IMG/VR virus record: IMGVR_UViG_3300037963_005058
Location: 1-35,532 of that record
Strand: one strand, 5' to 3'
Length of the DNA: 35,532 bases
Source: a virus
Shown one piece after another: positions 1-35,532 of this stretch (within the stretch, counting starts at the first letter, position 1; each line of letters starts with the position of its first letter). Position numbers and translations under genes: made by a program. Under the pieces are notes generated by a model. The model worked only from the letters and a program-made list of their open reading frames with translations. It was not told the origin of the DNA and searched no databases.

Positions 1-165
1 GATACGGTCGACTTGCTGCTTGGCGCTGTTGTTGACTCTGATGGCGCCAGGGGTATTGCTAATCTTGATGTCAGGATTGCACAAAACGTAACAGCATTTG
101 CAACTGGAGAGTTTGCAAGTAAGAATGACTGGGCAGCAACTGCGGGCCTGAAAATGAGGTGGTAA
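1..165 (+). CDS. Small late protein, C-terminal part (start lies off this edge)
   Basis: The frame is open from base 1 to a TAA at 163-165 and encodes 54 residues. They alternate polar and hydrophobic positions and end in AGLKMRW, an aromatic C-terminus like that of beta-strand-rich or outer-membrane-barrel proteins. From memory, short phage proteins with a DVRI...TAFA...AGLKMRW-type ending occur near lysis genes, but none has a function I can name. The start is not on this edge. The GTG-initiated frame at the other end of the window (35509-35532) is in phase with this one and would give a 62-aa protein if the sequence is circular. Function unknown. Confidence 0.6.
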   Translation, partial: DTVDLLLGAVVDSDGARGIANLDVRIAQNVTAFATGEFASKNDWAATAGLKMRW

Positions 166-166
166 T

Positions 167-430
167 ATGCCGAAGAAACGAGACCCAAAATTAGTTCGCG
201 CCGGAGTTACGCGATACAACAAGCCGAAGCGCACGCCAAACGGGCCTAAGAAGTTTGTTGTGGTTGCTAAGGTTGGCGACAAAACCAAGACGATTCGCTT
301 TGGTGACCCCAACATGAAAATTAAGAAGAACGTGCCAGCTCGCAAGAAATCGTTTAGGGCACGGCATAAATGCGATTCAAATCCTCCATCAAAACTTACA
401 GCTCGATATTGGTCGTGTAAAAACTGGTGA
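167..430 (+). CDS. Small basic protein, DUF5754-like
   Basis: This 87-aa lysine/arginine-rich protein starts one base after the preceding stop. Its pattern (KRDPKLVRAG, YNKPKRTP, then VVAKVGDKTKTIRFG, RKKSFRARH and a C-terminal aromatic stretch ending in W) matches from memory a family in marine phages and large DNA viruses that I associate with the name DUF5754. No enzymatic motif is visible. The charge suggests nucleic-acid binding, but that is inference. It is the first of three consecutive very basic small genes in the late block. The next gene's ATG lies just after this gene's stop and its SD-like GGTGA covers the stop, so the two are probably translationally coupled. Confidence 0.8.
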   Translation: MPKKRDPKLVRAGVTRYNKPKRTPNGPKKFVVVAKVGDKTKTIRFGDPNMKIKKNVPARKKSFRARHKCDSNPPSKLTARYWSCKNW

Positions 431-435
431 AAAAA

Positions 436-627
436 ATGGCAGTCAGAAAAAAAGCAAAAAGCCGAGTAAACGAAGCAGGCAACTATACGAAGCCGACAAT
501 GCGCAAGCGCCTGTTTAACAAAATCAAGGCGGGCAGCAAAGGTGGAAAGCCTGGTCAGTGGTCGGCACGTAAAGCGCAAATGCTGGCTAAACAGTACAAG
601 GCCGCAGGCGGGGGGTACAAAAGCTGA
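436..627 (+). CDS. Small basic protein (GGKPGQWSARKAQ family)
   Basis: This is a 63-aa basic protein. I chose ATG 436 because GGTGA (426-430) lies five bases upstream; a GTG at 427 overlapping the previous stop would add three residues. The core GSKGGKPGQWSARKAQMLAK followed by a GGGY end is a pattern I recall from many marine phage small proteins of unknown function. The tryptophan-serine-arginine segment and the glycine-rich tail are the conserved parts. The stop shares a base with the next start (TGATG). Role unknown; DNA binding or virion packing is a guess from charge and late position. Confidence 0.75.
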   Translation: MAVRKKAKSRVNEAGNYTKPTMRKRLFNKIKAGSKGGKPGQWSARKAQMLAKQYKAAGGGYKS

Positions 628-869
628 TGGCCCTTAAGAAAACGCAGAAAAGTCTTAAAAAATGGACTAAACAAAAATGGCGCACCGCCTCTGGCAAGAA
701 GTCGAGCGAAACGGGCGAGGTTTACGCGCCAGCCGCAACGATTAGAAAGTTGAAAAGCACAGCGGCAGGTCGTAAAAAGTTAGCTGCCGCTAATAAGAAA
801 AAGCGAGCAGCAACAAAAGCAGGAAAGCAGCACGCAAGGCACGGGCTGCACAAAGGGAAGAAACGATGA
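627..869 (+). CDS. Small lysine-rich protein, possibly DUF5872-like
   Basis: This 80-aa protein is dominated by Lys, Arg and Ala. It carries KKWTKQKWRTASGKKS near the N-terminus and a low-complexity histone-tail-like C-terminus. The paired-tryptophan N-terminal motif resembles, from memory, small proteins of marine phages and giant viruses (the name DUF5872 is uncertain). There are no catalytic motifs. The start overlaps the previous stop as TGATG, and its own stop overlaps the next ATG as ATGA, so it belongs to a tightly coupled operon. A nucleic-acid-condensing role would suit the composition but is not shown. Confidence 0.75.
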   Translation: MALKKTQKSLKKWTKQKWRTASGKKSSETGEVYAPAATIRKLKSTAAGRKKLAAANKKKRAATKAGKQHARHGLHKGKKR

Positions 870-1555
870 GTTTTTTAGTTGCAAACCTACCGCTTGAACC
901 GGTGTTTGTACGCAATGAGTTCTTATACAATTTCAAAAAAGGCCACGGCGAGTTCACCAAGGGATATTGGGTCAGCGTCAAAGCACAGAAACACCGCGCG
1001 TTGCTTTTTGAGACGTTGCTTGAGAACGGCGCTCTCTACGACAAGCTGCCCATCGAGGCATTTGTTCACGACAAAGAAGGTGATTTTCGTTTTGACCAAG
1101 GTGAGCTGGCGCTTTGGGACATGGATGCGTGGCACATTACGACAATCGTTAAAGATGCCTTGCGTCACCTCGACGCAAAGGTTCGGGTAGGCAAGGAGTT
1201 GGTAGGCGGGACATACGTTTGCACGGTCGACCAAGTCGACGCTGATGGCGCATTGATGCCGACGTGTGCATCTATACCAAAAGAGCACAAGTCGCAAAAC
1301 ATCCTAGCGCTTGAGAACGGTCAGTTCTGCTCAATGCCGAACAATCGCATACTTTGGACCGAGCCGAGTCTCACTAAAGTTGTTGGGCCGCCGGACTTTG
1401 AAGCGTGCGAAGAGATTTACTTTAGCAACACAGGACTAAACTACTGCCACACAGATGCGTGGTTCTATGAGGGGAAGCCAGATGAAGAAAAAACCAATGA
1501 AGCCGAAAATGAAAAAGGTGATGCCGAAAAAGAAAAAGCCAAAGAAGAAGCCTAA
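866..1555 (+). CDS. Hypothetical 229-aa late protein
   Basis: The start overlaps the previous stop (ATGA), with AAGGGAAG as ribosome site. The first 190 residues look like a compact alpha/beta domain rich in aromatics (KGYWVSVK, DMDAWHITTIV). The last 25 residues are a low-complexity Glu/Lys/Ala tail that is probably disordered. I recall similar uncharacterised proteins in marine podoviruses but know no function. No signal peptide, membrane segment or enzyme motif is visible. It lies between the basic small genes and the endolysin, so a virion or lysis-timing role is possible but unsupported. Confidence 0.75.
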   Translation: MSFLVANLPLEPVFVRNEFLYNFKKGHGEFTKGYWVSVKAQKHRALLFETLLENGALYDKLPIEAFVHDKEGDFRFDQGELALWDMDAWHITTIVKDALRHLDAKVRVGKELVGGTYVCTVDQVDADGALMPTCASIPKEHKSQNILALENGQFCSMPNNRILWTEPSLTKVVGPPDFEACEEIYFSNTGLNYCHTDAWFYEGKPDEEKTNEAENEKGDAEKEKAKEEA

Positions 1556-1569
1556 GAAAATGAGCTACT

Positions 1570-1992
1570 ATGGGTAAAGTGGGCCAATATTTTTCGGCAT
1601 CAGAGTTTGCGTGCAATTGCTGCGGAAAAACTAATCCCGCGCAGTCTCTTGTTACTGTCTTGGATAGCGTGCGCAAACAGCTTGGCCCACTAAGAATCAA
1701 CTCGTCGTATCGGTGTGAGCAGCACAACAAGGCAGTTGGCGGTGCCTCGAAGAGCTGGCATTTGCCGAGAGATGGGATATGCTACGCCGCCGATGTTACT
1801 TATGTAGATGCAACTAAGCGCCATGGCGCTTATATGCTTCGTTTGTACATTGAACTTGAGAATGCGGCTCGTAGATTAGGCACTGGGTTCGGATTAGGGC
1901 TTTACGAGAATTTTATCCACTTCGATACTCGTGGCTCTTCACCAGAGCGAGCAAAAGCGGCGCGGTGGTTCAAATACAACTGGCCGAGATAA
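1570..1992 (+). CDS. M15-family peptidase endolysin (D-Ala-D-Ala carboxypeptidase-like)
   Basis: This 140-aa protein is typical of phage Peptidase_M15_3 enzymes, which cut peptidoglycan cross-links and act as endolysins. The zinc ligands are visible as SWH (His64), AADVT (Asp75) and FIHFD (His117), and the substrate-side arginine pattern NSSYRCEQHN precedes them. The N-terminal YFSASEFACNCCG is also standard for the family. There is no signal peptide, so it would need the holin at 35242 to reach the wall. It is the last + strand gene before the convergent methyltransferase, and thus the end of the late transcript if the genome is circular. Confidence 0.92.
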   Translation: MGKVGQYFSASEFACNCCGKTNPAQSLVTVLDSVRKQLGPLRINSSYRCEQHNKAVGGASKSWHLPRDGICYAADVTYVDATKRHGAYMLRLYIELENAARRLGTGFGLGLYENFIHFDTRGSSPERAKAARWFKYNWPR

Positions 1993-2064
1993 ATCCCCAC
2001 CCTGTGTTTTAAAATCAAATCTGTTTGAGGGATTCAATAACAAATCACACCTTTGCGGGTGGGG
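1993..2064. repeat. Inverted repeat at the convergent gene junction
   Basis: CCCCACCC (1995-2002) and GGGTGGGG (2057-2064) are perfect complements about 54 bases apart. A second, mutually exclusive pairing is AATCCC (1992-1997) with GGGATT (2029-2034). The element sits where the late + transcript and the - strand modification transcript converge, so it could slow or end transcription. It lacks the T-run of a classical terminator, so the role is tentative. Confidence 0.3.
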
Positions 2065-2791
2065 CCCTTGTTTCTATCATTTCTTTAAGGGCAAGTCCAA
2101 CCCGATATCCGACTGCCGGCGTCACGGCATTACCTAAGCATCTAACTCGGTCCACCCGATGGGGAATCCCTGAAGCCACTCGACAAACTCCGGGTTCACG
2201 GTCCCACCTAGCACCTCCGGCAACTGCGGCGTGTGCCCAGTGTCCTTCCATCCCTTCCCGCTTCGGTAGTCGCGAGCGGTCGGAGTCGGGAACGTTTCGG
2301 TATGCGATGATAAAAACTCTAAACCTAACGTGTGGGGCACCGACCGCCGAACTCGATAAAGTGTCAAATCTTGCATTGTACCCGATGCTGGCCAGTCCCC
2401 CAAGAACGTTTCCGATTCCGTTGGCGTTAGTAATAAGCCCTGCCGGGTTTTCCACGACGACGTACTGGGGCAATAGCTCGCTACAAATTCGCAGCATGTG
2501 CCACCAAAGGGAGGAATGGGGGCCAGCCACACCAGCTTGTTTTCTGACGACTTGCCCGCTGACGCTTGTGTCGGTGCAGGGGAATCCTCCCGCGATGATA
2601 GAAACTCTTTCGAGATTAGCAGCTCCAACTGTTCGGGCATCTTCAAACCTCCTTGCTTTTGGCCAATGTTTAGCCAGCACGCGGCGGGCGTACTCGTTTT
2701 TCTCAACCTGCCAAACTGTTTCACCCAGGCCGGCAGCTTCAAGTCCAAGCTCAAGGCCGCCAATCCCGGAAAATAAACTTCCGATTTTCAC
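2045..2791 (-). CDS. dcm: C5-cytosine DNA methyltransferase
   Basis: This 248-aa enzyme transfers a methyl group from S-adenosylmethionine to C5 of cytosine in DNA. Motif I is FSGIGGLELGLEAAG (residues 7-21), motif IV GGFPCTDTS with catalytic Cys72, motif VI VVVENPAG with Glu114, motif VIII GAPHVRFRVFIIA (151-163), a very short target-recognition region, and motif X RCLGNAVTPAVG (217-228). It is short for the family, as phage versions often are. The start overlaps the end of the PAPS-reductase-like gene by four bases (ATGA), so the two are co-translated. A second open frame with its own strong SD lies wholly inside it (2134-2640). Likely role: protecting phage DNA from host restriction. Confidence 0.95.
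   Translation of the reverse strand: MKIGSLFSGIGGLELGLEAAGLGETVWQVEKNEYARRVLAKHWPKARRFEDARTVGAANLERVSIIAGGFPCTDTSVSGQVVRKQAGVAGPHSSLWWHMLRICSELLPQYVVVENPAGLITNANGIGNVLGGLASIGYNARFDTLSSSAVGAPHVRFRVFIIAYRNVPDSDRSRLPKREGMEGHWAHAAVAGGARWDREPGVCRVASGIPHRVDRVRCLGNAVTPAVGYRVGLALKEMIETRAPPAKV
2134..2640 (-). CDS. Gene nested in dcm in another frame (candidate overprinted protein, 168 aa)
   Basis: This frame lies entirely within dcm, shifted by one base. Its ATG at 2640 is preceded by AAGGAGG (2654-2648) with a seven-base spacer, among the best SD sites in the window, although here it is also dcm coding sequence. The frame is open for 168 codons. The protein shows STSSWKTRQ, WPASGTM, PTPTARDY and NPEFVEWLQGFPIGWTEL, a set I recall from many phage proteins usually called hypothetical. 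Caution: those motifs occupy the same DNA as conserved dcm motifs (VVVENPAG, the segment before GAPH, and RVASGIPHRVDR), so family resemblance alone could be a shadow of dcm conservation. Function unknown; a methyltransferase partner or anti-restriction role is speculation. Confidence 0.55.
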   Translation of the reverse strand: MPEQLELLISKEFLSSREDSPAPTQASAGKSSENKLVWLAPIPPFGGTCCEFVASYCPSTSSWKTRQGLLLTPTESETFLGDWPASGTMQDLTLYRVRRSVPHTLGLEFLSSHTETFPTPTARDYRSGKGWKDTGHTPQLPEVLGGTVNPEFVEWLQGFPIGWTELDA

Positions 2792-3732
2792 GGAGTATAT
2801 TCTCCGTCAGGACCAGGCATATCGCAGAGCCCCCAAAGCTGGCACCCGCGCTCACTTTCATCGGCAGGAAGAAAAAGCTCAAGACCGTATTGATAACCGC
2901 CCCGCTCTGTTTGTGCCCACTTGACAACTTTGTCTATTGGCCAACACTCGCCCGTCCCGCCGGTCTTAGCTTGAAAGAAAGCTGGCTTGCCAATGCCACG
3001 GCTCTCGAATGTCTCGCCGTTTTCCGCTAACCGCTGCGCCGCTTTCTCTGCAACCTTTTCCTCTAGTGTCCTGATTTGAACAATTCTATCGGGGTCCGTT
3101 TTTGCGACTGCGAGAATCTCGCTTTTCTTTGACATAATACAAGGCCAGCAACCCACCCTCTCAGATGGATATTTGTCTTTGAGGTACAACGGACAAGGGC
3201 GTAAGTTGTTACGCTTGTGAATGTCGATTACGTCCTGAACTACCCACGTAATTAGAGGCCGCCAAGTGTCACAAAGATTTTTTCCCAAGATAGAACCAGG
3301 CTCCCATCGGTCCATTTTGCTGCGGGCCTTACTCTCGGCTGCCCGAATCCCGACCGCGTTAATCGGCAAAGGGTCGTTGCCAAGCTCCCGGATATAGTCC
3401 CGGATAGGGAGCTTTTTTAATTGCTCAGTGCAGAACCTCGACATGCGCGAGGGCATTGCGCCCTTAGAAACCACAAGGTCAGGCATCCCTCCAGGATATT
3501 TTTTGCTGACGACTCTGTGAAAGCGCTCGCCAAGCAACGGCTTAACAGTGTCCTCTATGTACTGATAAAGCACGGGGTGCTCCCACCCTGTATCCGCCCA
3601 GACATAGTGAACGTCGTTGCTTTCCTCGAACCCGTTTTCCTTTAACCACAGAGCCATGGCAATCGAGTCCTTGCCCCCGCTAACAGAGCAAACGATTGGC
3701 CTACCTGAATCTTTGATTTCTTGGTTGTTCAT
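2788..3732 (-). CDS. PAPS-reductase-like protein (PP-loop ATP pyrophosphatase family)
   Basis: This 314-aa protein belongs to the PAPS reductase/DndC-like superfamily, whose members use an ATP-binding PP-loop in sulfur or adenylyl chemistry. The PP-loop SGGKDS is at residues 18-23, GIRAAES at 129-135, and cysteines occur at 101, 154, 180, 195 and 198. The RPCPLYL and GCWPC segments resemble an iron-sulfur or thiol site. Phages usually do not reduce sulfate, so a nucleic-acid sulfur modification role is a reasonable inference from the adjacent methyltransferase, to which it is coupled by a four-base overlap. Its ATG 3732 lies inside the end of the 52-aa gene upstream. Confidence 0.88.
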   Translation of the reverse strand: MNNQEIKDSGRPIVCSVSGGKDSIAMALWLKENGFEESNDVHYVWADTGWEHPVLYQYIEDTVKPLLGERFHRVVSKKYPGGMPDLVVSKGAMPSRMSRFCTEQLKKLPIRDYIRELGNDPLPINAVGIRAAESKARSKMDRWEPGSILGKNLCDTWRPLITWVVQDVIDIHKRNNLRPCPLYLKDKYPSERVGCWPCIMSKKSEILAVAKTDPDRIVQIRTLEEKVAEKAAQRLAENGETFESRGIGKPAFFQAKTGGTGECWPIDKVVKWAQTERGGYQYGLELFLPADESERGCQLWGLCDMPGPDGEYTP

Positions 3733-3859
3733 CCCATGCCCCTACCCTGTTAAGTTCTGACGCAATGCGTTTGTTGAGAATGCGTTCCTTGCAGCTGGCG
3801 CAATAGACGCACCAGCCAAGGAAGCTCACAGCAACGACCGAAAAAATGCCTAGAATCAT
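3701..3859 (-). CDS. 52-aa single-pass membrane protein
   Basis: This small gene begins at ATG 3859 with a strong SD (GGAGGGG) five to six bases upstream. The N-terminal segment MILGIFSVVAVSFLGW, continuing into CVYC, is a transmembrane helix; a basic, polar tail of about 30 residues follows. Three cysteines flank the helix end. The 3' end overlaps the start of the PAPS-reductase-like gene by 32 bases in another frame, implying coupled translation. No family recognised. The ribosome site, the helix and the operon spacing are the evidence that it is real. Confidence 0.6.
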   Translation of the reverse strand: MILGIFSVVAVSFLGWCVYCASCKERILNKRIASELNRVGAWDEQPRNQRFR

Positions 3860-3898
3860 GTTCCCCTCCACTCTTGATTCTACCCCTGCTTTGCCAGT

Positions 3899-4126
3899 CT
3901 ACCAACTGTTTCCACCGCTTGAGGCGCCGCCGTCGTCATCAGGAGCTAGGCTCAAAATATAATCTGGGTGCGCGTCTGACTCTTTCCGGTCATTCTCTTG
4001 CAGGACAATCCGACGACCGCCAAGCATTACGCCCAGCACGCCTTCAAGCTGGCCCGTAAGAACGCCCTGCTTTTTTCCCTTCCAAAGTGCTGCAAGTTTT
4101 TCCCAACGTTGTTTTTGTTCTGCCAT
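3899..4126 (-). CDS. 75-aa hypothetical early protein
   Basis: ATG 4126 has GGAG about nine bases upstream and is the first gene of the - strand modification operon. The protein has a basic N-terminal helix (KQRWEKLAALWKGKKQG), a middle beta-like part (VMLGGRRIVLQEN) and an acidic Asp/Gly/Ser-rich tail. The segment NDRKESDAHPDY recalls a motif in small phage and plasmid proteins near DNA-metabolism genes (DUF736-like), but the match is weak. Function not known. Its promoter is probably the minus arm of the palindrome at 4157-4189. Confidence 0.7.
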   Translation of the reverse strand: MAEQKQRWEKLAALWKGKKQGVLTGQLEGVLGVMLGGRRIVLQENDRKESDAHPDYILSLAPDDDGGASSGGNSW

Positions 4127-4156
4127 GTTTTTTTCTCCATGGTTAAGGTTGTGCGG

Positions 4157-4189
4157 TTGACACTAGCATCAATATGATGGTAACGTCAA
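4157..4189. promoter_or_regulatory. Divergent early promoter pair within a 33-bp imperfect palindrome
   Basis: On the + strand TTGACA (4157-4162), an 18-base spacer and TAACGT (4181-4186) would serve the recombination operon. On the - strand TTGACG (4189-4184), an 18-base spacer and TAGTGT (4165-4160) would serve the modification operon. The two overlap head-on: the -35 of one covers the -10 of the other, and the whole region is an inverted repeat (TTGAC..TA.CATCA around ATA). The - strand copy shares TTGACG..ACCATCA with the promoter at 11037. Only one side may fire at a time, and the palindrome may also be a repressor site. Confidence 0.55.
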
Positions 4190-4219
4190 GTTATTGGCTA
4201 ATCCAAAGGAGACTTTTTT

Positions 4220-5134
4220 ATGGAAGCAGTGAAGACAGATGAGCAAGCGGAATGGCTAGAATATTGGTCACGTCGTAATTGTATTGGTAGCTCTGATATT
4301 AAGAGCATTGTAGGGACGTGCTCTCAGCGTGGCCCGCATGACGTTCACATCGCAAAGACGGATGAAAACTATGTGGACAAGGTAAAGCCTAACATGGTGG
4401 TCGGCCTTGTTATGGAGCCAGCACTGGGCGAACTTACAAGAATAAAGCTTGCCGATCATGGAATTGAAGTAACCCTTAAGCCGGGGAAGACGTACACCAA
4501 AGAGATTGACGGGGTAAGGCTGCGGGATACCCCCGACTTCATTGCGGTGGAGAGTACGCGGCACCGCAAGCCGTTGTATGTCATTGAGACAAAAACAGCA
4601 TACAGTGCCGACAGGGACCACTACGGCGAGGAATGGTCTGATGATGTTAATGAGGGCTACCGCGATCAATGCGTCTGGCATTGCGGTATGACAGGAGCCC
4701 CGCACTGTGTTTTGGCGGTGCAGTTTTGGGCTGGGGATTTTCCAGAGATTTACATTGTGCAAGCAGACGAGGAGCGTTTTAACTTCTTGGTGAAATCCGC
4801 AATTGAATTCTGGAAACGGTACGTTGATGGCGACGAAACCCCGCCAATCGACAAAACCGCCGCGTGTCGCAGAAATCTCTCCAGGCTTGAGGAAAGCCGT
4901 CATCATTTGAAGGAATGCACCGACGAACAAGTTGCACTCTTTAAGGAGCTTCGGGACCTTAATCTGAAGATTGATACAATGAGCACGCGCAAAAAGGTGA
5001 TTGAGAATCAGCTTATTCAAGAGGTTGGCGAGTACAAGGGTATCGATTTTGAGGGCGGTGCTAAGTTTACCTATGCCGCAAACAAACGCGGCAAGCGCAC
5101 GATGCGCTCTAACTTTAAAGGCTTGGAGGATTAA
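4220..5134 (+). CDS. YqaJ-family viral recombinase/exonuclease
   Basis: This 304-aa protein matches lambda-exonuclease/YqaJ nucleases, which resect double-stranded DNA ends to give single strands for annealing. Visible elements are IGSSDI (22-27), Glu66 in VGLVMEPALG, Asp106 in TPDF, the Glu123-x-Lys125 of VIETKTA and Gln150 in YRDQCVWHCGMTG; these make up the PD-(D/E)xK core. The C-terminal 90 residues are helical. AAAGGAG lies eight bases before ATG 4220. It is first in an operon with the annealing protein and PrimPol, the usual exonuclease-annealase pairing. Cytoplasmic; no sign of damage. Confidence 0.92.
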   Translation: MEAVKTDEQAEWLEYWSRRNCIGSSDIKSIVGTCSQRGPHDVHIAKTDENYVDKVKPNMVVGLVMEPALGELTRIKLADHGIEVTLKPGKTYTKEIDGVRLRDTPDFIAVESTRHRKPLYVIETKTAYSADRDHYGEEWSDDVNEGYRDQCVWHCGMTGAPHCVLAVQFWAGDFPEIYIVQADEERFNFLVKSAIEFWKRYVDGDETPPIDKTAACRRNLSRLEESRHHLKECTDEQVALFKELRDLNLKIDTMSTRKKVIENQLIQEVGEYKGIDFEGGAKFTYAANKRGKRTMRSNFKGLED

Positions 5135-5135
5135 A

Positions 5136-5948
5136 ATGAGCGAGATGTTACCGGTAGAATTGGCAATGATGATGAACGACGTGGCTTCACTAAATCCGCA
5201 AGAACGTCTTCAGTTGGTGAAGCGCCTTTGTGAGACGTTGCGCTTGAATCCATTAACCAACCCCTTTCAGTATATAAAGCTGAACGGTCGGCTTACGCTA
5301 TACGCAACAAAAGGCTGTACTGACCAACTGCGCCGTGTTCATGGTGTCTCTATTGAGATGCTCGACCACACAGTTAAGGATGGCAGAATTAGGACACACG
5401 TTCGAGCCACGATTCCAGACGAGCGCCAGCCTTCTGGTGTTCGTACAGATGAAGACATCGGTACCGTGTTTTTGGGCAAAGGCAATGACGCCTTAAACAA
5501 TGAGATGAAGGCCATCACAAAGGCAAAGCGCCGCGTTACTTTGGCAATTTGCGGTCTTGGCCTGTTGGATGAAAGCGAGCTTGAAACCATTCCAAGGGAG
5601 AGCATACAGCAGGTAGAGGCCCCGGCAGAGGTCAAGGCTGTACTGATGCCGCCGAAGAAAGAGAAAGAAAAGCCTAAGCCAAAGAAGTCCCGCACCGCAG
5701 CGGCGAACAAGAAAGCTATGGCTAAAGTTGCCAAGTCTTTTGCAGAGGCGGGCATTTCTGATGCGCAGCTTCTCGCTCACCTGGGTATTGATGACCCTTT
5801 GCAGTTTACTGAGGACATGCAGAAAGAACTGCGCGAGACATTTAAGCAGGTTTCTCGCGGTCAGTACCCCAAAGGACTAGAGCCTATGGTTACTTGCTCC
5901 GCTGAAGTCCCAGCGCCCCCCGGCCAAGACATGGCAGGAGTTGAGTGA
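5136..5948 (+). CDS. Single-strand annealing protein (phage recombinase)
   Basis: I chose ATG 5136 because GGAGG (5125-5129) sits six bases upstream; an in-frame start farther upstream would overlap the exonuclease gene. The 270-aa protein has the pattern TNPFQYIKLNGRLTLYATKG near residue 47, then TDQLRRVHGVSI, and AITKAKRRVTLAICGLGLLDE near residue 130. I recall this from phage annealing proteins that sit beside YqaJ exonucleases. A Lys/Pro-rich flexible linker follows around residues 165-190, then a small C-terminal helical part that may bind SSB or a partner. The stop overlaps the next ATG (TGATG). The RecT/Rad52-type role rests on pattern and context. Confidence 0.8.
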   Translation: MSEMLPVELAMMMNDVASLNPQERLQLVKRLCETLRLNPLTNPFQYIKLNGRLTLYATKGCTDQLRRVHGVSIEMLDHTVKDGRIRTHVRATIPDERQPSGVRTDEDIGTVFLGKGNDALNNEMKAITKAKRRVTLAICGLGLLDESELETIPRESIQQVEAPAEVKAVLMPPKKEKEKPKPKKSRTAAANKKAMAKVAKSFAEAGISDAQLLAHLGIDDPLQFTEDMQKELRETFKQVSRGQYPKGLEPMVTCSAEVPAPPGQDMAGVE

Positions 5949-6733
5949 TGCTTGGATGGGCACTTTGGTTTGCTAACAATGGTTGGCCGATATTCCCAGC
6001 GCATGGGATTGTTGACGGCGTGTGCACATGTCGCCGTGGGCCAGAGTGTTCATCCCCAGGCAAGCATCCCGACACTCGGCGAGGGTGGAAGGATGCGAGT
6101 TTGGACCCCGAACAAATTAGGGCATGGTGCGCACGCAATGCGCACCTCAACCTTGCCCTTGCGTGCGGCAATATTACAGTGCTCGACGTGGACGGCGAGA
6201 AGGGCCGCCAGAGCCTCGAAAGTCTTTTAGATAAAGATAGGGCTGCATATCTTAGAGCGACGCCCAGAGCCCGCACAGGAGGCGGTGGGTGGCATCTATT
6301 TTTCCAAGGCGTGGACGTGAAAAACTTGGTTGGGATGAAACCAGGTCTTGATATCAGAAGCCGGGGCGGGCATGTCATTCTCCCGCCGTCGATGCACATT
6401 TCTGGCAAGCGATACGCTTTTGACCGCTGCCCCACCAAGTACAAGTTGCAGAAGTTTCCGAGGTGGCTGCTCAAGATTGCTAAAGATGACAAGCCGCGCA
6501 TCCAGACAGTTACATCTTCAAGTACCGAGCCGGTAGACATTGATAACATCCCGGTCATCCCAGAATACCGCAACAACACGCTAACATCTCTATGCGGTAA
6601 GCTCTTCAAGCGAGGGCACACAGTCGAAGAAGTTTCGGCCATCTTATTGGCCATTAACAACAACAAATGCCAGCCGCCGCTCGGCACGGCAGAAGTGGAG
6701 CGGATTGTTTGGTCCGTTTCGCGATATCATTAA
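5948..6733 (+). CDS. PrimPol: bifunctional DNA primase/polymerase with PriCT-like C-terminus
   Basis: The start ATG overlaps the previous stop; a GTG three bases earlier is possible. The 261-aa protein has the archaeo-eukaryotic primase (Prim-Pol) catalytic pattern: Asp80 and Asp82 in LDVDG, His116 in TGGGGWHLFF, and DIRSRGGHVILPPS near 136-149. A Cys/His cluster (C26, C28, C34, H40) may bind zinc. The last 65 residues (RNNTLTSLCGKLFKRGHT, then VERIVWS) resemble the PriCT_1 domain. It makes primers and short DNA at the fork. The partner SF3 helicase is not fused but encoded separately on the other strand (7925-9310). Confidence 0.92.
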   Translation: MLGWALWFANNGWPIFPAHGIVDGVCTCRRGPECSSPGKHPDTRRGWKDASLDPEQIRAWCARNAHLNLALACGNITVLDVDGEKGRQSLESLLDKDRAAYLRATPRARTGGGGWHLFFQGVDVKNLVGMKPGLDIRSRGGHVILPPSMHISGKRYAFDRCPTKYKLQKFPRWLLKIAKDDKPRIQTVTSSSTEPVDIDNIPVIPEYRNNTLTSLCGKLFKRGHTVEEVSAILLAINNNKCQPPLGTAEVERIVWSVSRYH

Positions 6734-6744
6734 GGAGCTAACCA

Positions 6745-7110
6745 ATGGCAAAAGAACCACCTTTAGACCCACCAGATTATGATGGGCCAGAGCCAACAGA
6801 TGACGAATGGGTTGATTGGCGGCTCGGAGACCTCGACTATTTGGTTGAGGACGACAATGTTATCGAGGCCATCGACACTGTCTTGCGAACGGTCGGCGAG
6901 GCAATCAAGAACGGCAAAGACAACAAAGAGGATTTTGCTAAGGACATTGGGCAGTCTGTTATTGAGGCGGTCGAGCAGTATGTCAAAGACGGTGACCTCA
7001 GCGACTTTGTTGAAGACATGAAGCAGAAGGCTGCCGATGATTTCGTTGAGCCAGATGAGCCTGACTATGAGCCGTGCCATAGGTACTACGACGGCACCGG
7101 AAGGTACTAA
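6745..7110 (+). CDS. Acidic 121-aa hypothetical protein
   Basis: AAGGAG lies seven bases before ATG 6745, in the sequence GGAGCTAACC that recurs at other early leaders. The protein is strongly acidic. Its N-terminus is Pro/Asp/Glu-rich (PPLDPPDYDGPEP), a predicted helical core of about 80 residues follows, and the C-terminus is tyrosine-rich (HRYYDGTGRY). No family recognised. Small acidic phage early proteins can mimic DNA and block host enzymes, but nothing here proves that. A hairpin follows seven bases after the stop. Confidence 0.7.
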   Translation: MAKEPPLDPPDYDGPEPTDDEWVDWRLGDLDYLVEDDNVIEAIDTVLRTVGEAIKNGKDNKEDFAKDIGQSVIEAVEQYVKDGDLSDFVEDMKQKAADDFVEPDEPDYEPCHRYYDGTGRY

Positions 7111-7112
7111 CG

Positions 7113-7147
7113 AAAAAGGGGCCAAGGTTTTAACGCCTTGGCCCCTT
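7113..7147 (-). terminator. Hairpin terminator with a T-run on the minus strand
   Basis: The stem GGGGCCAAGG (7118-7127) pairs perfectly with CCTTGGCCCC (7136-7145) around an eight-base loop. Read on the - strand it is followed by TTTTT (7117-7113), the layout of an intrinsic terminator for leftward transcripts. On the + strand only TTC follows, so termination of the gene ending at 7110 would be weaker. It would stop read-through from the helicase operon before it runs antisense through the recombination genes. Confidence 0.7.
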
Positions 7148-7221
7148 CGAGCTAACCCAACCGCGCCAAGAGCGGCGCTGAAGGACATAAACATTTTACC
7201 ACTTAGTTGATGGGGATGTCA

Positions 7222-7800
7222 ATGTCTGATGCGCACCGCGACAGGATAATGAAAGCAATAGGAAAGTTTTATGCAAGAGCAGAGAAAGACCGCGACAGCA
7301 TGCAAGAAGCCTGGAAAAGTTCAGGTCCGAAAAAGAGGCGACGAGCAAAGTCCAATATCCCAACCGAGCGAGAGGAGCAGGTCAAGCTTGCCAAATACCT
7401 CGACAGCCTTGGACTGCTCTGGTGTCACGTTCCAAACGAAGGACACGGTGGTTACGGAAAAGGTGCAAAAATCAGAGGGGCCTCACTTAGAGCCCAAGGG
7501 CTTCGCAAGGGCGTACCCGATGTCCTCATCTTCAATCAGTGTTCGGTCGTCTCGGACAAAGAAGAACTACACCGTTCCGGTTGTGCGATTGAACTCAAGC
7601 GTCAAAAAGGTGGGCGGGTAAGTGAAGCCCAAAAGGAATGGTTGGAGGGCCTGCGCCGAGCGGGCTGGGTTGCAGAAGTGTGTAATGGTTTTGAAGAAGC
7701 GCAAAAATTAATTAGGGAGTTAGGTTATGAAAGAGAGTCCAAACAAAGGTGTGAAGCTTCTGCGGAAGTTCATGGAGAAAAAGAAAAAGAATCAAAATGA
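7222..7800 (+). CDS. VRR-NUC domain nuclease
   Basis: The start is ambiguous among ATG 7210, 7216 and 7222; GGGG at 7212-7215 best serves 7222. The 192-aa protein has a basic N-terminal arm (KKRRRAK) and a VRR-NUC nuclease core: Asp100 in GVPDVLIF, Glu124 and Lys126 in AIELKRQKGG, and Gln137 in SEAQKEWL. VRR-NUC proteins are PD-(D/E)xK nucleases, often structure-specific, and are frequent beside phage replication genes. The Lys/Glu-rich C-terminus overlaps the next gene by 74 bases. Before the start, 7149-7157 repeats the GAGCTAACC leader element, and a small GCGCC/GGCGC hairpin follows it. Confidence 0.9.
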   Translation: MSDAHRDRIMKAIGKFYARAEKDRDSMQEAWKSSGPKKRRRAKSNIPTEREEQVKLAKYLDSLGLLWCHVPNEGHGGYGKGAKIRGASLRAQGLRKGVPDVLIFNQCSVVSDKEELHRSGCAIELKRQKGGRVSEAQKEWLEGLRRAGWVAEVCNGFEEAQKLIRELGYERESKQRCEASAEVHGEKEKESK

Positions 7801-7939
7801 GATAAGCTACTTGGTGAACATATCGCCAGAGCACGCGTCTCGTTTGATGGCAGGGAAGTTTAAGCCGAGCTTAGAGCTTGCGGTTCTCTTTGAAACGCAT
7901 TGCGGAATTCCCCCGAGGGCTTGGCTAGAACGGGGTTGA
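7727..7939 (+). CDS. Small HTH (XRE/Cro-like) regulator
   Basis: This 70-aa protein is almost entirely one helix-turn-helix domain. The N-terminal helix is LLRKFMEKKKKN, the HTH covers about residues 22-44 (NQNEISYLVNISPEHASRLM) and the closing part is PSLELAVLFETHCGIPPRAWLE, typical of XRE-family proteins. GGGAG precedes ATG 7727 inside the nuclease gene. Its last 15 bases overlap the end of the convergent helicase gene. It is the only DNA-binding regulator recognised here, so it is the prime candidate to act at the repeated sites in the intergenic regions. Confidence 0.85.
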   Translation: MKESPNKGVKLLRKFMEKKKKNQNEISYLVNISPEHASRLMAGKFKPSLELAVLFETHCGIPPRAWLERG

Positions 7940-9310
7940 GTTAAAGTTGTCCCACTCAGCACGCACTTTTGTTTGAAGGTCGTAAGACGTGCCGCCCCTT
8001 GTTTTCTTTGGCTTGTATCCGTGCAGTCGCAGCTTTTTCGCCAGTCCTTTATTGCTCCCTGCTTTTCTCCCTGTCGCAATACAAAACTCTTTGAAGTCGT
8101 CGTACAGGTCAGCCAGCGGGCTCTCGCCTTTGGTGCAGCACGACAAGATAAAGTCTTTCACGGGGTCACTGTCTTGGTGCCACTGCTCGATTAGGTTAAG
8201 ATGCGATGCAGGCAGTGTATACTCACCGCGCCGCAATAATCTTGATGCGCCTTCAAGTGCCCAGTAAACGATAGCAGGGCGCTCTTTATCAATATCGTCC
8301 ATGATGTCAGCTTGGCTTCTGCGCTCAAGCGCATAGTCATTCGTAAAGCTTCGATTGAACGAGAAAACAAGGAAGCGCCGGAAGAATCCCGAGCTTGTGT
8401 CGGGGATAGCTGGCAGATTGTTGGCAGAGAACAGGTGTGAAGCTCTTGGGGTAAAAGTAAAAGGCGGTTGGTAAATAATGCGCCCTGAGATTCTATCGCC
8501 AGCAATGACCGACTTGAACATATCAGAAGCTTCAAGCGCCTTGTACTCCGGCAGCTCTGCAACAACATTCAGGCGGCTATCCCGCAACGTTGCTATTGTG
8601 TAATCGCTATCCCACTGCTTAGGGCTTGCACTTGTCACCTGCTCATCTGGAAAAAGAGATTCGACGGCTCGGCACAGCGCCGATTTGCCGTTGCCACCTG
8701 AACCGAGGAAGAGGCTTGCCCTTGCGAAATCAACGCCTTTGCCAATCAGAGCGCAGCCTACCCATTCCCGCAGTGCTTCAATTTTAGCCTCTTTATCAGC
8801 GTCGTTCTTCCAAAGAGAGTCAAGGAACTGCAACCACTTGACGGGCCTTTCCTGACTAAGTTCAAAGTCGTAGGACCAGGTGCATAAGTTATCCGGCGAG
8901 TGCTCTAAAAGCTCGCACCCATGCTCGTCCACTGTCCAGAATCCATCGAGAGCGGCGACGCCAGCCGGCACTTCATCGAGCATTCCGTCATGCTTTTTGT
9001 CATGAATCAGCAAGGTCGTTTCTGCAATTGATTTGGCTTTCGTCAGATTGACAGTCAAGCGCTTAGGCTTTTCGCCAGGAAGCCATAGGCCGTCAAAGAG
9101 AAGCGCCATGCTAATCAGGTCGTTGTGCTTAACGCGGTCCCAATAGATACCGTTAAAGATAAAGAGCGAGCCGTCTGAGCTTATCGCCTTAAACTGTTCC
9201 TCTTTATTTTCGAGTGTATCAATTAGAATTTTAGCAAGTACGGGATCAGACCCGCATTCAGGCTCGAGGCCCTCAAAAGAGTCCTCAACATAGAAGGTTA
9301 GCTCATTCAT
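7925..9310 (-). CDS. SF3/D5-type replicative helicase (phage P4-family primase C-terminus)
   Basis: I chose ATG 9310 (GGGG six bases upstream); a GTG at 9340 would add ten unlikely residues. The 461-aa protein has a D5_N-like N-terminal region, then Walker A GSGGNGKS (about 203-210), Walker B LNVVAELPE (about 247-255), the sensor segment HLFSANNLP (about 292-300) and the arginine finger GFFRR (about 308-312), followed by a winged-helix-like C-terminus. It unwinds DNA as a hexamer and is normally fused to or paired with a PrimPol, which here lies on the opposite strand at 5948. It is the last gene on the leftward early strand; the terminator at 7113-7147 lies downstream. Confidence 0.92.
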   Translation of the reverse strand: MNELTFYVEDSFEGLEPECGSDPVLAKILIDTLENKEEQFKAISSDGSLFIFNGIYWDRVKHNDLISMALLFDGLWLPGEKPKRLTVNLTKAKSIAETTLLIHDKKHDGMLDEVPAGVAALDGFWTVDEHGCELLEHSPDNLCTWSYDFELSQERPVKWLQFLDSLWKNDADKEAKIEALREWVGCALIGKGVDFARASLFLGSGGNGKSALCRAVESLFPDEQVTSASPKQWDSDYTIATLRDSRLNVVAELPEYKALEASDMFKSVIAGDRISGRIIYQPPFTFTPRASHLFSANNLPAIPDTSSGFFRRFLVFSFNRSFTNDYALERRSQADIMDDIDKERPAIVYWALEGASRLLRRGEYTLPASHLNLIEQWHQDSDPVKDFILSCCTKGESPLADLYDDFKEFCIATGRKAGSNKGLAKKLRLHGYKPKKTRGGTSYDLQTKVRAEWDNFNSTPF

Positions 9311-9386
9311 AATTTTCCCCAGCGCCGCGCAGCGCCCCACATTGAAATTGAGTTATTACGTTATAAGAATTTGACGCAAGCGTAAA

Positions 9387-9884
9387 CTATTGAACCGCGT
9401 TTATTGTGAGGGCTCCAATCCTGTTTTCGTTTTCTCCATAAATTTCAACAAGGTTCTCGAAGCCCTCGACGTAACCGTACATTGCCGCATCGGCTGCGCC
9501 CTTGTACCCGAAAAATGCATCAATGACCGGAAAGTCCTCATAAGAGGGGAAGGCAACTAAGCGAGAATCACCTGACATGAGACCGGCGTGATTTACCCCG
9601 ACCAGTTCCAGTCGGCTTGCGTCTCTGCGCTCAAACATGAACGTGACCCGAGAGGCTTCACGGCTATACAGAAATGTCCTCTCTTCCCAAACGAGTTTTA
9701 CGTTAATTGTGTCGATGTGCCGCGTTAGGCACGAAGTGCATTCCCAGACTTCTTGACGTGGGCTCGGGTAGTATCCCCGCGACACCTCGCACGGCTCGAC
9801 AAGCATAAGGTCAGAATTGTCGCAGTGGCGGCACGTCATGTTTAACTGCCAATCCGTGTACTTTTCACCGGTTAGCTCTGTCAT
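9387..9884 (-). CDS. 165-aa protein with an N-terminal zinc-ribbon-like motif
   Basis: Two Cys pairs, CRHC (18-21) and CTSC (about 49-52), fit a zinc ribbon. The remaining 110 residues look mixed alpha/beta (VTFMFERRDASRLELVGV and YGYVEGFENLVEIYG), with no family recognised. The start region carries GAGCTAACC twice, immediately before the ATG and again from codon 3. The gene sits four bases after the stop of the 59-aa gene. Function unknown; nucleic-acid binding through the ribbon is possible. Confidence 0.7.
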   Translation of the reverse strand: MTELTGEKYTDWQLNMTCRHCDNSDLMLVEPCEVSRGYYPSPRQEVWECTSCLTRHIDTINVKLVWEERTFLYSREASRVTFMFERRDASRLELVGVNHAGLMSGDSRLVAFPSYEDFPVIDAFFGYKGAADAAMYGYVEGFENLVEIYGENENRIGALTINAVQ

Positions 9885-9887
9885 TGG

Positions 9888-10067
9888 TTAGCTCTCTTTC
9901 TTTGTTGGAAATGTCCAGTCAATCCACTCTTGAACGTGCTCGCCATGTTTCGCGCAGTAGCGTCGAATTAAGATTCTGTTTTGCTCGACGTTGCTATCGA
10001 GCCACTCAACATGCCCATGAACGGGGTGCGAGATTGTTGTTGTCCTGTTTTGAATTCTGCCTTTCAT
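9888..10067 (-). CDS. 59-aa hypothetical early protein
   Basis: I chose ATG 10067 because TGAGGTGA directly upstream is a near-perfect SD; an upstream TTG would add five residues. The upstream gene's stop sits in this ribosome site, so translation is coupled. The protein is mixed and moderately basic, with several histidines (ISHPVHGHVEW, CAKHGEHVQEW), one cysteine and two Trp-containing segments. No family recognised. Confidence 0.65.
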   Translation of the reverse strand: MKGRIQNRTTTISHPVHGHVEWLDSNVEQNRILIRRYCAKHGEHVQEWIDWTFPTKKES

Positions 10068-10074
10068 GTTCACC

Positions 10075-10500
10075 TCAATCAATAAAACAGCCGTCGAGCG
10101 GCTCGCCGTTGGAGTCTACAGGTCGATTATACTCACCTGAATCAAAAGCCAGGTCCCCGTCAGTCCATACTTTTTGGGCGGCGTCGTACTTAAGCGTGTA
10201 TCCGTCCGACGTTCTGAATGCTCGCGTGGCTGGTTTCATTGTCGGACCGAAAACGTCGGCCCTATCCTTGGTGACCATGATAGCCCCCGGCCCGTTAAGC
10301 TCCGGGTCAGCGGCGATAAAGACCTGAGTGCCATCGTCCAGAACGAGGACAAGAGAAGCACAACGCCAGCCGTGCCGCTCCCGCTCTTCGTCTGTCTGAT
10401 ATCGAACCCGCGTAATCGTGCGCCCCTCAAGACTGCCCTTTGCTGCTGGGTTCTTAAATTCGTCCTGATAGTTTTGATATATCGCATCTAGGTAATTCAT
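10075..10500 (-). CDS. 141-aa hypothetical early protein
   Basis: ATG 10500 has AAGGGGG upstream and overlaps the stop of the 46-aa gene (ATGA). The protein has an N-terminal helix (NYLDAIYQNYQDEF) and then a beta-rich domain with repeated short strands (LVLVLDDGTQVFIAADPELN and SDGYTLKYDAAQKVW). I do not recognise the family. It is part of a four-gene operon (10975 to 9888) with overlapping starts and stops driven by the promoter at 11008-11037. Confidence 0.7.
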   Translation of the reverse strand: MNYLDAIYQNYQDEFKNPAAKGSLEGRTITRVRYQTDEERERHGWRCASLVLVLDDGTQVFIAADPELNGPGAIMVTKDRADVFGPTMKPATRAFRTSDGYTLKYDAAQKVWTDGDLAFDSGEYNRPVDSNGEPLDGCFID

Positions 10501-10637
10501 GATTCGCCCCCTTGACCCGAAAGGGCCGCCTGAAGTTTTAAGTCAGCATACCGCCGGTTGAGACAATCAACGAAGCACTCGCTAATTCTGCTCTCTGACA
10601 TCCATGTAAGAACAAGTAGTTTAAAGTCCTGCTTCAT
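10497..10637 (-). CDS. 46-aa early protein
   Basis: ATG 10637 overlaps the previous stop (ATGA), and its own TGA overlaps the next ATG (ATGA), so it forms a perfectly coupled link between two genes. GGGGGTGA lies upstream as ribosome site. The predicted protein has a hydrophobic beginning (FKLLVLTWM), two cysteines and a Gly/Ser tail, and no recognised family. The double overlap is strong evidence that this short frame is translated. Confidence 0.65.
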   Translation of the reverse strand: MKQDFKLLVLTWMSESRISECFVDCLNRRYADLKLQAALSGQGGES

Positions 10638-10975
10638 GCCGTCACCCCCGCCAAAACCGAATCAACAAACTTCATGACGAGATGCATACCTTCCGCCGAG
10701 ACTGACCACCCAGGGACACCGCCCTGAAGGTCAAGGCCATAGGGTCCGGGGTGCTTTGGGCCGTACTTGTCGCTTTTAAGCGTATCAATATAGTACCGGC
10801 TCACGAATTGAGGGTTGCGCCCTTCATGAACGCGGCTCTCGTCGTAAAACTCGACCATTGGGTCACGGTCATTGACGATAGAGTTTGAACGGCCGTAAGT
10901 GTCGCCGGTGAGAATGACCTGAATGCCCCAAGGGCGACCCGAAACAGGGTCAACAATTGTTCCAGATTTTAACAT
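10634..10975 (-). CDS. 113-aa hypothetical early protein
   Basis: AAAGGAC precedes ATG 10975 and a sigma70-like promoter lies about 33 bases upstream. The protein contains GIQVILTGDTYGRSNSIVND, an aromatic centre (MVEFYDESRVHEGRNPQFVS) and a helical C-terminus. It is polar, with no membrane segment or metal motif. It heads the operon 10975 to 9888 and perhaps read-through to 9387. No family recognised. Confidence 0.7.
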   Translation of the reverse strand: MLKSGTIVDPVSGRPWGIQVILTGDTYGRSNSIVNDRDPMVEFYDESRVHEGRNPQFVSRYYIDTLKSDKYGPKHPGPYGLDLQGGVPGWSVSAEGMHLVMKFVDSVLAGVTA

Positions 10976-11007
10976 GATTTGTCCTTTGTTAAAGTTAGCT
11001 CGAAGTT

Positions 11008-11037
11008 ATTCTATTATGTGGTTGATGGTTGCGTCAA
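11008..11037 (-). promoter_or_regulatory. Early sigma70-type promoter
   Basis: Minus strand: TTGACG (11037-11032), an 18-base spacer, TAGAAT (11013-11008). Six bases later the leader element GAGCTAACT begins at 11001, the expected transcription start. The next gene starts at 10975. Confidence 0.7.
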
Positions 11038-11045
11038 TTCTTAAA

Positions 11046-11120
11046 TCAAAAACATAACGCGATGATTAGCAGCCAATAGCCGGCAATCGTTAGAATTATC
11101 CAGTCGATTAGTTCTTTCAT
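11046..11120 (-). CDS. 24-aa hydrophobic membrane peptide
   Basis: A very short frame starts at ATG 11120, with AGGGGG (overlapping the preceding gene's TAG) five bases upstream. After MKELIDW, nearly all residues to the stop form one transmembrane helix (IILTIAGYWLLIIALCF). Strong ribosome site, coupling and clear helix support it despite its size. Comparable tiny phage membrane peptides modulate host membrane proteins or lysis, but the role here is unknown. Confidence 0.45.
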   Translation of the reverse strand: MKELIDWIILTIAGYWLLIIALCF

Positions 11121-11129
11121 AGTTGCCCC

Positions 11130-11522
11130 CTAATTTTTAAGTTGGTCTGAGAACCAGTTCAGGAAATTGATATCCTCGGATAGCTTGCCCTGAATATGAA
11201 CGGATAGCGTCCTATCTTCACCAGTTGCATAGTCGGTTGTTTCAGGGTGACTTGAAAACCAACAACCTGAATGGACCTCGCTTGAACTGCACTCAACGAT
11301 TCCAAGATTGCGGCAAGTGTCCAGAATTGATTCAAGGTCGTCGGTCACTTCATAGTCACCTGGATTTTTCTTGATGTCGGCAAGTGTTTCTTCGTCCCGA
11401 GTCGAATATTCCCACGGGTCAAGATAAAAGCCAGTATCAGAGAAGTCGCCATGTTCGGCAGACTCAGGGGTTGTTTTTGAATAGGTAAATGAAACAGTGA
11501 CCTGCTTTTCTAAGTCGTACAT
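11130..11522 (-). CDS. Acidic 130-aa hypothetical early protein
   Basis: CAGGAGAAATC precedes ATG 11522, and a leader with GAGCTAACC lies at 11547-11539. The protein is strongly acidic (DEETLADIKKNPGDYEVTDD), with three cysteines and no recognised domain. It looks like an alpha/beta protein with N-terminal strands (KQVTVSFTYSKT). Acidic early proteins can act as DNA mimics against host nucleases or polymerases; that is speculation. The 75 bases before its leader hold a TTCAGG/CCTGAA hairpin (11555-11574). Confidence 0.65.
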   Translation of the reverse strand: MYDLEKQVTVSFTYSKTTPESAEHGDFSDTGFYLDPWEYSTRDEETLADIKKNPGDYEVTDDLESILDTCRNLGIVECSSSEVHSGCWFSSHPETTDYATGEDRTLSVHIQGKLSEDINFLNWFSDQLKN

Positions 11523-11597
11523 GATTTCTCCTGGTTTGGGTTAGCTCAACTCATTATTCAGGCCCGCCAACCTGAAGCTGACGGGACTGGTAAGGGG

Positions 11598-11879
11598 TCA
11601 AAGCTGTTTGTCTGAATCCCACTCGCCCATGATGATTACACCAGCGTCGCAATTAATCCCGGCAACGTTCCAACCCTCCGAGAGTAGGTAATTGACCGCA
11701 ACTTCAACCGCGTGCCCGAATTCATAATCGTAGGGGATAGTCTTAGAGCGATTGAACCGCTTGTCTATTAGCTTCACGCGGCTGCCTTTAGTGTTAGTTG
11801 GTCCAAGATACTTGAAGCTCAAAATACGGGTAGACATCCCTGTAATTTCCTTCACCTTGCGATAGTTTTCCGTTCTCAT
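11598..11879 (-). CDS. 93-aa hypothetical early protein
   Basis: ATG 11879 overlaps the previous stop (ATGA) and has AAAGGGG upstream; an internal ATG at 11837 is less likely. The centre, GSRVKLIDKRFNRSKTIPYD, followed by AVEVAVNYLLSEGWNVAGIN, is a pattern I recall from small phage proteins of unknown function. It appears to be one small alpha/beta domain. The 75-base gap after it contains the hairpin and GAGCTAACC leader of the following gene. Confidence 0.72.
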   Translation of the reverse strand: MRTENYRKVKEITGMSTRILSFKYLGPTNTKGSRVKLIDKRFNRSKTIPYDYEFGHAVEVAVNYLLSEGWNVAGINCDAGVIIMGEWDSDKQL

Positions 11880-12175
11880 ATCAAACCCCTTTCATGTGCG
11901 ATTCCTGTAATTAAAAGACGAAGTTTAGAACCCGCATTGCCGCGAGGCTTCAGACCTTTTGCGTATGGCAACCCGAGTGATTCCATAACGCTCGAAATGT
12001 TCTGACACTTAGACTCATATGAACCCGCAGAGCGGACCTTGTACTTTTCAGCAAGTGCTTTGTATGCTGCTTTCTTTGCCGGTTTTATGCCAGCGCGGTC
12101 GGCTTCAATGAAGCGGAAATACATTGCGATAGTGTCCCGCAATTCGGAATCACTATATGGAGTTGGTTTCGACAT
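11876..12175 (-). CDS. 99-aa protein with an N-terminal-type domain seen in nuclease proteins
   Basis: This is the first gene of the operon from the promoter at 12212-12240, with GAGGAC as ribosome site. The protein is a helical, basic domain; SAGSYESKCQNISSVMESLG resembles from memory the R-K-GS-E-K-QNIS segment found at the N-terminus of some HNH-endonuclease and McrBC-like proteins, here without any nuclease part. A DNA-recognition function would fit. No catalytic residues seen. Confidence 0.7.
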   Translation of the reverse strand: MSKPTPYSDSELRDTIAMYFRFIEADRAGIKPAKKAAYKALAEKYKVRSAGSYESKCQNISSVMESLGLPYAKGLKPRGNAGSKLRLLITGIAHERGLI

Positions 12176-12211
12176 AGATTGTCCTCATTGGTTAAAGGTT
12201 AGCTCCCCACC

Positions 12212-12240
12212 ATTGTAGAGGATTTAATTTATGACGTCAA
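12212..12240 (-). promoter_or_regulatory. Early sigma70-type promoter
   Basis: Minus strand: TTGACG (12240-12235), an exact 17-base spacer, TACAAT (12217-12212). Six bases later GAGCTAACC (12205-12197) begins at the expected start site. TGACGTCA (12239-12232) is a palindrome overlapping the -35 box and may be an operator. Confidence 0.78.
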
Positions 12241-12259
12241 CATCATGAAGATAGATGTT

Positions 12260-12505
12260 ATTTGCTCCACCCTTACTTCACATTTGCTCCACCGAAGTGT
12301 GGAGATGGTGACGCAAATTGCAGCAAATTTTAGCCATCTCCACGGCGTAAGTGCCTGCAAAGCATAAAAAATACGGCAAAAGGGTGACGATTGCAGCAAA
12401 TTATAAACAAACTTTTATATTTCAAATAAAAGAGCTAAGTACCTGTAATTAGGTAGAGGCATATATAGATATAAGTTTGGGCGAAAATTTGTTGCAATCT
12501 CCACC
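12260..12505. other. Candidate replication origin: iteron-like repeats beside an AT-rich tract
   Basis: ATTTGCTCCACC occurs at 12260 and 12282, two helical turns apart. ATTGCAGCAAATT occurs at 12317 and 12390, each 3' of a GGTGACG. A related inverted copy (ATTTGTTGCAATCTCCACC) ends at 12505. GTGGAGATGG (12299-12308) and CCATCTCCAC (12334-12343) form a perfect 10-bp inverted repeat around the first GGTGACG copy. Bases 12400-12480 are very AT-rich, like an unwinding element. No gene was found here on either strand. An iteron origin fits a PrimPol/SF3-helicase phage, but an operator array is the alternative. Confidence 0.45.
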
Positions 12506-12576
12506 AGCTGATCACGTCGGAAAAAAATGCCTTGAAAAAGTACGTTTTTGGAGGGAATGATTTAGTAACGTTACCG

Positions 12577-12626
12577 CCCTTTGAGCATGTGAAAGAGAAT
12601 CAAAGGGCTATTGCATGCTCAAGGGG
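12577..12626. repeat. Two mutually exclusive hairpins sharing one arm
   Basis: CCCTTTGAGCATG (12577-12589) can pair with CATGCTCAAGGGG (12614-12626), 13 pairs with one G-U. Its first eight bases can instead pair perfectly with TCAAAGGG (12600-12607). A 10-bp palindrome GTAACGTTAC (12565-12574) lies just upstream. No T-run follows. Confidence 0.5.
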
Positions 12627-12635
12627 CTTCCTTCG

Positions 12636-12729
12636 TCCCGAATCAAGTCCTGAATATGTCTTGAATGAGTCTTGAATGAGATTAAGTCCTGAATAGAGCC
12701 GGCCGGCGCTGTTTCAAGTCCTGAATGAG
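12636..12729 (+). repeat. Direct repeats of an 11-base unit (TCYTGAATGAG)
   Basis: Degenerate copies begin at 12636, 12648, 12659, 12670, 12687 and 12719. The 12659 and 12670 copies are identical and in tandem; spacing of the first four is 11-12 bases, about one helical turn. The core TCCTGAATGA also occurs inverted at 13680-13689. The look is of a protein-binding array, either origin-linked or an operator. Confidence 0.55.
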
Positions 12730-12753
12730 ATGATTCGGTGTCGATTTTTGGGC

Positions 12754-12781
12754 AAAAAAAAGCCCCGGACAATGCCGAGGC
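12754..12781 (-). terminator. Intrinsic terminator of the 13537-12804 operon
   Basis: On the minus strand GCCTCGG (12781-12775) and CCGGGGC (12768-12762) form a 7-bp stem with one G-U pair and a six-base loop, followed by eight T residues (12761-12754). It lies 22 bases after the end of the leftward gene at 12804. Confidence 0.88.
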
Positions 12782-12803
12782 TCGTTTCGTTGGTGGGTTT
12801 GGG

Positions 12804-13145
12804 TTATCCGCGTAAGATATATGTTCCTATCTGATAGGTGTCGCCATCCTCTGAAATCCTGATAACAACCCCGGACCATGCCGAGTCTGATACTCGACCG
12901 TGCCAGCCATCAAAAGGCGACTCTTCAGTGCCCCCGGTTGCACGCTCAATACCTGCCATAAAAAACGGTCCAAACCGAGTAAAGTCAGAAATGTGATACC
13001 AGTGCCCCTTGTACTTCAAGAAACTTCCGGACGATTGTTCCTCGGCGGTCAGGTAATCAAATTGCCACTTCAGAACACTCATTGGAACCTCATAACCTGT
13101 TACGAATTGGTGGGCGTGATTGTTAGTGATTATTTCTAATCTCAT
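12804..13145 (-). CDS. 113-aa hypothetical early protein
   Basis: I chose ATG 13145, which overlaps the previous stop (ATGA) and has GGAG seven bases upstream; a start farther upstream would overlap the preceding gene extensively. The protein is aromatic-rich, with KWQFDYLTAEEQ, FLKYKGHWYHISDFTRFG and DSAWSGVVIRISEDGDTYQI; the last resembles a recurring beta-rich motif of uncharacterised phage proteins. There is no membrane segment. It is the second and last gene of a short operon that ends at the terminator 12754-12781. Confidence 0.72.
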   Translation of the reverse strand: MRLEIITNNHAHQFVTGYEVPMSVLKWQFDYLTAEEQSSGSFLKYKGHWYHISDFTRFGPFFMAGIERATGGTEESPFDGWHGRVSDSAWSGVVIRISEDGDTYQIGTYILRG

Positions 13146-13537
13146 TTCATAACTCCATTGATCGTGTGCACGATTGCGTACAAGGCACCGTCTGAATCGG
13201 CAGTTGCCCAAACTTTGGATAAATGGTCGACGATAACTTTGTCGTTACCGCGTCGAACGTGAAAATGGGTGTCGCCTTTGGTGGGGTCAAAGTGGATACG
13301 CTCTGCGTTAGCCGGGATATCTTCCATAGCTTCTGGGTGAACCTCAGCCGCTTTGAACCACGCAAAAACCTTGCGACTGCCGGTGCCGGCATTGCACTTG
13401 GCGAAGTGCTTGTTGGTGAATGACGGGTGACGAACTGCAACGTCGAAAAGCACAGCTTGTGCGCAGTGCATTGTCTTGTTGGGAACATAGGACCAACAAC
13501 CTTTATTTAGGTTGCGGTGAAATTGTGTGCGTTTCAT
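13142..13537 (-). CDS. 131-aa hypothetical early protein
   Basis: It starts at ATG 13537 with TGAGGAC upstream, downstream of the promoter at 13571-13598. The protein is basic with scattered His and Cys (KGCWSYVPNKTMHCAQAV, GDTHFHVRRGNDKVIVDHLS), a mostly beta-looking centre and a helical end. I recognise no family. Being first behind a strong early promoter, it is probably made at once on infection, and host take-over is a reasonable but unproven guess. Confidence 0.7.
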   Translation of the reverse strand: MKRTQFHRNLNKGCWSYVPNKTMHCAQAVLFDVAVRHPSFTNKHFAKCNAGTGSRKVFAWFKAAEVHPEAMEDIPANAERIHFDPTKGDTHFHVRRGNDKVIVDHLSKVWATADSDGALYAIVHTINGVMK

Positions 13538-13570
13538 TTTGTCCTCATAAGTTAGGGTTAGCTCATAACC

Positions 13571-13598
13571 ATTCTACTCAATGTGACGTCGACGTCAA
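13571..13598 (-). promoter_or_regulatory. Early sigma70-type promoter with palindromic -35 region
   Basis: Minus strand: TTGACG (13598-13593), a 16-base spacer, TAGAAT (13576-13571). GAGCTAACC starts at 13564, six bases after the -10. TGACGTCGACGTCA (13584-13597) is a perfect 14-bp palindrome covering the -35 and could hold a repressor dimer. Confidence 0.75.
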
Positions 13599-13640
13599 CT
13601 TGATACCCCTTATATGGAACGAAAAAACGACGATAATTTA

Positions 13641-13735
13641 CTGAATGAACATTCATGAAATAATGCGTTAAATGAACCGTCATTCAGGAAATAATTGCTG
13701 AATCGTGGCTCATGAAATGCTGCGTCATACAATGA
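13641..13735. repeat. Repeat cluster in the early/late intergenic region
   Basis: CATGAAATAATGCG (13654), CAGGAAATAATTGC (13685) and CATGAAATGCTGCG (13711) are related direct repeats. Interleaved are CTGAATGA (13641), inverted TCATTCAGGA (13680-13689) and CTGAATC (13698), the same core as the array at 12636-12729. A TACAAT at 13728-13733 could be a rightward -10 box, but no good -35 is seen. No gene was found between 13599 and 14016. Confidence 0.45.
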
Positions 13736-13889
13736 AGCTTGGTTCAGTTTATGACCCTACCCCACCCCGCGACCTGGTCCTCCCGTTTACGTTAAATACC
13801 CTCATCGTCACTCACCCCAAATTCACTTTTGACGCATCGCGCTAACAGCTTTTTCTTGAGTCCCTCCTCGGTGTCCCCTAGTATTAACT

Positions 13890-14013
13890 CGCGGTGTTGG
13901 GATGTAGTTCCTGCAAACTACCCCCAATCGGGCCCGTGTCTTAGAACTCCACTGCCCGACTTCCCAACATCGCGCCACCTTTTGGTGCCCCTCGGGGAGA
14001 AGCACAGGAGTGC
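13890..14013 (+). ncRNA. Structured leader of the packaging operon (three-way-junction-like)
   Basis: Bases 13890-13902 pair with 13962-13974 over 13 positions (one G-U), closing a region with two internal hairpins: GTAGTT/AACTAC (13904-13909, 13916-13921) and TCGGGC/GCCCGA (13928-13933, 13954-13959). Three more small hairpins follow: CACC-TTTT-GGTG (13976-13987), CCC-CTCG-GGG (13988-13997) and GCAC-AGGA-GTGC (14002-14013), the last holding the SD of the 14017 gene in its loop. No tRNA T-arm is present. It could be a 5' leader that controls late translation, a packaging RNA or a pac-type site; which one cannot be decided from sequence. Confidence 0.45.
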
Positions 14014-14016
14014 ATA

Positions 14017-14463
14017 ATGAGCAGGAAAATATACAACGCCGGAAAGCTTCAGGTCCGGTACGACGAAGCCGCCGCCAAGGGTGCTGCTGGCAAACAAGAC
14101 CGAGAAGAACTTCTGGCGCAGGCCGACCGCGACATCGAAGACGAGGGTGCCTTCATAGAAATCAACCGCGACGCCCGTGACATCATTGATGTCCATGTGC
14201 TCCCGAGCCTGCACTCTATGATGGAAAATATGTACACCATCATCGACGCAGAGACGCGCCGACTTATGCGACAAACTGTGTCGGGTGGCGGCATGGACAA
14301 ATCTGACTCTCAACACTTTGGCCAATTAACGCGCAGCCTTTGCCAGCTTGCTAATGTTGAGCACGGGATTCGGGAGCAGAATCAACTTGAGCAGATGTCG
14401 GATGATGACCTTAAGCGCTTGGCAGATATCGCCTACAAGAAACTAAAGGGGAAATCTAAATGA
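14017..14463 (+). CDS. Candidate terminase small subunit
   Basis: This 148-aa protein is largely helical and acidic-basic mixed, with a central predicted coiled region (IIDVHVLPSLHSMMENMYTI) and a Lys-rich end. It is the first gene of the packaging operon, two genes before the large terminase, which is the usual place for the DNA-recognition subunit. I cannot point to a conserved terminase-small motif or a clear HTH, so the call rests on position and size. AGGAG precedes the ATG within a small hairpin. The stop overlaps the next ATG (ATGA). Confidence 0.5.
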   Translation: MSRKIYNAGKLQVRYDEAAAKGAAGKQDREELLAQADRDIEDEGAFIEINRDARDIIDVHVLPSLHSMMENMYTIIDAETRRLMRQTVSGGGMDKSDSQHFGQLTRSLCQLANVEHGIREQNQLEQMSDDDLKRLADIAYKKLKGKSK

Positions 14464-14969
14464 CCTCGCCATATGCGACCCTTGCCTACAACCCCATCCG
14501 CGACAACGACAAGTTGCCGGTCCTGGTTCGCCTTGCAAGCCCCTCTGATGCTTCCTTGGTTTACAGCACCTGGCTTCGCAGCTACGCCGACCAGAACAAA
14601 GACCAGCATCGGGGCATTCTGTACAAAAGCCACCGCAAAATCATAAGAAACCTTATGGAAAAGTCGGTTACCGTCATGGCGGTGATGGATGACGACCCGA
14701 ATCAAATCTTTGCGTGGATGTGCGGTCTGAGAGTGGAATCAGGCCCACTTTTGGTCCACTATTGCTATGTAAAGGACGCTTTTCGGCGCTTGGGTCTGGC
14801 AAATTTGCTCTTAAAGTATTTTGAACACCGTCAAGGAGAGCCAATTATCTGTAGCCATAAGGGTTATGTGTATAAATCTCTGCGAGATAGGTATAATCTT
14901 TTCTATGTCCCACAGGTAAGGGAGCCGCTGGGCATAGATAAATTTAGGGATGGAAAATGGAAATTGTAG
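14460..14969 (+). CDS. GNAT-like acetyltransferase-fold protein
   Basis: This 169-aa protein has a GNAT-type layout: VLVRLASPSDASLVYSTWL at the start, central strands (TVMAVMDDDPNQIFAWMCG), then LVHYCYVKDAFRRLGLANLL, whose RRLGLA matches the acetyl-CoA pyrophosphate loop pattern (R/Q-x-x-G-x-A/G). I recall similar proteins of unknown substrate beside phage terminases. It overlaps the preceding gene by four bases, and its end overlaps the next gene. It could acetylate a host or virion protein, or use the fold structurally. Confidence 0.7.
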   Translation: MTSPYATLAYNPIRDNDKLPVLVRLASPSDASLVYSTWLRSYADQNKDQHRGILYKSHRKIIRNLMEKSVTVMAVMDDDPNQIFAWMCGLRVESGPLLVHYCYVKDAFRRLGLANLLLKYFEHRQGEPIICSHKGYVYKSLRDRYNLFYVPQVREPLGIDKFRDGKWKL

Positions 14970-15232
14970 GATTCACGCTAAAACATGACTGCCGACCGGT
15001 GTTTGACAAGATTGCGATTAATACCAACGCGCCAAATCATGAAGCGTTTACCCTGAAATGGGGCCCGAACAAAAACGGTATTATTGTAATCCATAAACGG
15101 CACGGCACGATGTATCTGCCGATGTCGTCTATTTCTCACCTTGAGGTTATCGAGGAACCGCGCAAGCGCGCCGGACGCAAGCCCAAGTCTGTAAAGGTAA
15201 AGAGTAATGGGGAAATCACCGCCCAAGCATGA
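14957..15232 (+). CDS. 91-aa hypothetical protein of the packaging operon
   Basis: The start lies inside the end of the acetyltransferase-like gene, and the last 26 bases overlap the large terminase. The first 70 residues look like a small beta-rich domain (EAFTLKWGPNKNGIIVIHKR), and the tail is basic (RKRAGRKPKSVKVKS), consistent with nucleic-acid contact. The fixed place directly before terL suggests a packaging accessory role. No family recognised. Confidence 0.65.
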   Translation: MEIVGFTLKHDCRPVFDKIAINTNAPNHEAFTLKWGPNKNGIIVIHKRHGTMYLPMSSISHLEVIEEPRKRAGRKPKSVKVKSNGEITAQA

Positions 15233-16670
15233 CGCCCGTGCGGTAGTCAGGGAATACATTAAACGGTTTGGCGACCCCGATGCCTTGGAAGAAGATAAGG
15301 GCGCAGCCAAAGACCGGTCGTATCGCTGGCAAGAGGACCTTTTTGATCAGCAGCTTGCTTTTATCAATGACCCTGCATCTTTCAAGACGGCGTTGTGTTC
15401 TCGCCGAAGTGGCAAAACATACGCCGCTTGTTACTACTTGATTGAGACCGCATCGCGTTATCCGGATAGTATTTCGGCCTACATTGCTCTGACGCGAAAC
15501 AGCGCAAAGCGTTTGATGTGGATGGAGCTAAAGCGTGCAAATCGCCGGTATCATATCGGCATGCACTTTAATAACTCGGAGCTTATCGCAACGCTTCCAA
15601 ACCGTAGTCAAATTGTGCTTACTGGCGCAAATGATGAGGCCGACATTGATAAGCTTCGGGGTTCAGCTTACCACCTAGTTATTCTTGACGAGGCCGCAAG
15701 TTTTGGCCGTCACCTTGAAGAGCTGGTGGAAGAAGTTTTGGAACCGGCGCTAATTGACCACAACGGTACAATGGCCATGATTGGGACGCCCAACGCTGCT
15801 TGTTCGGGTATGTTTTTTCGGGCAACAACCGACGAGTCCGAAGGCTACAGCAATCATCATTGGACTATCTTGGAAAACCCTCATATTCCTCACGCGGAAA
15901 AATGGCTTGAGCGCCGGATGAAGCAAAAGCACTGGGATGAAAACCACCCTGTTTACTTGCGTGAGTGGCGAGGCAAATGGATACGCTCGAATGATTCTTT
16001 GATTTACAGATACACCAAAGAGAAAAACTTCTACACCGAAGTGCCGCACCATGAGCATGATTTTAATTTTATCTTGGGGATAGATTTAGGCTACGAAGAC
16101 GCTACAGCCTTTCTGGTGGGTGCCTACTGCCCTGAGCTACCGCATTTCTACGTTGTTGATTGCTACAAAGAAACCAAGATGATTCCGGCGCAGATTGCAG
16201 AAAAAATCAAAGAGCTTGATTCGCACTATGATTTCAATATCATGGTCGCCGACACGGGGGGTCTTGGTAAGTCTATTGTAGAAGAATTTCGTTACCGCTA
16301 CGAGTTACCAGTGCGCGCAGCAGAAAAGCGAAACAAGGCGTCCTATATAGAACTGTTAAACTCAGACCTGCACTGCGGTCTAGTTAAAGTATACGAAGGA
16401 TGTGAGTTATTAGATGAGTGGGATCTACTCCAGTGGGACGAAGACAGGCGCAAAGAAGATTCGCGTTTTGAGAATCATTTGTCTGATGCGTGTTTATATG
16501 CGTGGCGTGAAAGCAAGCATTACACGCATAAGCAGTCGGCTATTGCTCCAAGGGAAGGAACTCCTGAGTATTATGCTGCTTTAGAAAGTGAGCTTTGGGA
16601 GAACGTGGAGCGCGGCATAAACGATAAAGACGGTGAAGCTTGGTGGGAAAATCAATGGACGCTGAACTAG
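15207..16670 (+). CDS. terL: Terminase large subunit
   Basis: This 487-aa packaging motor hydrolyses ATP to drive DNA into the procapsid and cuts concatemers. The ATPase domain has Walker A SRRSGKT (65-71), Walker B LVILDE (157-162) and coupling motif GTP (193-195). The C-terminal RNase-H-like nuclease has Asp293 (GIDLGYED), Asp349 (VADTG) and Asp427 (HLSDA). Length is normal for the family. It acts at the portal vertex with the candidate small subunit at 14017. Ribosome site AAAGAG lies close before ATG 15207, within the previous gene. Confidence 0.97.
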   Translation: MGKSPPKHDARAVVREYIKRFGDPDALEEDKGAAKDRSYRWQEDLFDQQLAFINDPASFKTALCSRRSGKTYAACYYLIETASRYPDSISAYIALTRNSAKRLMWMELKRANRRYHIGMHFNNSELIATLPNRSQIVLTGANDEADIDKLRGSAYHLVILDEAASFGRHLEELVEEVLEPALIDHNGTMAMIGTPNAACSGMFFRATTDESEGYSNHHWTILENPHIPHAEKWLERRMKQKHWDENHPVYLREWRGKWIRSNDSLIYRYTKEKNFYTEVPHHEHDFNFILGIDLGYEDATAFLVGAYCPELPHFYVVDCYKETKMIPAQIAEKIKELDSHYDFNIMVADTGGLGKSIVEEFRYRYELPVRAAEKRNKASYIELLNSDLHCGLVKVYEGCELLDEWDLLQWDEDRRKEDSRFENHLSDACLYAWRESKHYTHKQSAIAPREGTPEYYAALESELWENVERGINDKDGEAWWENQWTLN

Positions 16671-16861
16671 AAGAAATTATTAAAGCCGCTAAAAAGCACG
16701 GTCTTAGGCGGTTACGGGTTGGTGATATTGAAGTAGAGCTATGGGATAAGCCAAAGCCACGTCGTGCTCAGGTACAAGTGTTTCCTGAAACGGCTGGCGC
16801 AAAAAGCCTTTCCGAAGAAGAGCAATACTTCGAAGATTTATTTTATTCGGCAGGTGTGTAA
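16655..16861 (+). CDS. 68-aa hypothetical protein between terminase and portal
   Basis: I chose ATG 16655, with GGTGGG upstream; earlier TTG or GTG codons would add a few residues. It overlaps the terminase end by 16 bases. The protein starts with EEIIKAAKKHGLRRLRVGDI, a pattern I recall as a common small phage gene at this position, and ends in an acidic part. A single small helical domain; function unknown, possibly an assembly accessory. Confidence 0.72.
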   Translation: MDAELEEIIKAAKKHGLRRLRVGDIEVELWDKPKPRRAQVQVFPETAGAKSLSEEEQYFEDLFYSAGV

Positions 16862-16879
16862 TCTGCGGGGAGTCTCATA

Positions 16880-18718
16880 ATGAAGCACTATAATTATTGG
16901 TGGAGCGAAGAGCAAAATCCTCATAACCTTGTTTTTGAGGTGGTCGGCCATCTCACAGACAATCAAGGCTACCACTCAACAAATAATATCAATCATGCCC
17001 GTTTGTACGGAAACATTAGTTACCGTGACCTTGGTAGTGGCGGCATGATGCAGCGCGCGAAAACAAGCGCCAAAAACCGCGTAACCTTAAATATCATTCA
17101 GTCAATGTGCGACACCGTTACGGCACGCGTTGCCAAGGCCAAGCCAATGGCGACCTATTTAACATCTGGCGGCGACTGGGAAATGCAGCGCAAGGCGAAG
17201 CGTTTGACTAAGTTTACCTCGGGCCAGTTCTACGGCTCCAAGATTTACGAGGTAGCGCCCAAAGTTTTTCTCGATGCTTGCGTGTTCGGCACCGGTGTCA
17301 TGAAAATTTTTGAGCATGATGGAGAAATTAAGTGCGAGCGTGTTTTTCCGGATGAGATTGTAGTTGATGACTTAGAGGCTAGATACGGCAATCCGCGCCA
17401 GATGTTTCAACGCAAAGTGGTTGATAAGCAAGTTTTGGCCTCTTTGTTTCCTGAGTTTGCCGAAGATATACACAATGCGTCATCTGTTGAGGATGACGAC
17501 ACACTTTATCGGGCAAGTGAACAAATCGAGTGCATTGAAGCCTGGCATTTGCCAAGTTCAAAAGACGCAAAAGATGGCCGTCATGTTATTGCGATAGAAA
17601 ACGCTACTTTGATGGATGATTCTTGGGAACGGGATGACTTCCCGTTTGCGTTTATACGTTGGACTAATAGACTGTTGGGATTTTTTGGACAAGGGCTGGC
17701 GGAGCAACTTACTGGTATTCAGGTAGAAATAAATCGCTTGCTGCGCAATATACAGCAACAAATGCACCTTGCAACGCCTAAGGTTTTTGTAGAAAGCGGC
17801 TCAAAGATATCAAAAGCCCATATAAACAACGAAATTTGGGGCGTAATTGAGTATGCGGGCACTCCGCCGCAGTTTTTTGTGCCCAAGACCGTCTCTGGTG
17901 AAATTTTTAGTCATTTAGACCGGTTATTTAACCGCGCCTACGAGATTGCGGGTGTAAGTCAGCTTGCAGCGGGTGCAAAAAAGCCTGCGGGCCTAGAATC
18001 TGGCGTTGCGCTTAGAGAATTCCAAGATATTGAGTCCGAGCGCTTTTTAATGGTGGCAAAAGCATACGAACAACTGTTTTTGGACGCTGCCGACCAAATG
18101 ATTGACATTGCGCGCGAAGTTTCTGCTCGTGGTGAGTCGTTTGAGGTCATTAGTCAGGGCGATGACGACATCGAGAAGATAAAATGGGCTGATATTGACC
18201 TAGAGCGCAACGAATACGTTATGAAGGTCTACCCCACCTCACTTTTGCCTACAACTCCGGCAGCAAAACTGCAAAAAGTCATCGAAATGCTTCAGGCAGG
18301 CATGCTGACACAACAAGAAGCTCGCGCATTGCTTGATTATCCAGACCTTGAAGCGGTTAACAACATGGCTACGGCGTCACAAGAGCTGTTTAATATGATG
18401 ATTGAGCGTATTCTGGAGAAGGGCATCTATCAGGCACCGGAGCCGTACATGAACTTATCTATGGGTATTGCAATGATGCAGTCGGCCTATCTTCGAGCAA
18501 AAATAAACTCAGTGCCAGAGACTAGGCTAGATTTGTTCAGAAGGTTTATTGAGGACTCCATTGCTTTGCTTGCAAGAATGCAGGCGCAAGCGGCACCGCC
18601 GCCAATGGAAGCCATGGGGCCGGGACCAGCTACCCCTCAACAGGGAGCGCCCCCGGCAGGAATGACGGATGAGGTTGCGGCGGCTGAAATGGCTGCGGCT
18701 CCCATCCCAACAGCGTAA
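16880..18718 (+). CDS. Portal protein
   Basis: This 612-aa protein fits podovirus-type portals, the dodecameric ring for DNA entry and exit and head-tail joining. Supporting features are its place between terL and scaffold/capsid, an N-terminal part with NIIQSMCDTVTARVAKAKP, the central LLGFFGQGLAEQLTGIQVEI and VEINRLLRNIQQQMHLATPK typical of portal stem regions, and ESGVALREFQDIESERF. The C-terminus is a low-complexity Ala/Pro/Met tail (about 595-612). GGGGAG precedes the ATG. No truncation seen. Confidence 0.9.
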   Translation: MKHYNYWWSEEQNPHNLVFEVVGHLTDNQGYHSTNNINHARLYGNISYRDLGSGGMMQRAKTSAKNRVTLNIIQSMCDTVTARVAKAKPMATYLTSGGDWEMQRKAKRLTKFTSGQFYGSKIYEVAPKVFLDACVFGTGVMKIFEHDGEIKCERVFPDEIVVDDLEARYGNPRQMFQRKVVDKQVLASLFPEFAEDIHNASSVEDDDTLYRASEQIECIEAWHLPSSKDAKDGRHVIAIENATLMDDSWERDDFPFAFIRWTNRLLGFFGQGLAEQLTGIQVEINRLLRNIQQQMHLATPKVFVESGSKISKAHINNEIWGVIEYAGTPPQFFVPKTVSGEIFSHLDRLFNRAYEIAGVSQLAAGAKKPAGLESGVALREFQDIESERFLMVAKAYEQLFLDAADQMIDIAREVSARGESFEVISQGDDDIEKIKWADIDLERNEYVMKVYPTSLLPTTPAAKLQKVIEMLQAGMLTQQEARALLDYPDLEAVNNMATASQELFNMMIERILEKGIYQAPEPYMNLSMGIAMMQSAYLRAKINSVPETRLDLFRRFIEDSIALLARMQAQAAPPPMEAMGPGPATPQQGAPPAGMTDEVAAAEMAAAPIPTA

Positions 18719-18735
18719 CAACGCAAGGGGTTATT

Positions 18736-19620
18736 ATGACAGAAGAAGCAGTGCAGGAAGCGGCGGTTGAAGAAGCGCCAAGCCAAGAATTAATGGAAGA
18801 GGTTGTTGAGGAGGCGGCAGAAGCCGCTGAAACCCCCGAAGAGCCGCCAGAGCCCGAGCGCCCTGATTTTTCTAGGCAATTTGCGGCGCTTGCTCGTAAA
18901 GAAAGAGCCTTGCGTCAAAAAGAGCAAGAAATCTCGAACCTTGCTCGACAACGAGAGCAGCTTGAGGGCAACTCGACACGTTTAGCTGACTTGCAGCGGC
19001 TGGCAAAAGAAAACCCCGCAAAACTTCTTGGTGAGCTTGGGATTGATTACGAAGACCTGACGCATCAGGTCATCAATGAAGGCAACCCCACCGAAGAGCA
19101 AAAGCTTCGTCTTGAAAATGAGCGATTAAACAGTCGGTTAGAGAAGATTGAAAAAATCTATGAAGAGCAACGTCAACAGGCAGAGCAGGCCAAGGTAAAC
19201 GCAGCTCATACACAGTTGGTTGACAATATTAAGAATTTCGTAGACGATAGTAATACCTTCGAGATGGTGCAGCACCATAACGCCTACGGCCTCGTGGCGA
19301 GAGTAATGCAAGAGCATTACAACTCAACGCAAGAGGTTCTTGAGTATGGCGATGCTGCTAAACTCGTAGAGGACCACTTTATGGCGGAAGCCGAGCGTTA
19401 TTTGAGCAGTAAAAAACTGCAAGAGAGATTTCGTGAGTTAGATAAACCACGCGAAGAGTCAGAGACTCCAGAAGCCGCCGAGCAAGCAGTGAAACGGGTG
19501 AAAACACTTAGCAACGGAAGCGTTGCCAAGAAAACGGAAACATCCGGCAGCACGTTAGAAAGCAAAGAAAAATCACTTCGCCGTGCCGCTGCTATGATCA
19601 AATGGGCGAGTTCGCCCTAA
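18736..19620 (+). CDS. Capsid scaffolding protein
   Basis: This 294-aa protein has the composition of scaffolds: an acidic Glu/Ala/Pro N-terminus (residues 1-45), a long coiled-coil region rich in Glu, Gln, Arg and Lys (about 50-150), and a helical, basic C-terminus (KEKSLRRAAAMIKWASS) suited to binding capsid protein. It lies between portal and major capsid protein, the standard position. It would direct procapsid assembly and leave before or during packaging. AAGGGG precedes the ATG. Confidence 0.82.
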   Translation: MTEEAVQEAAVEEAPSQELMEEVVEEAAEAAETPEEPPEPERPDFSRQFAALARKERALRQKEQEISNLARQREQLEGNSTRLADLQRLAKENPAKLLGELGIDYEDLTHQVINEGNPTEEQKLRLENERLNSRLEKIEKIYEEQRQQAEQAKVNAAHTQLVDNIKNFVDDSNTFEMVQHHNAYGLVARVMQEHYNSTQEVLEYGDAAKLVEDHFMAEAERYLSSKKLQERFRELDKPREESETPEAAEQAVKRVKTLSNGSVAKKTETSGSTLESKEKSLRRAAAMIKWASSP

Positions 19621-19635
19621 TCTTGGAGTATTACG

Positions 19636-20865
19636 ATGGCTTTAGATATCGCAACGGTCACACAGGCCCTAAAAGAACACTACAAACCGCTTCGCGTAGC
19701 GAACATGGTCTACAAAGATAACCCCATGCTTGCTCTTATGCCGAAATACACACAGTTCGGTGGTGAGAACATGCCTATCCCGCTAATTTATGGCAATCCG
19801 CAACGTCGTAGTGCCGACTTTAGCAACGGCAAAGCTGTATCTTCTACGTCGTCTCTTGGGCGTTTTGTGCTGACACGTGTAAAAGACTACTCATTTGCCA
19901 GCATTACCGGCGAATCCATCAAGGCAACCGAGCGAGACAGTGATGCTTTCTTGCGCTACGCCACTATGGAAATTGATGGGGCGATGCACTCCCTGACCCG
20001 TTCTTTGGCCATTTCCATGTACCGAGACGGCACTGGCAGTATTGGCACAATCGGCAGCGTTGATGGTCAAGTGTTTACACTGAGCAACATTGAAGATGTA
20101 ACAAACTTCGAGGTTGGAATGGTCCTTAACTGCTTTGATAACCTAACCGAGACAACCACAGACTCGCGGTTTGATAAGCCAGACTCTAGTGACCAGGAAA
20201 GCGGTGACGTAACTGTAACAGCCGTAAATCGCTCGACAGGAGAGGTAACTGTAAGCGGTACGGTTACGGATATGACTGCGGGAGATATCTTTGTTCAAAA
20301 AGGCGACATTAACGCTAAAATTAGCGGATTTGAGGCATGGATTCCACGCGTGCTTGACGCAAATAACAAAGATTTTTTTAGTCAAGACCGCAGTGCTGAC
20401 GTTTCTCGCTTGGCGGGTCAGCGTTTTGACGGCTCTGCTTTGCCTATTGAAGAAGCCCTTATCGAAGGTGCATCTTTGGTAAGTCGAGAAGGCGGGGCTC
20501 CTGATTATTGTTTTGTTGACTTTAAAACCTTTTCAAACATCGAAAAAGCTCTTAGCTCCAAGGTCGTTTACGGCGAAGTAAAAGCTCGCGATGTTGACAT
20601 GGGCTTTGCATCTATTGCGCTTCGCGGTCCTCGTGGAATTATTAACATTGTGCCTGATCAAAACTGTCAGCCGAATCTGGCGTGGATGGTCCAGCTTGAT
20701 ACCTGGAGCCTTAATACTCTTGGCGAAGCTCCGATGTTCTTGGACTTTGATAACAATCAGATGTTGCGGGAAAATTCGGCAGATGCCTATGAGGTACGCA
20801 TGGGCTACTACGGTAACCTGGCTTGCAATGCCCCGGGATACAACTGCCGCGTAGCACTGGCATAA
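19636..20865 (+). CDS. Major capsid protein
   Basis: This 409-aa protein directly follows the scaffold. Its N-terminal part (NMVYKDNPMLALMPKYTQFG, then MPIPLIYGNPQRRSADF) and its C-terminal part (VRMGYYGNLACNAPGYNCRV) are in the style of HK97-fold capsids of podoviruses. Residues about 137-230 are Gly/Thr/Ser-rich beta sequence (DVTVTAVNRSTGEVTVSGTV) that looks like an inserted surface domain. GGAG lies eight bases before the ATG, a strong site suited to high expression. No maturation protease gene was seen nearby. Confidence 0.9.
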   Translation: MALDIATVTQALKEHYKPLRVANMVYKDNPMLALMPKYTQFGGENMPIPLIYGNPQRRSADFSNGKAVSSTSSLGRFVLTRVKDYSFASITGESIKATERDSDAFLRYATMEIDGAMHSLTRSLAISMYRDGTGSIGTIGSVDGQVFTLSNIEDVTNFEVGMVLNCFDNLTETTTDSRFDKPDSSDQESGDVTVTAVNRSTGEVTVSGTVTDMTAGDIFVQKGDINAKISGFEAWIPRVLDANNKDFFSQDRSADVSRLAGQRFDGSALPIEEALIEGASLVSREGGAPDYCFVDFKTFSNIEKALSSKVVYGEVKARDVDMGFASIALRGPRGIINIVPDQNCQPNLAWMVQLDTWSLNTLGEAPMFLDFDNNQMLRENSADAYEVRMGYYGNLACNAPGYNCRVALA

Positions 20866-20892
20866 TTTAACTCACAGGAAGGAGACTAAATT

Positions 20893-21267
20893 ATGGCTAG
20901 TAGAGACTTTAAACCGGTAAAAGCGTTAGAGCGCGCTGTCATTATTATCGGTGGGCGCATTGCGTTCACTGATGGCACAATGACAGGAGTGTCTGAGGGC
21001 ACTGGCTTTACATGCTCCAATATTAGTTCTGGCGTTTTTACGATTACGCTTGATGATAAATACAGTGACCTTTTGTACTGTGCGGCACATGTTGTCGGTA
21101 CAGGTGGTCCAGAGAGATACATTGAGCTAACAGCGCATGACGTTAGTGGTGCTAAAACATTGTCGTTCGTCTGTAATGACCAGGGTGATAACGATGTCAC
21201 TGGTGATTCAGACAACGACCAGGAAATTCAATTTATTGCATTCCTGAAAAACAGCAGTGTAACCTAA
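20893..21267 (+). CDS. Putative head decoration or fibre protein
   Basis: A very strong SD (AGGAAGGAG) precedes ATG 20893. The 124-aa protein is beta-rich: GFTCSNISSGVFTITLDDKY, later LSFVCNDQGDNDVTGD, and a C-terminal IQFIAFLKNSSVT. I recall this GVFTITLDD...LRNSSV pattern in small structural proteins right after capsid genes. The position immediately downstream of the capsid gene and the high-expression signals favour a decoration or head-fibre role; not proven. Confidence 0.68.
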   Translation: MASRDFKPVKALERAVIIIGGRIAFTDGTMTGVSEGTGFTCSNISSGVFTITLDDKYSDLLYCAAHVVGTGGPERYIELTAHDVSGAKTLSFVCNDQGDNDVTGDSDNDQEIQFIAFLKNSSVT

Positions 21268-21280
21268 GTAGGAGCTTGCC

Positions 21281-21463
21281 ATGCAGGGCAAAGAAAATCT
21301 TGCTGTGATGATTCTTGAAAAGGCCAAAAAAAAAGGGTCTGAAGAGGATGATGCCGGCTTGATGAAAAGGGAGGCAGGGGAGAAATTCCTCAAAGCCATC
21401 CAAGATAATGATGCCGAGGCGGTCGTTAACGCGATGTCAGACTTGGCTACCATGATGGACTAA
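21281..21463 (+). CDS. 60-aa small hypothetical structural-region protein
   Basis: GTAGGAG precedes ATG 21281 with good spacing. The protein is a short, charged, mostly helical chain (MILEKAKKKGSEEDDAGLMK; KAIQDNDAEAVVNAMSDLAT) of a type I recall in podovirus head regions with no assigned function. It ends three bases before a perfect intrinsic terminator, so it closes the head-gene transcript. Confidence 0.7.
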   Translation: MQGKENLAVMILEKAKKKGSEEDDAGLMKREAGEKFLKAIQDNDAEAVVNAMSDLATMMD

Positions 21464-21466
21464 TTG

Positions 21467-21492
21467 AACGGGGGCCACGTGCCCCCGTTTTT
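21467..21492 (+). terminator. Intrinsic terminator after the head genes
   Basis: AACGGGGGC (21467-21475) pairs perfectly with GCCCCCGTT (21481-21489) around a five-base loop, followed by a T-run to 21492. It separates head genes from connector/tail genes and would lower tail-gene expression relative to capsid. Confidence 0.92.
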
Positions 21493-21508
21493 CCTTTGGG
21501 GGACAGGT

Positions 21509-22219
21509 ATGCCGAACAATACCCTGACGTTGGCCAACTTAATTACAGCAGTTCGCCGACGTGCGGATATGGTGGGCTCTACCTTTGTTTCTGATGCTGA
21601 GATTGTTGATTATATCAACGTAGCTATGGCCGAGCTTCACGATATCCTTGTAACTAAGTTTGAGGATTATTACGTCAAGGAAGAAACTTACACTCTTCCT
21701 GCAACAAGCCCCACAAGTCTCCCAAGCTCATTCTACAAGGCTCTCGGTGTTGACTTGGATGTCGGGGGCGTTACTTACCGTTTAAGGTCGTATTCGTTTC
21801 AAGAGCGGGCAACTTACAACTCTCCGGGCATTATTGCCGCAACAATCACAAACACGATGTATCACATTCAGGGTAATCTGATTAAATTCATCCCTGACCC
21901 TACAGTGTCTGGGACAGCCACCCTTTTCTACGTGCCTGAAGTGACTCGGTTTGATGCAGGCAGTACGAGCGACACGATTGTAGGCAAGGCCCCTCAAGTG
22001 GTCAGTGGCTACGAGGAATACGTTGTTATAGATGCAGCCATCAAATGCCTTCAGAAAGAGGAGTCAGACGTGCAGGTGTTGCTTGTTCAAAAGCAGCAGC
22101 AAATTCAGCGCATCGAGCAGGCCGCAGGAAAGCGCGACGCTGGCGAGTCTTATGCAATTACAGATGTAAGCGTAGGTACGACATCATATCTTGACGATTA
22201 CATCCGTCTGGTGCGGTGA
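21509..22219 (+). CDS. Head-tail connector (adaptor-like) protein
   Basis: I chose ATG 21509 because GGGGGACAGGT lies just upstream; an in-frame TTG at 21464 would begin inside the terminator. The 236-aa protein begins with helices (LANLITAVRRRADMVGSTFV, then DYINVAMAELHDIL), then a beta-rich middle (GNLIKFIPDPTVSGTATLFY) and a C-terminal helix carrying glutamines. This layout and the place after head genes match adaptor-type connectors of podoviruses. It would dock under the portal. Overlaps the next gene (TGATG). Confidence 0.75.
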   Translation: MPNNTLTLANLITAVRRRADMVGSTFVSDAEIVDYINVAMAELHDILVTKFEDYYVKEETYTLPATSPTSLPSSFYKALGVDLDVGGVTYRLRSYSFQERATYNSPGIIAATITNTMYHIQGNLIKFIPDPTVSGTATLFYVPEVTRFDAGSTSDTIVGKAPQVVSGYEEYVVIDAAIKCLQKEESDVQVLLVQKQQQIQRIEQAAGKRDAGESYAITDVSVGTTSYLDDYIRLVR

Positions 22220-22533
22220 TGGTTGAGTTTGAACGCACAAAAACCGAGGACGCTGAACTTACAATTGTTCAGGACAAGGTTGAAATATTTGCCGACACGC
22301 TTCAATCTTCGGGCCTCTTATCCGGCAGATTTATACGCGATATTGAGTTTCCAGAGTCGGCGGTGCAGAGAATTTACCATAGGCTCGAACGCGGCTACAG
22401 TGGGTTTATTGTTGTTTCAATAAACGCTACGGCAACCATTCAGGTAGACGATAGCGAGAACACTTCGCCTAGCGAGTACATTGCCTTAAAAAGTTCAGGC
22501 ACAGCCTGCACAGTATCTTTGTGGGTGTTTTAA
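22219..22533 (+). CDS. 104-aa virion-associated beta-rich protein
   Basis: ATG 22219 overlaps the preceding stop (TGATG); a GTG at 22216 would add one residue. The protein has RLERGYSGFIVVSINATATI and ends LKSSGTACTVSLWVF, which I recall as a recurring motif (G...GFIVV...L.L.SS...VSLWVF) in small podovirus structural proteins near tail genes. Probably a small tail or fibre-attachment component. Its stop overlaps the next start (TAATG). Confidence 0.68.
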   Translation: MVEFERTKTEDAELTIVQDKVEIFADTLQSSGLLSGRFIRDIEFPESAVQRIYHRLERGYSGFIVVSINATATIQVDDSENTSPSEYIALKSSGTACTVSLWVF

Positions 22534-25500
22534 TGGCGTTGCAAAAAAGAACTCTATCTTTTGCTCTAACTGCTGGCGTTGATGAAAAATCTTCGGACGT
22601 TACACGTTCGCCCGATGGTCTAACGAAAGCGGACAACGTAGTCTTTGATAAAAAAGGCAGAGCCAAAAAACGCGGTGCCTTTAGAAGCACAAACAGCAAG
22701 CGAAACGTGATTGGCGCAAGCTCTATCACTGCGGGAAAAGCAATCGCCCAGTTTCAAGATGAGACTCTCATTCTTGATGGAGAAAATCTTTACTGTAAGA
22801 TTTCGGGTACTTCGTTATTAAACAAAGGCACATATGTGCCCTGTACTGTTGAAAATAAAATTCTGCGAAAACAGGTTGATCGAAGACAAAGCAACACGCA
22901 GATAGCTGAAAATAACGACATCAGAGTCTATGTGTGGGAAGAATACGAGTTTGTAGACGGCGACACTGCGACGCAAGACTATAAAATGTATGCCGATGTT
23001 GTTCTTTCAAAAACAGGTGCGACCTTATTTAGTCGTGTTTTGCTGGGCAGCAATAACATCGCGATAGACACAAACACCACAAGCAACGCCACTTGCCTAT
23101 ATAAGTTTGGTCAGCCTCAGTGTTTTAACATTGGTGACTACGTTTTTATTGTCTATCAAGAATACGACGGCTCTCAACATAGTTTAAAATATCGGGCCCT
23201 TAACTGTACAAGCGTGACTCACGTATTAACTAACGGTATTGGTGCTGAGGCAAACCTTAACGACACGTCTGGCTCAGTTATAAGGCTAAATGACAACTTC
23301 CCTGTTTTTGAGATAGACCACAACGTTGGAAGCACTTACAGCGACGCAGGCGTTTGCGCGTACATCGGTCACGGCGGGGATTTATCGGTTACTTATTTCA
23401 TCGCAAGCGGCGCAACATTATCGGCCTCATCTCAAAAAATTGTTATATCAACCGGAAGTCAGTTTGGTAGCTACAACGCCCGAGCAAGCATAACGCAGTT
23501 CACGCCTTCGGGTATTATGATTAAATCCCTAAATGATGCCTCTAGCGCAGACACCTATTCAATTGTTGTGGGCTTTACGGGGCTGGGTGCAGGTGCAAAC
23601 AAAGGTGTTCAACTGGCGGTTGTTAAAGACGATTTGTCTGCAAAGAATCTTTATACAATAGATGACGGGCCTTACCCAAATTTGGACACAGGCTCACTGT
23701 GGTTACTAAACGGAACAGCGGGGTGTTTGACCAGTGGGGCCAATGAGGTAACAGTGTTCTGTACCGTGTGGGCAGAAGATGCGAGCGATAACCCAGTTCC
23801 AGGTGTGTTAACCGGAGCCATTGATGAGTCTCTAGGACATGGCGTAGCTCAGACAGAATACACTTCCACGGCTGTCCGACCGGGTCTAGTGCCTTTGCAC
23901 TACATTAAAGAATACACTCTTAATCGAAATAGCAGCTCATTTTCAATTACTGAGCAGGGGGTTGTTGGTTATAATGCGTCAGTTACTTCAGATTTTTTTC
24001 GGCACAACAGCAAGCTGTACTGTGTCGTCTCCCAGGTCAATGACAACGCCTTATATCCAGAGTTTACAGAAACAAAACGCAACGACCGAGGCTTAAGCAA
24101 TAACTCACTTTTATTAAATTCAGAGGGTGAATTGATTGGGGCTCTTGAAACGGGTCAATGCGCTACTTGCTTAAGCACTGAGTGGACAACAATAGCCCCA
24201 CCTAACGGAGCAGATGATGATACTACCGCAGGGGGTGCGATAGGCCGAGAAACACGCAGGCTATGGCATGGAGTGCAGAGGGTAACAAAACTATCCTCTA
24301 CATTTTTTATATTCGGCGCCTCTCGCTTTCATGGCTATGTTCGATACGGTGCAGGCACCTTTGCCTCATCCGATTACCCGGACAACATCTTTGGGATATC
24401 TGAGTTCAGAGTAGACTTTGACCCCGCTCGTGTTTTGGCCTCCGCTGATATAGAAAACGCTTGGGTTGGAACTGGAGGATTTTTACACGGTTATGACGGC
24501 AATCAATTATATGAGCAGGGGTTTGCAACTTATCCTTCTATACGTCGACTGGTTCAGTACCCGTTAGGGAGTTCTGGCTACACGGCAGGTGGCTCTACTC
24601 CTGGTTACCCTAATGGCAAAACCATAAAATACCAGGCTCTTTATGTTTGGTCTGATGACCGTGGTAATTTAATTGAATCTCGACCCTCAGACATTCACGA
24701 GATAACCACTGAGTCCGGGCTGGCTTTTACGGTATCGGCTCACACTGCGGGCACTGGCTTTGTAGTGGACCAAGTTTATACTACGAGTTCATCAGGGACA
24801 GGGACAGGAACTACCATTAGAGTTCGCTCTGTAAACGGCTCAGGCGGTATCTTAAATGCCCAGGTGGTTGAGCCCGGAAGCGGTCACTCTGCAAGCGATG
24901 TCCTTACGCTTTCAGGGGGAACAAGCACAGGCAAAGTAAGCATTTCTGCAATTGCCTTAATGTCATACATTCGTGTTCAGGTTTATGTTCCAAGCTTTTC
25001 AAGAAAAGAAAACATAAGCATAGAGCTGTATAGAAATGATGGGGAGGGCGGAAGCGTTTTCTACCGTGCCGGGGCCGTAAAGCTCGACAACTCTCCCAAG
25101 AATATGTACGTGACCTTTAAAGACAGGCCGACTGATTATGGAAAAATCGCAGAAAGCGGCTTAGTTATCTACACTCAGGGCGGTGCTCCTGCCAATGGGT
25201 TTATTGGCTCATGTACTGATTTGATACGCCATCAAAACAAACTCTTTGCCGCCGGCATTGACGACAAAGTTTTCTTGTCGCTACCAATCAAAGAGGGCTC
25301 CACTCCTGTTTTTCCGGCGACGGTCCCCTTTGTTGTTGGTCTTTCTGGTGAGCCCAGTAAAATTACGGCTATTGAATCAAACCTTGACCACCTTCTAATT
25401 TTTACCGAAGACAACGGTTATTATACGACAGGCTCAGGACCAAACGCTATTGGAGAGGGCTCGTTCAGGCCGCCTCGTTTATTTGCCACAGACCAAGGCG

Positions 25501-26264
25501 CAAAGCTTGGCGCAGCTCACACGGATTCACCGCTGGGTGTTTTTTATCAGACAGACCGAGGCATCTATCTTGTAAGCAGGGATATGTCCGTGGCTTATAT
25601 TGGAGCGGGGGTTGAAGACACCATTGGCTCAAACAGAGCCGTGAGCATGATAAGGCACGACGACGATAGTAGCGTTCGCATAATGCTACAGGCAGACTCT
25701 CCCTCGGCAACGGGTACAGATGTTTATTGCATCTACAATTACTATCTTAAGCAGTGGCATACTTTTGGTATTGCTTACACTGATACCAAGTTTCAAGTTG
25801 ATGAAGTATGGGACGGGTTAAAGTTTGTTCGATTAACTTCTGATGGCGTGCAGTTCGAGCAAGATAACGCTCTCTTTCAAGACCACAGCACATCGGGAAG
25901 CGCTCAAGATTACAACGTTTCGATTCAAACCGGATTTATCTCTGCCACGGGAATCATGAAAAAAGACCGGGTTTACCGGGCCATGGTGCTAGGAGAGTAT
26001 ATAGGTGCACACACCCTTACGATGTTAGTGAGAGCGGATTACAATCTTAGCACGTCGGAAACTTTTACCAAAACACTGTCAAGCGAACCAACAAAACCAT
26101 ACATATTCAGGGCTCATCTTGGAAAACAAAAGGCTAGGGCAATTCAAGTTTTGCTGGTTCTTTCAGGCTCTACGGCTGGCGCAGAGATAGATGGCTTTGC
26201 TCTAGAGGTAGGCATCAGAAGAGACGAAACAACGTTTAAAACGATTGAGGATAGGACACTGTAA
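22533..26264 (+). CDS. Large tail tube/nozzle (stabilisation) protein
   Basis: I chose ATG 22533 (overlapping the previous stop) rather than GTG 22521. The 1243-aa protein has an N-terminal ADNVVFDKKGRAKKRGAFRS and, near residues 895-1000, HQNKLFAAGIDDKVFLSLP and LDHLLIFTEDNGYYTTGSGP, which recall tail nozzle or stabilisation proteins of podoviruses. Around residues 740-810 lies a Gly/Thr/Ser-rich module (GTGTTIRVRSVNGSGGILNA; EPGSGHSASDVLTLSGG) that also recurs, from memory, in unrelated phage structural proteins and looks inserted. It would form the lower tail channel. Confidence 0.78.
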   Translation: MALQKRTLSFALTAGVDEKSSDVTRSPDGLTKADNVVFDKKGRAKKRGAFRSTNSKRNVIGASSITAGKAIAQFQDETLILDGENLYCKISGTSLLNKGTYVPCTVENKILRKQVDRRQSNTQIAENNDIRVYVWEEYEFVDGDTATQDYKMYADVVLSKTGATLFSRVLLGSNNIAIDTNTTSNATCLYKFGQPQCFNIGDYVFIVYQEYDGSQHSLKYRALNCTSVTHVLTNGIGAEANLNDTSGSVIRLNDNFPVFEIDHNVGSTYSDAGVCAYIGHGGDLSVTYFIASGATLSASSQKIVISTGSQFGSYNARASITQFTPSGIMIKSLNDASSADTYSIVVGFTGLGAGANKGVQLAVVKDDLSAKNLYTIDDGPYPNLDTGSLWLLNGTAGCLTSGANEVTVFCTVWAEDASDNPVPGVLTGAIDESLGHGVAQTEYTSTAVRPGLVPLHYIKEYTLNRNSSSFSITEQGVVGYNASVTSDFFRHNSKLYCVVSQVNDNALYPEFTETKRNDRGLSNNSLLLNSEGELIGALETGQCATCLSTEWTTIAPPNGADDDTTAGGAIGRETRRLWHGVQRVTKLSSTFFIFGASRFHGYVRYGAGTFASSDYPDNIFGISEFRVDFDPARVLASADIENAWVGTGGFLHGYDGNQLYEQGFATYPSIRRLVQYPLGSSGYTAGGSTPGYPNGKTIKYQALYVWSDDRGNLIESRPSDIHEITTESGLAFTVSAHTAGTGFVVDQVYTTSSSGTGTGTTIRVRSVNGSGGILNAQVVEPGSGHSASDVLTLSGGTSTGKVSISAIALMSYIRVQVYVPSFSRKENISIELYRNDGEGGSVFYRAGAVKLDNSPKNMYVTFKDRPTDYGKIAESGLVIYTQGGAPANGFIGSCTDLIRHQNKLFAAGIDDKVFLSLPIKEGSTPVFPATVPFVVGLSGEPSKITAIESNLDHLLIFTEDNGYYTTGSGPNAIGEGSFRPPRLFATDQGAKLGAAHTDSPLGVFYQTDRGIYLVSRDMSVAYIGAGVEDTIGSNRAVSMIRHDDDSSVRIMLQADSPSATGTDVYCIYNYYLKQWHTFGIAYTDTKFQVDEVWDGLKFVRLTSDGVQFEQDNALFQDHSTSGSAQDYNVSIQTGFISATGIMKKDRVYRAMVLGEYIGAHTLTMLVRADYNLSTSETFTKTLSSEPTKPYIFRAHLGKQKARAIQVLLVLSGSTAGAEIDGFALEVGIRRDETTFKTIEDRTL

Positions 26265-26887
26265 TGGCATCAGCATTTTTATCTCAAGCATTACGACAAC
26301 AGGCAGCCCAAGAGGCTCGCGGGCAAATGATGAAGGATGCCATTGCGAGACAGGTGTCTAATCAGATAATGGGCCAGATTGCTCAAAGCGAAATAAATGC
26401 AGACATGCGGCGAATGCTCGGCTCAGGAAGAGCTTTGGAGCAGGCTGCGGGGCAAGAGATGCGCCGAGACATCGGTAGAACTCAGCTCGAAATGCAAAGA
26501 AAACAAGCTGCTGATGCAAAAAAAGCCGCCCTTGTTGGAGCAGCCGCCGACTCTGTTGGCGCGTTGCTGGCCGTGCTCGGTGAAAGCGAACAGGAGGAGT
26601 TTGAGCTTGAGGCCCCTGACACGGTGTTAAAGGCACGAGTTCCGAGAAACCCAGAGAGCTTTGACTTAGACCCTGATTTTAATCCCACAACTGCGCAGAT
26701 AATGGGCGCTGACGTGGCCAAGGACTTAGATGTTTCCGCTCCTGCCCTTCCTAACGAGTTTGGTCAGTTTGTCTCTCCTGACACAACCTTATCTTTGCCT
26801 AGCGGCATGGGTACAGCCGAAGAGGCTTTGACTCAAGAAATCCTTAGAAGACGCAAGAACAAAAATCGCATGATGGGGGGCATGTAA
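26264..26887 (+). CDS. Internal virion (ejection) protein, 207 aa
   Basis: The start overlaps the tail gene's stop (TAATG). The N-terminal half is helical and rich in Ala, Gln, Met and Arg (ALRQQAAQEARGQMMKDAIA), then a short hydrophobic helix (ALVGAAADSVGALLAVLG), an acidic loop region and a basic Met/Gly-rich end (RRRKNKNRMMGGM). Composition and position, just before two longer helical proteins, match podovirus ejection proteins stored in the head and released into the cell envelope. No enzyme motif. Confidence 0.68.
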   Translation: MASAFLSQALRQQAAQEARGQMMKDAIARQVSNQIMGQIAQSEINADMRRMLGSGRALEQAAGQEMRRDIGRTQLEMQRKQAADAKKAALVGAAADSVGALLAVLGESEQEEFELEAPDTVLKARVPRNPESFDLDPDFNPTTAQIMGADVAKDLDVSAPALPNEFGQFVSPDTTLSLPSGMGTAEEALTQEILRRRKNKNRMMGGM

Positions 26888-27660
26888 TGGAAACCGATAA
26901 AGATTATTACGGCACCGAAGAACGTGATGACAGCGAGCTTTTTACCGAAAAATATTTAGGAGATTATACTCTCGCTGGCGACGACCCTTTTTATACGGAC
27001 GACGAAAATCGACAGGCTTTTGAGGCCGACCGTCAAGATTTCTTTGAGCAGCAGGGAATTGACCCTGACGATGCAAAGCTTGCGGAAAACAGGAACCAAG
27101 CTATTCAAGCCGACCGTTATGCTCGAATGATGGGGCGTCGCCGTGAGTTTGGCCTTGAGGGTGACAAAATATTTGGATACGCCAGTCGCCTCGCTGACAT
27201 AGCTGAAGGCAAAAGAAAGACGGCGGGGCAGTTAGAAGTAGAGCGGCAGTTAAAAATTCTATCGGATGCACAGCGGGGAGTTGGAGCTGCGCAGGCTCGC
27301 GGCTCTTTTGATGCTGCTGACTTGCTTAGGGCTGCAAGCGGGGCAGCTCAGGCTTCCGAGGTTTCGGGCGAGTCGGCAATTGCTGACGCAGCTCGGCAAG
27401 CCCGTCTTGAGGCAGGTGCCCAGCTAGAGCAGCTATTGATTCAAGGTCAGCAGCGAGCAGAGGACCGAGCTTTTGCGATGCAGCAATTAGCTTTTCAACA
27501 AGAGCAAGCAAGTGGCGCATTGTTCTCTAACATACTTGGGGGTATCCTTGGCGCAATTGGCGGCGTAGTCGGATTTGCGGCGGGAGGCCCAGCGGGTGCG
27601 GCAGCAGGCGCTACTATCGGAAGCAGCGGCGGTAGCGCTCTTGGGTCGTACATAGGTTAA
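26887..27660 (+). CDS. Internal virion protein with C-terminal glycine-zipper membrane segment
   Basis: The start overlaps the previous stop (TAATG). The first 90 residues are acidic and aromatic (TLAGDDPFYTDDENRQAFEA), the middle is a long Ala/Gln/Arg helical region with coiled-coil character, and the last 45 residues are a glycine-zipper (GGILGAIGGVVGFAAGGPAG onward) able to insert in a membrane. This fits an ejection protein that helps form the DNA passage through the host envelope. High confidence in the layout, moderate in function. Confidence 0.72.
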   Translation: METDKDYYGTEERDDSELFTEKYLGDYTLAGDDPFYTDDENRQAFEADRQDFFEQQGIDPDDAKLAENRNQAIQADRYARMMGRRREFGLEGDKIFGYASRLADIAEGKRKTAGQLEVERQLKILSDAQRGVGAAQARGSFDAADLLRAASGAAQASEVSGESAIADAARQARLEAGAQLEQLLIQGQQRAEDRAFAMQQLAFQQEQASGALFSNILGGILGAIGGVVGFAAGGPAGAAAGATIGSSGGSALGSYIG

Positions 27661-27672
27661 AGGAGCGAAGAG

Positions 27673-29274
27673 ATGTCAACTTTTGAGCAAAGGTTTCGTG
27701 CAGGCAAAGGAACGGATTACGCCGTAGATAAAGACCCAAGATATCTTCTTGCTGTAAAAAAAGATGCTGAAAAGCGAAAAAAAGAAGCTGCCGAAGCAAG
27801 GGCTGCGGAGGCAAAAGCAAAAGCCGCTGCGGCTGAAAGAGTCTCTGCGGAAAAAGCGGAAGCGATAAGCCAATTAAGGGCGATAGAAAGCGGTGTTTCT
27901 CCTGAGCTTGCTGCGTTTGCCGCTGAAAGCGCACAGATTGAATCAGAAACGGGTGTGCCGGGCTCTTTGATTAGTGACGAAGCCTTGGCTGAACTTAAGG
28001 CTCAAAGGGCCGGTGTTCCGGCTACTCAAGAACCTGCCATCCCTGCGACCGAAAAAAAACCGGCCGAAGCAAAAGACAAGGCTCCGGCAGAGCAGCCGCC
28101 AAGTACTACAGATGAAATTATGGACGGTCTAGAGCGCATTCGCCTGCTTAGAACAGAAGCCGCTCAGGCCGATGCTCGGGCGTTTGAGGCACTTCAGGAG
28201 CGCCAGAGGCTTGAGGCGCAAAGAGTACAGGACGAAATAAACAGCGCAGAAGAGGACTTGAAATCGTACTCGATTGACCCAAACAGAGCCTATAAAAGTC
28301 TGGGGAGTCAAATTGCGGCGGCGTTTGCTATCGCCCTCGGTGCTTTTGCTCAAGGTTTTACCGGAGGACGAACGCCTAACACTGCGTTAAAAATTATCGA
28401 GGGTGCAATTGCCAGAGACGTAGAGGCGCAAAAGTCTGAAATGATGAAGCGCAAAGACGTTCTTAAAAACAAAAACAATGTCTATGCCAGGATGCTGTCT
28501 CGTTTTGGGAATGAGGTTGCCGCCGAAAAAGCCACAACTGTTTTAGGCTTGCGCTCTGCTGTTATGCAGACACAGGCTTTGATTGAAAAATATCCAAGCA
28601 TGGTCAACAAAAAAGTTGGCCTCGAAGCGATTGCTCGGATGGAAGAGGCTCGGATTAAAACTCTGGTAGACCTTCAGAAAACTCAGGGAAGAGCCTTGAG
28701 GGGTGAAGGAAAGAAGGCCGACACGCTAAGACTGTTTGAGCAGGCGGACGCATCGGTGAAAAAACTTGAAGGTATTTTCTTAGAAGTTGCTGACGAGGTT
28801 GAAGGTTTTATGGGCACTTTTGGACTTGCTGTTGGCGAGTTCGGCAAGGCTGTAGGGCTGGGAGACGTATTTCAATCTAACATTCAAGGGCTCTACGATG
28901 CTCAAGTATCTAACGCCGCTCAGTCTATCAACAAAGCTTTTAGCGGTGCGCGTGGCTCAGACAGAGATTTGGCCGCAGTATTGATGCAGATGCCTACCCT
29001 TAAAATTTTCTTTGGAAAGAATGGAAAAGAGAGAGGGCTGGCCAGAATTAAACAGATACAAGGAAACCTTAAAGATGCAATTCGCGCCCAAGGTGGTCAG
29101 TTGCTTGAAGATGATCAATACGCAAATTACGCGGTTGCTCAGTCCCTGACTGGACGTGACGGCAAAAAAATTACTGACGAGGACATTGAGTCATTCATGG
29201 AGTCCGACGAGTTTATAAAGATACGAAATAAACTCTACGGAGAAGAATCGGCTGAAAAAAAAAGCCCAAATTAG
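27673..29274 (+). CDS. Internal virion (ejection) protein, likely frameshifted to an M23 peptidase
   Basis: AAAGGAG precedes ATG 27673. The 533-aa protein has a Lys/Glu/Ala coiled-coil start (residues 28-70), a Pro/Ala linker (115-145), a second long helix, then SIDPNRAYKSLGSQIAAAFA followed by a hydrophobic GAFAQGFTGG part and NTALKIIEGAIARDVEAQKS. I recall this last block from internal virion proteins of many phages. The zero frame ends at TAG 29272-29274, just after a run of nine A; a -1 slip there would extend the product by 140 residues into the M23 peptidase (670 aa total). Confidence 0.75.
   Translation: MSTFEQRFRAGKGTDYAVDKDPRYLLAVKKDAEKRKKEAAEARAAEAKAKAAAAERVSAEKAEAISQLRAIESGVSPELAAFAAESAQIESETGVPGSLISDEALAELKAQRAGVPATQEPAIPATEKKPAEAKDKAPAEQPPSTTDEIMDGLERIRLLRTEAAQADARAFEALQERQRLEAQRVQDEINSAEEDLKSYSIDPNRAYKSLGSQIAAAFAIALGAFAQGFTGGRTPNTALKIIEGAIARDVEAQKSEMMKRKDVLKNKNNVYARMLSRFGNEVAAEKATTVLGLRSAVMQTQALIEKYPSMVNKKVGLEAIARMEEARIKTLVDLQKTQGRALRGEGKKADTLRLFEQADASVKKLEGIFLEVADEVEGFMGTFGLAVGEFGKAVGLGDVFQSNIQGLYDAQVSNAAQSINKAFSGARGSDRDLAAVLMQMPTLKIFFGKNGKERGLARIKQIQGNLKDAIRAQGGQLLEDDQYANYAVAQSLTGRDGKKITDEDIESFMESDEFIKIRNKLYGEESAEKKSPN
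29239..29264 (+). promoter_or_regulatory. Candidate programmed -1 ribosomal frameshift signal
   Basis: GGAGAAG (29239-29245) lies about ten bases before a nine-A run (29255-29263) followed by G. In the zero frame the codons are GAA AAA AAA AGC, so A-AAA-AAA (29256-29262) is a standard slippery heptamer. The SD-like stimulator at this spacing is the arrangement of E. coli dnaX. The -1 frame is open from 29256 to 29684 and encodes the missing N-terminal part of the M23 fold. A sequencing error in the A-run (ten rather than nine) would also explain it. Confidence 0.6.
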
Positions 29275-29339
29275 CCCTTAGTCACCCCTTAAAGGATAAA
29301 TTTAGAGTAAGTTCACCCTTCGGAGAAAGAATACACCCC

Positions 29340-29684
29340 GTGACCGGTCAAAAAGACAAGCATAGAGGCACCGATTATGCTGCCCCAAGGAACACTCCGG
29401 TCAGGTCAATGATTGATGGGGTGGTGACATATGCCGGAAATCAAGGTGGAAATACGGGCTTTGTCGTAAAGGTTAAGGACGACGCAGGGCGTGAGGTCAA
29501 ATATTTTCACCTTGAACCTGGAAGTTTAAAAGTCAAACGCGGTGATAAAGTTAAGTCTGGTCAAAAAGTTGCAGGTGTTGGCAACACAGGCAGAGGAACC
29601 GGCTACCATCTGCATGCTGAGTTGTATATCGACCAAAAAGCTGTAGACATCGAAAAGTATTTTGAGGGCCAAAACGATGCCTAA
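29340..29684 (+). CDS. M23-family (LytM) metallopeptidase domain
   Basis: From GTG 29340 the frame gives 114 residues with the M23 zinc motif: HRGTDYAAP (His9, Asp13) and YHLHAEL (HxH near residues 93-95). M23 enzymes cut peptide bridges in peptidoglycan. The family's first strand (SSPFGERIHP) is encoded in the same frame upstream of the GTG, with no ATG, GTG or TTG there, so the complete domain is probably reached by -1 frameshifting from the ejection protein. GGAG at 29322 is too far from the GTG to be convincing. Likely role: opening the cell wall during DNA entry as part of a virion protein. Confidence 0.85.
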   Translation: MTGQKDKHRGTDYAAPRNTPVRSMIDGVVTYAGNQGGNTGFVVKVKDDAGREVKYFHLEPGSLKVKRGDKVKSGQKVAGVGNTGRGTGYHLHAELYIDQKAVDIEKYFEGQNDA

Positions 29685-32532
29685 GATGTACAGCATAAGC
29701 AAAGGGGAATGGGTAGATGTACCAGAAAGCAAGGTTCAAGAAGCTTATGCGTCTGGTGACCTTGTGTTTGCAAAAGGTGAGCGTGTCAACGTCGCTCTGC
29801 CTGATGGTCGTTACGGCAGTGTTTTGGGCGAAGAATTTGGCGAGGCCGTAAGAGCTGGGGCTGTTTATGACTTACCCTCAGAGCGCCAAGAAAGAGCAGA
29901 GAAGGCAGAGTATGAGGGCAAGAATGTAGAGGCTCTTTTGCTTGCTGCTGGTCGGGGCTTAACGTTTGGGTTGTCTGATGTTGCTCTCGAAAAAATGGGC
30001 GCATATACAGACGAAGAACTTCAAAACATTGAAGAGTATAACTCGGTGCTCAGTGGTGTTGGTGAAATCGGCGGGATGCTGCTCCCTGCTGTTTTGACCG
30101 GGGGAGCAAGTGCTGCGGCTGGGGCTGGAATAAAAGGGGCCGCAAAAAAAGTAATTGCTCAAACTCCTGCGGGTTACGCTGCGCGCTCGGCGGCTGCTGC
30201 CGAGAAAGGCGTCGCCAAGTTAATTGGCGTGGAGGGTGCGGCGGGGGGCTCCCGATTGCTACGGTCAGCGCCTGGTTTAGTTGCTGCCGGTGGTGTTGAA
30301 GGTGCCTTGTTCGGTGCGGGTGAGACTTTTTCAGAAGAGCTTCTTGGCCGCACCGACAAAACCGCCGAGCAAATAATGGGGGACATTACAACCTCCGCAC
30401 TGTTGGCTGGCGGGCTGACAGCCGCATTTTCTGCTCCCGCTGCCGTAGTTGCCAAAGCGTTTCAGTCTCAAGCAAAAACAAAATACCCTACAGGCTTGGC
30501 AAAGAAAGTAGCCGACTTCAAGGATAAGTACACGGCAGCGATGACAGGTTTAGATACCGAGCTGTTGTCAAAGACTCGCGACCCTAATTTTTTAGATGAT
30601 TACCTAGGCTTTAAACAAACAAGAAAAGACCTTTCTATCGCCTCTCGCGACCACGTTGGAGAAATGTTTGACACTGTTTACGGCACAACCAAGGCAGTGA
30701 CAGACGAAAAGTACAGAGTAATTTTACCAAAAATTAACCCGCCAAGCGAAGGCGACACTATAAACGGCGCTTTTGATTCTTTAAATAAATACATAAGTTC
30801 TGTTGAGGCGGTTATTCCAAAGCTTGGCGATGAAACTAAAAAAACCGTCGCCAAGGAGCTGATAAACGCAGCAGAAAAAGCTCGAGAAGATATTTATAAC
30901 GCTGTTAATAGCAGAGTGCAGTCCCAAAGGCCCGGCAAGTACAAGCTTCGAATTTCCGATGAAGGTAATATTGAAATTGACGAGCTTGTTGGGAAAACTG
31001 ACGAAGGTTTTGCCTATAAAGGCATGGGGCCAATTAAGAAAAAACCCGGCCGCCCTGTCTACGAAACTCGAGCTGTTGCCGATAAAAACATTAGCGAACT
31101 TCTTGATGGAACAGCGAAAGACATTTTTAAAATTATTGACCAGTTGAAAATACAGCAGGCGCGATATGACCGAGGTTTGGCTGGTTTTGACGATTTAAAA
31201 ATGTTTTTGCAAAATAAAACTTTTTTCGGAGAAGACGCTGCAAACAGTCAAACCATGCTTAACGCTGCATGGACTAAGTTAATTGGGCATCAGAAAAATT
31301 TTACCACCGCATTCATGAAAAGAGACAAAGCGGCTGCAAAAGGTGCGCCTGAGTTTATGGCTGACAGCAATAAAATAGACTCTTTTATAAATGGGCTCCA
31401 TGCAGACGAAACTCGTTTTTATACCAAGTCTCAAATGTTTAACGAATACGTCAATTCGTTTAGCGCGTTTTTAGATGCCGCAAAAAGTGTCGGATTAAAG
31501 ATAGACGATGTCGCACCTAATCTTGTAGCAGGCTCCAGCAAGCTTAAAGAAAAATGGTCTAACTTTAAGTACCTTCAAGAGGCAAAAAAAGAACTTGATA
31601 GTCTGTCAAAACAACCTGGACTTGTTTCGGAAACGTTTGCGACTATTGGCGGTTATGCTTTTGGCGGTCTCCCCGGTGCTCTTGCGGCCAGATACATTCG
31701 CAACATAGCTGCCCCGGGTGATGCGGTTAGGCGGAGAATAACCGCGCATCGGATGAAATCCGAAATCAACAAGCAAATTGACGAGTGGGCAATCAATGCA
31801 ACAAATCGGGTCATGGGCAATATCACCGCCCCATTCAAAGACCTCCAGGTCTCAAAGCGTGCGTCACTTCTAGGATTGATTGGGGCAAAACTTACTGGTG
31901 ACCCTCAAGAAGATGCAACTCAAGAAATTGAAGCCCTATCGACTATCTCAGACCCCAGTGTTTTAGCGGCTCGTCTCGAAAAAAATCTTGAGTCTTTAGA
32001 CGACGCGCCGATGCTTAAACAACAAATTATTGCTGACCAGATAAGGCGAAAAGATTTACTTGCAAGCGCAGCTCAAAAGTATAGCACCATTGCGATTGAC
32101 CCTATTACGGGTGAACAAAGAGTAGTTGTTTCAGATTCAGATGCTGCAAATTATGCAAGGGCGCAAAACGCAATCATGGGGCCAGCCTTGGCGCAGCTTC
32201 ACACAGAAGTTATGTCTGGTCCGCCGACATATGAAACTATTAATTTTACCCAAGCGGCAAACCCAATTTTATACGAGCGCTACAAAGAAAGATACAATGA
32301 GGGTCTGCGTCAATCTGTTGAAAAAGGTGAAGAAATTACTTCCGATGCACGTGAAACTTGGGCTAGGATTAATAAACAGCCGCAAGTTGAGGCTCGTAAA
32401 ATTGCAGCCCTTCAGTCTATCTATAAGAATACTGAAGCCGCAGCAGGCGCTCCTCGGCAAAGGCAAAACGCAGCGGCGTTGAGAGATATAGCGAATAGGT
32501 CCGTGTCTGTTACAGACAGGGCACTTACATAA
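29677..32532 (+). CDS. Large internal virion (ejection) protein
   Basis: I chose ATG 29677, which overlaps the end of the peptidase gene and has GAGGG upstream; a TTG at 29662 is less likely. The 951-aa protein starts with a small domain (VNVALPDGRYGSVLGEEFGE), then a long Ala/Gly-rich amphipathic or membrane-active region (VGEIGGMLLPAVLTGGASAA; LLAGGLTAAFSAPAAVVAKA), then long helices to the end. That layout and its place after two other ejection proteins suggest the counterpart of the large T7/P22-type ejection proteins that build the trans-envelope conduit. No catalytic motif seen. Confidence 0.75.
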   Translation: MPKMYSISKGEWVDVPESKVQEAYASGDLVFAKGERVNVALPDGRYGSVLGEEFGEAVRAGAVYDLPSERQERAEKAEYEGKNVEALLLAAGRGLTFGLSDVALEKMGAYTDEELQNIEEYNSVLSGVGEIGGMLLPAVLTGGASAAAGAGIKGAAKKVIAQTPAGYAARSAAAAEKGVAKLIGVEGAAGGSRLLRSAPGLVAAGGVEGALFGAGETFSEELLGRTDKTAEQIMGDITTSALLAGGLTAAFSAPAAVVAKAFQSQAKTKYPTGLAKKVADFKDKYTAAMTGLDTELLSKTRDPNFLDDYLGFKQTRKDLSIASRDHVGEMFDTVYGTTKAVTDEKYRVILPKINPPSEGDTINGAFDSLNKYISSVEAVIPKLGDETKKTVAKELINAAEKAREDIYNAVNSRVQSQRPGKYKLRISDEGNIEIDELVGKTDEGFAYKGMGPIKKKPGRPVYETRAVADKNISELLDGTAKDIFKIIDQLKIQQARYDRGLAGFDDLKMFLQNKTFFGEDAANSQTMLNAAWTKLIGHQKNFTTAFMKRDKAAAKGAPEFMADSNKIDSFINGLHADETRFYTKSQMFNEYVNSFSAFLDAAKSVGLKIDDVAPNLVAGSSKLKEKWSNFKYLQEAKKELDSLSKQPGLVSETFATIGGYAFGGLPGALAARYIRNIAAPGDAVRRRITAHRMKSEINKQIDEWAINATNRVMGNITAPFKDLQVSKRASLLGLIGAKLTGDPQEDATQEIEALSTISDPSVLAARLEKNLESLDDAPMLKQQIIADQIRRKDLLASAAQKYSTIAIDPITGEQRVVVSDSDAANYARAQNAIMGPALAQLHTEVMSGPPTYETINFTQAANPILYERYKERYNEGLRQSVEKGEEITSDARETWARINKQPQVEARKIAALQSIYKNTEAAAGAPRQRQNAAALRDIANRSVSVTDRALT

Positions 32533-32569
32533 CCACTGAGGCTGAAAATATGGCCTTGAGGAGAATGAT

Positions 32570-32908
32570 ATGAGAATTATTAAGTACCGTGGAACTGTAC
32601 CAAATGCGACGTTTGGGGAGACTGATGTTGCAGACCCTTTAGAGCTAAAGGTTCAAGAGCATCAGAAAGTTACGATTACCGCGCTCACGGCATCAACCAA
32701 AGTTAACATGATTGTTCGTTACGTGTTTACGGACGAGGACGGGACCGAGACCGAAGCCGACATTCAAACCGTAGGTCTTACCCAGAATGTTTTAACAATC
32801 CTAAACTTCAACATGAAACTTGGGCACCTTAAAATCGTCACAGATGACGACGGCACAGGGACCCCTTCGGGCGGCGCTATCCGTATCGACGCAACGACAG
32901 CAAAGTAG
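32570..32908 (+). CDS. 112-aa beta-rich structural protein
   Basis: GAGGAG lies before ATG 32570 with good spacing. The protein alternates short strands (ATFGETDVADPLELKVQEHQ; KVTITALTASTKVNMIVRYV), has a few acidic turns and no Cys. It sits between the large ejection protein and the tail fibre, so it may be a small tail or fibre-attachment protein. No family recognised. Confidence 0.62.
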   Translation: MRIIKYRGTVPNATFGETDVADPLELKVQEHQKVTITALTASTKVNMIVRYVFTDEDGTETEADIQTVGLTQNVLTILNFNMKLGHLKIVTDDDGTGTPSGGAIRIDATTAK

Positions 32909-32917
32909 GAGCAAGTC

Positions 32918-34702
32918 ATGGCAGATGCAAAAATTATAAACTACGGCCAGCCTATTGGGGCAGGCACTACAGTTGTCCCAGACAACACCAGCGCAGCGCT
33001 TGATATCGAATCGACGGATGCAAAAGACTACATCACAATTGATACGACGGACACTTCAGAAAAGCTGACCCTAAAGGCAGGCAGTCACGGCATCCAGGTT
33101 TTAGATGCTGGCGCAGTAATGTCCACAAAGTCAAACAGCTGGTCTTTGCTTGCTGAAGATGCAACGGCAACAAATCCAATCCTTATCCCTTACTCGGGTG
33201 ACCCCGATACCGGTATCGGGCGAGCAGCTGAAGACGCTCTTTCATTGATATCTGGTGGTGTTGAAGGGATTCGTATCACCAAAGACAACAGCTTAGACGT
33301 TGTCTATGTCGGTATTGGCGGCGCTGCAGATGATGTGGATAATACCTTGCTTCAGCTAAACGGAGACTCTGACGAAGCAGAACTGGCGTTCAAGTTAAGC
33401 GGCGGCACAACGACCACGATGGGTTATAGAGGCCAAGCTATTTTTTCGATTGATGCCAACGGTGGTATTCAGTTTAGAAATCAAGGCGGCTCTTTAAGGT
33501 CGGAGGTTACATCTGCGGGATCCTTTACAAATTACCACGACGCCATACAAACAAAATTTGTAAACGACACGTCTTTTCTCACTCACGAGTTCAGGAAGTC
33601 GCGTGCAGGTGGGGCCGGTAGTCACGTAATCGTAAACGACAATGACACCCTTGGTAAAATTAAGTTTACTGGCTCAGATGGTAACAGTTATGCGACAGGT
33701 GCAGAAATTTTTGCGCGAGTAAATGGCACACCCGGAGATGGGTCTATGCCGACCGAGCTGGTTTTTTCTACCACTGGATCGGGGACAGAAACCGCAAGTG
33801 AAAGAATTTATATTCGGCAAAACGGTAACGTCGGAATTAATGACGGGGCGCCGAATTACCAACTAGCCAATGTAGGAACTAAATCAGTTCCGTTGCTGCT
33901 TTCTTCAAATTCAGGCACAAGCGCGATTGGAACCACCTACACAAATTTACCCGACGGGTCAGCGGCTGCGCTATTTGATCACCGTACTGGTGATTCAATT
34001 TATCTTCAAAACAATACCGCCGAAAACACGGCTGACGGTCGCGAAACAGGGATCGGATTTTTTGGGCGCGTTGATTTGTCTAGTGATGAGTATCATTATC
34101 AGGGGGCTATTCGGTGCAAGCATGAAGGAAGCGCAGCCGACCAGAAGGGTTATTTGCAATTCCTGACAAATGACGGTGATGATAACCGAAGCATTCAAGA
34201 GCGCATGAGAATTGCCTCTGATGGTAAAATCAGCATAGGCTCAACGTCAGCCGCCGCTATGCTTGAGGTCGAGGTTGTTGACGGGAAAAACACGGCTGGG
34301 ATCTTGATTGATCAAGATGATACCACTAACAACCCTTTTGGCCTTGAGATTCAAAACGCTGGGAGCGGTGATTCAATCCGAGACGATTCAGGGGCAAAGC
34401 TCACGGCTGCCGGTGTTTTTACTGACGCCTCAGATATTGCAATCAAAGAAGACATTCAGCCTATCCCCTACGGTCTTGAGACAGTTTTGCAGATGCGGCC
34501 AAAGAGTTATGATTTGAAAAAAACTGGCCAGGCTGATGTTGGGTTTATTGCTCAAGAGATTGAGCAGATTATCCCAGAGATTGTTTTCGGAGAAAACGGA
34601 AGCAAAAGCTTGAGTTATGGTCACCTAACAGCTGTTCTCTGTAAGGCAATTCAGGATCTTTCAGAGAAGGTAAACGCGCTTGAAGAGGCGCAAGGAAACT
34701 AA
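32918..34702 (+). CDS. Tail fibre/spike with C-terminal S74 intramolecular chaperone
   Basis: GTAGGAG precedes ATG 32918. The 594-aa protein has a short N-terminal attachment region, then beta-rich repeats of Gly/Ser/Thr/Asp typical of trimeric fibres. The C-terminal domain is Peptidase_S74: it starts at about Ser505 (SDIAIKEDIQPI), continues with LETVLQMRPKSYDL, GFIAQEIEQIIPEIV and LSYGHLTAVLCKAIQ, and ends in a coiled coil (LSEKVNALEEAQ). In this family the chaperone folds the trimer and then cleaves itself off before that serine. It recognises the host surface. Confidence 0.92.
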   Translation: MADAKIINYGQPIGAGTTVVPDNTSAALDIESTDAKDYITIDTTDTSEKLTLKAGSHGIQVLDAGAVMSTKSNSWSLLAEDATATNPILIPYSGDPDTGIGRAAEDALSLISGGVEGIRITKDNSLDVVYVGIGGAADDVDNTLLQLNGDSDEAELAFKLSGGTTTTMGYRGQAIFSIDANGGIQFRNQGGSLRSEVTSAGSFTNYHDAIQTKFVNDTSFLTHEFRKSRAGGAGSHVIVNDNDTLGKIKFTGSDGNSYATGAEIFARVNGTPGDGSMPTELVFSTTGSGTETASERIYIRQNGNVGINDGAPNYQLANVGTKSVPLLLSSNSGTSAIGTTYTNLPDGSAAALFDHRTGDSIYLQNNTAENTADGRETGIGFFGRVDLSSDEYHYQGAIRCKHEGSAADQKGYLQFLTNDGDDNRSIQERMRIASDGKISIGSTSAAAMLEVEVVDGKNTAGILIDQDDTTNNPFGLEIQNAGSGDSIRDDSGAKLTAAGVFTDASDIAIKEDIQPIPYGLETVLQMRPKSYDLKKTGQADVGFIAQEIEQIIPEIVFGENGSKSLSYGHLTAVLCKAIQDLSEKVNALEEAQGN

Positions 34703-34704
34703 AA

Positions 34705-34953
34705 ATGAAAAAAACAGTTCGATCAATTACTATTCAGATTCAAAAAAATTTTTCTCGAAAAGGTCAACCCGTGACAACGGACATTAAGGTTGACGTTGCA
34801 ACCGATATTCCGGGTTATGAGTCAGTTGTTGAAACTCACTCAAACCTCGTTGACACGGATGCAATTATCGCAGAAGCGGAAGCTGCCTTGCCCGCTGCGC
34901 TTGGTCATGATGGAGCGTTCGAGATATCAATCGCCGAAGAACCAGAGAGCTAA
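34705..34953 (+). CDS. 82-aa hypothetical protein after the tail fibre
   Basis: AAGGAA precedes ATG 34705. The protein has a basic N-terminal strand region (TVRSITIQIQKNFSRKGQ) and an acidic helical end (AIIAEAEAALPAAL). No signal peptide, membrane helix or known motif. Genes at this position are sometimes fibre-assembly factors or lysis accessories; no call is justified. Confidence 0.62.
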   Translation: MKKTVRSITIQIQKNFSRKGQPVTTDIKVDVATDIPGYESVVETHSNLVDTDAIIAEAEAALPAALGHDGAFEISIAEEPES

Positions 34954-34954
34954 A

Positions 34955-35245
34955 GTGGAAGACGCACTGATCCAAAGCGGGGGTACAGCTGGTCTAATCG
35001 CTGCGCTATGGGGGATTGCGGCAGCCATAAAAACACATAAAGAAAAAAATAACGGGGGAAGCACTTATTCCCGAATAACAATTTTGGAAAACAAAGTCGG
35101 GGAACTCCAGGAGGAGTTAACGACGGCTAATGAGAAACTGGTAAAAACGCATCGTGACTTGTGTGAGTTTCGCGAAGAGTTCAGAATCTTTCTGACTAGA
35201 CAAGAGACGCGCGAAGAGATGCGACGGGAAATGGCTGCAAAATGA
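34955..35245 (+). CDS. Membrane-anchored coiled-coil protein (possible spanin-like lysis protein)
   Basis: The start is GTG 34955, two bases after the previous stop; frames starting earlier overlap that gene. The 96-aa protein has one N-terminal hydrophobic helix (TAGLIAALWGIAAAIK, about residues 10-25), then a long charged coiled coil (ITILENKVGELQEELTTANE onward) to the C-terminus. This matches the layout of inner-membrane spanins or holin-associated proteins. The stop overlaps the holin start (ATGA). No separate outer-membrane spanin lipobox was noticed. Confidence 0.65.
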   Translation: MEDALIQSGGTAGLIAALWGIAAAIKTHKEKNNGGSTYSRITILENKVGELQEELTTANEKLVKTHRDLCEFREEFRIFLTRQETREEMRREMAAK

Positions 35246-35505
35246 TTCAAGGTGTTACAAAAGGTATTAAGTCCACAGAGTTTTGGATTTCTCTTGTTGG
35301 GATGGTTGGCGGGATTGTTTGTGCTGTATTTGCTGAAGCGCAATGGGCGCAAGTAGCTGGTGCTATCCTTTCGGCAGTCTGCGGCAAATCGTATGCTGAC
35401 TCTCGCAAGACAGTTAAAGCTGCACTTGCTCTTGGTAGCGCAAAGGTTGATGCTGCGCGTATTACAGCGGAGGCAACTGAAGCTGTGGGAAAGTCGAAGA
35501 ACTAG
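35242..35505 (+). CDS. Holin
   Basis: The start overlaps the previous stop (ATGA). The 87-aa protein has STEFWISLVGMVGGIVCAVF as first transmembrane segment and QVAGAILSAVCGKSYA as a second, followed by a charged C-terminal tail (DSRKTVKAALALGSAKVDAA). This two-helix layout with a TEFW start is familiar from phage holins. It would pierce the inner membrane to release the M15 endolysin encoded at 1570, which follows closely if the genome is circular. Confidence 0.82.
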   Translation: MIQGVTKGIKSTEFWISLVGMVGGIVCAVFAEAQWAQVAGAILSAVCGKSYADSRKTVKAALALGSAKVDAARITAEATEAVGKSKN

Positions 35506-35508
35506 CCA

Positions 35509-35532
35509 GTGCTGTTCAGGCGGGATTGGCTC
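35509..35532 (+). CDS. Start of the small late gene that continues at base 1
   Basis: GTG 35509 opens a frame of eight codons (VLFRRDWL) up to the window edge, three bases after the holin stop. If the last base is joined to the first, this frame continues directly into the open frame at 1-165 and gives a 62-aa protein. The agreement of phase and the compact spacing support it; no strong SD is seen. Confidence 0.4.

Follow-up and report, generated by a model that had tools for sequence, protein, structure and literature searches.

The locus analyzed here raises the question of whether a second open reading frame, buried within a phage cytosine methyltransferase gene, encodes a protein of its own or is only a shadow of the codons around it. 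The window, i.e., the whole stretch of DNA studied (35,532 nt), is the virus record IMGVR_UViG_3300037963_005058, which carries phage terminase and portal genes. The original prediction described a nested 168-codon gene at 2134–2640; the coordinates, the size and the one-base shift held, and only the strand had to be corrected to minus, the plus strand of 2134–2640 being full of stops in the frame read from 2134. The nested frame (beta) starts with ATG at 2640 and ends with TAG at 2134 of the minus strand. The AAGGAGG motif announced seven bases ahead of the ATG is present in the window sequence, the 5' flank reading ...AAGCAAGGAGG TTTGAAG ATG. The listed beta motifs were likewise found, with STSSWKT overlying VVVENP (motif VI) of the outer frame (alpha). 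The features of the pair are as follows.

2045–2791, minus strand: alpha, GTG start, 248 aa; C5-cytosine DNA methyltransferase catalytic chain with motifs I–VIII and X
2756–2773, minus strand: alpha motif I FSGIGG, SAM binding; nearly invariant in the alignment
2564–2590, minus strand: alpha motif IV GGFPCTDTS with the catalytic Cys 72; G69, P71 and C72 invariant in 87 alphas
2444–2452, minus strand: alpha motif VI ENP; E114 and N115 invariant
2117–2143, minus strand: alpha motif X RCLGNAVTP; G220, N221 and P225 nearly invariant
2134–2640, minus strand: beta, 168 codons, frame alpha+1, wholly within alpha; putative recognition part and motif IX
2648–2654, minus strand: beta Shine-Dalgarno (SD) sequence AAGGAGG, 7-nt spacer; AAAGAGG or AGAAAGG in relatives
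2446–2466, minus strand: beta STSSWKT box, over alpha VVVENP; codon identity excess +0.18
2374–2385, minus strand: beta SGTM box, consensus TWPRSGMMRNG; codon identity excess +0.34
2266–2289, minus strand: beta PTPTARDY module; 0–7 copies of PTP modules in relatives
2143–2196, minus strand: beta box NPEFVEWLQGFPIGWTEL, assigned to motif IX; codon identity 0.79–0.92 vs. 0.26–0.31 expected; in the alpha frame in single-chain relatives
2297–2635, minus strand: overlap I, constraint in both frames
2144–2296, minus strand: overlap II, dominated by the beta frame; alpha frame mostly linker

A PAPS-reductase-like gene (2788–3732, minus strand) overlaps the alpha start by 4 nt, which suggests that translation of PAPS reductase, alpha and beta is coupled. 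The window also contains, at 866–1555 on the plus strand, a match to PHROG_3704 'ferredoxin' (1.9e-56; PHROGs class: auxiliary metabolic genes). An antisense open frame of 299 codons (2025–2924, plus strand) spans the whole alpha/beta pair; it was considered as a candidate gene and rejected as probably incidental, since it is broken in the relative L004.

Analysis of the alpha chain demonstrated motifs I, IV (PC), VI (ENV/ENP), VIII and X of C5-cytosine methyltransferases. Alpha matched TIGR00675, PHROG_363 (2e-63) and, by sequence, M.HhaI (1e-43), and its AF2 model (pLDDT 82) was matched to M.HhaI by Foldseek at 7.5e-14. The match to PF00145 (2.4e-36) was limited to positions 1–165 of the 324 in the profile and ended after motif VIII, with RCLGNAVTP of motif X following approximately 50 residues later. 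The model comprised a confident methyltransferase core and a linker (residues 174–211) mostly of pLDDT below 50 (174–184 and 187–211). Neither motif IX nor a recognition part was found in the alpha chain: the Pfam match stops at 165/324, motif IX lies in the +1 frame and the linker is disordered. In the model, the apparently disordered linker occupies the place expected for the small domain.

The beta chain gave fewer matches. It was assigned to PHROG_1008 (1.1e-16), as were 100 of the 101 betas examined, and Foldseek with its model (pLDDT 65) returned no significant fold match. A Pfam search of the 101 betas yielded nothing consistent, and the N-terminal 110 residues of beta match no known domain. 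The sole PDB profile match was weak (E=1.8) and fell on the GFP motif (motif IX) in a DRM-type DNA methyltransferase from a plant (4onj). The C-terminus of beta consists of NPEFVEWLQGFPIGWTEL and two further residues. A box of the LNPDWVEWLMGFPxGWT type was found in the alpha frame, just before LGNAVVP, in nine single-chain relatives (L493, L236, L460, L471, L457, L431, L405, L432 and L263), reading LNPxWVEWLMGFPxxWT...LGNAVVP in L431, L493 and L457. On the strength of this in-frame position before motif X, we assigned the box that ends beta to motif IX of C5-methyltransferases. When viral contigs were scanned at the DNA level for codons of motif IX with those of motif X downstream, motif IX fell in the beta frame (alpha+1) in 78/80 cases, in frame with alpha in 2/80 and in frame +2 in none; with a longer gap allowed, the arrangement was split in 67/80 and in frame in 13. 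Beta most likely represents the missing small domain of the methyltransferase, i.e., the recognition part with motif IX, an identity that the original prediction did not recognize. Its middle part carries 0–7 PTPx modules, typically [WL]PTPxAxD, with a median spacing of 37 residues (422 unique ORFs), which might form a modular recognition array; arrays of such modules were seen in L262, L413, L253, L442 and others.

Several tests addressed selection in the second frame. With the alpha protein of the window kept and its synonymous codons shuffled, the 168-codon +1 frame stayed open in 418 of 20,000 shuffles (2.1%), which is unusual but, for a single sequence alone, no proof. When alpha served as the only query and also set the limits of the region, without regard to the beta ORF, the +1 frame was open in 78 of the 80 loci retrieved (median 146 codons) vs. 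5.9% of the synonymous shuffles, and no stop avoidance was noticed in frame +2 of these loci (6.34 stops vs. 6.44 in shuffles). By this comparison, chance openness is excluded across the relatives.

The codon test was performed on 141 non-redundant loci and compared the probability of the same codon, given the same alpha residue, with its expectation. Outside beta, the excess was about zero (at most +0.02 for alpha residues 2–49, and similarly for 224–247). Inside beta, it amounted to +0.18 at TSSWKT, +0.34 at PASGTM, +0.35 at TETFPT, +0.52 at PEFVEW and +0.61 at LQGFPI, and codon identity peaked at NPEFVEWLQGFPIGWT of beta (0.92 observed vs. 0.31 expected). Over alpha residues 197–211, conservation of the third codon position equaled that of the second (0.71 each) and exceeded that of the first (0.52), which is a signature of the +1 frame. 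The ratio of frame-wise pairwise identity to that of shuffles for +1 was 1.33–2.27 inside the overlap and 1.02–1.10 outside.

Substitution classes gave a concordant picture for the clade of the window, the counts being pairwise, non-independent and uncorrected for multiple hits, with few SS sites (21–26) in its overlap regions. In overlap I, the beta ratios were 0.32 (NN/NS) and 0.15 (SN/SS), and those of alpha 0.26 (NN/SN) and 0.12 (NS/SS). In overlap II, beta was strongly constrained (0.05 and 0.01, respectively) and alpha neutral on one ratio only (NN/SN 0.99); since NS/SS was 0.28, alpha keeps some constraint there. The contrast was less marked in 80 further close pairs, for which overlap II gave ratios of 0.74 and 0.40 in beta and of 1.01 and 0.55 in alpha. 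Outside the overlap, the beta-frame ratios were mostly near neutral (0.58–1.12), with one small-count value of 0.41. These results overturn part of the original prediction, in which VPDSDRSRL and RVASGIPHRVDRV were taken for conserved dcm motifs: conservation at these places resides in the beta frame, with alpha at 0.99–1.01 (NN/SN) and 0.28 and 0.55 (NS/SS). Hence, the alpha reading there is largely the shadow, beta being conserved and alpha near neutral on one ratio.

An SD match of five or more together with an ATG was found near the beta start in 28% of loci vs. 9% of shuffles, and in 6% vs. 8% for frame +2. The SD was only partly conserved: it was enriched in the beta frame, but the exact AAGGAGG occurred only in the window, its close relatives having AAAGAGG or AGAAAGG in that position. 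Altogether, by these measures, both frames were shown to be coding and under selection. A second frame with stops and no constraint in related dcm genes had been named as the outcome that would speak against a real protein; neither stops nor absence of constraint was seen in the related loci.

The nested arrangement is not confined to the window. Searches with beta only and with alpha only each returned four close relatives, on the same four contigs, and in eight divergent annotated phages (about 30–45% identity) both frames were open and both products similar. Among the profile-fetched loci, beta lay in alpha+1 in 173/173 from viruses and phages and in 80/80 from bacterial genomes, which ranged from Bacteroides and Bacillus to Mycobacterium and Sphingobium. 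Judged by these profile matches, hundreds of sequences from phages and bacteria share the arrangement. Beta matches were present in 17 of 369 gammaproteobacterial genomes. In 14 control genomes, no match to phrog_1008 was found, while PF00145 matched in 10 of them; in five canonical single-chain C5-methyltransferases used as controls, the +1 frame was closed by 6–56 stops.

All fetched loci together provided 498 beta-profile ORFs, of which 486 are in +1 and overlap alpha, 11 share the frame of alpha itself and one is in +2. Ten of the 11 carry the motif-IX box in frame and the remaining one (L198) is a frame mosaic; the lone +2 case (L305) is probably a frameshift. A stand-alone homologue had been proposed as a further check, and none was found among these 498 ORFs, many of whose loci were fetched with the alpha or beta profiles, so that a distant lone beta could escape detection. 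This absence is understandable, as beta most likely belongs to the same enzyme as one of its subunits. Six of the single-chain relatives (L493, L236, L460, L471, L457 and L431) have motif IX in the alpha frame and a +1 frame that is open over the PTP modules (124–253 codons) and closed upstream, which may represent an intermediate or alternative architecture. Since motif IX is in alpha and the recognition modules are in +1 in some relatives, the division of labor between the chains appears to vary. Two irregular loci were also noted: a frameshifted copy in Mycobacterium phage Llama (L497, 1129–1888), which the annotation splits into two neighboring 'DNA methyltransferase' genes, and a gammaproteobacterial locus (L506, 1227–2012) with an in-frame alpha stop inside the overlap and an intact beta, either a pseudogene or a case of recoding.

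We consider it highly probable that a single DNA stretch, read in two frames, encodes a naturally split C5-cytosine DNA methyltransferase with alpha and beta as its two chains. Alpha would bind SAM and provide the catalytic Cys through motifs I, IV, VI, VIII and X, its frame across the recognition/IX segment serving mainly as a flexible linker that allows the chain to reach motif X. Beta would be initiated internally from its own SD, supply the DNA-recognition part and motif IX, dock on alpha and so complete the enzyme. The complex would then methylate DNA and presumably shield the phage genome from host restriction. The location of the target-recognition domain in beta, the binding of the two chains and the methylation of DNA by the complex are what we infer from the sequences. 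The neighboring genes that were examined revealed no restriction partner, which points to a likely role as a protective orphan methyltransferase.

Three other explanations were weighed. Beta might be an untranslated by-product of the conserved alpha codons and PHROG_1008 an annotation artefact. Conservation of alpha alone does produce a beta-profile score (median 30 bits in synonymous shuffles) and beta was not found on its own, but the observed median was 94 bits, stops were avoided in +1 only, synonymous constraint was restricted to beta and maximal at its motifs, and in overlap II of the window clade beta evolved at a dN/dS of 0.01–0.05 with alpha NN/SN at about 1. Codon conservation, the avoidance of stops and the substitution rates in the two frames therefore refute the shadow, one of the two outcomes foreseen in the original prediction, to the point where we give it next to no chance, and the same tests corroborate the other outcome, a real overprinted protein that travels with phage dcm genes. 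Such a protein could have an unrelated job outside the enzyme, e.g., in counter-defence or regulation of alpha, and the lack of a fold match and of a known domain in its N-terminal 110 residues would agree with that. We regard this as very unlikely, as the motif IX at the end of beta is absent from alpha and, in single-chain relatives, precedes motif X in the same frame, and beta was never seen apart from alpha.

There could also be no separate beta at all: a ribosome slipping from alpha into +1 after motif VIII would extend the same chain by motif IX and the recognition part. The order in the DNA (I–VIII, recognition part, IX, X) is indeed that of a canonical single chain, and the relatives with motif IX in alpha and modules in +1 fit this scheme, but motif X would require a second slip back. 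Moreover, the N-terminal part of beta, upstream of any useful slip, is constrained (dN/dS of 0.15–0.32 in overlap I) and SD+ATG is enriched 3-fold over shuffles in the beta frame. Separate translation of beta is favored over frameshifting because of this constraint on its N-terminal half and the SD enrichment, and a frameshift fusion seems improbable.

Annotation already contains both readings of this DNA, PHROG_363 (alpha) and PHROG_1008 (beta), each named 'DNA methyltransferase'. Beta is annotated and alpha missed in Stenotrophomonas phage SOVA965 and Mycobacterium phage XFactor, and the reverse applies to Mycobacterium phage Nitzel. Phage genomes would thus carry a half-annotated methyltransferase, labeled PHROG_363 or PHROG_1008 depending on the frame that the gene caller keeps, and this would account for many phage dcm genes that apparently have no recognition domain. 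The pair is a long and widespread same-strand overprint in which dual-frame selection can be demonstrated directly from sequence, and its two products, instead of being unrelated, apparently belong to a single enzyme. The two-frame register of a split enzyme and the evolution of its specificity become open to testing. It is conceivable, though we advance it tentatively, that a large, phage-centered class of methyltransferases is a completely overprinted heterodimer, with a PTPxAxD-type array in the +1 frame of beta (0–7 copies, about 37 residues apart) and the alpha frame reduced to little more than a stop-free tether. If so, new DNA specificities could arise as beta gains or swaps modules, and the alpha frame would be compelled to remain open.

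Split enzymes of this kind are already known; the phage-wide extent and the recognition part borne by beta appear to be new. Our literature search, which covered open-access papers, found nothing on nested phage methyltransferases. The closest counterpart is M.EcoHK31I (YGGCCR; GenBank X82231), a two-polypeptide C5-methyltransferase to which alpha/beta was likened by its published description. The gene of its small chain lies inside that of the large chain in another frame, with both chains needed for activity; a nested layout of this kind was observed directly here. M.EcoHK31I is a bacterial restriction-modification enzyme, whereas alpha/beta is phage-borne with no restriction partner among the neighbors examined. 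As in alpha/beta, motifs I–VIII and X of M.EcoHK31I are on the large chain and motif IX is on the small one (PMC3404938). Its predicted target-recognition domain was placed in the large subunit (PMC3404938), whereas selection here puts the recognition segment in beta. M.AquI is another C5-methyltransferase naturally split into two polypeptides, but its split lies in the variable region and leaves both motifs IX and X on the small chain (PMC3404938), whereas here motif X remains in the alpha frame and beta is nested. In M.HhaI, to which the alpha core matches, and M.HaeIII, the target-recognition domain and motif IX are within one chain, unlike in alpha. Finally, the artificially split M.SssI, M.HhaI and M.BspRI, which work by fragment complementation, are engineered sequential fragments with no overprinting.
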